Below, piece after piece: positions 1 through 42,410 of a stretch of DNA of 42,410 nt. Source of the DNA: a bacterium (GTDB lineage: Bacteria > Hydrothermota > 32-111); the NCBI GenBank assembly GCA_028698175.1, contig JAQVDU010000004.1:1-42410 (forward strand), written 5' to 3'. Positions within the stretch are counted from its first letter, which is position 1; each line of letters begins with the position of its first letter. Made by a program: the position numbers and the translations under genes. The notes beneath the pieces were generated by a model. The model was not told where the DNA came from. It did no database searches and was given only the letters and a program-made list of their open reading frames with translations.

Positions 1-1
1 T

Positions 2-757
2 GATCTGTTTAAATTCTTTGGAAAAGACCTTTTGAAAATACGCCAATTTCTAACCTCAAATCAAGGATCCGGATTTGGTAATAAAAAGACAGATATGTTT
101 CTAAGAGACATGGTTGTTCTTGGAGTTTGGAAAAATCCAGTTAATTTTGATAAAATAGATGTCGCAAGCGATATAAACACCATTAAAGTTGCGTTGAGGA
201 CAGGTATTCTAACTACTCAGATTCCTCTGCTATCAAGCTTTTTAGATATTTTTTGTTATCAATATAATCTTATAGATTCTGTAAATGCATCGGCGTGGAG
301 AAGAGTCTGGGAAATATGGAGCAAATCAAATCCCAAAACTTGCATTGAAAGTCCATGTCTAATTGATTATTTTGTTTATAGGATAATCGGAAAAGAGTTT
401 TGTAGAGAAACCCTTTGCCTGTTCAGGTGTGAAAGTGGAAATCATGAATTTAAATGGCATTCCGGAAGGAACAAAACATGTCAAGTATGTAAAAAAGAAA
501 AAGCCGTTGTAATAAAAAAAGTTTTACCTTGTACAGACAAAGATGGTAAAATTGCAATAAGTAAAAATGATTTTGTTTCTGGGAAAAACGCTATTTTAAA
601 AGGTATCGAGGAATGTCCTTTTGCTTCTGTATGCGATTCAAAATCCGCAAATTTTAAGAAATTGAATCCGCCTAAGTCGATAAGTATTTTAGGTCAAACA
701 GGCTGGGAAAGCGCAAGAGCAACAAAGGATGAGGGCGGCGGCGGCTTAATGTCTTGA
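2..757 (+). CDS. HhH-GPD-like protein with cysteine-rich C-terminal half, 5' truncated by window edge
   Basis: The reading frame is open from the first bases, so the true start lies outside the window; a TTG at 32 has no ribosome-binding site. The visible N-terminal part contains FGNKKTDMFLRDM, followed after a Trp by IDVASDINT and an Arg-Thr-Gly. This resembles the hairpin and catalytic-Asp region of HhH-GPD DNA glycosylases (family pattern roughly G-x-KxAxLxLRDM...VxxD). The C-terminal half has a possible zinc or iron-sulfur cluster set (RCESGNHEF, TCQVC, ECPFASVC) and ends in a glycine-rich tail (GGGGLMS). It is visibly more AT-rich than the genes to its right, which may indicate transfer. 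The glycosylase assignment rests on weak motif similarity only. It could instead be an unrelated metal-binding protein. Upstream partners are not visible. Confidence 0.45.
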   Translation, partial: DLFKFFGKDLLKIRQFLTSNQGSGFGNKKTDMFLRDMVVLGVWKNPVNFDKIDVASDINTIKVALRTGILTTQIPLLSSFLDIFCYQYNLIDSVNASAWRRVWEIWSKSNPKTCIESPCLIDYFVYRIIGKEFCRETLCLFRCESGNHEFKWHSGRNKTCQVCKKEKAVVIKKVLPCTDKDGKIAISKNDFVSGKNAILKGIEECPFASVCDSKSANFKKLNPPKSISILGQTGWESARATKDEGGGGLMS

Positions 758-873
758 AAAACAAATTTGTTTCTTTAGTAGGGGACGGGGTAACATTTTT
801 ATCACGATAAAAATATCACTAGTCACGAATCGTAAATGAGTAGAAAAAAATCGATGATTTTAAGGAGAAGGTG
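758..873. other. Intergenic region with palindromes and a GGGGACGGGG element
   Basis: It lies between the tail ends of two convergent genes. It holds a 14-bp palindrome (AAACAAATTTGTTT, 759-772), the element GGGGACGGGGTAAC starting at 781, and a hairpin with 9-bp arms (795-803 and 806-814). A weak AT-only hairpin at 847-861 could serve as a terminator for the minus-strand operon. The GGGGACGGGG core recurs elsewhere in the window. Confidence 0.5.
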
Positions 874-2076
874 TTATTTCGGTTTGCCGAAGAGGGATCC
901 ATGAATCAAAATGACATTCATAAAGTATGTTCGCTCGGGAGCGTAAAGATTCTCTTCGCAGTCATACTGGGAGAGGATGTTACGAACTCCGAATGAGATC
1001 CTTCTGCTTGAAGTTCCGAGTGATACGAGAAAATTTACTATGTGCGAAAAATTCCTCTCATTTGCGCACAGTTTATAGGATGATGCGATTCTTAAATCAT
1101 CCTTCTCATATAAACCTGTGGCTTCGAAAAAAGCTCGTGCAGAATACTCATTTTTCAAGACATTCACGGACGAATAATAGGATAATTTTTTCAATTTTCC
1201 TTTGTAGGAGATTGAGACATCGTAGAAAAGGCTCCCAATGTCTTTGTATGTCTCTATATCATCAATATCAGAGTAAACTCTTCCTTTGATGCTCATTGAG
1301 TAGAAATCAAACTTTGCATGTCCGAAATATCTTGAACGGCATACCATATTTTCCGTAAATGTTCTTTCCGAAGAGAAGAGCATCTCTTCCATAAGAAGAA
1401 CTTCTCTGACTGCGTCAACCTTAAATTCGAAACTTACCGGACTCTTTTCTTTGAAGTTTATAGTAAGAAAAGGGAAAAAAGAGCGTGAGTAGAATATTCC
1501 GTATCTTATGTTGTCCTTTTCAAGATATGCTCCCATATGCGAATTAAAGGGCTTGTCAAGTCTCTGCCAGTTCGAAACCACTCCCCAATTAAAATTCTCT
1601 TCAGGTACCGAGTATGAGAGGGTTGACAGGTTGCTGGCTCCCATTCTTTCAGGAAAAAAAGCTAAGGATCCTTTCAGGGAGAGAAATCCTTTTCCAACAA
1701 AGTTATCGAAATTCAAAGCCGGTAAAAAGAGCGTCCCTGAAGTTGAATCGGATGCATGCTGAAGAAGAATGCAGTAAGATATGTTTCCTCCGCTTAACTT
1801 AAAAGAATGTCTTTTAAAGTCAATCTCGATAAATCTTCTCTCATATCTGCCTAAGAGTCCGTAGAGCTTTAAAACAGAGAAGCCGTCAAGAAATGAAAAA
1901 TAAGTTGATATGTCTTTGTTTGTAGTCGCAGTTATTTCGGCAAAAGAGTATTCCGGGTAATAGATCTCTGATGGGAGCGGGATTTCATGATAATCAGGGA
2001 CCTTCGGCTCCACAGGGTAGTCTGCATTCAAAAACAGAGAAAGTAAAACGGTCAGACAAACAATTGCTTTATGCAC
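874..2076 (-). CDS. Exported protein, probable outer-membrane beta-barrel, unknown function
   Basis: A 400-residue protein starting at GTG, with a signal peptide (MHKAIVCLTVLLSLFLNA) followed by a proline-rich stretch. The rest is rich in alternating hydrophobic/polar segments with many Tyr, Phe and Ser, as in outer-membrane beta-strands. The near-C-terminal segment YAPERTYFMNVILI resembles the last strands of TonB-dependent receptors and other barrels, which often end in an aromatic-containing strand after a PGR-like turn. No plug domain or TonB box is seen. The start lies 25 bp inside the 3' end of mtnA, so translation is probably coupled. It is the last gene of the minus-strand operon. I do not recognise the family; barrel topology is inferred from composition. 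Confidence 0.6.
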   Translation of the reverse strand: MHKAIVCLTVLLSLFLNADYPVEPKVPDYHEIPLPSEIYYPEYSFAEITATTNKDISTYFSFLDGFSVLKLYGLLGRYERRFIEIDFKRHSFKLSGGNISYCILLQHASDSTSGTLFLPALNFDNFVGKGFLSLKGSLAFFPERMGASNLSTLSYSVPEENFNWGVVSNWQRLDKPFNSHMGAYLEKDNIRYGIFYSRSFFPFLTINFKEKSPVSFEFKVDAVREVLLMEEMLFSSERTFTENMVCRSRYFGHAKFDFYSMSIKGRVYSDIDDIETYKDIGSLFYDVSISYKGKLKKLSYYSSVNVLKNEYSARAFFEATGLYEKDDLRIASSYKLCANERNFSHIVNFLVSLGTSSRRISFGVRNILSQYDCEENLYAPERTYFMNVILIHGSLFGKPK

Positions 2077-3080
2077 TCAACCTCGCTCTTCACAATTCCT
2101 TTCTCTGTTATTATGGACGTTATATATTCTGCGGGAGTGACGTCAAAAGCGGGATTATAAACAGATTTGGCTATTGATACGGAGACTCCGCCTATTGAAG
2201 TCACCTCTTCATTTTTTCTCAGCTCGATTTCAATATCTTTTCCGGAATTGATTTTTCTGTCAAAGGTTGTTGTTGGGGCTACGACGTAGAAAGGAATTTT
2301 ATGGTGGTGCGCCAGAAACGCGCTTTCAAAAGTTCCGATTTTGTTGGCTGTGTCACCGTTTAAGGCGATTCTGTCAGCTCCCACAAAAGCTATGTCTATC
2401 TTTCTGTTATAAAACAAATGCCCGCGCATGTTGTCCGTTATAAGGGTATACGGGATATTCATCTTCTCAAGTTCATAGACAGTGAGCCGGCCGCCCTGAA
2501 GGAGAGGCCTCGTTTCAGGCACATACACGTGGAATTTGATATTGTTTTCAAATGCTTTAAACATTACTCCCAGCGCTGTTCCAATGCCCGGAGTGGCAAG
2601 CATGCCTGTATTGCACTGCGTAAGAACGTTCATACCGTCTTTTATCAGAGGCGCTCCGTTCTCAGCCATCTTATCGCAAGTCATCACTTCATACTCAAAC
2701 AGAGAGACCGCCTCTCTCTCTATCATCTCCTTCATCTCCTCTCCGTTCTCTTTATTAAATGCATCTATCTTTGTTTTAAGCGCTTCAAGTCCGTTGAATA
2801 TGTTGACGGCAGTCGGACGGGCCGTTTTGAGCTTTTCAACAACTTCAAGGGATTTTTTCCTTATTATCGCGGAGTCATTCTCTTCATAGACAGCAGATGC
2901 AACTGCAAATAGTGCAACAACGCCTATTGCAGGAGCGCCTCTCACCTTCAGCTCTCTTATGGCATTGAAATAATCGTCGAGTTTTTTTAGTTTAAGCCAC
3001 GATTCCTTTGAAGGAAGCTCCCTCTGATTTATAGTGTGAAGGACCCCGTTCTCCCACCTGAAATACGGATTCTGTATCAT
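2052..3080 (-). CDS. mtnA: S-methyl-5-thioribose-1-phosphate isomerase
   Basis: Converts 5-methylthioribose-1-phosphate to 5-methylthioribulose-1-phosphate in the methionine salvage pathway; cytoplasmic. Visible family motifs are VRGAPAIGVVA (residues 46-56), LTQCNTGMLATPG with the catalytic-type Cys156, ETRPLLQGGRLT (about 189-200), and FVGADRIALNGDTANKIGT with the catalytic-type Asp236. The 342-residue length is normal. It is close to archaeal/eIF2B-type regulators, but the CNTG cysteine and GADR motif favour MtnA. It follows the glycosyltransferase gene by 13 bp and overlaps the exported-protein gene downstream. No other methionine-salvage gene is nearby, so its operon partners are unexpected. 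5'-deoxyribose-1-phosphate isomerase activity is a known side role of this family. Confidence 0.93.
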   Translation of the reverse strand: MIQNPYFRWENGVLHTINQRELPSKESWLKLKKLDDYFNAIRELKVRGAPAIGVVALFAVASAVYEENDSAIIRKKSLEVVEKLKTARPTAVNIFNGLEALKTKIDAFNKENGEEMKEMIEREAVSLFEYEVMTCDKMAENGAPLIKDGMNVLTQCNTGMLATPGIGTALGVMFKAFENNIKFHVYVPETRPLLQGGRLTVYELEKMNIPYTLITDNMRGHLFYNRKIDIAFVGADRIALNGDTANKIGTFESAFLAHHHKIPFYVVAPTTTFDRKINSGKDIEIELRKNEEVTSIGGVSVSIAKSVYNPAFDVTPAEYITSIITEKGIVKSEVECIKQLFV

Positions 3081-3093
3081 CTTTATTCCTTTG

Positions 3094-4278
3094 TTAATAA
3101 GTCAGTTTTCTGTAAAGGTCAATCAGTCTCTTTTCCTGAATCTCCCAAGAGAGGACCCCCTGAACCCTCTTGTAGCCGATTTCAGCCATCTTTTCTCTTA
3201 AGGAAGGGCTGTCAAGGAGATGCGATATAGCCTCCGCAAATTTCTCAGTGTTGTTGTCGTCAATGTATACTGCCGAATCGCGGGCGGAAAATCTTGCTTC
3301 TTTGAGGTTGAATGAAACTATCGGATTCTTTGTCGCCATGAATTCCATCACCTTATTCATTGTTGAATGGTCATTAAGCGGATTGTACGGGTCTGGCGAA
3401 GCGGCCACATCCGCAGTGGAAAGGTAATCCATTGCAGGTTCGTCCGGTATCCGTCCGGTAAACCTGATGTAGCGGTTCAAGTCAAGTTCAAGAGCAAGTT
3501 TTTTCAGGTATTCGAAATCATCGCCTTTACCTATCAGAATAAAAATCGTATCCTCTCTCTTCAGTTTATGAACAAAGAAATCGATTGCTCTCAAGAGGTA
3601 GTCCACTCCGTCCTGAACGCCCATTATTCCGATATAGCACACCATGTGCCTGAAACCCTCCTTCAAATGGTCCTTCTTCTGGGTGAAGTGAAATTTTCTT
3701 AGATCCGGTCCGTTTCTGACTATGAAGACGTTCTTTTTGTCGCCTCTCTTCTGCGCTATCTCCTTGTATGTCTTGTTTGTAGCAATAACTGCATCGGCTG
3801 ATTTGTAAGTAAGGTACTCGAATATCAGCTGTAATTTGTAGAATGAATTCTTTCTCTCATCTCTGAACCTTGAAAGGTAAGACTCGGGAGTGAGGTCATG
3901 CTGGTCGAAGATTATTTTTTTTCCGACAATTCTGTAAAATGAGAGAATGGGAAAGAATATGTCAGGCGGATTAGCCACGTGGATTATGTCAAAGTTTCTC
4001 TTTGCCAGAACTTTTAATGAGAGAAAAAAAGTAAAAACAATCGCAAGCGAATATTCGATCAGATAATCGATCTTTGATTTGGAATCCACTGCAAGAGGGT
4101 ATCTATATACGTCAATGTTTTCAATTACTTCAAAAGAGAGGTTATCTCTCTCTCTTCCCTTCGGACAAATAACTGAGACGTTGTATCCCGCCTGCTTCAT
4201 CGTGACAGCCTCCCTGTAAACCCTTCTGTCGAATGGAAATGACAGGTTTTCAACAATAAAGAGAATGTCTTTACCCAT
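3094..4278 (-). CDS. Glycosyltransferase family 4 (GT-B fold)
   Basis: A 394-residue GT-B enzyme that probably transfers a sugar from a nucleotide donor to a surface or cell-envelope glycan at the inner face of the inner membrane. The N-terminal acceptor domain shows FDRRVYREA near residue 17, HVANPPDIFFP near 100 and DQHDLTPE at 125-132. The C-terminal donor domain (about 205-370) shows YIGIMGVQDGVDYLL, FTGRIPDEPAMDYLSTAD (about 273-290) and STMNKVMEFMA, in which Glu312 fits the conserved donor-binding glutamate. The hydrophobic stretch around residues 72-90 may contact the membrane. The start overlaps the upstream gene by 8 bp. The closest functional types are the WbuB/fucosamine-transferase-like GT4 enzymes, but donor and acceptor cannot be read from sequence. 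Confidence 0.88.
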   Translation of the reverse strand: MGKDILFIVENLSFPFDRRVYREAVTMKQAGYNVSVICPKGRERDNLSFEVIENIDVYRYPLAVDSKSKIDYLIEYSLAIVFTFFLSLKVLAKRNFDIIHVANPPDIFFPILSFYRIVGKKIIFDQHDLTPESYLSRFRDERKNSFYKLQLIFEYLTYKSADAVIATNKTYKEIAQKRGDKKNVFIVRNGPDLRKFHFTQKKDHLKEGFRHMVCYIGIMGVQDGVDYLLRAIDFFVHKLKREDTIFILIGKGDDFEYLKKLALELDLNRYIRFTGRIPDEPAMDYLSTADVAASPDPYNPLNDHSTMNKVMEFMATKNPIVSFNLKEARFSARDSAVYIDDNNTEKFAEAISHLLDSPSLREKMAEIGYKRVQGVLSWEIQEKRLIDLYRKLTY

Positions 4279-5410
4279 TTACCGCCCCAATGAGCTTTCC
4301 GAGGGCGCGAAGCATTGTCCCCTGTCCCCAGTGCATCATGTCCGTTCTGTTCTCTCCTCTTTTGTATTTTCTGAAATAAAAATATCCGCAGGAATCCTGC
4401 ATCTTGTCAATTGTCCAGAGAGCTACTTTTACAGCCTTTTCTATGTCATTGAAATTTAAGAGAGTCTCAATCGACTGAGAAGCGCACTGAATGTCAACCG
4501 GATAGGTTTTATCGAAATAGTACTTTGGAATGTCATTGTCAAAGAAATTCTTTCTGTAATAATCAAAGCCTTTTTTAATGTTTTCGTCAAAGTCAGTGTC
4601 TCCGCTTGCTTCCCTGTATCTTTTGAAAGAGTCAAGAACATACCCTGTGTGGAAATTGTCTATCCAGTGCATATCCTTTCTCTGTCCGTACCACCATCCA
4701 CCGCTCTTAAGCTGATGCTTGGCTGTATAAGCCATAGAAAGCTTGTCTACCTGCTCAGTGTTGACTCCGGCTATCCTCTTTGCCTGAGAAAGGAATGAAG
4801 CGCCGATTACATTTGCATTGTGAACGTTCTTCTTCTGGTAAGGAATGTAGCTTATGCAGAAAGTGTGGTCGCTGTCATAAAGTGGCAGGTCCTCAATTAT
4901 GAACTTTGCAGTCTTTGAAATTGCGTCAAGGTACTTTTGTTTGCCGGTCGCTTCATAAAACTCGACAAGTATCATCCCAATGAGACCGGTCCACACAACC
5001 GTGGGCATTCCCTTGGGGAGGTAGAAGACCCTCGAAACATAGTCAAAATGGTTGCCCCATGAATAATTCTTGAAGAAAGGAGAGCGGTTTTCTATAACCC
5101 AATCCATTAGCCTCTCAGCCTCCTCAAGAACCGATGCCTCTCTGCTCTTCCTGTATGAGGCGAGAAGCCCTGAGGCGGAGAATGCGACTCCCTTCGTCGA
5201 ACGGCTCTTCCCTATTCCCAGAACCGGTCTTGCATTGAATGGAAGCCTGCGAACACTCTGCTGAAGCGCTATCTGCATGTATTTGTTGTTGAAAGTTAAA
5301 ACCCTTAGGTATGAGTTCAGTCCGTCAAACGGATCATAACCGCGGTAATCATTCCTCTGTAAGTGTTCGTGAAGCTTCATAAAGGAAGCTGTGATTTTTT
5401 CAGAGCTCAA
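4271..5410 (-). CDS. Alpha/alpha-toroid protein of polysaccharide clusters, unknown activity
   Basis: A 379-residue soluble protein without signal peptide. It shows repeated helical pairs with aromatic-rich loops (for example SASGLLASYRKS, VVWTGLIGMILVEFYEATG, NFHTGYVLDSFKRY, HWGQGTMLRALG). This is the pattern of (alpha/alpha)6 toroids such as N-acylglucosamine 2-epimerases, unsaturated glucuronyl hydrolases and prenyltransferase-like proteins. Homologues in surface-polysaccharide loci are often loosely annotated. It overlaps the upstream oxidoreductase gene by 11 bp and the downstream glycosyltransferase by 8 bp, so the three are almost certainly co-translated. A role in making or modifying a sugar for the same glycan is inferred. 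No catalytic residues could be assigned. Confidence 0.6.
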   Translation of the reverse strand: MSSEKITASFMKLHEHLQRNDYRGYDPFDGLNSYLRVLTFNNKYMQIALQQSVRRLPFNARPVLGIGKSRSTKGVAFSASGLLASYRKSREASVLEEAERLMDWVIENRSPFFKNYSWGNHFDYVSRVFYLPKGMPTVVWTGLIGMILVEFYEATGKQKYLDAISKTAKFIIEDLPLYDSDHTFCISYIPYQKKNVHNANVIGASFLSQAKRIAGVNTEQVDKLSMAYTAKHQLKSGGWWYGQRKDMHWIDNFHTGYVLDSFKRYREASGDTDFDENIKKGFDYYRKNFFDNDIPKYYFDKTYPVDIQCASQSIETLLNFNDIEKAVKVALWTIDKMQDSCGYFYFRKYKRGENRTDMMHWGQGTMLRALGKLIGAVNG

Positions 5411-7541
5411 TTTTGACTCCCCTGTCTGCCGATTCTATCGCCTTGAACGTCACCATTGAAACAAGGGAAAGGTATTCCATCGAGAAGGGGTTCCTCTCTT
5501 TGCCTTTAATTATCTCAACAAGGGAGTTCATCTCCTGTTTGTGGCCCTTTCCCGTATCTGTGAGAACAGCTCTTGAAGAAGATCCGTTTTTGTAAAACGT
5601 AAGCGATTTGAAATTGTTCAGAACAGCCGATTGCATTGAGGATGATGCTTCAATAAACTCCTTCGGCAGGGATTTGTCGCCGAATGTAAAATAGAGTATG
5701 TCAGCCACAGACCCGTCCTCGAACTCTATCATTATATTCATATTGTCCTTTGTTTTCATGTCAGACCTTGAACTGCCTGTGTATATGCCTGTAACAGCTA
5801 TGGGTCTCTTTGCGATAACATAGAGAGCGGTATCCACAAAGTGGCCTGCCTCGCCGACAACCCTGTTTCCCTCTTCAATGTCATTATACCAGTTTGTCTT
5901 CTCCATATAGCCGGCATTAATTCTGTAATAAAGATGCTTCGGCTGGCTTACATTGCCAAAAAATTTTTTCATTTTATTCACAGCCGGAGAGAATCTTCTG
6001 TTATATCCGACAAAAATATCGCCCTTTGAATTTTTCCGCGCCTCCTCAATCTCTTTCAGCTCTGCTTCGTTGAGTGCGAGAGGCTTTTCGCAGTACACGA
6101 ATTTGTCTGCCTTAAGACCTTTGATAATGTTTGAAGCGTGGGAAGAGTGTCTTGTGAGAACCATCAGAAGATTGACATCTTTATCAGAGATGACTTCATC
6201 CGAGTTTGTCGCTATTCTTGAAAAGCTGAATTTTCTTCTGCTATCCTCTGCGGAGAGTCCGGTTGCAGTGGAGAGGGAGACAAACTCGACTTCTGATTTG
6301 TTTTTCAGTTCAGGAAAAAGCATTGTCTTTGCGAAATTGCCGCTTCCTATGACGCCTATCTTCACAGTTGAACTCGCTGACGGTTTTTTAAAATCAAACG
6401 AACGTTTCAATTCAGCCGAAGGATTGTATGAGAAAACTACGGACAAATACTTTGATTTTGCATCTGCTATGGAGTTGTAAAAATCAGCCGCCTTTGAAAA
6501 ATCCATCGTCTCCGATATGATATAGTCAACATCGATTTTTTTATCTTCAAGAAGGTCTATGAAGGTCTTCATGTTTCTCTGCTCAGTGAACCTCACGTAT
6601 GAAATCGGATAATCTATAGAATGCTCCTCATAGAGAGGATCGTACCTGCCGGGCCCGTATGAGCGCGACATGAATATGTTGAGCTCCTTGTCATAGTACG
6701 GCTGCCAGGGAATGTCCATTGTGGTTATTCCAATGTCGACAAGGCGGCCTCTGTCGCGGAGCATCTTCGGGGCGCTCTCTATGGGGGAGTTTGATTTTGT
6801 TCCAGATGCAAGAAATACGGCGTCAAGCCCGAATCCGTCTGTTAAAGCCATAGCAATTTCCGTGAGATTGTCTCTTCCGGGAACGGCTCCTGCATTCGCG
6901 CCGTGTTTCAGGGAGAGATTTACCCTCTCTTCGTCAATGTCGATTGCCATTACCCTTAACCCGCTTGCCCTCGCGATTGAAAGCATCAGTTGTCCTATTA
7001 GTCCCATTCCGATTATACCAATTGTCTCTCCGAACTGGAGGTTTGCCTGACGCAGCCCCTGTATTGCAATGGCAGCAACTGTCGCCATAGATGCATGTTT
7101 CATATCGACTTTGTCGGAGAGTTTTACGCAGAGGTTCTCCGGAACGTAATTGAATTCGGCGTGTGTGGCGTAATTTCCTCCACCTGCGGCAACCCTGTCT
7201 CCAATTTTGAGGTGCGACACGTTTGCTCCGGTCTCCACTACAACTCCTGACATCGCATATCCTAGAGGAGTCATCGAGTCGAGTTTGTTCATTACCTTTC
7301 TGTATGCCGCTTCAAGACCAAGCTGTTTTACTGTGTCGAGAACCTGCTTCACCTGCTCCGGCTTTGCCTTTGCCTTTTCAAGAAGATTCATTTTTCCGTT
7401 TTCGACCTTCATTGATTCAGTGCCCATCGAGACAAGGGAGTATGACGTTTTTATCACTACTCCGTCCTTTCTGCATGAAGGCACAGGCACTTCCGCAAGC
7501 TCGATTTTACCTGATTTGAGATTCTGAGATATTGATAGCAT
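5400..7541 (-). CDS. Two-domain oxidoreductase: zinc-type alcohol dehydrogenase fused to Gfo/Idh/MocA domain
   Basis: A 713-residue fusion. Residues about 1-370 form a medium-chain dehydrogenase: GYAMSGVVVETGANV near 94, GDRVAAGGGNYATHAEF near 114, and a Rossmann motif IGMGLIGQLML near 177. Residues about 392-713 form a Gfo/Idh/MocA-type dehydrogenase: IGVIGSGNFAKTM (GSGNFA 398-403) and the EKP signature at 485-487. The segment after GDRV lacks the usual catalytic cysteine cluster, so zinc binding is doubtful. Such fusions occur in exopolysaccharide loci and probably oxidise or reduce nucleotide sugars. The ATG at 7541 was chosen because AGAAGGAG stands just before it; a frame extension to 7565 would start upstream of the predicted transcription start. 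First gene of the minus-strand operon. Confidence 0.85.
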   Translation of the reverse strand: MLSISQNLKSGKIELAEVPVPSCRKDGVVIKTSYSLVSMGTESMKVENGKMNLLEKAKAKPEQVKQVLDTVKQLGLEAAYRKVMNKLDSMTPLGYAMSGVVVETGANVSHLKIGDRVAAGGGNYATHAEFNYVPENLCVKLSDKVDMKHASMATVAAIAIQGLRQANLQFGETIGIIGMGLIGQLMLSIARASGLRVMAIDIDEERVNLSLKHGANAGAVPGRDNLTEIAMALTDGFGLDAVFLASGTKSNSPIESAPKMLRDRGRLVDIGITTMDIPWQPYYDKELNIFMSRSYGPGRYDPLYEEHSIDYPISYVRFTEQRNMKTFIDLLEDKKIDVDYIISETMDFSKAADFYNSIADAKSKYLSVVFSYNPSAELKRSFDFKKPSASSTVKIGVIGSGNFAKTMLFPELKNKSEVEFVSLSTATGLSAEDSRRKFSFSRIATNSDEVISDKDVNLLMVLTRHSSHASNIIKGLKADKFVYCEKPLALNEAELKEIEEARKNSKGDIFVGYNRRFSPAVNKMKKFFGNVSQPKHLYYRINAGYMEKTNWYNDIEEGNRVVGEAGHFVDTALYVIAKRPIAVTGIYTGSSRSDMKTKDNMNIMIEFEDGSVADILYFTFGDKSLPKEFIEASSSMQSAVLNNFKSLTFYKNGSSSRAVLTDTGKGHKQEMNSLVEIIKGKERNPFSMEYLSLVSMVTFKAIESADRGVKIEL

Positions 7542-7568
7542 ATTGCTCCTTCTTTTAATAAACATTTT

Positions 7569-7596
7569 ATTTTAACATTATTACATAAAATATCAA
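7569..7596 (-). promoter_or_regulatory. Sigma70-type promoter of the minus-strand glycan/mtnA operon
   Basis: On the minus strand TTGATA (7596-7591) and TAAAAT (7574-7569) are 16 bp apart. The predicted transcription start is near 7562, giving a leader of about 20 nt that contains the AAGGAG before the ATG at 7541. It is divergent from the lipoprotein promoter. Confidence 0.55.
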
Positions 7597-7621
7597 GAGG
7601 CGAAGGATTTTTCGGTTTCTC

Positions 7622-7650
7622 TTGACATCATGCCATGCAGTATATATGAT
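7622..7650 (+). promoter_or_regulatory. Strong sigma70-type promoter for the lipoprotein gene
   Basis: A consensus TTGACA (7622-7627) is 17 bp from TATGAT (7645-7650). The predicted start is near 7657, just before the AGGAGG at 7661-7666. This is the best promoter match in the window and supports the ATG at 7672 over an upstream in-frame ATG at 7630. Confidence 0.75.
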
Positions 7651-7671
7651 TGTGTCAAAACAGGAGGTTTT

Positions 7672-8790
7672 ATGAAAAGAATGTTTGTATTGGTATTTCT
7701 CCTAATTTTTATCGTCTCATGCAACCTCGGTCCGTCTGCAGAGTATGGTCCCGACGACACAGTGACAATAAGCGGGACGTGCATTGATGCGGATTCAACT
7801 CCATACGACGATATGGAAATCGGACTTTGGATAGCTTCTCCCGAATCATGGCTGACTGATTTTTTCGGACTTACACCGTCGACTTATACTGTAACCGACA
7901 GCACCGGTTATTATGAGTTCCTGAGAAAGGGAAGGGATTTCACGGCTGACAACGGAGCTACTTACAAAGTGGCGGTCATGAACTACAATACGAATCTGCC
8001 CTTTGAACCTCACACAAGGATTGATTTCTACCCCATTCACGTGGAGAATGATGTGCCTGACCTTAAACTATGGAATGCAGAATGCGATTTTTCTCTTACT
8101 AACGACATGGTTGATTTCACATTTGAGGGATTGAGCAAAATCGGAGAGACGGAGATTGATTCATACAGGTTTGAAGTAAAGGCGAAGATCGACGGCATAG
8201 GGTACAATCTATGGCAGAAAAAAATTGACGAAAATGACATCATATCTCTGCCCAGATACCTTTTCGGCGGCAACCAGTATTTGGGATGGAGAATTGTAGC
8301 AGAGAAAAAGGCTCCCTCTGACGCTGATTTCGGATACGTTTACATGTCCGAAACAGACACAACGGCCATATCATTGACTGATTATACGATAATCTCGCTT
8401 GGAAAGAACAGCTACAGAGAGGCGACTCCCGAAACCATAAAGACGCTGACCGACGGCGGATTCGGTCCGTATCCGTCATACTCTCTCTCGATAGGTTCAA
8501 CTGACGTATCGTGGCTTGTACTCGACCTCGGGCAGGTTTATGATTCGATCTATGCTGTGGCTGTTTACGGAATAGGACACTCCGGAGACACAGGGAAGTA
8601 CTATCTTATTTTTGACGATGACACTACAGACGGATGGGGAGAAAAGATAGATTCAGTATCAATGAATGAAAGCTACTTTTATTTTGAAAACATAAACAAG
8701 AGTGCAAGATACGTGAGAATCGAGCTGAGCAAAATGTCAGGCATGGGCATAGGATACTGCAGAGAAATAAGCGTTTTCAGGAAAAACTGA
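7672..8790 (+). CDS. Lipoprotein with carboxypeptidase-regulatory-like and discoidin-like domains
   Basis: A 372-residue lipoprotein. The signal peptide MKRMFVLVFLLIFIVSC has its lipobox cysteine at position 17. Residues about 30-90 (VTISGTCIDADSTPYDDM ... VTDSTGYYEF) look like a carboxypeptidase-regulatory-like beta-sandwich. Residues about 270-372 resemble an F5/8 type C (discoidin/CBM32) module: SWLVLDLGQVYDSIYAVAVY, then YYLIFDDDTTDGWG, then ARYVRIELSK and a closing REISVF strand. Such modules bind carbohydrates or surfaces. The start is set by AGGAGG five bases upstream and by the strong promoter. It is followed after 16 bp by the DUF4389 gene and is probably co-transcribed with it. A surface-exposed sugar-binding role is inferred from the domain only. 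Confidence 0.7.
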   Translation: MKRMFVLVFLLIFIVSCNLGPSAEYGPDDTVTISGTCIDADSTPYDDMEIGLWIASPESWLTDFFGLTPSTYTVTDSTGYYEFLRKGRDFTADNGATYKVAVMNYNTNLPFEPHTRIDFYPIHVENDVPDLKLWNAECDFSLTNDMVDFTFEGLSKIGETEIDSYRFEVKAKIDGIGYNLWQKKIDENDIISLPRYLFGGNQYLGWRIVAEKKAPSDADFGYVYMSETDTTAISLTDYTIISLGKNSYREATPETIKTLTDGGFGPYPSYSLSIGSTDVSWLVLDLGQVYDSIYAVAVYGIGHSGDTGKYYLIFDDDTTDGWGEKIDSVSMNESYFYFENINKSARYVRIELSKMSGMGIGYCREISVFRKN

Positions 8791-8806
8791 AATCAAAGGA
8801 GGCAGA

Positions 8807-9397
8807 ATGAACAGTGTGAAGTTTAATGTCGATTATCCAAAGGAATTGTCGCGCGGAACATTGCTTCTTAAGACATTTTTCGGATGGCTCTACATCATGA
8901 TTCCCCACGGAATAGTTCTGGGAGTGCTGTCGTTGATAGCAAGCGTTATGTCGTTTTTTGCCTGGTGGGCAGTTCTCTTTACCGGAAAGTACCCCAGAGG
9001 GATGTTTGATTTCATAGTCAACACGTCAAGGTGGGGCATGAGAGTTTCGGCTTACCTCGGCCTTATGACAGACGTCAATCCTCCATACACAATGGATAAT
9101 ATTGAATCTCCAGTGAAGCTTGAAATAGTGTATCCCGAGAGTCTGTCGCGCGGAACACTGCTTCTAAGAACATTCTTCGGATGGCTCTATGTGGGAGTGC
9201 CGCACGGAATAATCTTAAGCGCGCTCGGAGCTCTTGCAGAGGCTATAATATTCATTTGCTGGTTTATAATTCTCTTTACGGGAAAGTTTCCGGAAGGAAT
9301 GTTCAAACTTTTGGTTGGCTATTTCAGATGGTCTTTCAGAGTAGGCGCATACTCCGGCTTCATGACAGACGAGTATCCTCCGTTCAGTTTTGACTGA
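8807..9397 (+). CDS. Tandem-duplicated DUF4389 membrane protein
   Basis: A 196-residue protein made of two copies of one unit of about 95 residues. Each unit has a YPxxLSRGTLLL opening, a transmembrane segment after GWLYxxxPHGI, the motif LFTGKxPxGMF, an RWxxRVxAY motif and an ending MTDxxPP. This matches the DUF4389 family (conserved SRG/PHG, TGxxP, RW and DxxPP features), which is membrane-bound and of unknown function. Usually one unit is seen per protein; here two are fused. DNA identity between the copies is locally high (TGTCGCGCGGAACA and TTCGGATGGCTCTA occur in both), so the duplication is fairly recent or maintained by gene conversion. An AAGGAGG precedes the ATG. It shares the promoter of the upstream lipoprotein. 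Confidence 0.8.
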   Translation: MNSVKFNVDYPKELSRGTLLLKTFFGWLYIMIPHGIVLGVLSLIASVMSFFAWWAVLFTGKYPRGMFDFIVNTSRWGMRVSAYLGLMTDVNPPYTMDNIESPVKLEIVYPESLSRGTLLLRTFFGWLYVGVPHGIILSALGALAEAIIFICWFIILFTGKFPEGMFKLLVGYFRWSFRVGAYSGFMTDEYPPFSFD

Positions 9398-9418
9398 ATG
9401 AAACTTGATTTTTAGTAT

Positions 9419-9442
9419 AAAAGGGCGCGTCAGCGCCCTTTT
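9419..9442. terminator. Bidirectional intrinsic terminator between convergent genes
   Basis: A 10-bp perfect stem (AAAAGGGCGC with GCGCCCTTTT) and a 4-nt loop GTCA, with A and T tracts on both sides. It serves both the DUF4389 gene and the convergent lamin-tail gene. The T tract overlaps the TAA stop codon of the minus-strand gene. Confidence 0.9.
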
Positions 9443-10251
9443 TAAATGCGAAGAAGCTTGATAACGGCTATCGAAGTTTCTCCTTTGACTGTCAGAAAAT
9501 AAATCCCCGGAGTTATAGAGCGCACTTCTATTTTTCCCTCACCGACTTTGAGCATGACCGAGGAAGAGAAAATTATCCTTCCGGATACATCTGCCAGAAA
9601 AACATCCGAATAACCCTCCATGACACATCCGACAGTGAAATATATTACATTATTCTTGAAAGATCCCCCGGTTTTATTGGGGTTGATTTTGGATTCAGTC
9701 TTTCCCTGTGTGCCTGACAGTTTCAGCGTATCATTGTGGAGTTCGATAAAATTGTAAACGTAATTTCCTGTGCCGCCCGTATCAGCAAACTCCGTAATTA
9801 TCATGCCTGCGCCGGAACCTCCGTTTGTGAAAGTCCCGGGAGAGGAGATGCTTGTCTGAATGAGAGTGAATGTGAAGACGTTTGAAGAATCTCTGCGCAT
9901 ACATTTGTCATTGTTGTTTGCGCGGGGCATGGTGGTGTCCTGCAGAACTCCCGAACTGTCGTAAAGCGAATAGGTCTCCCTGCCGTTGTTCAGAGGAATC
10001 AGCGGAGATACAGAATCAAGAAATATAACATTTGAATCTAATGTAACACCCCAGAATGCTTCAAATTCCTCCCTTGTAACGTCTCCTCTGCAAATGATGA
10101 GATACCCGCCGGAAGGAACAGTTATATCACCGAACGTATATGTGACAGAAGAACTGTCCTGCACAAGCTTCCAACCGGTTAAATTGATATCTGATGACAA
10201 TATGTTTAGAAAGATTAAAAAGATAAAAGCGGAAAAGGCCAATCTCTTCAT
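9442..10251 (-). CDS. Secreted lamin-tail-domain protein with type IX-like C-terminal sorting domain
   Basis: A 269-residue exported protein with a signal peptide (MKRLAFSAFIFLIFLNILSS). Residues about 20-130 match the lamin tail domain pattern: INLTGWKLVQDSSS, then TVPSGGYLIICR, then VIFLDSVSPLIPLNNGRET, and a YSLYDSSGVLQD strand. The last 75 residues end with VFLADVSGRIIFSSSV and then ITPGIYFLTVKGETSIAVIK. This is the shape of the Por-secretion/type A sorting domain (…D..GR....., .L..G.Y.L.......K…). The linker contains an ELHND-rich second beta segment. GGAGG lies before the ATG. Secretion by a type IX system is inferred from this tail; no T9SS component is present in the window. Confidence 0.72.
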   Translation of the reverse strand: MKRLAFSAFIFLIFLNILSSDINLTGWKLVQDSSSVTYTFGDITVPSGGYLIICRGDVTREEFEAFWGVTLDSNVIFLDSVSPLIPLNNGRETYSLYDSSGVLQDTTMPRANNNDKCMRRDSSNVFTFTLIQTSISSPGTFTNGGSGAGMIITEFADTGGTGNYVYNFIELHNDTLKLSGTQGKTESKINPNKTGGSFKNNVIYFTVGCVMEGYSDVFLADVSGRIIFSSSVMLKVGEGKIEVRSITPGIYFLTVKGETSIAVIKLLRI

Positions 10252-10269
10252 GCTTCCTCCTTTTTTGAT

Positions 10270-10297
10270 ATTTTATACCCTAGAGGCGAAAAATCAA
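10270..10297 (-). promoter_or_regulatory. Promoter for the lamin-tail gene
   Basis: On the minus strand TTGATT (10297-10292) and TAAAAT (10275-10270) are separated by 16 bp, followed by GGAGG and the ATG at 10251. The element has the same form as the promoter at 7569-7596. Confidence 0.45.
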
Positions 10298-10305
10298 GGC
10301 GCCCC

Positions 10306-10333
10306 TTTACTTTTTTAAAGAGTTTAATATGAT
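10306..10333 (+). promoter_or_regulatory. Promoter abutting lptF, predicted leaderless transcript
   Basis: TTTACT (10306-10311) and TATGAT (10328-10333) are 16 bp apart. The -10 box ends only six bases before the ATG at 10340, so the transcript probably starts at or next to the start codon. No Shine-Dalgarno sequence precedes that ATG. Confidence 0.5.
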
Positions 10334-10339
10334 TGATGT

Positions 10340-11509
10340 ATGAAAATTCTTGACAGAATGATAATTAAAGAGTTTATACCTAATTTCCTTTCATCCCTTG
10401 TCATTCTTGTTTTCGTACTAATCCTAAACAGAATTTTCGAGCTTATAAACATGATAGTGGCGAAGCACGTTGAGGTGCTGATAGTTTTAAAGCTCTTTTT
10501 ATACAACCTTCCCTTCATCGTTTTTCTTACGATTCCAATGGCTGTTCTAGTTGCTGCAATAATCACATTTGGCCGCCTATCATCCGATTTTGAAATTGCC
10601 GCAATGCGTTCGGCAGGCATTAACATTGTGAGGAATATATTTGTTTTATTCTCATTCTCCGCGATTCTGTTCGGTCTCGCATTCTTTTTCGCCGATTTTG
10701 TGGTGCCGCAGTCAAACCACAAAGTCAAGACGATTCTTTCGCAGATTGTAAAGATGAGGCCTGCAGTGTCTGTCGAGGAGAAGGTTATGAAATGGTCATA
10801 TGACAATAAAACAAGATTCTATTTTGATGAAATAAATGACGACAACACCTTTTCAGGATGCAGGGTATTTCAGAAAAATACGTCAATCTCATGCAATGAC
10901 GGAGTGATAGTGTCCGGAGAGAATGAGCATGAGGTATTTGTAAAGATGAAAGACGGAATAATGCTCGAAAATGAAGCAAAAAACGGTTTTAAAACAACCG
11001 AGTTCGGCGAACTTACGCTTAAACTGAAGATGTCCGAAGAGATTGAAGAGATGAACCGGAATGACAGGGGCGACAGAGAGATGAACGTGGCTATGCTTCT
11101 CTCGAACATAAAAGCCATTGAAGAGTCATACAAAGATAAAAATGCAAAAGACCAGCAGGAGAGAAAGAAGCGGGCCGTCTACAGGAACCTGACTGAAATC
11201 CACAAGAAATTCTCCATTTCATTCGGAGTATTTGCATTTGTTCTTTTAGGGTCTATAATCGGCGTCTCACTGAAAAAATCATCCCTCGCGCTCGGATTCA
11301 CTATTTCAACGGTTCTGTTTGTTATCTATTACATGATGCTTGTGCTTGGTGAACAGTTGTCCGATAAGGGCTCTGCCAATCCGGCGCTTTCCATTTGGTT
11401 TCCCAATTACCTGACGATTCTGCTGTGCATCTTTCTGATTTACAGGCTGTTGAACAGAGTTGAGCCGGTGAGTTTCGGTTTTTTAAAGGGTTTGGAAAAG
11501 AAAAAATGA
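10340..11509 (+). CDS. lptF: LPS export ABC transporter permease LptF
   Basis: Inner-membrane permease of the LptB2FG complex that extracts lipopolysaccharide from the inner membrane and feeds the periplasmic bridge. 389 residues, in the normal YjgP/YjgQ range. Three N-terminal membrane segments cover about residues 10-120, including the family-typical FLTIPMAVLVAAIITFGRLSSD and EIAAMRSAGIN. A periplasmic beta-jellyroll domain spans about 130-285, with three more segments at the C-terminus. The start codon overlaps nothing and has no SD, but the promoter stands directly upstream. The 3' end overlaps the lptG start by 4 bp (ATGA). Assignment of F versus G between the two paralogues follows gene order and is not certain. 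Confidence 0.85.
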   Translation: MKILDRMIIKEFIPNFLSSLVILVFVLILNRIFELINMIVAKHVEVLIVLKLFLYNLPFIVFLTIPMAVLVAAIITFGRLSSDFEIAAMRSAGINIVRNIFVLFSFSAILFGLAFFFADFVVPQSNHKVKTILSQIVKMRPAVSVEEKVMKWSYDNKTRFYFDEINDDNTFSGCRVFQKNTSISCNDGVIVSGENEHEVFVKMKDGIMLENEAKNGFKTTEFGELTLKLKMSEEIEEMNRNDRGDREMNVAMLLSNIKAIEESYKDKNAKDQQERKKRAVYRNLTEIHKKFSISFGVFAFVLLGSIIGVSLKKSSLALGFTISTVLFVIYYMMLVLGEQLSDKGSANPALSIWFPNYLTILLCIFLIYRLLNRVEPVSFGFLKGLEKKK

Positions 11510-12573
11510 AAATTCTCGACAGGCATCTGATAAAAAACTTCCTCTTCTTTCTTTTTGCAGGTACGTTGCTTTTTATCTTTATTTTTCTCATAGTCGATAT
11601 GTCGGATAATCTCACCTCATACATAGAAGGTGGGAGAAGCGCAAAAGAGATATTCTTCATTTACCTTTATCAGATTCCTTCCCTTATAATCCTCTTGTTT
11701 CCTATCGGAGGCCTTGTGGCTCTTTTCTTCACAGTCGGGCTTATGGTCAAAAACAATGAGCTTACCGCAGTTAAGGCCGCCGGCATTTCAATGTACAGGT
11801 TCATGATTCCGATATTCCTTCTTGTTTTGGCGCTTTCGACCATTCTTTTCCCATTCAATGAAACCGCTGTTGTCAAATCAAACAAAAGATACAGGGAGAT
11901 AAAGGAGCACGAGATATTTGCCCTTGTCAATGCGAGGGATTTTATTGTTTTTCAAGACAAACAGACATTGTTCAAGGGAGAATTTTTCTCGATGAAGACA
12001 AAGAAGCTCACCAAACCGGAGCTTTACTTCTTCGGGAAAGACGGAAAAATCAAAAGGCAGATACGCGCAGAGAGCGGTTTTTTTAATGATGGAATCTGGT
12101 ATTTTGAAAACGCAAGCGATATTATATTATCCGAAGGGCAAGAGAAGATTGACGAGAGCAAAACAATGGACCTGACAGGAATATTGAAAATCAATCCGGC
12201 GGAGATCCTTGTTGACAGAGAAAATACGGACATTTATCCGATAAAGAGCATTCTAAATACAATCGAGTCAATCAAAAAGAGCGGTTATGAATACAGAAAG
12301 CACTCGACTGAAATTGCATACAGATTCTACTATCTGCTTATCAACCTTATCATAATACTTATAGGGTCAAGCTTCGTAATCAATATAAAAAATACGGGAA
12401 TAGCATTCGGGCTATCTCTCTCTATACTGATAAGCTTTATTTATTGGGGTTTTTTGCAGGGTTTCAGGTCTGCCGCAGAGAGCGGCAGTGGCAGCGCATT
12501 CCTGCTTCTTCTTATACCCAACATCCTTTTCATGGCATTGGGTTCGGTGTTATTCATATACGCAAGAAAATAA
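11506..12573 (+). CDS. lptG: LPS export ABC transporter permease LptG
   Basis: Second half of the LptFG permease heterodimer in the inner membrane. 355 residues. It opens with MKILDRHLIKNFLFF like its partner (both begin MKILDR), which reflects their common origin. Conserved features are LIILLFPIGGLVALFFTVG and ELTAVKAAGISMYRF (the coupling-helix region contacting LptB), a periplasmic middle domain, and three C-terminal membrane segments. Translation is coupled to lptF through the ATGA overlap, with an A-rich GGAAAAG upstream. The ATPase LptB and the other Lpt proteins are not in the window. The gene is followed by the ssrA promoter. Confidence 0.85.
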   Translation: MKILDRHLIKNFLFFLFAGTLLFIFIFLIVDMSDNLTSYIEGGRSAKEIFFIYLYQIPSLIILLFPIGGLVALFFTVGLMVKNNELTAVKAAGISMYRFMIPIFLLVLALSTILFPFNETAVVKSNKRYREIKEHEIFALVNARDFIVFQDKQTLFKGEFFSMKTKKLTKPELYFFGKDGKIKRQIRAESGFFNDGIWYFENASDIILSEGQEKIDESKTMDLTGILKINPAEILVDRENTDIYPIKSILNTIESIKKSGYEYRKHSTEIAYRFYYLLINLIIILIGSSFVINIKNTGIAFGLSLSILISFIYWGFLQGFRSAAESGSGSAFLLLLIPNILFMALGSVLFIYARK

Positions 12574-12597
12574 CAATCATTTTGTTACGAATATATA

Positions 12598-12625
12598 TTG
12601 AAAAAACCATGATTTAGTTTATTAT
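12598..12625 (+). promoter_or_regulatory. Promoter of ssrA
   Basis: TTGAAA (12598-12603) and TATTAT (12620-12625) are 16 bp apart and would start transcription near 12632, shortly before the mature tmRNA 5' end. A TATACT at 12627-12632 is too close to the mature end to be the -10 element. Confidence 0.5.
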
Positions 12626-12634
12626 GTATACTAT

Positions 12635-12970
12635 GGGGGCGAAATTGGTCTCGACAGGGAGAGCAGTTGTGCAGGGGAAGCATGCCGAGATTGCTGGGGT
12701 CTCGTTAAACACCGGCAAAAAAACAAACGGCGAAAATCTCGCAATCGCTGCTTAATGCAGCAGGGTTTGTCGACTCCTGTCAGGGGTATCGGTAAAACCC
12801 TCATTATCCTGACTGCTTGCGTGCTCTGCCGCGAAGCGCGCATTAAGATAAGCGGCAAAACTCTCTTCTAGTTGCACCGCGCGCGAGGAGAGTCAAAAGG
12901 CGGTGCTAAGCATGTAGAAGGACTGCTCCACTCTCTTTGGACGCGGGTTCAACTCCCGCCGCCTCCACCA
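12635..12970 (+). ncRNA. ssrA: tmRNA (transfer-messenger RNA)
   Basis: Rescues stalled ribosomes by acting first as alanyl-tRNA and then as mRNA. The 5' end GGGGGCGAAATTGGTCTCGA is the classic tmRNA start. The 3' end GCGGGTTCAACTCCCGC is the T-arm, followed by CGCCTCC, which pairs with GGGGGCG (one G-U), then ACCA. CCA is encoded. The tag frame runs from about 12714 to the TAA at 12753-12755 and would give GKKTNGENLAIAA after the non-encoded alanine. The terminal AA fits protease-tag rules, while -LAIAA differs from the common -ALAA. The resume codon GGC is inferred by reading back from the stop codon. Total length is 336 nt, normal for a one-piece tmRNA. Confidence 0.95.
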
Positions 12971-12975
12971 CTGCT

Positions 12976-13204
12976 TTAGGGACGGTGGTTGAAATAGTTG
13001 AAGTGACAAAATCGCATATCTAAGTATTTTTAATTTAATACTTAGATATGATTTATGAAGGAATTTGGATATGAAATTCTTTACAAAATTCAAATAAAAA
13101 AAAGTGAGTGTTTTAGAATAAGCAAAATTCTGAAAACATCATCAATAGGTATATTTTGAATTGTTATTACACTGAATTTCAACTATTTCAACCACCGTCC
13201 CTAA
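12976..13204. mobile_element. MITE-like element with 27-bp perfect terminal inverted repeats
   Basis: The ends 12976-13002 and 13178-13204 are perfect inverted repeats of 27 bp (left end TTAGGGACGGTGGTTGAAAT...). Inside is another hairpin, 14-bp arms CATATCTAAGTATT (13015-13028) and its complement (13037-13050). The 229-bp body is AT-rich and has no coding frame of its own. It sits five bases after the ssrA CCA end and eight bases before the -35 box upstream of nfnA. The GGGACGG core matches solitary elements near 781, 19764 and 22924. REP elements mobilised by RAYT (IS200-like) transposases are the nearest known category, but the transposase is not in the window. Confidence 0.7.
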
Positions 13205-13212
13205 GATAAGTA

Positions 13213-13241
13213 TTGACAGAAACGGGGATTTTTGAGAGAAT
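13213..13241 (+). promoter_or_regulatory. Candidate promoter of nfnAB
   Basis: A perfect TTGACA (13213-13218) is followed 17 bp later by a weak GAGAAT (13236-13241). A long leader then leads to AGGAGG before the ATG at 13270. The -10 match is poor, so this may be an activated promoter. Confidence 0.4.
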
Positions 13242-13269
13242 AAGCGATATTTTTTTTACAGGAGGTTTG

Positions 13270-14112
13270 ATGACTTTAATCATTGAAAAAGAGACGCACG
13301 CAAGAAATATTCACAAATTTGTCATTAAATCTCCCCTTATAGCCCGTCATGCAAAGCCGGGTCAGTTTGTAGTCATAAGGGCTTTTGAAAAGAGCGAGAG
13401 GATACCGATTACTATATGCGACAAGGATGCAAAGAACGGAACCATAACATTGTATATTCAGGAGGTGGGCGCCTCTACCGCAAGAATAGCCGGTTTGAAA
13501 GAGGGTGAAAATTTTCTAGATATAGCAGGACCCCTGGGAAGACCTGCTCATATAACCAAGGTGGGTAAGGTTATAACAATCGGCGGAGGCGTGGGAAGCG
13601 CGATCACGTATCCTGAAACAAAAGCCTACAAAGAGTCAGGTAATTACGTGATTTCAATAATGGGTTTTCGCAGCAAAGACCATGTGATACTTGAAGATGA
13701 GATGAAGGTTGTTTCGGATGAGGCATACATAACTACTGATGACGGATCCTACAAAGAAAAAGGATTTGTGACGGATAAGCTGCGCGAAATAATTAAGAGG
13801 GGGGACAAAATAGACGAAGTTCTCGTTATAGGCCCCGCAATAATGATGAAGGTTGTTTCGGATATTACGAAGGAGCACAAAATAAAGACAATTGCCTCTT
13901 TAAACTCTATCATGGTTGACGGAACCGGTATGTGCGGAGCTTGCCGCGTGGAAGTGGGAGGCAAGACCAAATTCGCGTGCGTAGACGGGCCTGAGTTTGA
14001 CGCCCATCAGGTGGATTTTGACCTGCTTCTCAAGAGGATTGCCATGTATGCAGACGAAGAGAAAGAGTCCTATGAAAAAATAACAGGAAAGGATAAAGAT
14101 GGCAAAGAATAA
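13270..14112 (+). CDS. nfnA: Ferredoxin-NADP+ oxidoreductase subunit alpha / sulfide dehydrogenase beta-type (NfnA)
   Basis: Small subunit of the electron-bifurcating NADH-dependent reduced ferredoxin:NADP+ oxidoreductase. 280 residues. It carries an FAD site (RIPITICD near 44), an NAD-binding GGGVGSAITYPE near 105, and a [2Fe-2S] ligand set DGTGMCGACRV (Asp217, Cys222, Cys225) with Cys237. The close relative PyrK has a four-cysteine arrangement instead; the Asp ligand is typical of NfnA. AGGAGG stands five bases before the ATG at 13270. A longer frame to 13213 begins in the -35 box and was rejected. It overlaps nfnB by 14 bp. With nfnB it interconverts reduced ferredoxin, NADH and NADPH, which suggests a fermentative or anaerobic lifestyle. 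Confidence 0.88.
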   Translation: MTLIIEKETHARNIHKFVIKSPLIARHAKPGQFVVIRAFEKSERIPITICDKDAKNGTITLYIQEVGASTARIAGLKEGENFLDIAGPLGRPAHITKVGKVITIGGGVGSAITYPETKAYKESGNYVISIMGFRSKDHVILEDEMKVVSDEAYITTDDGSYKEKGFVTDKLREIIKRGDKIDEVLVIGPAIMMKVVSDITKEHKIKTIASLNSIMVDGTGMCGACRVEVGGKTKFACVDGPEFDAHQVDFDLLLKRIAMYADEEKESYEKITGKDKDGKE

Positions 14113-15490
14113 AATCCGCATTGAAATGCCTAAGCAGAGCGCAGAGAGTCGCAGTAAAAATTTTGAAGAGGTTGCACTGGGATACACAGAAGAGATGGCT
14201 CTTCTTGAAGCTGAGAGATGCCTTGAATGCAAAGATCCCGTGTGTATTGAAGGCTGTCCAGTTAATGTTCAGATTCCAAGCTTCATAAAATACATAAAAG
14301 AAAAAAAATATGCTGAGGCGGCAGCCAAAATCAAAGAGACTAATTCTCTGCCATCCGTCTGCGGGAGGGTCTGCCCTCAGGAGGAGCAGTGCGAAGCTAA
14401 ATGTATACTCTCTAAAGCCGGAAAGCCGGTGGCTATTGGGCGTTTGGAGAGATTTGCAGGAGATTTCGCCCTTGATGAAAAGACTAGAACCTGCGCAGTA
14501 AAATTTAAGGCGGGAAAGAACAGCGTAGCAGTGGTCGGCTCCGGACCGGGAGGCCTTACATGTGCGGCAGACCTTGCTATAAAGGGTTATGACGTTACTA
14601 TTTATGAGGCGCTTCATGAGGCGGGAGGAGTGCTTGTTTACGGAATTCCTGAGTTTCGACTTCCCAAGTCAATAGTCAAGGCGGAAGTCGAGTATTTAAA
14701 GAGCATAGGCGTCAAGTTTCAGATGAATGTTGTCATTGGAAAAACCATGTCCCTGCACGACCTCTTTGATGAAGGATTCAAAGCAGTTTATCTGGGTCTT
14801 GGAGCCGGACTGCCTAAGTTTATGAATCTGCCCGGAGAGAATCTCTTATCTATTTATTCTGCAAACGAATATCTGACGCGTACAAATCTTATGAAGGCAT
14901 ACAAATTCCCGGAGTATGACACTCCCATAAAAAAGGGGAACAAAGTCGCTGTAATAGGCGGCGGAAACGTGGCGATGGATGCAGTGAGGAGCGCTCTTAG
15001 GTACGGAGCAAATCAGGCGATGATAATTTACAGAAGGTCAAAGGAAGAACTTCCCGCAAGAAAAGAGGAGATTGAGAATGCAGAGGAGGAGGGAGTGAAG
15101 TTTCATTTTCTCGTCAATCCTCTTGAATTCATCGGAGATGACGACGGTTTTGTGAAGCACATCAAACTTCAAAAAATGGAGCTTGGTGAGCCTGATTCTT
15201 CAGGGAGAAGGAAACCCGTTCCAATAAAGGGAAGCGAGTTTCTCTTCGACGTTGACGTGGTTGTGGTTGCAATAGGGCAGACGGCAAACCCTGTTCTTCT
15301 TGAGGTCACTCCTGAAATCAAAACAAACAAGTGGGGCAACATAGAGATTTTTAACGAGTATGGCCAGACTTCAATGAAAGGAGTCTTTGCCGGAGGAGAC
15401 ATAGTGACCGGAGAGGCGACTGTAATACAGGCAATGGGAGCGGGAAAGAAGTCGGCTGAAGGAATAGACCTTTTTATAAAATCACTGTGA
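14099..15490 (+). CDS. nfnB: NADPH-dependent glutamate-synthase-beta-type subunit, NfnB
   Basis: Large subunit of NfnAB, the flavin-based bifurcating enzyme. 463 residues. The N-terminal iron-sulfur region has two cysteine groups: Cys41, 44, 49, 53 (CLECKDPVCIEGCP) and Cys88, 92, 98, 102 (CGRVCPQEEQCEAKC), for two [4Fe-4S] clusters. FAD binds at VVGSGPGGL (147-152) and NADP(H) at VAVIGGGNVAMDA near residue 280. The C-terminal FAD motif GVFAGGDIVTGEATVIQAMG is intact. GltD is the nearest alternative identity, but there is no glutamate synthase large subunit, and pairing with NfnA decides for Nfn. The gene ends just before a strong terminator and is convergent with gdhA. Confidence 0.9.
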   Translation: MAKNKIRIEMPKQSAESRSKNFEEVALGYTEEMALLEAERCLECKDPVCIEGCPVNVQIPSFIKYIKEKKYAEAAAKIKETNSLPSVCGRVCPQEEQCEAKCILSKAGKPVAIGRLERFAGDFALDEKTRTCAVKFKAGKNSVAVVGSGPGGLTCAADLAIKGYDVTIYEALHEAGGVLVYGIPEFRLPKSIVKAEVEYLKSIGVKFQMNVVIGKTMSLHDLFDEGFKAVYLGLGAGLPKFMNLPGENLLSIYSANEYLTRTNLMKAYKFPEYDTPIKKGNKVAVIGGGNVAMDAVRSALRYGANQAMIIYRRSKEELPARKEEIENAEEEGVKFHFLVNPLEFIGDDDGFVKHIKLQKMELGEPDSSGRRKPVPIKGSEFLFDVDVVVVAIGQTANPVLLEVTPEIKTNKWGNIEIFNEYGQTSMKGVFAGGDIVTGEATVIQAMGAGKKSAEGIDLFIKSL

Positions 15491-15504
15491 TAAAATTTGC
15501 TTAT

Positions 15505-15533
15505 AAAAAAGGGCGGCATTGCCGCCCTTTTTT
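15505..15533. terminator. Bidirectional terminator between nfnB and gdhA
   Basis: Stem GGGCGGC / GCCGCCC with a 3-nt loop, flanked by six A and six T, which gives U tracts in both directions. It serves both convergent operons. Confidence 0.93.
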
Positions 15534-15551
15534 ATTTGTCTGAGAAATTGC

Positions 15552-16892
15552 TTATACGTGTCCCTGATCGATCATCGAATCTGCAACTTTTAAGAATCCG
15601 GCAATGTTTGCTCCATTGACGTAGTTTCCGGGGGTTCCGAATTTCTCTGCCGCATTGACGCATGCAGAATGTATGTTGATCATTATATTGTGCAGTTTCT
15701 GGTCAACCTCTTCGCTTGTCCAGCTGTAGCGCATTGAGTTCTGTGACATCTCAAGACCGCTTGTTGCTACTCCGCCTGCGTTTGACGCCTTTCCGGGAGA
15801 GAATAACACTTTTGCGTCTGTGAATGCGCTTATCGCCTCGGGTGTCGATGACATGTTTGAGCCCTCGACTATGCAGATGCAGCCGTTCTTGAGAAGAGCC
15901 TTTGCCTCGTCTCCGTTAAGCTCGTTCTGCGTTGCGCATGGAAGGGCAATGTCCACTTTCTCTTCCCAAGGTCTCTTGCCTTCTACAAATTTAACCTTGA
16001 ATTTGTCTGCATAATCCTTCACCTTGTCGCGTCCCGACGCTCTCATCTCAAGCATGTACTCTATCTTTTCGCCCTTCACTCCTGCCTCGTCATAAATGTA
16101 TCCGTCGGGTCCTGATATTGTGACAACCTTTGCTCCGAGCTGGTTTGCCTTAATTGCAGCGCCCCATGCGACGTTTCCGAATCCGCTTATCGCGACCTTC
16201 TTCCCTTCAAGGGACTGTTTCTTCGTCTTGAGCATCTCATCTGCGAAATAGACCACTCCGAAACCCGTTGCCTCAGGACGTATCAGTGATCCGCCCCAGT
16301 TACGGCCCTTTCCCGTAAGAACGCCTGTGAACTCATTCTTTAATCTTTTGTACTGGCCGAACATGTATCCTATCTCTCTTCCGCCGACTCCTATGTCTCC
16401 GGCAGGAACGTCAGTGTCTGGTCCTATGTGCCTGAAAAGCTCAGTCATGAATGACTGGCAAAAGCGCATTACCTCACCGTCTGATTTGCCTCTGGGGTCA
16501 AAGTCGCTGCCGCCCTTTCCTCCGCCCATCGGAAGCCCTGTGAGCGAGTTCTTGAAAATCTGCTCAAAGCCCAAGAACTTGAGTATTGAAAGGTTGACTG
16601 ACTGGTGGAATCTGATTCCTCCCTTGTAGGGTCCGATTGCAGAGTTAAACTCAACCCTGTAACCCCTATTCACCTGGAATTCTCCCTTATCGTCTGTCCA
16701 TGGCACGCGGAATATTATTGTTCTTTCCGGTTCGACGATTCTCTCAAGAATGCTGTACTTTTTATACTTCGGTTCCTTGTCCATCACCACAGAGAGTGAC
16801 TCCAAAACCTCTGTCGCTGCCTGCAAAAACTCCTTTTCCCAAGGATATTTCTGTTTCAGCTCATCAATGACCTTACTTACGTAAGAGTTCAT
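15552..16892 (-). CDS. gdhA: Glutamate dehydrogenase, NADP-type hexamer
   Basis: Catalyses reductive amination of 2-oxoglutarate to glutamate in the cytoplasm. 446 residues, normal for the bacterial 50-kDa class. Substrate-site [10 protein letters not shown] (Lys90) and catalytic-site [14 protein letters not shown] (Lys126) correspond to the conserved lysines of E. coli GdhA. The nucleotide-binding region [16 protein letters not shown] begins near residue 230. Sequence form ([20 protein letters not shown]) is that of NADP-dependent anabolic enzymes. Start ATG at 16892 is preceded by a perfect AGGAGG with 6 nt spacing. It lies tail-to-tail with nfnAB, whose NADPH output it could use. It is divergent from the Rrf2 regulator gene. 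Confidence 0.95.
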
Positions 16893-17009
16893 GCATGACC
16901 TCCTATATCGGTTTTACTGACTATGTAAATTACTTTAAGCAACCTAAAATGCCAAAAGTTTTTGAGAATATATTATATCATTTAATATTTAAGTCAAGAG
17001 GGGGAGGGG

Positions 17010-17037
17010 TTGACAAAGAACAAAAACATGTTATATT
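17010..17037 (+). promoter_or_regulatory. Promoter of the rrf2-isc operon
   Basis: TTGACA (17010-17015) and TATATT (17032-17037) with 16 bp spacing. The predicted start is about 14 bases before the ATG at 17058. Confidence 0.6.
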
Positions 17038-17054
17038 ATACCAAAAAGGTAAAA
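17036..17054. promoter_or_regulatory. Candidate Rrf2 operator (imperfect inverted repeat)
   Basis: TTATACC and GGTAAAA form 7-bp arms (six of seven pairs) around an AAAAA spacer. It covers the end of the -10 box and the predicted transcription start, the position expected of an autorepressor site. The assignment to the adjacent Rrf2 protein is inference. Confidence 0.4.
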
Positions 17055-17057
17055 CAT

Positions 17058-17483
17058 ATGAAAATTACAAAAAAAGTCGGGTGCGCAGTTTCAATACTTA
17101 CCGTAATAGGAAAGAGAAACGATGAAATTGTGCCTGTAAAGACAATCGCACTTGAATCATCTTTTTCCGAGCCGTTCACAAGAAAAGTCATACATGAACT
17201 TGAAATGCTCGGTTATGTGAAGAGTGTCATGGGCCCCAAGGGCGGTTATGTGATGGCAAAAGATCCGTCGCAAATCAATTTGGACATTCTTTTAATGGAC
17301 CTTGAGGAGAAGAAAGAGATGGTTGAATGCGTTTATAACAAATCCTGCACAATGCACAAGGGGTGTATGATAAATTTAACGATGCACAGGCTCAACAAAG
17401 ACGTGAGAGATGTTTTCAGAAAATATTCCATAGAGGATTTCATAAAAGGAGTTGAAAATGGAAAAGACAATTTACCTGGATAA
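17058..17483 (+). CDS. Rrf2-family iron-sulfur transcriptional regulator, IscR-like
   Basis: A 141-residue winged-helix regulator that probably senses iron-sulfur supply and controls the isc operon it heads. The helix-turn-helix region is visible as VKTIALESSFSEPFTRKVIHEL and the wing as MGPKGGYVMAKDP. Three cysteines at 91, 97 and 103 have exactly the C-x5-C-x5-C spacing of IscR. In E. coli IscR the fourth cluster ligand is His three residues after the last Cys; here that position is Asn106, while His110 is four residues further on. The start at 17058 places AAAGGT upstream and leaves the TTGACA -35 box outside the gene; a longer frame would start in that box. The 3' end overlaps iscS by 26 bp. 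Confidence 0.88.
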   Translation: MKITKKVGCAVSILTVIGKRNDEIVPVKTIALESSFSEPFTRKVIHELEMLGYVKSVMGPKGGYVMAKDPSQINLDILLMDLEEKKEMVECVYNKSCTMHKGCMINLTMHRLNKDVRDVFRKYSIEDFIKGVENGKDNLPG

Positions 17484-18612
17484 CAATGCCACGACGAGGG
17501 TGGATGACACCGTTGCAGGTGAGATGCTCAAGTATTTTACTGAAGAGTACGGAAACCCATCGTCACTCTATTCAATCGGAGCCAAAGCAAGAACCGTTGT
17601 TGAGGATGCTAGAAAGAGAGTGGCTGTTTTACTGAACTGCGAACCGAGGGATGTTTTTTTTACTGGGTCAGGCACAGAATCTGACAACCTAGCCATAAAG
17701 GGAGTCGCAAGAAGGTATAAAAACAAGGGAACCCACATCATCACGACTGCGATTGAGCACCATGCTGTTTTGAAATCCGTCGAACAGCTCTCTAAGGAGG
17801 GCTTCACTTATGACATAGCGAGGGTGGGAGAAGACGGAATTGTCGACATTGAACATCTCAAGTCACTTATCAAGCCCGATACGATACTTATTTCCGTGAT
17901 GTATGCGAACAATGAAACAGGAGCAATACAACCGATTGAAGAGATAGGAAAGATTGCAAAAGAGAGGGGAATTTACTTTCACACTGACGCCGTGCAGGGA
18001 GCCGGCAAACTCTCTTTAAACGTTAAGGAGCTTAATGTTGACCTGCTCTCCCTCTCCGGCCACAAGTTTCATGCTCCGAAGGGAGTGGGTATACTCTACA
18101 AGAGGACAGGAATAAACCCGACGCCCCTTCTAAGCGGAGGACATCAGGAGCTTGCGGTGAGGCCTTCAACAGAGAACGTGCCTTATATAGCGGGTATTGC
18201 CAGCGCCCTGGAAATAGCTTACAGGGACATTGAAGTTCACAGAGAAAAGCAGTCCGCTCTTAAAAAACGGCTCAAAGCGGGGCTTTTGAAAAATATTGAT
18301 AAAGTGGTTGTTAATACTCCCGAAAAGAGCGTCTTCAACACCCTCAATGTGTCATTTGTCGGAATAGAGGGAGAATCAATACTCTTTACGCTTGACTCTT
18401 TCGGGATAGCAGTCTCAACAGGCTCTGCATGCACGTCCGGGAGTCTGGAACCGAGCCACGTGATAATGGCAATGGGACGCGACCACACAACCTGCCACGG
18501 CTCTGTCAGATTCTCTCTTAGCAAATACACGACAGAGGAGGAGATCGATTACACTATAGAGAGGGTAAGAGAGACCGTTGAAAAGATAAGAAAAATTTCA
18601 CCATACAAATAG
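17458..18612 (+). CDS. iscS: Cysteine desulfurase IscS/NifS
   Basis: PLP enzyme that takes sulfur from cysteine and passes it as persulfide to the IscU scaffold. 384 residues. Key residues are His101 in IEHHAVL, the NNETG motif at 151-155, HTDAVQ, the PLP lysine Lys203 in SLSGHKFHAPKG, and the active-site loop Cys325 in STGSACTSGS. The short loop CTSGSLEPS is of group I type. The ATG at 17458 has AGGAG six bases upstream; an in-frame TTG two codons earlier overlaps the SD. It starts inside the regulator gene and is followed by iscU after 8 bp, a compact Rrf2-NifS-NifU arrangement without HscAB, ferredoxin or IscA. Confidence 0.94.
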   Translation: MEKTIYLDNNATTRVDDTVAGEMLKYFTEEYGNPSSLYSIGAKARTVVEDARKRVAVLLNCEPRDVFFTGSGTESDNLAIKGVARRYKNKGTHIITTAIEHHAVLKSVEQLSKEGFTYDIARVGEDGIVDIEHLKSLIKPDTILISVMYANNETGAIQPIEEIGKIAKERGIYFHTDAVQGAGKLSLNVKELNVDLLSLSGHKFHAPKGVGILYKRTGINPTPLLSGGHQELAVRPSTENVPYIAGIASALEIAYRDIEVHREKQSALKKRLKAGLLKNIDKVVVNTPEKSVFNTLNVSFVGIEGESILFTLDSFGIAVSTGSACTSGSLEPSHVIMAMGRDHTTCHGSVRFSLSKYTTEEEIDYTIERVRETVEKIRKISPYK

Positions 18613-18620
18613 GAGAGATT

Positions 18621-19013
18621 ATGTACAGCCAAACAGTAATGGACCATTTCAGGAATCCTCACAATGTCGGAAAGATGGAGAACCCTTCCGGAGTGGGAAA
18701 AGTCGGAAATCCGCAGTGCGGAGACGAGATGGTGATATACATCAAAGTCGAGAACAATGTAATAGTCGACGTCACGTTTGAAACGTTCGGATGCGTTGCG
18801 GCTATTGCTTCTTCATCAATGACGACAGACATGATAAAGGGAAAGACAATTGAAGAGGCATTGGGTCTTTCCAACAAGGACGTGGCTGACAAGCTGGGAG
18901 GGCTTCCGCCGGTGAAGATGCACTGCTCAGTTTTGGCTGAAGAGGGGATAAAGGCGGCAATAGAGGATTACAGAAAGAGAGAGGAAGAGAAAAATAATGA
19001 GCAAAAAATTTGA
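18621..19013 (+). CDS. iscU: Iron-sulfur cluster scaffold protein IscU/NifU N-terminal type
   Basis: A 130-residue scaffold on which [2Fe-2S] or [4Fe-4S] clusters form with sulfur from IscS. It has the three conserved cysteines Cys33 (NPQCGD), Cys58 (TFGCVAA) and Cys102 (MHCSVLA), plus the conserved Asp35. The LPPVK segment just before Cys102 is the site that HscA binds in gamma-proteobacteria. The C-terminal NifU domains are absent, so it is the stand-alone form. GGAGAG precedes the ATG, and the 3' end overlaps mazG by 17 bp, indicating one transcript with the regulator and desulfurase. Confidence 0.94.
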   Translation: MYSQTVMDHFRNPHNVGKMENPSGVGKVGNPQCGDEMVIYIKVENNVIVDVTFETFGCVAAIASSSMTTDMIKGKTIEEALGLSNKDVADKLGGLPPVKMHCSVLAEEGIKAAIEDYRKREEEKNNEQKI

Positions 19014-19743
19014 CAATCTCGAAAAGACCATAAAAAAACTCAGAAAAGAGTGTCCGTGGGACAGAAAACAGACGCATAAAACGCTTCGAAAATATGCCAT
19101 TGAAGAGGCACATGAGCTTGCGGATGCAATCGACAAGAGAAATGACAAAAAAATCATGGATGAACTTGGCGACGTTCTTCTTCAGGTTATGCTCCATTCG
19201 GCTATTGCTGAGGAGAAAAAAAAGTTCACGATTCAAGATGTCATGGATAATCTTGATGAGAAGATGAAGAGGCGCCACCCGCACGTCTTCTCCGACGCAA
19301 AGGCAAAGACGGACAAGGATGTGCTTAAAAGATGGGTGGAGATAAAGAAAAACGAGAAAAACCACAATTCAGTGATGGATGAGATTCCGACATATCTTCC
19401 GGCATTGATACTCTCCTCAAAAATTCAAAGACGAGCATCCACGAAGAGGTTTGAGTGGGATGACGTCAGAGGCGTTTATGACAAGATTGAAGAAGAGGTC
19501 TTGGAAATAAAAGAAGCAAAGAGTAAGCAAGAGTTGGAGGATGAAATAGGAGATTTGCTATTTACAGTCTCTCATTTGGCTAACAGGCTTGGAGTTGACG
19601 GGGAGATGGCATTGAAGAAGGCAACTCTGAAATTCGCAAAGAGGTTCAAGAAGATGGAGAAGCTTATTGAAAGAGACAAAAAGAAGCTTGAAAGTATGAA
19701 TCTAAATGAGATGGACAAATACTGGAATAGGGCGAAGAAATGA
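18997..19743 (+). CDS. mazG: Nucleoside triphosphate pyrophosphohydrolase MazG
   Basis: Hydrolyses NTPs and dNTPs to monophosphates and pyrophosphate, a housecleaning and stringent-response-modulating enzyme. 248 residues. Two MazG all-alpha domains are visible. The first (about 12-110) has CPWDRKQTHKTL, EEAHELADAI and DELGDVLLQ, which give the EExxE and ExxD magnesium ligands. The second (about 140-235) has EEEVLEIKEA and DEIGDLLFTVSHLANRL. The linker carries the usual KRRHPHVF. It follows iscU with a 17-bp overlap and a GAGGAAGAG SD. A functional link to iron-sulfur assembly is not known; co-transcription may only reflect operon packing. Confidence 0.93.
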   Translation: MSKKFDNLEKTIKKLRKECPWDRKQTHKTLRKYAIEEAHELADAIDKRNDKKIMDELGDVLLQVMLHSAIAEEKKKFTIQDVMDNLDEKMKRRHPHVFSDAKAKTDKDVLKRWVEIKKNEKNHNSVMDEIPTYLPALILSSKIQRRASTKRFEWDDVRGVYDKIEEEVLEIKEAKSKQELEDEIGDLLFTVSHLANRLGVDGEMALKKATLKFAKRFKKMEKLIERDKKKLESMNLNEMDKYWNRAKK

Positions 19744-19763
19744 TAAATGCCATAAATGCCAAG

Positions 19764-19777
19764 CACCGTCCCCTGTA
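19764..19777 (-). repeat. Solitary GGGGACGG element
   Basis: On the minus strand the sequence reads ACAGGGGACGGTGC. It shares the GGGACGGTG core with the ends of the MITE-like element at 12976-13204. It lies in the short gap between mazG and uvsE. Confidence 0.5.
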
Positions 19778-19793
19778 TAAATAACGGAAGAGT

Positions 19794-20684
19794 ATGAAGA
19801 TAGGGTATCCGTGCAAGAATACAAGTGTGGGGTGCTCCTCGTCAAAGAGGTTCAATTTAAAATCCTATACAAAGGCAAAGACAAAGGAGACTGTTAGGGC
19901 AAACCTCGAATGCCTTGAAAATGTAATAGATTACAATATAAAAAATAACATAATGTTCTTCAGAATATCCTCGGACATTGTGCCATTCGCTTCGCACCCT
20001 GTTATGGATTTTAAGTGGCAGAGAATCTTCAGGAATGAGTTTGAGAGAATAGGCGGAATCATCATGAAGGCAAAGATGAGGATATCGACCCATCCAGACC
20101 AGTTTGTTCTTATAAATGCGCTTGACGGCAATATAGTTGAAAGGAGCATAAAGGAGCTTTTGTACCACGGAGAGATGTTTGACCTCTTCGGATTTGAAAC
20201 AAACGCAAAGATTCAGATTCACGTGGGTGGAGCTTACAAAGACAAGGAAGAGGCGAAAAAAAGATTCATAAGGAATTTCCGGCTTCTTCCAAAGTTTGTC
20301 AGAAGGCGCCTTGCGGTTGAGAATGACGACAGACTGTTCACCATTGACGACATTCTTGAAATATGCGAAAAAACAGAGGCGAAGCCGCTTCTCGACAATT
20401 TTCACGATGCATTGAATCCTTCAAAGCAGTCCTTTGAAATCCTTCTGAAAAGAGCATCAGAGTACTGGAATGAGAAGAGGGACGGGATAATAATGACCGA
20501 CTACTCTTCTCAGGAGAGGGGAAAGAGAAGAGGAAGCCATGCTGAAACTATTGACATAAATGATTTTAAGCATTATATAGATAGAACAAAGAAAATTGAT
20601 TTTGACATCATGCTTGAGATAAAGGATAAGGAGAAGAGCGCGCTGAAGGCGCTCAAATATTTAAAAGAAGCGAAGAGGATTTAA
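19794..20684 (+). CDS. uvsE: UV damage endonuclease UvsE/UvdE
   Basis: Metal-dependent TIM-barrel endonuclease that cuts 5' to UV photoproducts and abasic sites. 296 residues. It begins MKIGYPCKNTSVGC as in the family. Metal-ligand motifs of the AP-endonuclease-2 fold are present: ISTHPDQFV near residue 98, IQIHVGGAY near 141, LAVENDDR near 180 and LLDNFHDALNPS near 202. The family uses a carbamylated lysine as well; several lysines are in range, but I could not assign it. The start has a GGAAGAG SD. The stop TAA overlaps the ATG of the next gene. No UvrABC or photolyase is in the window. Co-transcription with two membrane permeases is likely from spacing. Confidence 0.9.
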   Translation: MKIGYPCKNTSVGCSSSKRFNLKSYTKAKTKETVRANLECLENVIDYNIKNNIMFFRISSDIVPFASHPVMDFKWQRIFRNEFERIGGIIMKAKMRISTHPDQFVLINALDGNIVERSIKELLYHGEMFDLFGFETNAKIQIHVGGAYKDKEEAKKRFIRNFRLLPKFVRRRLAVENDDRLFTIDDILEICEKTEAKPLLDNFHDALNPSKQSFEILLKRASEYWNEKRDGIIMTDYSSQERGKRRGSHAETIDINDFKHYIDRTKKIDFDIMLEIKDKEKSALKALKYLKEAKRI

Positions 20685-21619
20685 TGGAAGTATTCATAAA
20701 CACTTTCGGAGCCGTCTTCACTCTCTTCTTCATTGGAATAATCGGCTGGTGGGTTGTATCAAGAAGGATGATGGACAGCTCCGTATTCTCTGTGCTCTCC
20801 ATTCTCTCCCTTGAAGTCGCCCTTCCCGCTATGATTTTCTCCGATGTAATCAGAAAATTCGATATAGCAGCTTACCCGAATTGGTGGGCTCTCCCTCTCT
20901 GGTGGGTCGGTTTCTCTCTATTTCTCTTTTTAATGACAATGACATTCTCACTCTTCTCTTCAAAAGAGAGTTTGTCTGAATTCAGGATAACTCTATTCTT
21001 TCAAAACGGTATCTTTTTCCCTCTCGCGATTTTTGCCACCATACCAGCGTACTCGCATCTTGTAATAGATGTTTTCTTCTTCACAATGTTCTATGCGGCT
21101 CTTCTCTTCAATACATACCACCTTTTCTTTCCCAAAGCGAAGAGGACCTTTGACATTAAGAAGATCTTTCATCCTGTTCTTATTTCAGTTCTTCTTGCTG
21201 TAATCATAGTGCTCTTTAAAGGAGCCAAACTTGTGCCTAGGCCGGTTATTACGGCTCTCACAATGGTGGGTTCAATGTCAATCCCTCTTCTTATGCTCAT
21301 TCTCGGAGGCAACATTTACGTTGATTTCAAGAAGAAGGAGAAGGTTAACGCCATAGAAACAGTAAAGTTCGTCATCATAAAGAATTTTATCTTTCCAGCC
21401 ATCACATTGATCCTTATATATTTTGTGCGTCCTCCCGAGAATGTCTCTCTCATACTTCTTCTTGAATCAGCTGTTCCGCCTATAACTGCGACTCCCATAC
21501 TTGTAGATAGAGCCGGCGGCAGCAAGTCAACTGCTAACATATTTCTGCTCTACTCATTCATTGTATCTCTTATATCCATTCCCCTTATGCTTACCCTTTA
21601 CAACCTAATCATAAAATGA
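20684..21619 (+). CDS. AEC-family permease (auxin efflux carrier-like)
   Basis: A 311-residue inner-membrane permease with about ten hydrophobic segments. Family features are VVSRRMMDSSVFSVLSILSLEVALPAMIF near the N-terminus and ITALTMVGSMSIPLLMLILGGNI at about residue 187-209, both typical of bacterial AEC (Mem_trans) carriers. These export or import organic acids such as malate or malonate. The C-terminal VPPITATPILVDRAGG, in the broken-helix region, is also recognisable. The ATG overlaps the uvsE stop (TAATG). Substrate cannot be read from the sequence. Confidence 0.85.
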   Translation: MEVFINTFGAVFTLFFIGIIGWWVVSRRMMDSSVFSVLSILSLEVALPAMIFSDVIRKFDIAAYPNWWALPLWWVGFSLFLFLMTMTFSLFSSKESLSEFRITLFFQNGIFFPLAIFATIPAYSHLVIDVFFFTMFYAALLFNTYHLFFPKAKRTFDIKKIFHPVLISVLLAVIIVLFKGAKLVPRPVITALTMVGSMSIPLLMLILGGNIYVDFKKKEKVNAIETVKFVIIKNFIFPAITLILIYFVRPPENVSLILLLESAVPPITATPILVDRAGGSKSTANIFLLYSFIVSLISIPLMLTLYNLIIK

Positions 21620-21626
21620 GGACTTT

Positions 21627-22823
21627 ATGAAACAGAAACTCAAAGGAAACGTCTTCCTTCTCTCAATGGTCTCTCTCTTTACTGACACATCCTCCCACAT
21701 GATATATCCGCTCCTTCCCGAGTTTCTCTCAAGCATCGGAGCGACCAAGACGATAATAGGAATCATAGAGGGAATAGCAGAGTCAATAGCATCTCTGCTC
21801 CGTTCTGTATTCGGAGCCCTCTCAGACAAACTCAACAAGAGAAAAGAATTCGTATTCTGGGGCTATGCGCTCTCAGCAATAACAAAGCCCTTTCTCTTCA
21901 TAGCAAACTCATGGCTCATAGTTTTGTTTGTGAGATTTTCAGACAGAATCGGCAAGGCAGTGAGGACTCCACCGAGAGATGCCATACTTTCAACATCAGT
22001 TGATGCATCAAAACAGGGTGCGGCATTCGGATTCAACAGGGCAATGGACAGGATGGGAGCAATCTGGGGACCAATTCTTGCGGTGATGATTCTTGCAATG
22101 TTCAGCGACAAAGGTCTCGGAATGAGATACGTCTTTCTCTGGTCTCTTCTTCCTGCTGTAATCGCTCTGATATTCATTCCATTTGTAAAAGAGACGGGTG
22201 AGTTCATAAAAAAGCAGAGGGAGATGAAATATGAGGGGCTTAAATCGGCAAGATTCATTCTCTTTATCGTGGCGGCAATTATATTCTCTTTGGGAAATTC
22301 CTCAAACTCATTTTTAATACTCAAAGCAAGGGATACGGGACTCACAAACATAGCGATGATTCCTGTTTTATGGATTGTCTATAACATTTCATCATCATTC
22401 TTCTCGATTGTTCTCGGAAAACTGTCAGACAAAATCGGAAGAGCGAGGATAGTTGCATTCTCATTTCTCTTTTACGGTCTTCTCTATGTCGGATTTGCAT
22501 TTGCAAACAAACTCTACATGATATGGATTCTGTTCTTTCTATACGGCGTCTATTACGGACTCTCAGAGGGAATATACAGGGCTTACATTGCTCAGATTGT
22601 CGAGCCGGACAAGAGAGCGACAGCATTCGGAATATTCAATACGGGAATAGGAATAGTCCTTCTTCCGGCATCAATAATAACAGGAGTAGTGTGGGACAAA
22701 TTCGGAAGCGTCTGGGCATTCAATCTGTGCGCACTCTTCAGCTTCTTAGCCCTCATTATCTTCGGAGTCCATCTTTTGATGGAAAGAAGAAGCAGATTGC
22801 TGAAAAACATAGAGTCCCGATGA
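21627..22823 (+). CDS. MFS transporter
   Basis: A 398-residue major facilitator superfamily permease with twelve hydrophobic segments. N-terminal LFTDTSSHMIYPLLPEF is the typical first helix, GALSDKLNKRKEFVFWG is the loop 2-3 signature, and DRIGKAVRTPPRDAILS with FGFNRAMDRMGAIWGP is a conserved pair seen in a widespread MFS subgroup. The second half repeats LGKLSDKIGRARIV. An SD GAGG lies before the ATG, seven bases after the AEC gene stop. Substrate is unknown. It ends the uvsE-AEC-MFS set. Confidence 0.88.
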   Translation: MKQKLKGNVFLLSMVSLFTDTSSHMIYPLLPEFLSSIGATKTIIGIIEGIAESIASLLRSVFGALSDKLNKRKEFVFWGYALSAITKPFLFIANSWLIVLFVRFSDRIGKAVRTPPRDAILSTSVDASKQGAAFGFNRAMDRMGAIWGPILAVMILAMFSDKGLGMRYVFLWSLLPAVIALIFIPFVKETGEFIKKQREMKYEGLKSARFILFIVAAIIFSLGNSSNSFLILKARDTGLTNIAMIPVLWIVYNISSSFFSIVLGKLSDKIGRARIVAFSFLFYGLLYVGFAFANKLYMIWILFFLYGVYYGLSEGIYRAYIAQIVEPDKRATAFGIFNTGIGIVLLPASIITGVVWDKFGSVWAFNLCALFSFLALIIFGVHLLMERRSRLLKNIESR

Positions 22824-22880
22824 GAGTCATACAATTTACAAAGAAGAGCTAACAGACAAAAGCTGCAACTTGCAAACATA

Positions 22881-22903
22881 AAAAAGGGGGCTTCACGCCC
22901 CCC
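22881..22903. terminator. GC-rich hairpin after the MFS gene, U-tract only on the minus strand
   Basis: Stem GGGGGC / GCCCCC (22886-22891, 22897-22902) with a TTCAC loop. A run of A precedes it and no T run follows, so as an intrinsic terminator it would work on minus-strand transcription. On the plus strand it may simply end or protect the MFS transcript. Confidence 0.45.
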
Positions 22904-22923
22904 TAATGTTGAGACTTATCAAT

Positions 22924-22939
22924 GGGGACGGGGTATACC
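22924..22939 (+). repeat. Solitary GGGGACGGGG element
   Basis: GGGGACGGGGTATACC, nearly the same as GGGGACGGGGTAAC at 781. It lies between the MFS gene hairpin and the mazEF promoter. Confidence 0.55.
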
Positions 22940-23034
22940 TTATTACCTTTTCAAATTGACAAAGATAGATTTACATTAAATCAAACAGGAATGGGGGGAT
23001 TGTTTATACTCTACATATTATATCAAACAATGGC

Positions 23035-23062
23035 TTGACAAGGCAGGAAAAATGTATATACT
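23035..23062 (+). promoter_or_regulatory. Promoter of mazEF
   Basis: TTGACA (23035-23040) and TATACT (23057-23062) are 16 bp apart. The predicted start is near 23069, followed by GGAGG and the ATG at 23085. Confidence 0.65.
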
Positions 23063-23075
23063 TTGTATATACATT
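23051..23075. promoter_or_regulatory. Perfect palindromic operator over the mazEF -10 box
   Basis: AATGTATATAC (23051-23061), spacer TTT, and the exact complement GTATATACATT (23065-23075). The palindrome covers the -10 box and the predicted transcription start and ends directly before the GGAGG. AbrB/SpoVT-type antitoxins such as MazE bind palindromes at this position to repress their own operon. Confidence 0.75.
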
Positions 23076-23084
23076 GGAGGTTGA

Positions 23085-23324
23085 ATGAACACAAAAATAA
23101 ATGCATGGGGCAACAGCCTTGCAGTGAGAATACCGAAGAACATACTTAAGGAGCTTAAGCTGAAGGAGAATGACATTGTCACAATCGAGGAGGAAAACGG
23201 CTCAATAAAAATTCATCCGTCCAAAAAGAAGGTGAGTTTGAATGAGCTTGTCTCAAAGATTAAGGCTGATAATATTCATAGGGAAATAATCATTGATGAG
23301 GAATTGGGAAATGAAGCGTGGTGA
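23085..23324 (+). CDS. mazE: MazE-type antitoxin (AbrB/SpoVT domain)
   Basis: A 79-residue antitoxin that neutralises MazF and probably represses the operon. Residues 1-45 form the swapped-hairpin DNA-binding domain: INAWGNSLAVRIPKNIL matches the MazE/AbrB signature (WGNSLAVRIPK), followed by LKENDIVTIEEENGSI. The acidic C-terminal tail (about 50-79, ending IIDEELGNEAW) is the segment that in MazE wraps along MazF. GGAGG is seven bases upstream. The gene overlaps mazF by 14 bp. The perfect palindrome upstream is the expected binding site. Confidence 0.92.
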   Translation: MNTKINAWGNSLAVRIPKNILKELKLKENDIVTIEEENGSIKIHPSKKKVSLNELVSKIKADNIHREIIIDEELGNEAW

Positions 23325-23652
23325 TTACGTTCCGGAGAGAGGAGACATTGTCTGGCTCGATTTCACTCCTCAGGCAGGGCATGAACAGCGTGGAAGAAGA
23401 CCTGCAATAGTTATAAGCCCTGCTCTTTATAATGGCAAGACAAACCTCGCGCTTTTTTGTCCGATAACTTCAAAAACAAAGGGATACCCCTTCGAAGTAA
23501 TAATTCACCTTAAGGACTTAAACGGAGTGATACTCTCTGACCAGATAAAATCAATGGACTGGAAGGTGAGGAACGCAAAACTTATTTGCAGAGCAGATAA
23601 AAACACTCTCGAAAGAGTAATGTCTCTTGTTGAATCATTGATTTTTAGTTGA
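23311..23652 (+). CDS. mazF: MazF-type endoribonuclease toxin
   Basis: A 113-residue sequence-specific mRNA interferase of the PemK/MazF family. The start at 23311 (MKRGDYVPERGDIVW) aligns with E. coli MazF; an ATG at 23293 would add six residues and lacks a better SD. Core features are GDIVWLDFTPQAGHEQRGRRPAIVIS, where the RRP is the catalytic Arg loop, CPITSKTKGYPFEV with the conserved Thr/Ser, and DQIKSMDWKVRNAKLI. All key positions are present, so it is probably active. It overlaps mazE, giving coupled expression. Its stop codon lies inside a 17-bp direct repeat. RNA recognition sequence cannot be deduced. Confidence 0.92.
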   Translation: MKRGDYVPERGDIVWLDFTPQAGHEQRGRRPAIVISPALYNGKTNLALFCPITSKTKGYPFEVIIHLKDLNGVILSDQIKSMDWKVRNAKLICRADKNTLERVMSLVESLIFS

Positions 23653-23801
23653 TAGATGCTTCACACGAGGACAGTTAATAAAAGGTACTAGGTTTTAGGT
23701 ACGAGGTACTAGTTCAAATGCAGATGCAAATACATGAGATAAGCATAGAGATTGCTTCTTCGTGGACTCATCGCAATGACAGGATTGATAGATGCTTCAC
23801 A
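23649..23801. repeat. 17-bp direct repeats enclosing a small repetitive insert
   Basis: TTGATAGATGCTTCACA occurs at 23649-23665 and 23785-23801. The first copy contains the mazF stop codon. Between them are three GGTACxAGG-like units (about 23694-23715) and a segment with ATTGC...GCAAT arms (about 23751-23777) similar to the dispersed ATTGCTTC...CGCAATGACA repeats common in environmental genomes. The remainder up to 23860 shows nothing else. Confidence 0.5.
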
Positions 23802-23861
23802 ATAGAGGTAAATACTGCGTAGTTCAGGATGACACTGATGAGGTGGAGAGTTTCGCATCTC

Positions 23862-23889
23862 TTGACTCTTTTATTTCTATAAGTATTAT
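23862..23889 (+). promoter_or_regulatory. Promoter of the isocitrate-dehydrogenase-family gene
   Basis: TTGACT (23862-23867) and TATTAT (23884-23889) with 16 bp spacing; predicted start near 23896, about 23 bases before the ATG, which is preceded by GGAGG. Confidence 0.6.
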
Positions 23890-23918
23890 TTTAACTATAA
23901 ACTCTAAACGGAGGTTTT

Positions 23919-25034
23919 ATGGCAAAATACAGAATAGCGTGGATGCCGGGCGACGGAATCGGCATCGATGTTATGGACGCAACAAAGATAGTGCTTGACG
24001 CGCTGAAGTTCGACGCAGAGTACATTCCCGCAGACATCGGCTGGGAGATCTGGAGAAAAGAGGGAGATGCCCTTCCAAAGAGGACAATTGACATATTGAA
24101 CAATGTTGATGCGGCTCTCTTCGGAGCAATCACTTCAAAGCCGAAGGAAGAGGCTGAAGAGGAGCTTGTGCCGGAGCTTCAGGGAAAGAATCTGAAGTAC
24201 CTCTCTCCTATAGTGAGGATGAGGCAGATGTTCAATCTCTACTCAAACTTAAGGCCCTGCAAGGCGTACAAGGGAAACCCGCTCAATTTTAAGGATGACA
24301 TTGACATTGTCGTCTTCAGGGAGAATACAGAAGACCTCTATGCCGGAGTGGAGTATTTTCCAGTGCCTGAAGATGTGAGAGGTATTCTCAACAAGCACCC
24401 GAAGATGAAGGAATTCGCAAATGACCCGAATGACGAGATGGCAATATCCCTCAGAATAATGACAAAGGACGGATGCACAAACATAGTGCGCTCCGCATTC
24501 GAGTATGCCAAGAAGTACGGAAGGAAGAAGGTGACTCTCATTGAGAAGCCAAATGTGATTAGGGAGACATCGGGTCTTATGACAAGGATTGCCCGCGTTA
24601 TAAGCAAGGATTATCCTTCGATAAAATTCGATGAAGTAAACGTTGATGCCGCATGCATGTGGCTTGTTAAGAATCCGGAGTCATTCGACGTTATAGTGAC
24701 ATCCAACATGTTCGGCGACATTGTCTCTGATTTGGCGGCTCAGCTTGTAGGCGGACTTGGATTCGCTTCAAGCGGAAACATAGGCGACAAAGTGGCTGTC
24801 TTTGAGCCCACTCACGGATCAGCTCCAAAGTACGCAGGGCAGTATAAAGTGAATCCTATTGCCTGCATACTCGCGGCAAAACTGATGCTCGACTATCTCA
24901 AAGAAGAAAAGGCGGCTCAGAGAATAGAGGATGCGGTTGCAAAGGTGGTCGCAGAGGGAAAGGTGAGAACCTACGACATGGGAGGTAAAAATACATCTCT
25001 TGAAGTCGGCAAGGAGATTGCTTCTAAGCTTTAA
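23919..25034 (+). CDS. Isocitrate/isopropylmalate dehydrogenase family protein, probably isocitrate dehydrogenase
   Basis: A 371-residue beta-decarboxylating dehydrogenase. MPGDGIGIDV is the family opening, FRENTEDLYAGVEY the conserved substrate/metal motif, and NMFGDIVSDLAAQL the metal-binding Asp segment. The cofactor loop reads HGSAPKYAGQYKVNP. In E. coli isocitrate dehydrogenase the equivalent Lys344, Tyr345 and Val351 select NADP, and all three are kept here. Tyr391 is also matched by the Tyr of RTYDMGG, but Arg395 is replaced by Gly. The sequence is thus a partly NADP-like variant of a short (about 40 kDa) type. Homoisocitrate or 3-isopropylmalate dehydrogenase are alternatives; the ENTED and KY residues favour isocitrate. 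GGAGG precedes the ATG. Confidence 0.82.
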   Translation: MAKYRIAWMPGDGIGIDVMDATKIVLDALKFDAEYIPADIGWEIWRKEGDALPKRTIDILNNVDAALFGAITSKPKEEAEEELVPELQGKNLKYLSPIVRMRQMFNLYSNLRPCKAYKGNPLNFKDDIDIVVFRENTEDLYAGVEYFPVPEDVRGILNKHPKMKEFANDPNDEMAISLRIMTKDGCTNIVRSAFEYAKKYGRKKVTLIEKPNVIRETSGLMTRIARVISKDYPSIKFDEVNVDAACMWLVKNPESFDVIVTSNMFGDIVSDLAAQLVGGLGFASSGNIGDKVAVFEPTHGSAPKYAGQYKVNPIACILAAKLMLDYLKEEKAAQRIEDAVAKVVAEGKVRTYDMGGKNTSLEVGKEIASKL

Positions 25035-26040
25035 CTTACTTATTCTCTTTATAACTGCAAATTCGGAACCCGTCATTCTTTCGCCGAATGCGAGAGTGGC
25101 GGGTTCCTTTGATTTTCTTAATCCGGCAAGATATGCCAATGAGTATGATTTCATAAGATTCGGCGCATTCAACTCATTTTTTTCAGCTGACATGACTACC
25201 CTTCTCACTCAGGGAAATATGCATTTGAAGAACTTTTCGGCAGGAGGCATAATACTCTTCAGGCCCAACAGTGTTTTGAGCGAACTTACAGCTGGAATTA
25301 CCGGAGGATACGCTCATAAGCAGGTCTCTTTCGGAGCATCAATCCTTCCCTCGATAAAGAGGTATTCTGACGGTGTCAATGAATTTTATCTCCGCTCGCT
25401 CTTTTCATCATGCGTCTCTTCGAACGGATTTTTTCTTTCTGCCTCATACGGCTCATCAGAAGGAGACTTCATATGGAACTGCTCTGCGGGTTATGAGACA
25501 AACGGAATGAAAGTATCTTTTCAGGCTGAGGATGAGGGTGTGCTTACGCTGAGCGGCGTGATTTCATTCACTCTCAATGACGCCCTCTCTCTCGGCATTG
25601 CGGGAGACACTGAAAGAAGAGTCTTCTATTCGCTTGATGCATTAAAGCTGCCGTATAAAATAGGGTACTCCGGAATGGCTCATCCTGATATGCCGCTAAG
25701 CAGCGGAGTGACTCTCTCTCTTGTAAGGGGGAATCCGCACTATGAACTTACGGAGGTCAAACCCTCAAATGTGAAATTTGAATACGGAGGCAAAATAAAG
25801 ATAAAAAAGAAAAAAAGCGAGATCATTGACCTCAACAGATGCTCATACGAAGAAATAATGGATGTTGACTCAGTGAGCAGGGTTATACTTCGAAGAATAT
25901 ATGTGGAGAGGCTCATAGGAGGGGAGTACAAAGATTACTCTCGGATAGATTCGCTTCCCGGAGTCGGAAAGGTGACTCTTGAAAGGATAAAAGAACAAAC
26001 ACACATTGGAGAATATTATGGAGAAGAAGAAGAAGAGTGA
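25000..26040 (+). CDS. Exported protein with C-terminal ComEA-like helix-hairpin-helix domain
   Basis: A 346-residue protein. The best start is TTG at 25000, because it supplies a full signal peptide (MKSARRLLLSFNLLILFITA); it overlaps the dehydrogenase gene by 35 bp and its SD is distant, so the start is uncertain. Residues about 25-250 are strongly beta-rich with many Ser, Gly, Phe and Tyr, like an outer-membrane or periplasmic beta structure. A lysine-rich linker (IKIKKKKSE) leads into residues 275-335: DLNRCSYEEIMDVDSVS and then IDSLPGVGKVTLERIKE, a helix-hairpin-helix pair of ComEA type. It ends in an acidic tail. ComEA binds DNA in natural uptake; whether this protein does is unknown. 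It precedes the Nudix and outer-membrane genes in the same operon. Confidence 0.65.
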   Translation: MKSARRLLLSFNLLILFITANSEPVILSPNARVAGSFDFLNPARYANEYDFIRFGAFNSFFSADMTTLLTQGNMHLKNFSAGGIILFRPNSVLSELTAGITGGYAHKQVSFGASILPSIKRYSDGVNEFYLRSLFSSCVSSNGFFLSASYGSSEGDFIWNCSAGYETNGMKVSFQAEDEGVLTLSGVISFTLNDALSLGIAGDTERRVFYSLDALKLPYKIGYSGMAHPDMPLSSGVTLSLVRGNPHYELTEVKPSNVKFEYGGKIKIKKKKSEIIDLNRCSYEEIMDVDSVSRVILRRIYVERLIGGEYKDYSRIDSLPGVGKVTLERIKEQTHIGEYYGEEEEE

Positions 26041-26554
26041 AGTTGTCTATGATGGAAGAATAATCAAGGTGAGGCGAGACGAGGTCGTTCTTGACAGCGG
26101 AAGAGAGAGTGTGCGCGAAGTGGTTGTGCACGGCGGGTCTGTGGCCATGCTTCCGTATGACGAGAAAAAAAAGGTATTCTACCTTGTCAGGCAGTACAGG
26201 TATGCCGTCGGGAAATACGTGCTTGAGGTGCCTGCCGGCACCCTCGAGAAGAATGAAAAGATTGAGGATGCGGTTAATAGAGAGCTCTCCGAGGAGGTGG
26301 GCTTTGTCTCTGACAGGATAGTAAAGCTTGCATCAGTGATGTCATCTCCGGGATTTCTCACCGAGGTTCTTCACCTGTATCTCTGCGCAGAACTTAGGAA
26401 GAAAAAGATGGAGGCTGACTATGACGAGGAGATTGAGGTTGTAAAAATGACTGCAGAGGAGATAGATTCACACATAAAATCGGACACGATCATAGACGGA
26501 AAAACGGTTGCCGCATTTCTTTTGTGGAAGGACCTTGATTTGAAGAATGGCTAA
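26018..26554 (+). CDS. Nudix hydrolase, ADP-ribose pyrophosphatase-like
   Basis: Hydrolyses nucleoside diphosphate linked substrates, most likely ADP-ribose. 178 residues. A perfect Nudix box is present, GTLEKNEKIEDAV followed by NRELSEEVGF (G-x5-E-x7-REL-x-EE-x-GF). Upstream are the ADPRase-typical VVVHGGSVAMLP and FYLVRQYRYAVGKYVLEVPAG, and downstream MSSPGFLTEVLHLYLC (the SPG(F/Y)xxE motif of ADP-ribose pyrophosphatases). ATG at 26018 has GGAG six bases upstream; an in-frame TTG at 26006 overlaps that SD. It overlaps the HhH gene by 23 bp and the next gene by 8 bp. Confidence 0.92.
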   Translation: MEKKKKSEVVYDGRIIKVRRDEVVLDSGRESVREVVVHGGSVAMLPYDEKKKVFYLVRQYRYAVGKYVLEVPAGTLEKNEKIEDAVNRELSEEVGFVSDRIVKLASVMSSPGFLTEVLHLYLCAELRKKKMEADYDEEIEVVKMTAEEIDSHIKSDTIIDGKTVAAFLLWKDLDLKNG

Positions 26555-28112
26555 AAGACATCTTCTTTTCTGGCTTTTAATTCTCTCTCTTCCACTCTCT
26601 GCGCAGGATGAATATGAAAGTGACGCTTCATTTCTGTCGGATTCACTGACAGATTACCTTGACGATTATTCAATGTTTTTGACCGAAGAAATGAAAAACG
26701 AACTCCTTTTGCTACACCGCTCCAAAGAAGATGTATCGTATTTGAAAGTATTTTCTATCACATCAAACGAGCTTGTTTCAAAAGACATTTACGAGAAGAT
26801 GTTTGAAAAGGATGATGGGCTTAAAATCACCCTCGGAGTTTACACTGATTCACTCCTGTCAAAAAGAAACAAGACATTCGCTCTTGAGCATTTCAAAACA
26901 AGGGATTTTCGGGAATTCGCATTGATCGAGAAGGATATAAACGAGGAAAAGATGTATGACAATGTAAAAGCGGGTCTGAAATTCAAATCAATATTGGTGG
27001 GAAATTACAGGGTAAAGACAGGCAGAGGCCTCTTCTCCGACTATTCAAGCTACTACTCATCATCGGATGGGCCATTCTATTCTGACAGGGTAGAGTTGGA
27101 TGCCACCTATGACGAATACCCCGCATACTTCGGATTGGCCGGAACTAAAGAGGTCTTTAAAACTCTCTCTACAGGATTTCTTTCCTACGCCTTTTACGAC
27201 TCCCGCATTGACTCTTTTGGAAATGCTGAGAAGATACTCACATACAACAACCATGACGACTCGCTCGCCATAAGCAGGAAGGACAATTTAAAAGGATTCA
27301 CAGCGGGATTTGTAGTTAGAGAGACTAAACAAACCATTAACCTCGGTGTTTCATACACTCTCTTTTCAAGGAATTTAATTGAAAACAAAGGAGAGCATCT
27401 TTTTTTGATATCAGCATTCGGAAAGAAATCAGTCTTCTCCTATGACGCGGCATATTCGTTTAATAACGGATACGCGCTGTCACTCGGAGCAAAGAGAGAA
27501 GGTGACTCATATCTTGTAAATTCAGGACTTCTTCTGGCTGACAGCTTCTTCAATCCCCATGCCAAGACATTTTCGTCGAAATCATCATTCTTTTCAGCAT
27601 TTGTCGAAGCAACCATCAAAACACCTCTCCGCATTACAAATGTGACAAGCTTCAGAAAAGATGAGAGGCATGTAATCAAAAACGAACTCTCTTTAAGGCC
27701 TGTTAGGAATTTTGAGATAAACATAAAAGCAAAAATCGATACCGTGCCGACCGGAGAGGCTGAGGTTGTCATAAAAGGAGGAGCAAAGGATATTCTCACC
27801 GCTAAAAACTCATACTCTGTAAAGACGACCGGAACATTGAGCGCGAAGGGCGACGCCACTCTCTATCTGAAGAATGTTAGAGCATCCATCTTCGCCTCAT
27901 ACTGCTCTGTTGCAGAGAACGACATGGTCTCAGTCTTCGCGTACTCGATAGAGTCGGTGTATCCAATCGTTTCCTTCTATGAGGGGAGGGGCTATATTGC
28001 AGGAATTCTTATGCAGGTCGGAAAAAAAGAGAAAGCGACTTTATCTGTCTCTCTCTCATACGATTCATCCCAGAAAGCAAGGGCGGGTTTTTCAATAAGC
28101 GCTTCATTCTGA
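26547..28112 (+). CDS. Outer-membrane beta-barrel protein, HhH-associated family
   Basis: A 521-residue exported protein. Signal peptide MAKRHLLFWLLILSLPLSAQ. Residues about 30-110 are helical and charged (LTDYLDDYSMFLTEEMKNEL; VSYLKVFSITSNELV), possibly a degenerate HhH pair. From about 140, VGNYRVKTGRGLFSDY resembles the turn in Bacteroidetes-type proteins that join HhH repeats to an outer-membrane barrel. The remainder alternates hydrophobic and polar residues in many strands and ends in phenylalanine (SISASF), a C-terminal signal of outer-membrane barrels. It overlaps the Nudix gene by 8 bp. Function unknown; barrel and family membership are inferred. It may be a partner of the HhH protein two genes upstream. 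Confidence 0.65.
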   Translation: MAKRHLLFWLLILSLPLSAQDEYESDASFLSDSLTDYLDDYSMFLTEEMKNELLLLHRSKEDVSYLKVFSITSNELVSKDIYEKMFEKDDGLKITLGVYTDSLLSKRNKTFALEHFKTRDFREFALIEKDINEEKMYDNVKAGLKFKSILVGNYRVKTGRGLFSDYSSYYSSSDGPFYSDRVELDATYDEYPAYFGLAGTKEVFKTLSTGFLSYAFYDSRIDSFGNAEKILTYNNHDDSLAISRKDNLKGFTAGFVVRETKQTINLGVSYTLFSRNLIENKGEHLFLISAFGKKSVFSYDAAYSFNNGYALSLGAKREGDSYLVNSGLLLADSFFNPHAKTFSSKSSFFSAFVEATIKTPLRITNVTSFRKDERHVIKNELSLRPVRNFEINIKAKIDTVPTGEAEVVIKGGAKDILTAKNSYSVKTTGTLSAKGDATLYLKNVRASIFASYCSVAENDMVSVFAYSIESVYPIVSFYEGRGYIAGILMQVGKKEKATLSVSLSYDSSQKARAGFSISASF

Positions 28113-28131
28113 TTCCCTTTTTCTGGCTCTA

Positions 28132-28159
28132 TTGACTTTTTTAAACGGGGGAGTAAACT
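28132..28159 (+). promoter_or_regulatory. Candidate promoter of the second lipoprotein gene
   Basis: TTGACT (28132-28137) and TAAACT (28154-28159) with 16 bp spacing, followed by AAAGGAGG before the ATG at 28178. Confidence 0.45.
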
Positions 28160-28177
28160 AAATCAAAAAGGAGGCTT

Positions 28178-28783
28178 ATGAAAAGGTTCAATTCTATTCT
28201 TCTGATTTGCTTTACCGCAATTCTTCTGGTTCTCACAGGGTGCCCGAAGAGTCCGGCGAAAACAACTACGGAGATGCCGTCCTTCGCCGCAGAGGGAGCT
28301 AAATTAATCTACCACGTTGATTACTTCGGCGATGAGTATGATTTCATAGTCGATTTGAAAAAAATCGGAAAAGACATAGAATTTGACTGGTCAATGACGT
28401 CTCCCGTAAATTCTTCAGGAAGCGTCGAAATCAAAGAGAAGGCTCTGAAAAACGCAACATATCTCTTTAATTATTTCTCCGATGGTGACAACATCATCAT
28501 GTATGATTCGACGACAGTTTTCATGTCAAAGGCAGTCTATAATGCACTTAAGAAGAATGAGACAGTCACAATTGACGCCGGAGACGGTGATGAAAACCTC
28601 TCTTTTGACGATTACGAGGATTTTCCCGTGATTATAAACGGAGAGGAAAAGAATCTTTACTGCATCTATTCTTCATCTGACCTCTTCGGCTGGTTTTGGA
28701 TTCTCGACAATCAGAGTTTTCCTTTGATACTGAAAATGGACATTGGCTGGACAATAACATTAACGGAGATAGTCACAGAGTAG
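28178..28783 (+). CDS. Lipoprotein of unknown function
   Basis: A 201-residue lipoprotein with signal MKRFNSILLICFTAILLVLTGC (lipobox LTGC, Cys22). After a Ser/Thr/Pro linker, residues about 38-201 alternate beta-strands and charged turns (GAKLIYHVDYFGDEYDFIVDLKK, WSMTSPVNSSGSVEIKEKALK), ending WTITLTEIVTE. This repeats the form of small DUF-type lipoproteins in which a measured value is computed from a YHVDYxG-like strand, but no family is recognised. AAAGGAGG precedes the ATG. It sits 22 bp before an ABC exporter gene, so an envelope role alongside that exporter is possible but unproven. Confidence 0.7.
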   Translation: MKRFNSILLICFTAILLVLTGCPKSPAKTTTEMPSFAAEGAKLIYHVDYFGDEYDFIVDLKKIGKDIEFDWSMTSPVNSSGSVEIKEKALKNATYLFNYFSDGDNIIMYDSTTVFMSKAVYNALKKNETVTIDAGDGDENLSFDDYEDFPVIINGEEKNLYCIYSSSDLFGWFWILDNQSFPLILKMDIGWTITLTEIVTE

Positions 28784-28805
28784 ACTCTCTCGCTTATTTT
28801 CATTG

Positions 28806-30563
28806 ATGTCAAGAAAAAAAACAGACCTTAGGATAATACTGCGGATATTTCCTTATTTTGCAGGAGAAAAGAAACTCTTTCTTACCGGTTTCTTTTCTAT
28901 GATGCTTGTCTCCGCGGCGAACATTGTCGACCCCCTCATAATAGGCCACATAATCGACGTAATAGTGCCCGCAAAAGATATGAAGCAGCTCTTCCTTTTC
29001 GCAGGTCTCTTCGTAGCAGTAATAGCTCTTTCGGGAGTTCTGGCGTATATCCAGACGATAGCGATGGCCCGGCTTGGAGTATCTATTATCACAAGGCTTA
29101 AGAAGGATTTGTATGAGCATATGCTCAAGCTTCCGATATCCTATTTCGATAAAAATCCGGTGGGCTCCCTTATGTCAAGGGTTGAGAGCGACTCGGAAAA
29201 CGTTATGCAGTTATTCTCGTCATTTTCCATAATGGTCATAGGAAATATGCTCTTCTTCCTTGCGATGGTCATAGTGCTGCTGTTCAAGAATGCGCAGGTG
29301 ACATTGACAATAATGATTCCCATACCATTCCTGTTCGCCGCCGCTCTGATAATGATAAATTACCTAAAAAGGTACTTTAAAAAAGTGAGGGAGCTGAATG
29401 CCGAAATAATCGCGGTTCTCACCGAATACATTCAGGGAATATTCATAGTTCAGCTCTTCAACCGCGAGATAATGGCCTCCAATATACTCGACATGAAATC
29501 AAAGAAAAAATTCACCGTGGAGAAGAACGCCGCTATGCTTGAGTATTCATTCTGGTCTCTCTACGGCTTTACAATCGAAATTCTCTTCATAGTCATGGTC
29601 ATACTTCTGCTCTCTCCGAAGGTCATCGCCGGAGCGATAACGGTGGGGACTCTTGTCATATTCATACAGTACGGGAGGAGAATCTTTGAGCCGCTGATAC
29701 AGATTTCGGAGAATCTGAACATGATTCAGCGCTCTATGGTCTCGTTGGCAAGGATATTCTCTATTCTTGACATCAAGGATGAACGGGTTATGTTTCATGA
29801 TTCCGTTAAGCCGGAATTCAACGAAGCGATTGTCTTCGAGGATGTCTCTTTTGAGTACAAAAAAAACGAACCGGTGCTAAGCAACATAAGAATTGAAATC
29901 AAAAAGAATAAGAAGGTCGCCCTTGTTGGAGCATCTGGAAGCGGGAAGACGACGACAGTCCTTCTTCTCTGCGGTTTCTATCATCCCACAAAGGGAAAAA
30001 TACTCGTTGACGGGCAGGACTTGAGAGCGGCGGACATTTATCAGTGGAGAAAAAAAATAGGCCTTGTAATGCAGGATATATTCATGTTTCCCGGAAACAT
30101 TCTTGAAAACGTCAGAATATACAATGATGAAATCACAAAAGAAATGGTGCTGAAATCCCTGAGTCAGGTTCAGCTCGACGAATCGGTGATGCAGGGCGAG
30201 TCTGTTTACAGAGAGCTCTCCGAGAGGGGTCAGAATATCTCAACCGGAGAGAGACAGCTTCTTTCATTCGCCCGGGCCCTTGTATTTAATCCGGAGATTA
30301 TAATACTTGACGAAGCCACATCCTCTGTCGACCCGAGGACTGAGCGCAGAATCCGCGATGCTATGCATGACATGCTCAAAGACAGGACTTCATTGATTGT
30401 TGCGCACCGCCTCTCGACAGTTCTTAATGCGGATAAAATATACCTATTTCAGGACGGCAGGATAATAGCTGAGGGAAATCACGCTCAGCTGATGGAAAAA
30501 TCGGAAGAGTACAGAAAACTTGTAAAACTCCAGTTTTTGACTAAAGATGAAGATGAAAATTGA
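28806..30563 (+). CDS. Heterodimeric ABC exporter subunit with degenerate signature motif
   Basis: A half-size ABC exporter (about 585 residues): six membrane helices (about 1-330) and a nucleotide-binding domain (about 345-585). Walker A is GASGSGKTT, Walker B is IIILDEATSSVD with the catalytic Glu, and the H-loop is IVAHRLSTV. The ABC signature is STGER rather than LSGGQ. This is the TM288-type half of a heterodimer, in which the intact Walker B pairs with the partner's intact signature. ATG at 28806 lies one codon after an in-frame TTG; neither has an obvious SD. It overlaps the partner gene by 17 bp. Likely exported lipids, peptides or drugs cannot be told apart. Confidence 0.9.
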   Translation: MSRKKTDLRIILRIFPYFAGEKKLFLTGFFSMMLVSAANIVDPLIIGHIIDVIVPAKDMKQLFLFAGLFVAVIALSGVLAYIQTIAMARLGVSIITRLKKDLYEHMLKLPISYFDKNPVGSLMSRVESDSENVMQLFSSFSIMVIGNMLFFLAMVIVLLFKNAQVTLTIMIPIPFLFAAALIMINYLKRYFKKVRELNAEIIAVLTEYIQGIFIVQLFNREIMASNILDMKSKKKFTVEKNAAMLEYSFWSLYGFTIEILFIVMVILLLSPKVIAGAITVGTLVIFIQYGRRIFEPLIQISENLNMIQRSMVSLARIFSILDIKDERVMFHDSVKPEFNEAIVFEDVSFEYKKNEPVLSNIRIEIKKNKKVALVGASGSGKTTTVLLLCGFYHPTKGKILVDGQDLRAADIYQWRKKIGLVMQDIFMFPGNILENVRIYNDEITKEMVLKSLSQVQLDESVMQGESVYRELSERGQNISTGERQLLSFARALVFNPEIIILDEATSSVDPRTERRIRDAMHDMLKDRTSLIVAHRLSTVLNADKIYLFQDGRIIAEGNHAQLMEKSEEYRKLVKLQFLTKDEDEN

Positions 30564-32313
30564 CAAGCATATAATCTGGATATGGAGAAACCTCTGGTCA
30601 AACTACAAGAGGTTCATAGTTCTTCTGGTATTCATCACGATGCTTTCCACTGCAGTCAGTGTGTCATATCCTTTCATATTCAAGCTGCTGATAGATAAAT
30701 TCGCCGAAATTGCAGAGAACAGAGCGCTTCATCCGGAGCCGATGAAGGAGATTTACAGAATAATATGGATATTCGTCATTATCGGAATAGTGAGAATATT
30801 TGCAGGTCTTTATCCGGGATTCAGGGCGTATATGAATCTGGTCTTTGAGTATATTCTGAGAAAAAAATATTTCGGAGAGATTCTAAGAAAGGATTATAAA
30901 TTCTTCTTGAAATTCCGAACCGGAGACCTTGTGACGCGACTCACTGAAGACCTAAGCGACTTTCCCAAGATATGCTGGTTTTCATGCTCCGGAATATTCA
31001 GGGCATTCGATTCGTTCAGCAAGATTGTCTTCTCTCTCGCTATGATGGCGGCTCTCAGCTGGAGGCTCACCCTCATATCAATTCTTCCCCTTCCGATAAT
31101 GGTTGTAATATTCCTGATAACCTCAGAGAAACTCTACAAAAGATTCAAACTGAATCAGGAGGCGATAAGCGAGATAAACAACCAGCTTGAAATGACATTC
31201 TCCGGAGTGAAGATAATCAAGGCGTTTGTGTGCGAGGAAAAGTACAGGAGATTTTTCAAGAAGACGCTTGACAGAAAATTCGACACTCAGATGGACGTTG
31301 TCAAGCTCGATACACAGCTTCACATGGTCTATCAGTATATTGACCAGTTTGCCCAAATCGGAGTCATCCTCTTCGGAGGATACATGGTCGTCGTGGGAGA
31401 GATATCCGTCGGAACATTCTTCGCTTTCTACACGTATCTTGCGATGCTCGTCTATCCGATGCTTGACCTTCCCCAGCTCTTCGTCTCCGGCAAGCAGGCA
31501 TTTGTCAACATTGACCGTCTGGAAGAGATAAAGGAATTCCCTTCGACGCCCCCTTCCAGCGGCAAAAAGAGGATAGAAAAGGTAGATTCGATAATTTTTA
31601 AGAATGTGTCATTCGGCTACGAAGAGAGAGAGGACGGAATACTGAGAAATATAAACTTTGAAGTGAGAAGAGGAGAGCGGGTTGTGATAATCGGTCCGGT
31701 GGGAGCAGGAAAATCGACAATTCTTTCCCTGCTGACAGGCATTCTGAAGCCCACAAGAGGAGGAATCTTCATCAACGGAACCTCTGTCGAGGAAGTGGAG
31801 ATGAGCTCATTCAGGGAGAAGATAGGGTATGTGCCGCAGGAGCCGCTCCTGTTTTCCGGCACAATACGTGAGAATATAGAATTTGGACTTAAAGAGGTGA
31901 AAGAGGATGCTTACAGGGAGGCGGTCTCTGTCTCTCAGATTGAAAAGGAGATTGAGGGGTTTATGGATAAGGACAGGACAATGATAGGGCAGAGGGGAGT
32001 CAACCTCTCCGGAGGCCAGAAGCAGAGAATCGCAATAGCAAGGGCGCTGATAAGAAAGCCGGAAGTTCTGATACTCGACGACATTACAGCCTCTCTGGAC
32101 GCTGAGAATGAGGAGAAGCTCTGGCGGGAGATAGGAAGAATTTTTAAAGACATCACATGCTTTATTGTTTCGCACAGGCTATCAACCATAAGATACGTTG
32201 ATAATGTGGTCTTTATGGAGGCGGGAATGTTGGTGGGAAAGGACAAACATGAAAAGATGGTGGACAGGTTTGAATCGTACAGGGACTACATTCAGGAGAG
32301 AACAAAAAAATAG
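30547..32313 (+). CDS. Heterodimeric ABC exporter subunit with Asp in Walker B
   Basis: Partner half-transporter of 588 residues. The membrane domain (about 1-330) precedes the nucleotide-binding domain. Walker A is GPVGAGKST, the signature is a canonical VNLSGGQKQR, and Walker B is VLILDDITASLD, where the catalytic Glu is replaced by Asp. The H-loop FIVSHRLSTIR is intact. With the degenerate signature in the upstream subunit this gives one consensus and one degenerate ATP site, the TM287/TM288 and BmrCD-type arrangement. It starts inside the 3' end of the partner gene. The upstream lipoprotein gene may be in the same transcript. A hairpin follows the stop codon. Confidence 0.9.
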   Translation: MKMKIDKHIIWIWRNLWSNYKRFIVLLVFITMLSTAVSVSYPFIFKLLIDKFAEIAENRALHPEPMKEIYRIIWIFVIIGIVRIFAGLYPGFRAYMNLVFEYILRKKYFGEILRKDYKFFLKFRTGDLVTRLTEDLSDFPKICWFSCSGIFRAFDSFSKIVFSLAMMAALSWRLTLISILPLPIMVVIFLITSEKLYKRFKLNQEAISEINNQLEMTFSGVKIIKAFVCEEKYRRFFKKTLDRKFDTQMDVVKLDTQLHMVYQYIDQFAQIGVILFGGYMVVVGEISVGTFFAFYTYLAMLVYPMLDLPQLFVSGKQAFVNIDRLEEIKEFPSTPPSSGKKRIEKVDSIIFKNVSFGYEEREDGILRNINFEVRRGERVVIIGPVGAGKSTILSLLTGILKPTRGGIFINGTSVEEVEMSSFREKIGYVPQEPLLFSGTIRENIEFGLKEVKEDAYREAVSVSQIEKEIEGFMDKDRTMIGQRGVNLSGGQKQRIAIARALIRKPEVLILDDITASLDAENEEKLWREIGRIFKDITCFIVSHRLSTIRYVDNVVFMEAGMLVGKDKHEKMVDRFESYRDYIQERTKK

Positions 32314-32338
32314 CGGCAATTCCTCTTTGAATTGCCGC
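32313..32338. terminator. Hairpin after the ABC exporter, U-tract only on the minus strand
   Basis: A 10-bp perfect stem (GCGGCAATTC with GAATTGCCGC) and a 6-nt loop. Seven A precede it and no T run follows. On the plus strand it can stop or stabilise the exporter mRNA end; as an intrinsic terminator it would be functional only for minus-strand transcription. Confidence 0.55.
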
Positions 32339-32868
32339 GATGAAGGAGTTAGGGAGGGTTAGGTTCCTATCAATTGTATAGACGCTCAAAAGATGAAAAC
32401 CCCTCGGAAAAAAATAAAAGCAAAAGAGGATTTAAACCCTTAATTGTTAATGGCTGCATAATAGCGTAGCGCCGGCTCATAAAAGAATAGGTAAGCTGGA
32501 GGGCTGGAAAAAGAGTCTAAAGGTGAAAGGTGAAAGTTGAAAGAGTATAAAAAGTTAAATGCAGGAGAGAATCAAAATCAATAAAATGCTTGTTTTGTCT
32601 TCACTCTTGTAACTACTCTTTGACCTTTTTACTTTTTACTTTTAACTTTTATACTTTTATACTTTTTAACTTTTATACTTTTTAACTTTTATACTTTTCA
32701 ACCTTTATACTTTTTACCCTCTTCTCTTCTGATGCCGGACTATCGACTCTTGATTAGCGATGTTTTTATTTCTCGTAACTGTATTGTCCGCTCCGCTGAA
32801 TCATGCCAATATATCCTTTACTTATAAGTTTTTTTTGTTATAATATTTTTTTAATTATAAGGAGCACT
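32339..32868. other. Long intergenic region with low-complexity complementary repeats, ending in the valS promoter
   Basis: No gene is seen. From about 32517 to 32560 the plus strand is purine-rich (AAAGGTGAAAGGTGAAAG ..., GAGTATAAAAAGTTAAA). From about 32617 to 32719 it is pyrimidine-rich, built of units such as ACTTTTTAACTTTTAT (16 bp) repeated two to three times. The two halves are roughly complementary, so they could fold into a long imperfect hairpin. Such tracts occur in many uncultured-bacteria genomes as dispersed repeats. The rest (32340-32516 and 32720-32815) shows nothing recognised. Confidence 0.5.
32817..32844 (+). promoter_or_regulatory. Promoter of valS
   Basis: TTTACT (32817-32822) and TATAAT (32839-32844) with 16 bp spacing; predicted start near 32851, then AAGGAG before the ATG at 32869. 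No T-box structure is visible. Confidence 0.65.
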
Positions 32869-35424
32869 ATGGAGAAGATCTACGATTTTAAGACAAATGA
32901 AGAGAAGTGGAACAAGAAATGGTCCGAAGAGAAGACCTTTCACACAAATCCAGACAGCAGGGAGTGCTACTCCATAGTAATACCGCCACCGAACGTCACT
33001 GACATTCTCCATCTCGGACATGCATTCAACAATTCGATACAGGACATTCTCATAAGATACCACAGAAACCGCGGGTACAATGCAGAATGGCTTCCGGGAA
33101 CTGACCATGCCGGAATAGCGACGCAGGTTGTCGTCGAAAAACTCCTCAAAAAAGATGGAAAGAAGAAGGAGGATTTCGGAAGGGAAGGATTTGAGCAGGA
33201 AGTCTGGAAGTGGGCAAAGGAGAGGCGCTTCACAATTCTCAACCAGCTTAAGGGAATCGGAGCATCATGCGACTGGGAGAGGACAAAGTTCACTCTTGAC
33301 GAAGACATGTCTAAAACAGTGGCAGAGGTATTCAAACGTCTGTATGATAAGAAATACATATACAAGGGAAACTACATTGTCAACTGGTGTCCGAGATGCC
33401 ATACTGCGCTCTCCGATGAAGAGGTCGATTACAATGAGAGAAACGGAAAGCTCTACTACATCAAGTATCCTCTTGCAGACAAAAGCGGTCATATAACAGT
33501 CGCAACGACCCGTCCTGAGACAATGCTCGGCGACACTGCGGTTGCAGTTAATCCGACAGACGAGACAAAGAATCACCTGATAGGGCGTAAAGTCATGCTC
33601 CCTCTTTTGAACAGGGAAATAGAGATAATAGGCGACGAGTTCGTCGACAAGGAGTTCGGCACAGGATTCGTAAAAGTGACGCCTGCCCATGACCCCAATG
33701 ACTTCAACATGGGAGTAAAGCACTCCCTTGAGAAGAGGGTTATAATGGACACGAGGGGTTTCATAAATGAAAACGGAGGAAAGTACGCAGGCCTTGAAAG
33801 GTACAAGGCTCGCGAAGAGATATTGAAGGACCTTGAAACCCTCGGTCTTGTAGATAAGATTGAAGACTATAAAAACTCAGTGGGAGAATGCTACAGGTGC
33901 AAGACAACGATAGAGCCCTACCTCTCGGAGCAATGGTTCGTCGACATGACAGAGCTGGCAAAGCCAGCACTTGAGGCTTCGAAGAATAACACTCTCAGAT
34001 TCTATCCTTCAAGGTGGCAGGGTGTATACAACCACTGGCTTTCCAACATAAAACCCTGGTGCATTTCAAGGCAGCTGTGGTGGGGCCACAGGATACCGGT
34101 TTACTACTGCGACAAATGCTCTTCAGAGCATGTCTCCGTTGAAAAGATTTCAAAGTGCCCTAAGTGCGGTGGTGAAGTGAGGCAGGATGAAAACGTCCTT
34201 GACACCTGGTTCTCATCATGGCTCTGGCCGTTCGCGACTTTCGGATGGATAGAAAAAAGCCCTGACTACAGATACTTTTATCCCACGAGGGTTATTGTCT
34301 CGGCATCGGAGATACTATTCTTCTGGATAGCAAGGATGATAATGGCGGGAATTGAATTCACGGGAGAACTTCCGTTCAGGGACATTTTCATACACGGAAC
34401 GGTGAGGGATTCAAAGGGCGTCAAGATGTCAAAATCCCTCGGCAACGGAATAGACCCTCTCATAATAACAAACAAATTCGGAGCGGACGCTCTCAGGTTC
34501 ACAATAGTATTTTTGTCCGGCCAGGGGAAGGATCCCAACATAAGCGAGAAATCCTTTGAGCTTGGAAGGAACTTTGCCAATAAGATATGGAATGCCGCGA
34601 GATTCATTCTCGGAGAAGATGTCTGCAAAGCGCCGTCAAAACCTGAACCGAAGGATGATGCTGACAGATGGATACTTACACTGCTTTCGGAGACAGAGAG
34701 AAATTTCAATGCTGCTATAAAGCAGTACAGACTCTCCGACGGAGCTCAGATTGCATACGAATTTTTCTGGAAGGAGTTCTGCGACTGGTATCTTGAGATA
34801 ATGAAGGCGAACGGCAAGGAGAACAAAGTTGCGCTCTTTGTATTAAGAAGGGTGATGCTTCTTCTGAACCCTTATATGCCTTACATTACAGAGGAGATGA
34901 ACAGAATCCTCTCAGACGGAAAGATGATACATGAAGAAGAATACTCCGAGTTTGAATTCTCGGATCAAAAGGCAAAGGAGAATGTAGAAAATCTTAAGTC
35001 GATGATAAACTCTGGAAGAAACATTGTTCAGGAGACGGGCGCAAAGGAGATTCAGGCTCTGTGCGATTCCGATTTCAGAGTTCTGGCGGAAAAGTCAAAA
35101 GAGATGATAATGAAACTTTCGAAAATCGACTCTATCGAATTTCTCTCCGAAAAACCATCAAGGGCTGTTGCAACCCCGTTTATAAAGGGCATTGTCCTTG
35201 TCAGGGCGGAGCAGATTTCAAACATTGAAGAGAGAATAGCAAAGTACAAAAAGGAGATGTCTCAGATAGAAGCAGAAATAGATAAGACAAAGAGCAATCT
35301 TTCAAACGAAGGATTTTTGAAGAAGGCCGATGAGGCGGTTGTTGAATCAATGAAGGAGAAGGTCAGGGAGTTCGGACTTAAGAGAGATAGAATAGAGGAA
35401 ATACTTAAATCCCTGGAGGGATGA
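32869..35424 (+). CDS. valS: Valyl-tRNA synthetase
   Basis: Class I synthetase charging tRNA-Val; 851 residues, a normal bacterial length. HLGH (about residue 48) is the HIGH motif variant and KMSKS (about 519) is intact. The editing domain shows TTRPETMLGDTAVAVNP. Two zinc-type cysteine groups are present (CYRCKTT near 343 and CDKCSSEH...CPKCGG near 418). The C-terminal coiled coil that clamps tRNA is clear (IEERIAKYKKEMSQIEAEID and onward). The ATG at 32869 with AAGGAG was chosen over a frame extension to 32803, which starts upstream of the promoter. Its stop overlaps the start of the next gene. Confidence 0.97.
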   Translation: MEKIYDFKTNEEKWNKKWSEEKTFHTNPDSRECYSIVIPPPNVTDILHLGHAFNNSIQDILIRYHRNRGYNAEWLPGTDHAGIATQVVVEKLLKKDGKKKEDFGREGFEQEVWKWAKERRFTILNQLKGIGASCDWERTKFTLDEDMSKTVAEVFKRLYDKKYIYKGNYIVNWCPRCHTALSDEEVDYNERNGKLYYIKYPLADKSGHITVATTRPETMLGDTAVAVNPTDETKNHLIGRKVMLPLLNREIEIIGDEFVDKEFGTGFVKVTPAHDPNDFNMGVKHSLEKRVIMDTRGFINENGGKYAGLERYKAREEILKDLETLGLVDKIEDYKNSVGECYRCKTTIEPYLSEQWFVDMTELAKPALEASKNNTLRFYPSRWQGVYNHWLSNIKPWCISRQLWWGHRIPVYYCDKCSSEHVSVEKISKCPKCGGEVRQDENVLDTWFSSWLWPFATFGWIEKSPDYRYFYPTRVIVSASEILFFWIARMIMAGIEFTGELPFRDIFIHGTVRDSKGVKMSKSLGNGIDPLIITNKFGADALRFTIVFLSGQGKDPNISEKSFELGRNFANKIWNAARFILGEDVCKAPSKPEPKDDADRWILTLLSETERNFNAAIKQYRLSDGAQIAYEFFWKEFCDWYLEIMKANGKENKVALFVLRRVMLLLNPYMPYITEEMNRILSDGKMIHEEEYSEFEFSDQKAKENVENLKSMINSGRNIVQETGAKEIQALCDSDFRVLAEKSKEMIMKLSKIDSIEFLSEKPSRAVATPFIKGIVLVRAEQISNIEERIAKYKKEMSQIEAEIDKTKSNLSNEGFLKKADEAVVESMKEKVREFGLKRDRIEEILKSLEG

Positions 35425-36479
35425 TGAGCGAAAACGTAAAAAAGGGGATAAGAATATTTGTCTTCATTACTGTGTTGACAAGCATTGTAATACTCTTTTT
35501 TACAGTTTCGGAAGAGACGTGGCACTCCCTCAAAAAGATACAGCCTCTTTACTTTCTTCTCGCTGTCGGATTTCTTCTTGCATACTACTGGATAGACGGT
35601 CTCAGGATAAAGATATTGGCGAAGGACCTTGGTTATAACATACCCGTTATGACCGGAATCGACATTGTGGTGGGTGGAATATTCCTGGCCGCAATTACGC
35701 CGTTTCAGACAGGAGGGTATCCGGTTCAGGTTTACTGTCTCAACAAGAAAGGCATACCTTACGGAGAGGGTACTCTGATACTCTTCATGCGCGGAGTTCT
35801 GGCGATATTCTTCCACGTGATAGCACTTCCTTTTATTTTCATAACATACTCAGCTCTTCTCAACAATAACATAGTAAAATGGCTGTTAAGATATATAATA
35901 GTGCTTTATCCGGTGATGCTTGTTTTGACAGTGATCGCTCTTGCATATCCGGAAAAGGTTGTGAGCTTCATCAGGGCTATTGACCGAAAATTCAATAAGA
36001 ATGCCGACAAAAATAAGAGCAAACTCTCTAAAGCGGCGAGTTGGGTTGAAACAGAGATAAAACTCTTCAAAGACGGACTGAAGTTTTACTTTTCAAAGAG
36101 AAAGGGGTCGCTGTTTTTGAATCTTCTTCTCACTTTTGCGGGATACATACTCTTTTTCTCCCTTGCGGCGGTCATACTCTACGCACTTGGAGCGCCCGTT
36201 ACCCATCCTCTCGCAATCGCGAATCTGCAGTTTCTCCACAATTTCCTTGTATATTTCACTCCCACTCCCGGAGCGAGCGGCGTTGCCGAAACTCTCTTTG
36301 CTATACTCTTTAAGGAAATATGCCCTAAAGAACTTCTCGGCCTTTACGCGATAATATGGCGCTTCTTCACATTTACCATAGGGGCATGCATAGGAGGATT
36401 CCTCACTTTGAAGATAGTTAACCAGTCAGGCACCACTCTTGATGCGATAATGAAGGAAGAGGAAGGGCAGAAGATTTGA
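35421..36479 (+). CDS. LPG-synthase-TM / UPF0104 family membrane protein, copy 1
   Basis: A 352-residue inner-membrane protein with about eight hydrophobic segments. It has the family features LFLAAITPFQTGGYPVQVY and YGEGTLILFMRGV in the first half (as GIFLAAITPFQTGG), and TPTPGASGVAETLFAILF near residue 275. These are the conserved regions of the lysylphosphatidylglycerol synthetase TM domain and related flippase-type proteins. The soluble transferase domain is absent, so a lipid translocation role is possible but not shown. The tandem ATGATG places the second ATG (35424) at a better SD distance from GGAGG; either could be used. It overlaps the valS stop and the next gene's start. Confidence 0.82.
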   Translation: MMSENVKKGIRIFVFITVLTSIVILFFTVSEETWHSLKKIQPLYFLLAVGFLLAYYWIDGLRIKILAKDLGYNIPVMTGIDIVVGGIFLAAITPFQTGGYPVQVYCLNKKGIPYGEGTLILFMRGVLAIFFHVIALPFIFITYSALLNNNIVKWLLRYIIVLYPVMLVLTVIALAYPEKVVSFIRAIDRKFNKNADKNKSKLSKAASWVETEIKLFKDGLKFYFSKRKGSLFLNLLLTFAGYILFFSLAAVILYALGAPVTHPLAIANLQFLHNFLVYFTPTPGASGVAETLFAILFKEICPKELLGLYAIIWRFFTFTIGACIGGFLTLKIVNQSGTTLDAIMKEEEGQKI

Positions 36480-37465
36480 ATGATAGGATAAAAAGAGGAG
36501 TTGTTCTTTTTCTTGTCTTCACAGTAATAGCATACGCGGCGATTATTTTCATCTATCTCAGAGGATTTCCGAAGAATGCCGAAATGAACTTCAGATGGGA
36601 CTTTATTCTCGGCGCGTTTTTTCTGTTTGCCGTTTCAACGCTGTTCAATATTCTTAGGGTCTTCTTTCTCGGAAGAATATTCTCCAAAAGCTTCACATTC
36701 TCAGACAGCGCATCATTCACTCTCGGAGGAGTCCTTCTGGCTCTGATAACGCCATTTCAGGCAGGTGGAATGCCTTTTCAGCTTTACATCATGTCGAAGC
36801 GCGGAATATCTCCGGGCGAGGGAACTTCTGTTCTTGTGAGCAGGGGAGTCCAGTCCGTATTTGTCTTTGCGGCGACAATTCCCTTCACAATGTTCTTCTT
36901 TTCAAATCTCCTTTCAGGCGGAATGGTTGAAAATCTTATAAAATATTTTCTTGTTCTCTACTCCATTCTCTTCCTGACAGTCGGTATCATCCTCGCTTTC
37001 ACATCAAGAATTAAAAGCGGAGTCAGCGAAGGAAGGATGAATGAAAAGATAAAAAAAGCAGTGCTTAAGATTCTTGATGAGGTGCAGAATTTCCGGAGGG
37101 GGATGCAGATAATGATTACAAAGGGGCTTAGAGAGAGTATCCTTTCGCTCTTATGCGCATTCATATCATTGTATGGATCGTTCTCTCTTACATATTTCAT
37201 AGTCATGATGGCTAACGGAAAAAATGACTTTTTCCTTTCGTTCAACATGCAGTTTCTCCTCACCTACCTCTCTGCATTTGTTCCCACCCCGGGTTCAAGC
37301 GGAGTCGCCGAAGGCGGGATAGCACTCTTTTACTCTCAGGTTATTCCCAAGAGCGCAACACTCCCATTTATTTTTATCCAAAGACTTGTAACGACTTACA
37401 TTCCGGCATTGATGGGGCTTCTGCTGATGTTCGGAAAAAAGAGCATACTCAAAGAAATCAAATAA
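36476..37465 (+). CDS. LPG-synthase-TM / UPF0104 family membrane protein, copy 2
   Basis: A 329-residue paralogue of the preceding protein with the same motif order: LLALITPFQAGGMPFQLYIMSKRG, SPGEGTSVLVSRGV and FVPTPGSSGVAEGGIALFYS. It begins with TTG overlapping the upstream stop (TTGA), with GGAAGGGCAG about ten bases upstream. The pair arose by tandem duplication but is clearly diverged. Each keeps the TPF-Q-GG and PTPG-SGVAE cores, so both are probably functional. They may form a heteromer or act on different lipids. The stop codon is immediately next to the stop of the convergent gene. Confidence 0.82.
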   Translation: MNDRIKRGVVLFLVFTVIAYAAIIFIYLRGFPKNAEMNFRWDFILGAFFLFAVSTLFNILRVFFLGRIFSKSFTFSDSASFTLGGVLLALITPFQAGGMPFQLYIMSKRGISPGEGTSVLVSRGVQSVFVFAATIPFTMFFFSNLLSGGMVENLIKYFLVLYSILFLTVGIILAFTSRIKSGVSEGRMNEKIKKAVLKILDEVQNFRRGMQIMITKGLRESILSLLCAFISLYGSFSLTYFIVMMANGKNDFFLSFNMQFLLTYLSAFVPTPGSSGVAEGGIALFYSQVIPKSATLPFIFIQRLVTTYIPALMGLLLMFGKKSILKEIK

Positions 37466-38275
37466 TCAGTTGTTCAGGAATATTATCCTGAGGCCTGCCA
37501 GAAACAATGCAAACGAGAGAATCATAACTATATACCTGTCATTGAACTTTTTTGAAAGAGCGGCACCTATCTGCGCTCCTGCAACCGCTCCGGCTGAGAG
37601 GAGGAATGCCTTAGAGAGAAAAGAGAGTCCGTGAGAGAACGACAGATGCGTGGCAATCGATGCGGCGCTCATAATCATAAGCGTAAAGTGAGACGTAGCA
37701 GTAGCCACGTGCGTAGGTATGCATAAAAGCCGTATCATCGCAGGCACGTGTATTATTCCTCCCCCGATACCGAGTATTGGGGAGACGAATCCGGTAAAAA
37801 AACTTATGACAATACCCTTGACGTAATTGTATGAGTAGCGAAAAACCTTTCCGTACCTGTCCTGAACCTCACATTTCATTATTCTCTTTCCGTTGTTTTG
37901 AAGCTCTTGTTTTTCAGGCTTTTTCAGAAAACCCAGAAGAAGAGAGACAGCCAAAAGGAAGAGTCCGAATATAACGTTGAATTTTCCGCGAGGTATATAA
38001 TCTGTCGCTATTGTTCCCAATACGGCGCCCGGAAGAGTCGCCGATGCGAAAATGAGACCTGTTTTAACGTCAATCCGCCTCATGAAAAAGTAAGCGATAG
38101 TGCCGGAGAGGGAGTTGAAGAAGATTACAGTCATTGAAACCATTGTCACGTCTTTTACGCTCATGGCAGGATAGAGAAGAAGAAGGACCGGCATTAGGAT
38201 GAACCCTCCGCCTGCTCCCACAAGAGTTCCGAGACATCCAGTGATAACTCCTATCACAATCATCAATATATCCAT
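37466..38275 (-). CDS. TauE/SafE family permease (sulfite exporter-like)
   Basis: A 269-residue inner-membrane protein with about eight hydrophobic segments in two halves. Family motifs GTLVGAGGGFILMPVLLL near the N-terminus and SPILGIGGGIIHVPAMIRL near residue 165 are the repeated GxGGG signatures, followed by ATATSHFTLMI. Members move sulfite, sulfoacetate or other small anions; the substrate here is unknown. ATG at 38275 is directly after a predicted promoter without an SD. The gene ends at the same base pair as the convergent gene's stop, leaving no room for a terminator between them. Confidence 0.87.
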   Translation of the reverse strand: MDILMIVIGVITGCLGTLVGAGGGFILMPVLLLLYPAMSVKDVTMVSMTVIFFNSLSGTIAYFFMRRIDVKTGLIFASATLPGAVLGTIATDYIPRGKFNVIFGLFLLAVSLLLGFLKKPEKQELQNNGKRIMKCEVQDRYGKVFRYSYNYVKGIVISFFTGFVSPILGIGGGIIHVPAMIRLLCIPTHVATATSHFTLMIMSAASIATHLSFSHGLSFLSKAFLLSAGAVAGAQIGAALSKKFNDRYIVMILSFALFLAGLRIIFLNN

Positions 38276-38282
38276 TCAAACA

Positions 38283-38310
38283 ATTATGGAGAGAATATGC
38301 AGCCAGTCAA
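38283..38310 (-). promoter_or_regulatory. Promoter abutting the TauE gene, predicted leaderless
   Basis: On the minus strand TTGACT (38310-38305) and CATAAT (38288-38283) are 16 bp apart. Seven bases separate the -10 box from the ATG at 38275, so transcription probably begins at or next to the start codon. No SD is present. Confidence 0.5.
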
Positions 38311-38355
38311 GAGAAAAGAAAACATCCGAAATCCTTCTTTTAAAGCTCTTCAATG

Positions 38356-38383
38356 TTGACATAAAAAGAATAATATATATACT
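38356..38383 (+). promoter_or_regulatory. Promoter of the helical-repeat gene, predicted very short leader
   Basis: TTGACA (38356-38361) and TATACT (38378-38383) with 16 bp spacing. The predicted start is near 38390, about seven bases before the ATG at 38397, and no SD is present. Confidence 0.6.
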
Positions 38384-38396
38384 CTCCAAAAGAATC

Positions 38397-39920
38397 ATGA
38401 AGAGAATTTTATCTTTCGTTATTTGCCTGTCTGCGGCATTAAATATTTTTGCCGATTACGGAGACGCATTCATATTCGGCGAGAGAATCCTCCATGTGAT
38501 GCAGAAATCGGTAAGCGACAAAGAGAAGGACATTGTGAGAAGACAGGTAGCTCTTCTCTATGCACAGACAGAGAATGAAGATGAGGGCATCGCGGCCCTC
38601 ATGACAATAAAGAATGAATCCGAGTTCATACCTGCGGTGATCTCCTTTACCAGGATAATGGCGGAAAAGTACAAATTCGACTCGGCTTTAAAGACAGCCA
38701 ATCTGCTGAAAGGCGAGTACAAAACCGAGGCACTGCTCATAACAGCCGAATCAATGATTTCCTCCGGAAGGATTTCAGACTGCGCATCGATACTGTCGGA
38801 AGCGGAGACGTCAGTCGGCAAATTTCTTGAAAAATACAAAAAAGCAAAATACCTTTCCTCTCTCAGCACGATGCATTACAGACTGAATAATATGCCGAAA
38901 GCGCTTGACCTTGTGAGCAGGGCTTTATGGGAGGGACAATCGGTAAAAGACGAGGACAAAAAAGCATTCGCTTTGAAGGACGTCTCTCTCGCCTATCTTG
39001 CCATGAACAACCGCCTTATAACGGGACTAGTCGAAAACCAGATAAACCAAAATAAAAATCCGCGCACTCTTATGGAGATTGCAAAGGATTATCTCGAGAA
39101 CAGCGAGAAGGGCGGCGCCGGAAAGTTCATAAAGACGGCAAAAGCGAAGGCAGAAAAGGATTCAGACGTGAAAATGAAGTCTCTTATGCTCTACGAAGCG
39201 GCTGTGATATACTCTCAGATGGATGAAGATGAAAAATCTTTGGAATGCGCCCTTCTCTCTCTTAAAGCGGCAAAGACGATACCGTCAAGAATAGAAAGAA
39301 TAAAGGCGACGATAAGGGCAAATGACATTCTGAAAGAGGACAGCGTTTATTCACTGGCCCTTCAGGAGATGCTTTTGATTGATGACTATCAGCTGAGGGT
39401 TGACATGATGGTGAAGATATCCTCGGGCTATATGAAGATGAAAAACAAAGAGAAGGGGTTTTTTCTTCTGAAAATGATTCTCGGAGAGATAAAGAAAAAG
39501 AAGAGTCTGCTTAAAACCAACGAAGTCCTTGAAGTGATATCCGACATATATATTGACAACGGAGCAAGCAAAGAATGCGGTGATTTTATATCAGTTCTAA
39601 AAAGGGATTTCCCAGAAGAGCCTCTTATAATATCGAAAATGCATCATGCAAACAATGATTACAAACAGTCGATAAAATATGCTGAAAGAATCAATGACGC
39701 AAACAAACGGGCTCTTCAGAAGATAAAGATAGCGGAGATGGTCTTTTCCTCAACGGACAAAGACTTTTCAAGGGATATACTTTTAAAAGTGCTCGATGAA
39801 ATATCCATCTCCAAGAGCGCCATCTTCAAGTGCATTCTTCTGAGCGACATTTCGATTCTGTGCATCAAGTACGGAATACCTCTTGACAGAGAGTCGCTCT
39901 CCAAACTGGAAAAAATTTAA
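38397..39920 (+). CDS. Exported helical-repeat (TPR-like) protein
   Basis: A 507-residue exported protein with signal peptide (MKRILSFVICLSAALNIFA). The rest is almost wholly alpha-helical with repeating pairs of about 35-40 residues, for example YLSSLSTMHYRLNNMPKALDLVSRAL, AKAEKDSDVKMKSLMLYEAAV and YSQMDEDEKSLECALLSL. Such TPR/SEL1-like solenoids bind partners in the periplasm. The ATG at 38397 was chosen because it opens the signal peptide and follows the promoter; the frame upstream lies in the divergent gene. No catalytic motif is seen, so function is unknown. Codon use matches its neighbours. It converges with the peptidase gene. Confidence 0.7.
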   Translation: MKRILSFVICLSAALNIFADYGDAFIFGERILHVMQKSVSDKEKDIVRRQVALLYAQTENEDEGIAALMTIKNESEFIPAVISFTRIMAEKYKFDSALKTANLLKGEYKTEALLITAESMISSGRISDCASILSEAETSVGKFLEKYKKAKYLSSLSTMHYRLNNMPKALDLVSRALWEGQSVKDEDKKAFALKDVSLAYLAMNNRLITGLVENQINQNKNPRTLMEIAKDYLENSEKGGAGKFIKTAKAKAEKDSDVKMKSLMLYEAAVIYSQMDEDEKSLECALLSLKAAKTIPSRIERIKATIRANDILKEDSVYSLALQEMLLIDDYQLRVDMMVKISSGYMKMKNKEKGFFLLKMILGEIKKKKSLLKTNEVLEVISDIYIDNGASKECGDFISVLKRDFPEEPLIISKMHHANNDYKQSIKYAERINDANKRALQKIKIAEMVFSSTDKDFSRDILLKVLDEISISKSAIFKCILLSDISILCIKYGIPLDRESLSKLEKI

Positions 39921-41191
39921 TTTTTCTTCTTTTTATTGTAAGGAAGATTCTCCGTAATCTCGTCAAGTGAGATGCCCCTGTTGATGAAATAGTCGTCTAT
40001 CTTCTTTTTTGTCGCTTCGTCAACCTTTCTTTCAAGCGGATTTACAGACCCGTTTCCGACAAAAGATATCAGTTTTATTGAAAAGTCAATTATTCCGGAG
40101 AGTCCGTCCGAAGAGACGTGCTCCATCCTGTCATCTGAAGTGTGCACATAAGCCGATGGAAGACCGCCTGCCCTGAAAAGGTTTAAAGTGGGCACTCCGT
40201 GGAATGAAAAAGGCATATTGTCGCTCGAATAGATGTCTTTTGAGATTTTCATGTTTATGCCTTCGAACCTGGCAATAGAACGCGCTGTTGCGCAGATATC
40301 GTCATTTCCCGTGACTATGCAGTAATTGTTGCCGATAATGTCACCGGCTACGTCTATGTTGATGCCGACATTGGCGTCTTTCATTCTTTCTTTATTTGCA
40401 GAGACAAAGTATCTGCTTCCCCACAGTCCCCACTCTTCGCCTGAGAAGAAGCAGAAGACAAGGTTTCTCTTGACCGGATTCTTTTTGAAATGCGAAATCA
40501 GCTCAGACATTATTCCCAGACCGCCGCTGTTGTCTGATGCTCCCGGAGAGAATGGAACTGAATCAATGTGGCCCATGACGTATATTGTCTCTTTTGTATC
40601 TGCGCTTCCCTTGATCATTGCAGTTACGCTTGTTGCGGTTGATTTCTTTGTCGTTCCTCTCCCTTCAATGCGCACTCTCTTTCCTTTCATCTCAAGAAGC
40701 TTAACCGCATCGGAATATTTTATGTCAATCATCGGAATGATGCAATTGTCCCTGAACATCCAGCTTGAGAGGTGGAGTGATGACGTTCTGTCGTCTGTCC
40801 TGGAGCAAGTGATTATGGCTTTTATTTTTTTCTTTTTGATTTCGGGAAAAAGCTTGTGGCCGGGGCGCTCTTTAATCATCACTATCGACGAAGTAAAATC
40901 AATGTCAATGTTTTTGAAATCCTCGGGCGATTCAACGCATATAAGTCTTCCCTCCTCTTTGAAAGGGACGGAAAGACCGTATGGCGTTCCTTCAATCTTC
41001 ATTTTTCCTGACGTTATAAATCCTCTGCCAACATCTGAAATGTCGATTGGAAAATTCATCCTTTCGTGCAAAACGCCTATGTCATTCAGAAAACGCTCAA
41101 TCACCCTGACGCAACTCTTCTCTTTATCTGTTGCGGCGATTCTCACACCCTTTACTTTCAGCATCATATTATAGGCGATTTTACCTGACAT
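39917..41191 (-). CDS. M28-family zinc metallopeptidase with PA-like insert
   Basis: A 424-residue aminopeptidase-type protein. The two-zinc set of family M28 is visible: His208 in MGHIDSV, Asp220 in ASDNSGG, Glu252/253 in FSGEEWG, Asp280 in NIDVAGD and His350 in YVHTSDD. A PA-type region precedes it (about 75-190). Most relatives are exported; here no signal peptide follows the ATG at 41191, so the enzyme appears cytoplasmic. That ATG has AGGAGG upstream, and a frame extension to 41245 was rejected because it begins at the -35 box. Four bases of its 3' end overlap the convergent gene's end. Substrates cannot be read. Confidence 0.88.
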   Translation of the reverse strand: MSGKIAYNMMLKVKGVRIAATDKEKSCVRVIERFLNDIGVLHERMNFPIDISDVGRGFITSGKMKIEGTPYGLSVPFKEEGRLICVESPEDFKNIDIDFTSSIVMIKERPGHKLFPEIKKKKIKAIITCSRTDDRTSSLHLSSWMFRDNCIIPMIDIKYSDAVKLLEMKGKRVRIEGRGTTKKSTATSVTAMIKGSADTKETIYVMGHIDSVPFSPGASDNSGGLGIMSELISHFKKNPVKRNLVFCFFSGEEWGLWGSRYFVSANKERMKDANVGINIDVAGDIIGNNYCIVTGNDDICATARSIARFEGINMKISKDIYSSDNMPFSFHGVPTLNLFRAGGLPSAYVHTSDDRMEHVSSDGLSGIIDFSIKLISFVGNGSVNPLERKVDEATKKKIDDYFINRGISLDEITENLPYNKKKKN

Positions 41192-41213
41192 AGAACCTCC
41201 TGTTTTTAATACC

Positions 41214-41242
41214 ATTCTATCAAAAGGATGGAATAAAGTAAA
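41214..41242 (-). promoter_or_regulatory. Promoter of the M28 peptidase gene
   Basis: On the minus strand TTTACT (41242-41237) and TAGAAT (41219-41214) with 17 bp spacing. The transcript would carry a leader of about 20 nt including AGGAGG. Confidence 0.5.
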
Positions 41243-41263
41243 CAATAAAATCCTTGAAGGGTC

Positions 41264-41291
41264 TTGAATTGTAAAGAAAAGAGATTATATT
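41264..41291 (+). promoter_or_regulatory. Promoter of the tonB-like gene
   Basis: TTGAAT (41264-41269) and TATATT (41286-41291) with 16 bp spacing, then AAAGGAGG before the ATG at 41316. Confidence 0.5.
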
Positions 41292-41315
41292 TAACTGAGA
41301 ACAAAAGGAGGATTT

Positions 41316-41924
41316 ATGAAGAAAAATTTCATCAATGACTCCTCGGAAGGATATCCCAAGAGAATCAAAATCTCCGTTTTGACAACCATAATGCTCTTTA
41401 TAATTCTTTTTGCATTCGCTCCGTCAATGAAGAGCAGTCCTTATGCGCTGAAAAGCGAAAGCAGTCCTGTTGTGCTTCAGACTGTAATTGAGCCACTGAA
41501 AAACATTACAGACGTTAAGGAGATCAAAAGACAGTCTCTGCCCAAGAAAATTGTGGAGACAAATAATCAAAATGAGGTGACTGACATTGACATTGAAACG
41601 AATTTTGAGGACTCCGTGCTGATAAATAGCGAGGATGATAGGATTTACACGGTATATGAAACTCCTCCGACTCTTGTTTCACCAATAAATGTTGATTATC
41701 CTGAGATGGCAAGGAAAATGGGAATTGAAGGAAAGGTCTTTCTTGAGGTGGTAATCGAAAAGAACGGAATTGTCTCTTCTGTTAAGGTCCTCAAATCTGA
41801 CAATGTGATTTTAAATGAAGCGGCAATTGATGCTGTGAAAAAAGCGCAATTTTCGCCTGCAATGTCGAGAGACATTCCTGTGAGGTGCATCGTCACCCTT
41901 CCTATAATGTTCAGATTGAAATAA
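41316..41924 (+). CDS. tonB: TonB-like energy transducer, short form
   Basis: Inner-membrane-anchored protein of 202 residues that should reach across the periplasm to outer-membrane receptors. A single hydrophobic segment (about 18-38, ISVLTTIMLFIILFAFAP) anchors it. The C-terminal domain about 120-202 reads PINVDYPEMARKMGIEGKVFLEVVI, then NEAAIDAVKKAQFSPA, a standard TonB_C pattern. The linker of about 80 residues is acidic and has very few prolines, in contrast to the EP/KP-rich spacer of classical TonB. No exbB or exbD is adjacent. AAAGGAGG precedes the ATG. It could serve a TonB-dependent receptor or act as a periplasmic TonB-domain protein of another system. Confidence 0.85.
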   Translation: MKKNFINDSSEGYPKRIKISVLTTIMLFIILFAFAPSMKSSPYALKSESSPVVLQTVIEPLKNITDVKEIKRQSLPKKIVETNNQNEVTDIDIETNFEDSVLINSEDDRIYTVYETPPTLVSPINVDYPEMARKMGIEGKVFLEVVIEKNGIVSSVKVLKSDNVILNEAAIDAVKKAQFSPAMSRDIPVRCIVTLPIMFRLK

Positions 41925-41978
41925 AACAACCGCAGGGCGAACCCCTTGTGTCCGCCCTGTGTAGCTTCCATCCTCCCC

Positions 41979-42007
41979 TTGTTTTTATTATATATATATG
42001 ATATTAT
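41979..42007 (+). promoter_or_regulatory. Promoter abutting the radical SAM gene, predicted leaderless
   Basis: TTGTTT (41979-41984) and TATTAT (42002-42007) with 17 bp spacing. The -10 box ends eight bases before the ATG at 42016 and there is no SD. Confidence 0.4.
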
Positions 42008-42015
42008 ACAAAATT

Positions 42016-42410
42016 ATGAAATATTTGTTCGGTCCTGTGCCGTCCCGCCGGCTGGGCTATTCTTTGGGCATTGACCTTGTGCCGCATAAGACGTGCACAT
42101 TTGACTGCATATACTGCGAAGTTGGCAAGACAACAGATTTAACCGCTGTAAGACGGGATTTCAACAATTCCGACTCCATAATAGAAGAGGCAAAGAGCTT
42201 TCTTGAAGGATATGAGGGTAGAATCGATTATATCACCTTCACTGGTTCGGGCGAACCGACTCTCAACATAAAGCTGGGGCATATTGCAAGGGAAATAAAG
42301 AAAATCACAAAAATTCCTCTGGCATTGATTACGAATACAGCACTCTTCGGCATGGAAGATGTTAGAAGGGACGCAATGGAGTTTGACGTTGTGCTGCCCT
42401 CTCTTGACTC
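42016..42410 (+). CDS. Radical SAM protein (Fe-S oxidoreductase of COG0731 type), truncated at right edge
   Basis: The first 131 residues are visible. MKYLFGPVPSRRLGYSLGID is the typical opening of this group, and the cluster motif is CTFDCIYCE (C-x3-C-x2-C), which binds the SAM-reducing [4Fe-4S] cluster. FTGSGEPTLN is the GGEP-like SAM site and PLALITNTALF the next barrel strand. The gene is cut by the window edge. The ATG at 42016 starts the conserved segment; an in-frame ATG at 41998 lies in the predicted promoter. Its enzymatic role is not known; relatives include Fe-S maturation-type proteins. Confidence 0.88.
   Translation, partial: MKYLFGPVPSRRLGYSLGIDLVPHKTCTFDCIYCEVGKTTDLTAVRRDFNNSDSIIEEAKSFLEGYEGRIDYITFTGSGEPTLNIKLGHIAREIKKITKIPLALITNTALFGMEDVRRDAMEFDVVLPSLD

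Follow-up and report, generated by a model that had tools for sequence, protein, structure and literature searches.

A probable TIRtron-derived MITE behind the tmRNA gene of a Hydrothermota bacterium

The element and its ends

The 229-bp element that adjoins the tmRNA gene ssrA in the window studied here, a stretch of 42,410 nucleotides from a bacterium of the Hydrothermota, is very probably a non-autonomous MITE of a TIRtron family, sharing its 27-bp ends with an 896-bp element that encodes a TIRYT. As these ends and the motif TGACAAA next to the left one are common to all copies and to the 896-bp element, we consider the window element best read as a TIRtron MITE. A first-pass annotation had described perfect 27-bp inverted ends, an internal hairpin with 14-bp arms and spacings of five and eight bases to the neighbours, and all of these were found as described. 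The features are as follows.

12976..13204, + strand: the whole MITE, 229 bp; its left (gene-upstream type) end adjoins ssrA
12976..13002, + strand: left terminal inverted repeat, 27 bp; bases 2-27 are the same in 8/8 ends (4 elements, own genome)
13003..13011, + strand: left-end-specific subterminal bases GTGACAAAA, matching the transposase-upstream end of the 896-bp element except at the first base
13015..13050, + strand: internal hairpin with A/T-rich, perfect 14-bp arms (13015-13028/13037-13050) and an 8-nt loop
13175..13177, + strand: right subterminal AAT (ATT from the tip), common to the right ends of all four elements
13178..13204, - strand: right terminal inverted repeat, 27 bp, a perfect 27/27 match to the left arm
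12635..12970, + strand: tmRNA gene ssrA, the upstream neighbour (ARAGORN; Rfam RF00023)
13213..13241, + strand: promoter-like site ahead of the downstream gene (TTGACA, 17 nt, GAGAAT), a consensus match only

Thus five bases separate the end of the tmRNA gene (12970) from the start of the element (12976), and the TTGACA at 13213 lies eight bases past the element's end. Across 300 Markov shuffles of the 400-bp region, the longest inverted repeat with arms at least 100 bases apart was 13 bp. The longest ORF lying fully within the element is 34 aa, so that no gene is apparent in it, in agreement with the earlier description. The hairpin recurs, by eye and in a decayed form, in the 227-bp copy described below, and only by its innermost base can the right subterminal AAT be told from the left end of the 896-bp element.

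The ends had also been said to share GGGACGG with solitary elements elsewhere in the window. This heptamer is enriched there, with 8 occurrences vs 2.0 expected and none of 100 shuffles reaching 8, and two of the eight are the element's own ends. The likeness to solitary elements is one seen by eye and concerns the ends of other families, at three of the occurrences (782, 19766 and 22925).

782..820, + strand: solitary end like that of the ssrA-adjacent TIRtron family of the sister species G001 (by eye)
19740..19772, - strand: solitary end of another family, GGGGACGGTGCTTG... (likeness by eye)
22924..22955, + strand: solitary end of another family, GGGGACGGGGTATACC... (likeness by eye)

A solitary GGGACGG end is followed, at 23086-23652, by a two-gene pair that by eye has the look of an AbrB/MazE-like and PemK/MazF-like toxin-antitoxin system.

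The family and its transposase

In the element's own genome (G000; 1.96 Mb in 150 contigs, with the window copy on C37), the 27-bp end was matched nine times at up to 3 mismatches, while the reversed control gave 0 matches. Eight of these ends pair into four elements, C37 (229 bp), C46 (217 bp), C61 (227 bp) and C130 (896 bp), and the ninth is a decayed copy of ~155 bp at C56. The family that the first-pass annotation had suspected does therefore exist in this genome, where the element is not unique: three copies of 217, 227 and 229 bp lack a transposase gene, and the decayed copy and the 896-bp element stand beside them. The end was absent from the 99 other genomes searched, with up to 2 mismatches allowed, and the exact end was absent from viral contigs.

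The 896-bp element (C130:2607-3502) has a TIR of 28 bp and carries, in leftward orientation on its contig, the gene of a 271-aa protein that matches Pfam Y1_Tnp (PF01797) over the cut-off (E=1.9e-12). The NCBIfam model for the REP-associated tyrosine transposase REP_Tyr_transpos (NF047646), with a curated cut-off of 80 bits, scores this protein at 69.3, that of C129 at 68.3 and that of C22 at 80.0, which equals the cut-off, and the match to the NCBIfam IS200 model is far under its cut-off. The HUH histidines H60 and H62 and the tyrosine Y119 are invariant in the six aligned rows. On a C-terminal helix-turn-helix extension, as in subclass 2.1 of these proteins, HTH_23 (E=0.097) and RepB (E=0.083) both stay short of their cut-offs, and the C-terminus is present in only five of the six rows. 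The proposal of a MITE-like element is borne out, and the suggested check for a RAYT or other transposase with the same ends came out positive: a Y1/HUH gene of IS200-like, RAYT type lies between ends that the gene-less copies share. Further Y1 genes of a different, REP-like type occur in G000:C81 and C138 (L049, L050), with TGTAGAGACGTTGCA palindromes nearby.

When the transposase gene is read rightward, TGACAAA occupies bases 29-35 of the left end in C130 and in the three MITEs and is absent from the right end of C130, and at left-end base 28 the MITEs differ from C130. Over bases 2-30 the four right ends are identical. Since right and left differ in this stretch at base 30 only, the evidence for the polarity of the elements comes mainly from the left end.

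Fixed ends and drifting interiors

Compared pairwise, the three MITEs have zero differences in the left end (bases 2-35) and in the right end (2-30), while a three-way alignment puts the likeness of their interiors at 43%. In global alignment the C37-C61 interiors reach a score of 11 vs a best of 8 in 500 shuffles, with P 0.03 for C46-C61 and P 0.31 for C37-C46; local alignment found no similarity among the interiors bar a weak one for C61-C130 (P 0.02, with 12 comparisons made). Judged by alignment, then, the C37 and C61 interiors are clearly homologous, C46-C61 is marginal, and C37-C46 taken alone is not significant. In another family genome, G002, seven MITEs of 108-110 bp (L263, L266, L267, L273, L274, L276 and L277) share the ends of one G002 TIRtron, and here the ends are 96% alike vs 67% for the interiors. 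Six of the seven have, by eye, a common outer flank like CTATTACTNCTTCTCCTGAGTTCTC, and these MITEs may either target another repeat or spread along with one.

Change in the ends was followed in three transposon pairs of sister species, whose proteins share 60-64% identity and form strongly supported pairs in the tree. In these pairs 2, 3 and 7 of 30 columns are altered alike at both ends, and 1, 0 and 1 are end-specific. One pair lies behind tRNA-Ser in both species, and another behind tRNA-Ala in G000 and, in G001, behind a tRNA-Ala broken by two Ns (by eye). At the latter locus (G001:C97, L124), where the TIRtron adjoins the interrupted tRNA-Ala, an inverted copy of the tRNA-Ala 3′ end lies past the right end (by eye), an arrangement that may be an assembly fault or a real rearrangement of the target.

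The contrast of fixed ends with drifting interiors calls for an explanation. As the interiors are hardly alike, either the copies are old or their ends are kept by something besides recent jumping. From these comparisons we read the ends as being held identical by use, be it by selection for recognition or by repeated copying.

Placement behind RNA genes and other gene 3′ ends

G001 is the sole genome of the same genus in the set returned, and there ssrA is followed, 11-12 bases on, by a different TIRtron that is 989 bp long and has the head GGGGACGGTGTATC. Four window proteins encoded around ssrA had no match in the 7.5 kb around the G001 ssrA, so the neighbourhood differs and the window copy itself has no empty site there. 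The search for empty sites that had been suggested succeeded for the 896-bp element, whose flanks are continuous in G001 (69% identity over 540 query bases) with the element absent. The G001 orthologue of the site of another MITE, C6, holds a solitary end of the G001 ssrA-type family.

Other RNA genes are occupied in a similar way. A TIRtron lies 6 bases behind tRNA-Ala in G000, and TIRtrons lie 11-12 bases behind tRNA-Ser(GCT) in G000, G001 and G002, each co-directional with its tRNA gene. More distantly, TIRtron G001_C91 ends 90 bases ahead of the tRNA-Pro 5′ end, and the left end of the C46 copy of the window family lies 106 bases behind tRNA-Met. Among 168 typed ends and 120 RNA genes of four genomes, seven ends lie within 30 bp (9-26 bases) behind an RNA gene, all co-oriented, with 0 opposed ends and 0 ends at an RNA 5′ end within 30 bases; farther off, G004 has two opposed ends behind a tRNA, at 63 and 131 bases. 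Between 0.04 and 0.4 such ends would be expected behind RNA genes; the figure varies with how much of the genome can take an insertion, the higher expectations assuming 10-15%. The seven RNA genes are of four kinds, tmRNA (two species), tRNA-Ser(GCT) (three), tRNA-Ala and another tRNA-Ser, and several are orthologous, so that they are not seven independent events; counting four events, P is 7e-4 or less.

The RNA genes typed were 116 of the 156 tRNA matches of G000, G001, G002 and G004 and 4 tmRNA genes. The typed sites were 60/60 in G002, 60/67 in G001, 27/27 in G004 and, for G000 (87 sites counted), 19 hits of TAGGGACGGTG plus two C22 ends, which were entered in the knowledge that a tRNA was nearby and one of which is among the seven. 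A reversed control pattern gave 57, 34, 25 and 9 matches in G000, G001, G002 and G004, so that many of the 168 sites must be chance words.

Ends are also found behind genes other than RNA genes. Of 61 intergenic ends, 20 have a gene 3′ end no more than 30 bases away vs a null mean of 7.9, with 0/5000 draws as high, and one lies near a gene 5′ end vs 6.6. This test started from 88 ends, of which 27 were dropped (inside an ORF, no gene on the outer side, or one of four loci picked for an RNA gene); its loci were hand-picked from site lists, its ORFs were called mechanically, and two ends belonging to the same element do not count as independent. In C6 and C130, three tips in all provide the TAG stop codon of the neighbouring host gene (distance 0; L067 1503; L051 1503, 1659). 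Placement behind RNA genes appears to belong to a wider pattern, placement at the 3′ ends of genes. In 71 outer flanks no target motif of 6-8 bases stands out given the number of words tested; the flanks are A/T-rich beside the tip, and the top words are partly tRNA-derived. A 305-bp pair in G001 (C70:10177-10481, L256), whose ends are the same over 29 bases, surrounds a small, complete ORF that looks thioredoxin-like (MKIEILGTGCPKCKK..., by eye) and whose stop overlaps the right end; it is possibly a passenger gene, or simply a gene with two ends around it.

The wider TIRYT survey

For a wider view we took one genome per species and kept the best 80 of 572 relatives, from many phyla. A TIR score of at least 15 was reached by 54 of 74 testable loci vs 12 of 740 mismatched up/down pairs, and of the 59 loci with a score of at least 13, 47 carry a known head, each head being counted once (GGGACGG in 16, GGTCA[GA] in 31). 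For the Y1 elements of four family genomes, the score was at least 19 in 17 of 20 scored loci; 25 loci had been given and 5 were dropped because the script motif missed the ORF.

Across the 80 wider loci (585 kb), no credible tRNA or tmRNA neighbour was seen, with one doubtful tRNA (ARAGORN; all 80 loci scanned, 60 of them listed). G000 has 42 tRNA matches in 1.96 Mb, a density at which ~12 would be expected in 585 kb, where there are almost none; these 585 kb are thus oddly poor in tRNA genes, and the negative result on RNA-gene adjacency is weaker than it looks. A TIR together with an ORF upstream was present at 53 loci; 17 of these start no more than 60 bases behind a co-directional ORF and 2 no more than 60 bases from a divergent one. 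It looks as if placement behind a gene is general and placement behind an RNA gene is, as far as tested, local to the lineage. The site preference that the first-pass annotation had drawn from the position next to ssrA has support within the lineage; as a general trait of TIRYTs, RNA-gene adjacency was not found at the 80 wider loci.

Mechanism and alternative explanations

The two ends of the window element fold alone at 0 and -0.4 kcal/mol, and one end of the 896-bp element at -5.5 kcal/mol (2/200 shuffles as good), while the whole strand of the window element pairs end to end at -52.3 kcal/mol as DNA (z -12.5). Because neither window end folds alone, we infer an enzyme acting on paired single-stranded ends: the TIRYT would nick both ends when these are single-stranded and mutually paired, and the unit would be moved into open A/T-rich DNA just behind a gene, where landings would do little harm. 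Where an autonomous copy without a promoter lies co-directionally behind a tRNA or tmRNA gene, read-through could express its transposase. Left ends of 40-44 bases, without a promoter match before the start codon, are found in G000_C129, G000_C22 and G002_C54; that of G001_C63 measures 22 bases by the mechanical rule, and the start of G001_C60 is masked. A co-directional gene lies near 8 of 13 promoter-less TIRYTs vs 1 of 8 promoter-bearing ones, which is not significant (P=0.067) and includes a misfiled G001_C60 (masked start), a mechanical ORF as the neighbour of G001_C97 (its tRNA being broken by Ns) and three rows without an upstream gene in the stretch. As the link is absent at the 53 wider loci (6/24 vs 11/29), promoter borrowing is kept only as a speculative reading. 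A combined explanation, in which the promoter-less single-strand transposons of this lineage persist parked co-directionally behind tRNA and tmRNA genes by read-through from the promoters of these genes, and the two ends of each element, along with those of its MITEs and its solitary ends, are kept identical in a genome by repeated end copying (concerted evolution) while the interiors drift, is conceivable, and we regard it as doubtful.

That two solitary REP-like ends were inserted independently around unrelated intergenic DNA, without forming a unit, is improbable. Solitary ends are indeed common in these genomes and the interiors have no clear local similarity, but the three copies are close in length and have the same left/right polarity, and the C37-C61 interiors are homologous in global alignment. 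A functional ssrA 3′ module, such as the terminator or insulator that the first-pass annotation had considered or a processing stem, with inverted ends arising by chance, is very improbable: as RNA the region would form a very stable stem (-86.4 kcal/mol, z -12), yet the same element lies at loci without ssrA, a scan of the + strand found no terminator-like site, and the ssrA 3′ flanks of G002, G003 and G004, three of the five family genomes, have no such end within 260 bases. Nor was a conserved ssrA 3′ structure seen among the relatives examined, and the copy at ssrA probably rides along passively, without a function that the tmRNA needs.

The TA found at both tips of all four copies could suggest a MITE of a DDE-type insertion sequence, the type to which the IS982 family belongs, with TA as its target duplication. 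This reading is barely credible, as a gene was found between such ends in one element only, where its product is a Y1/HUH protein, and many ends of sister families start with GGGGACGG, without TA; the G001 empty site is uninformative on TA duplication, and no target-site duplication could be established for these copies.

Relation to known systems and significance

TIRtrons and TIRYTs were defined by Di Nocera et al. 2013 (PMC3733652), and 20 of 26 TIRYTs were placed in subclass 2.1 by Quentin et al. 2018 (PMC6006769), as given in the available passages of these papers. The elements described here agree with the TIRtrons of those passages in having a RAYT-like Y1 gene between long TIRs and in occurring as several elements per genome, each with its own TIR, the TIRs forming repeat families (reported for some). 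They differ in their heads, AGGGACGG in the window family matching 6/8 and GGGGACGG in sister families 7/8 of GGGGWSAS; that motif is itself shared by some TIRs only, according to the same passages (PMC3733652), and is thus not strictly defining. They differ further in that gene-less copies with left/right polarity are shown for the window family.

With the REPIN-RAYT system, as portrayed in the passages available (Bertels and Rainey 2011, PMC3116915; PMC8049555), they have in common that a RAYT-type gene serves inverted pairs of ends that are non-autonomous, and that related species retain orthologous transposase genes behind the same tRNA gene; unlike REPINs, the window ends have no self-folding hairpins and no GTAG at the tip, and their copy number is low. 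The Y1/HUH domain (PF01797) is shared with IS200/IS605, in contrast to which long terminal inverted repeats are found here instead of subterminal hairpins. In the general features of MITEs, the window element has no transposase gene, is under ~300 bp and shares its TIRs with an autonomous element. MITECca01 of Cardinium, so far as the passages available from its description go (PMC9769881), is similar in being gene-less, ~240 bp long and provided with the full element's ends and a short conserved left-end stretch, but its parent is of the IS982 family, whereas that of the window MITE is a Y1/HUH element.

TIRtrons are known from sequence surveys, and neither a target rule nor a worked non-autonomous partner appears in the available passages. 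Among the papers listed in a literature search that covers few subscription papers, we likewise found no report of TIRtrons behind tRNA or tmRNA genes. Several TIRYT families occur in the present lineage together with matched MITEs, an empty site and repeatedly occupied RNA-gene 3′ ends, and these features make target choice and end recognition in a little-studied branch of HUH enzymes directly testable.
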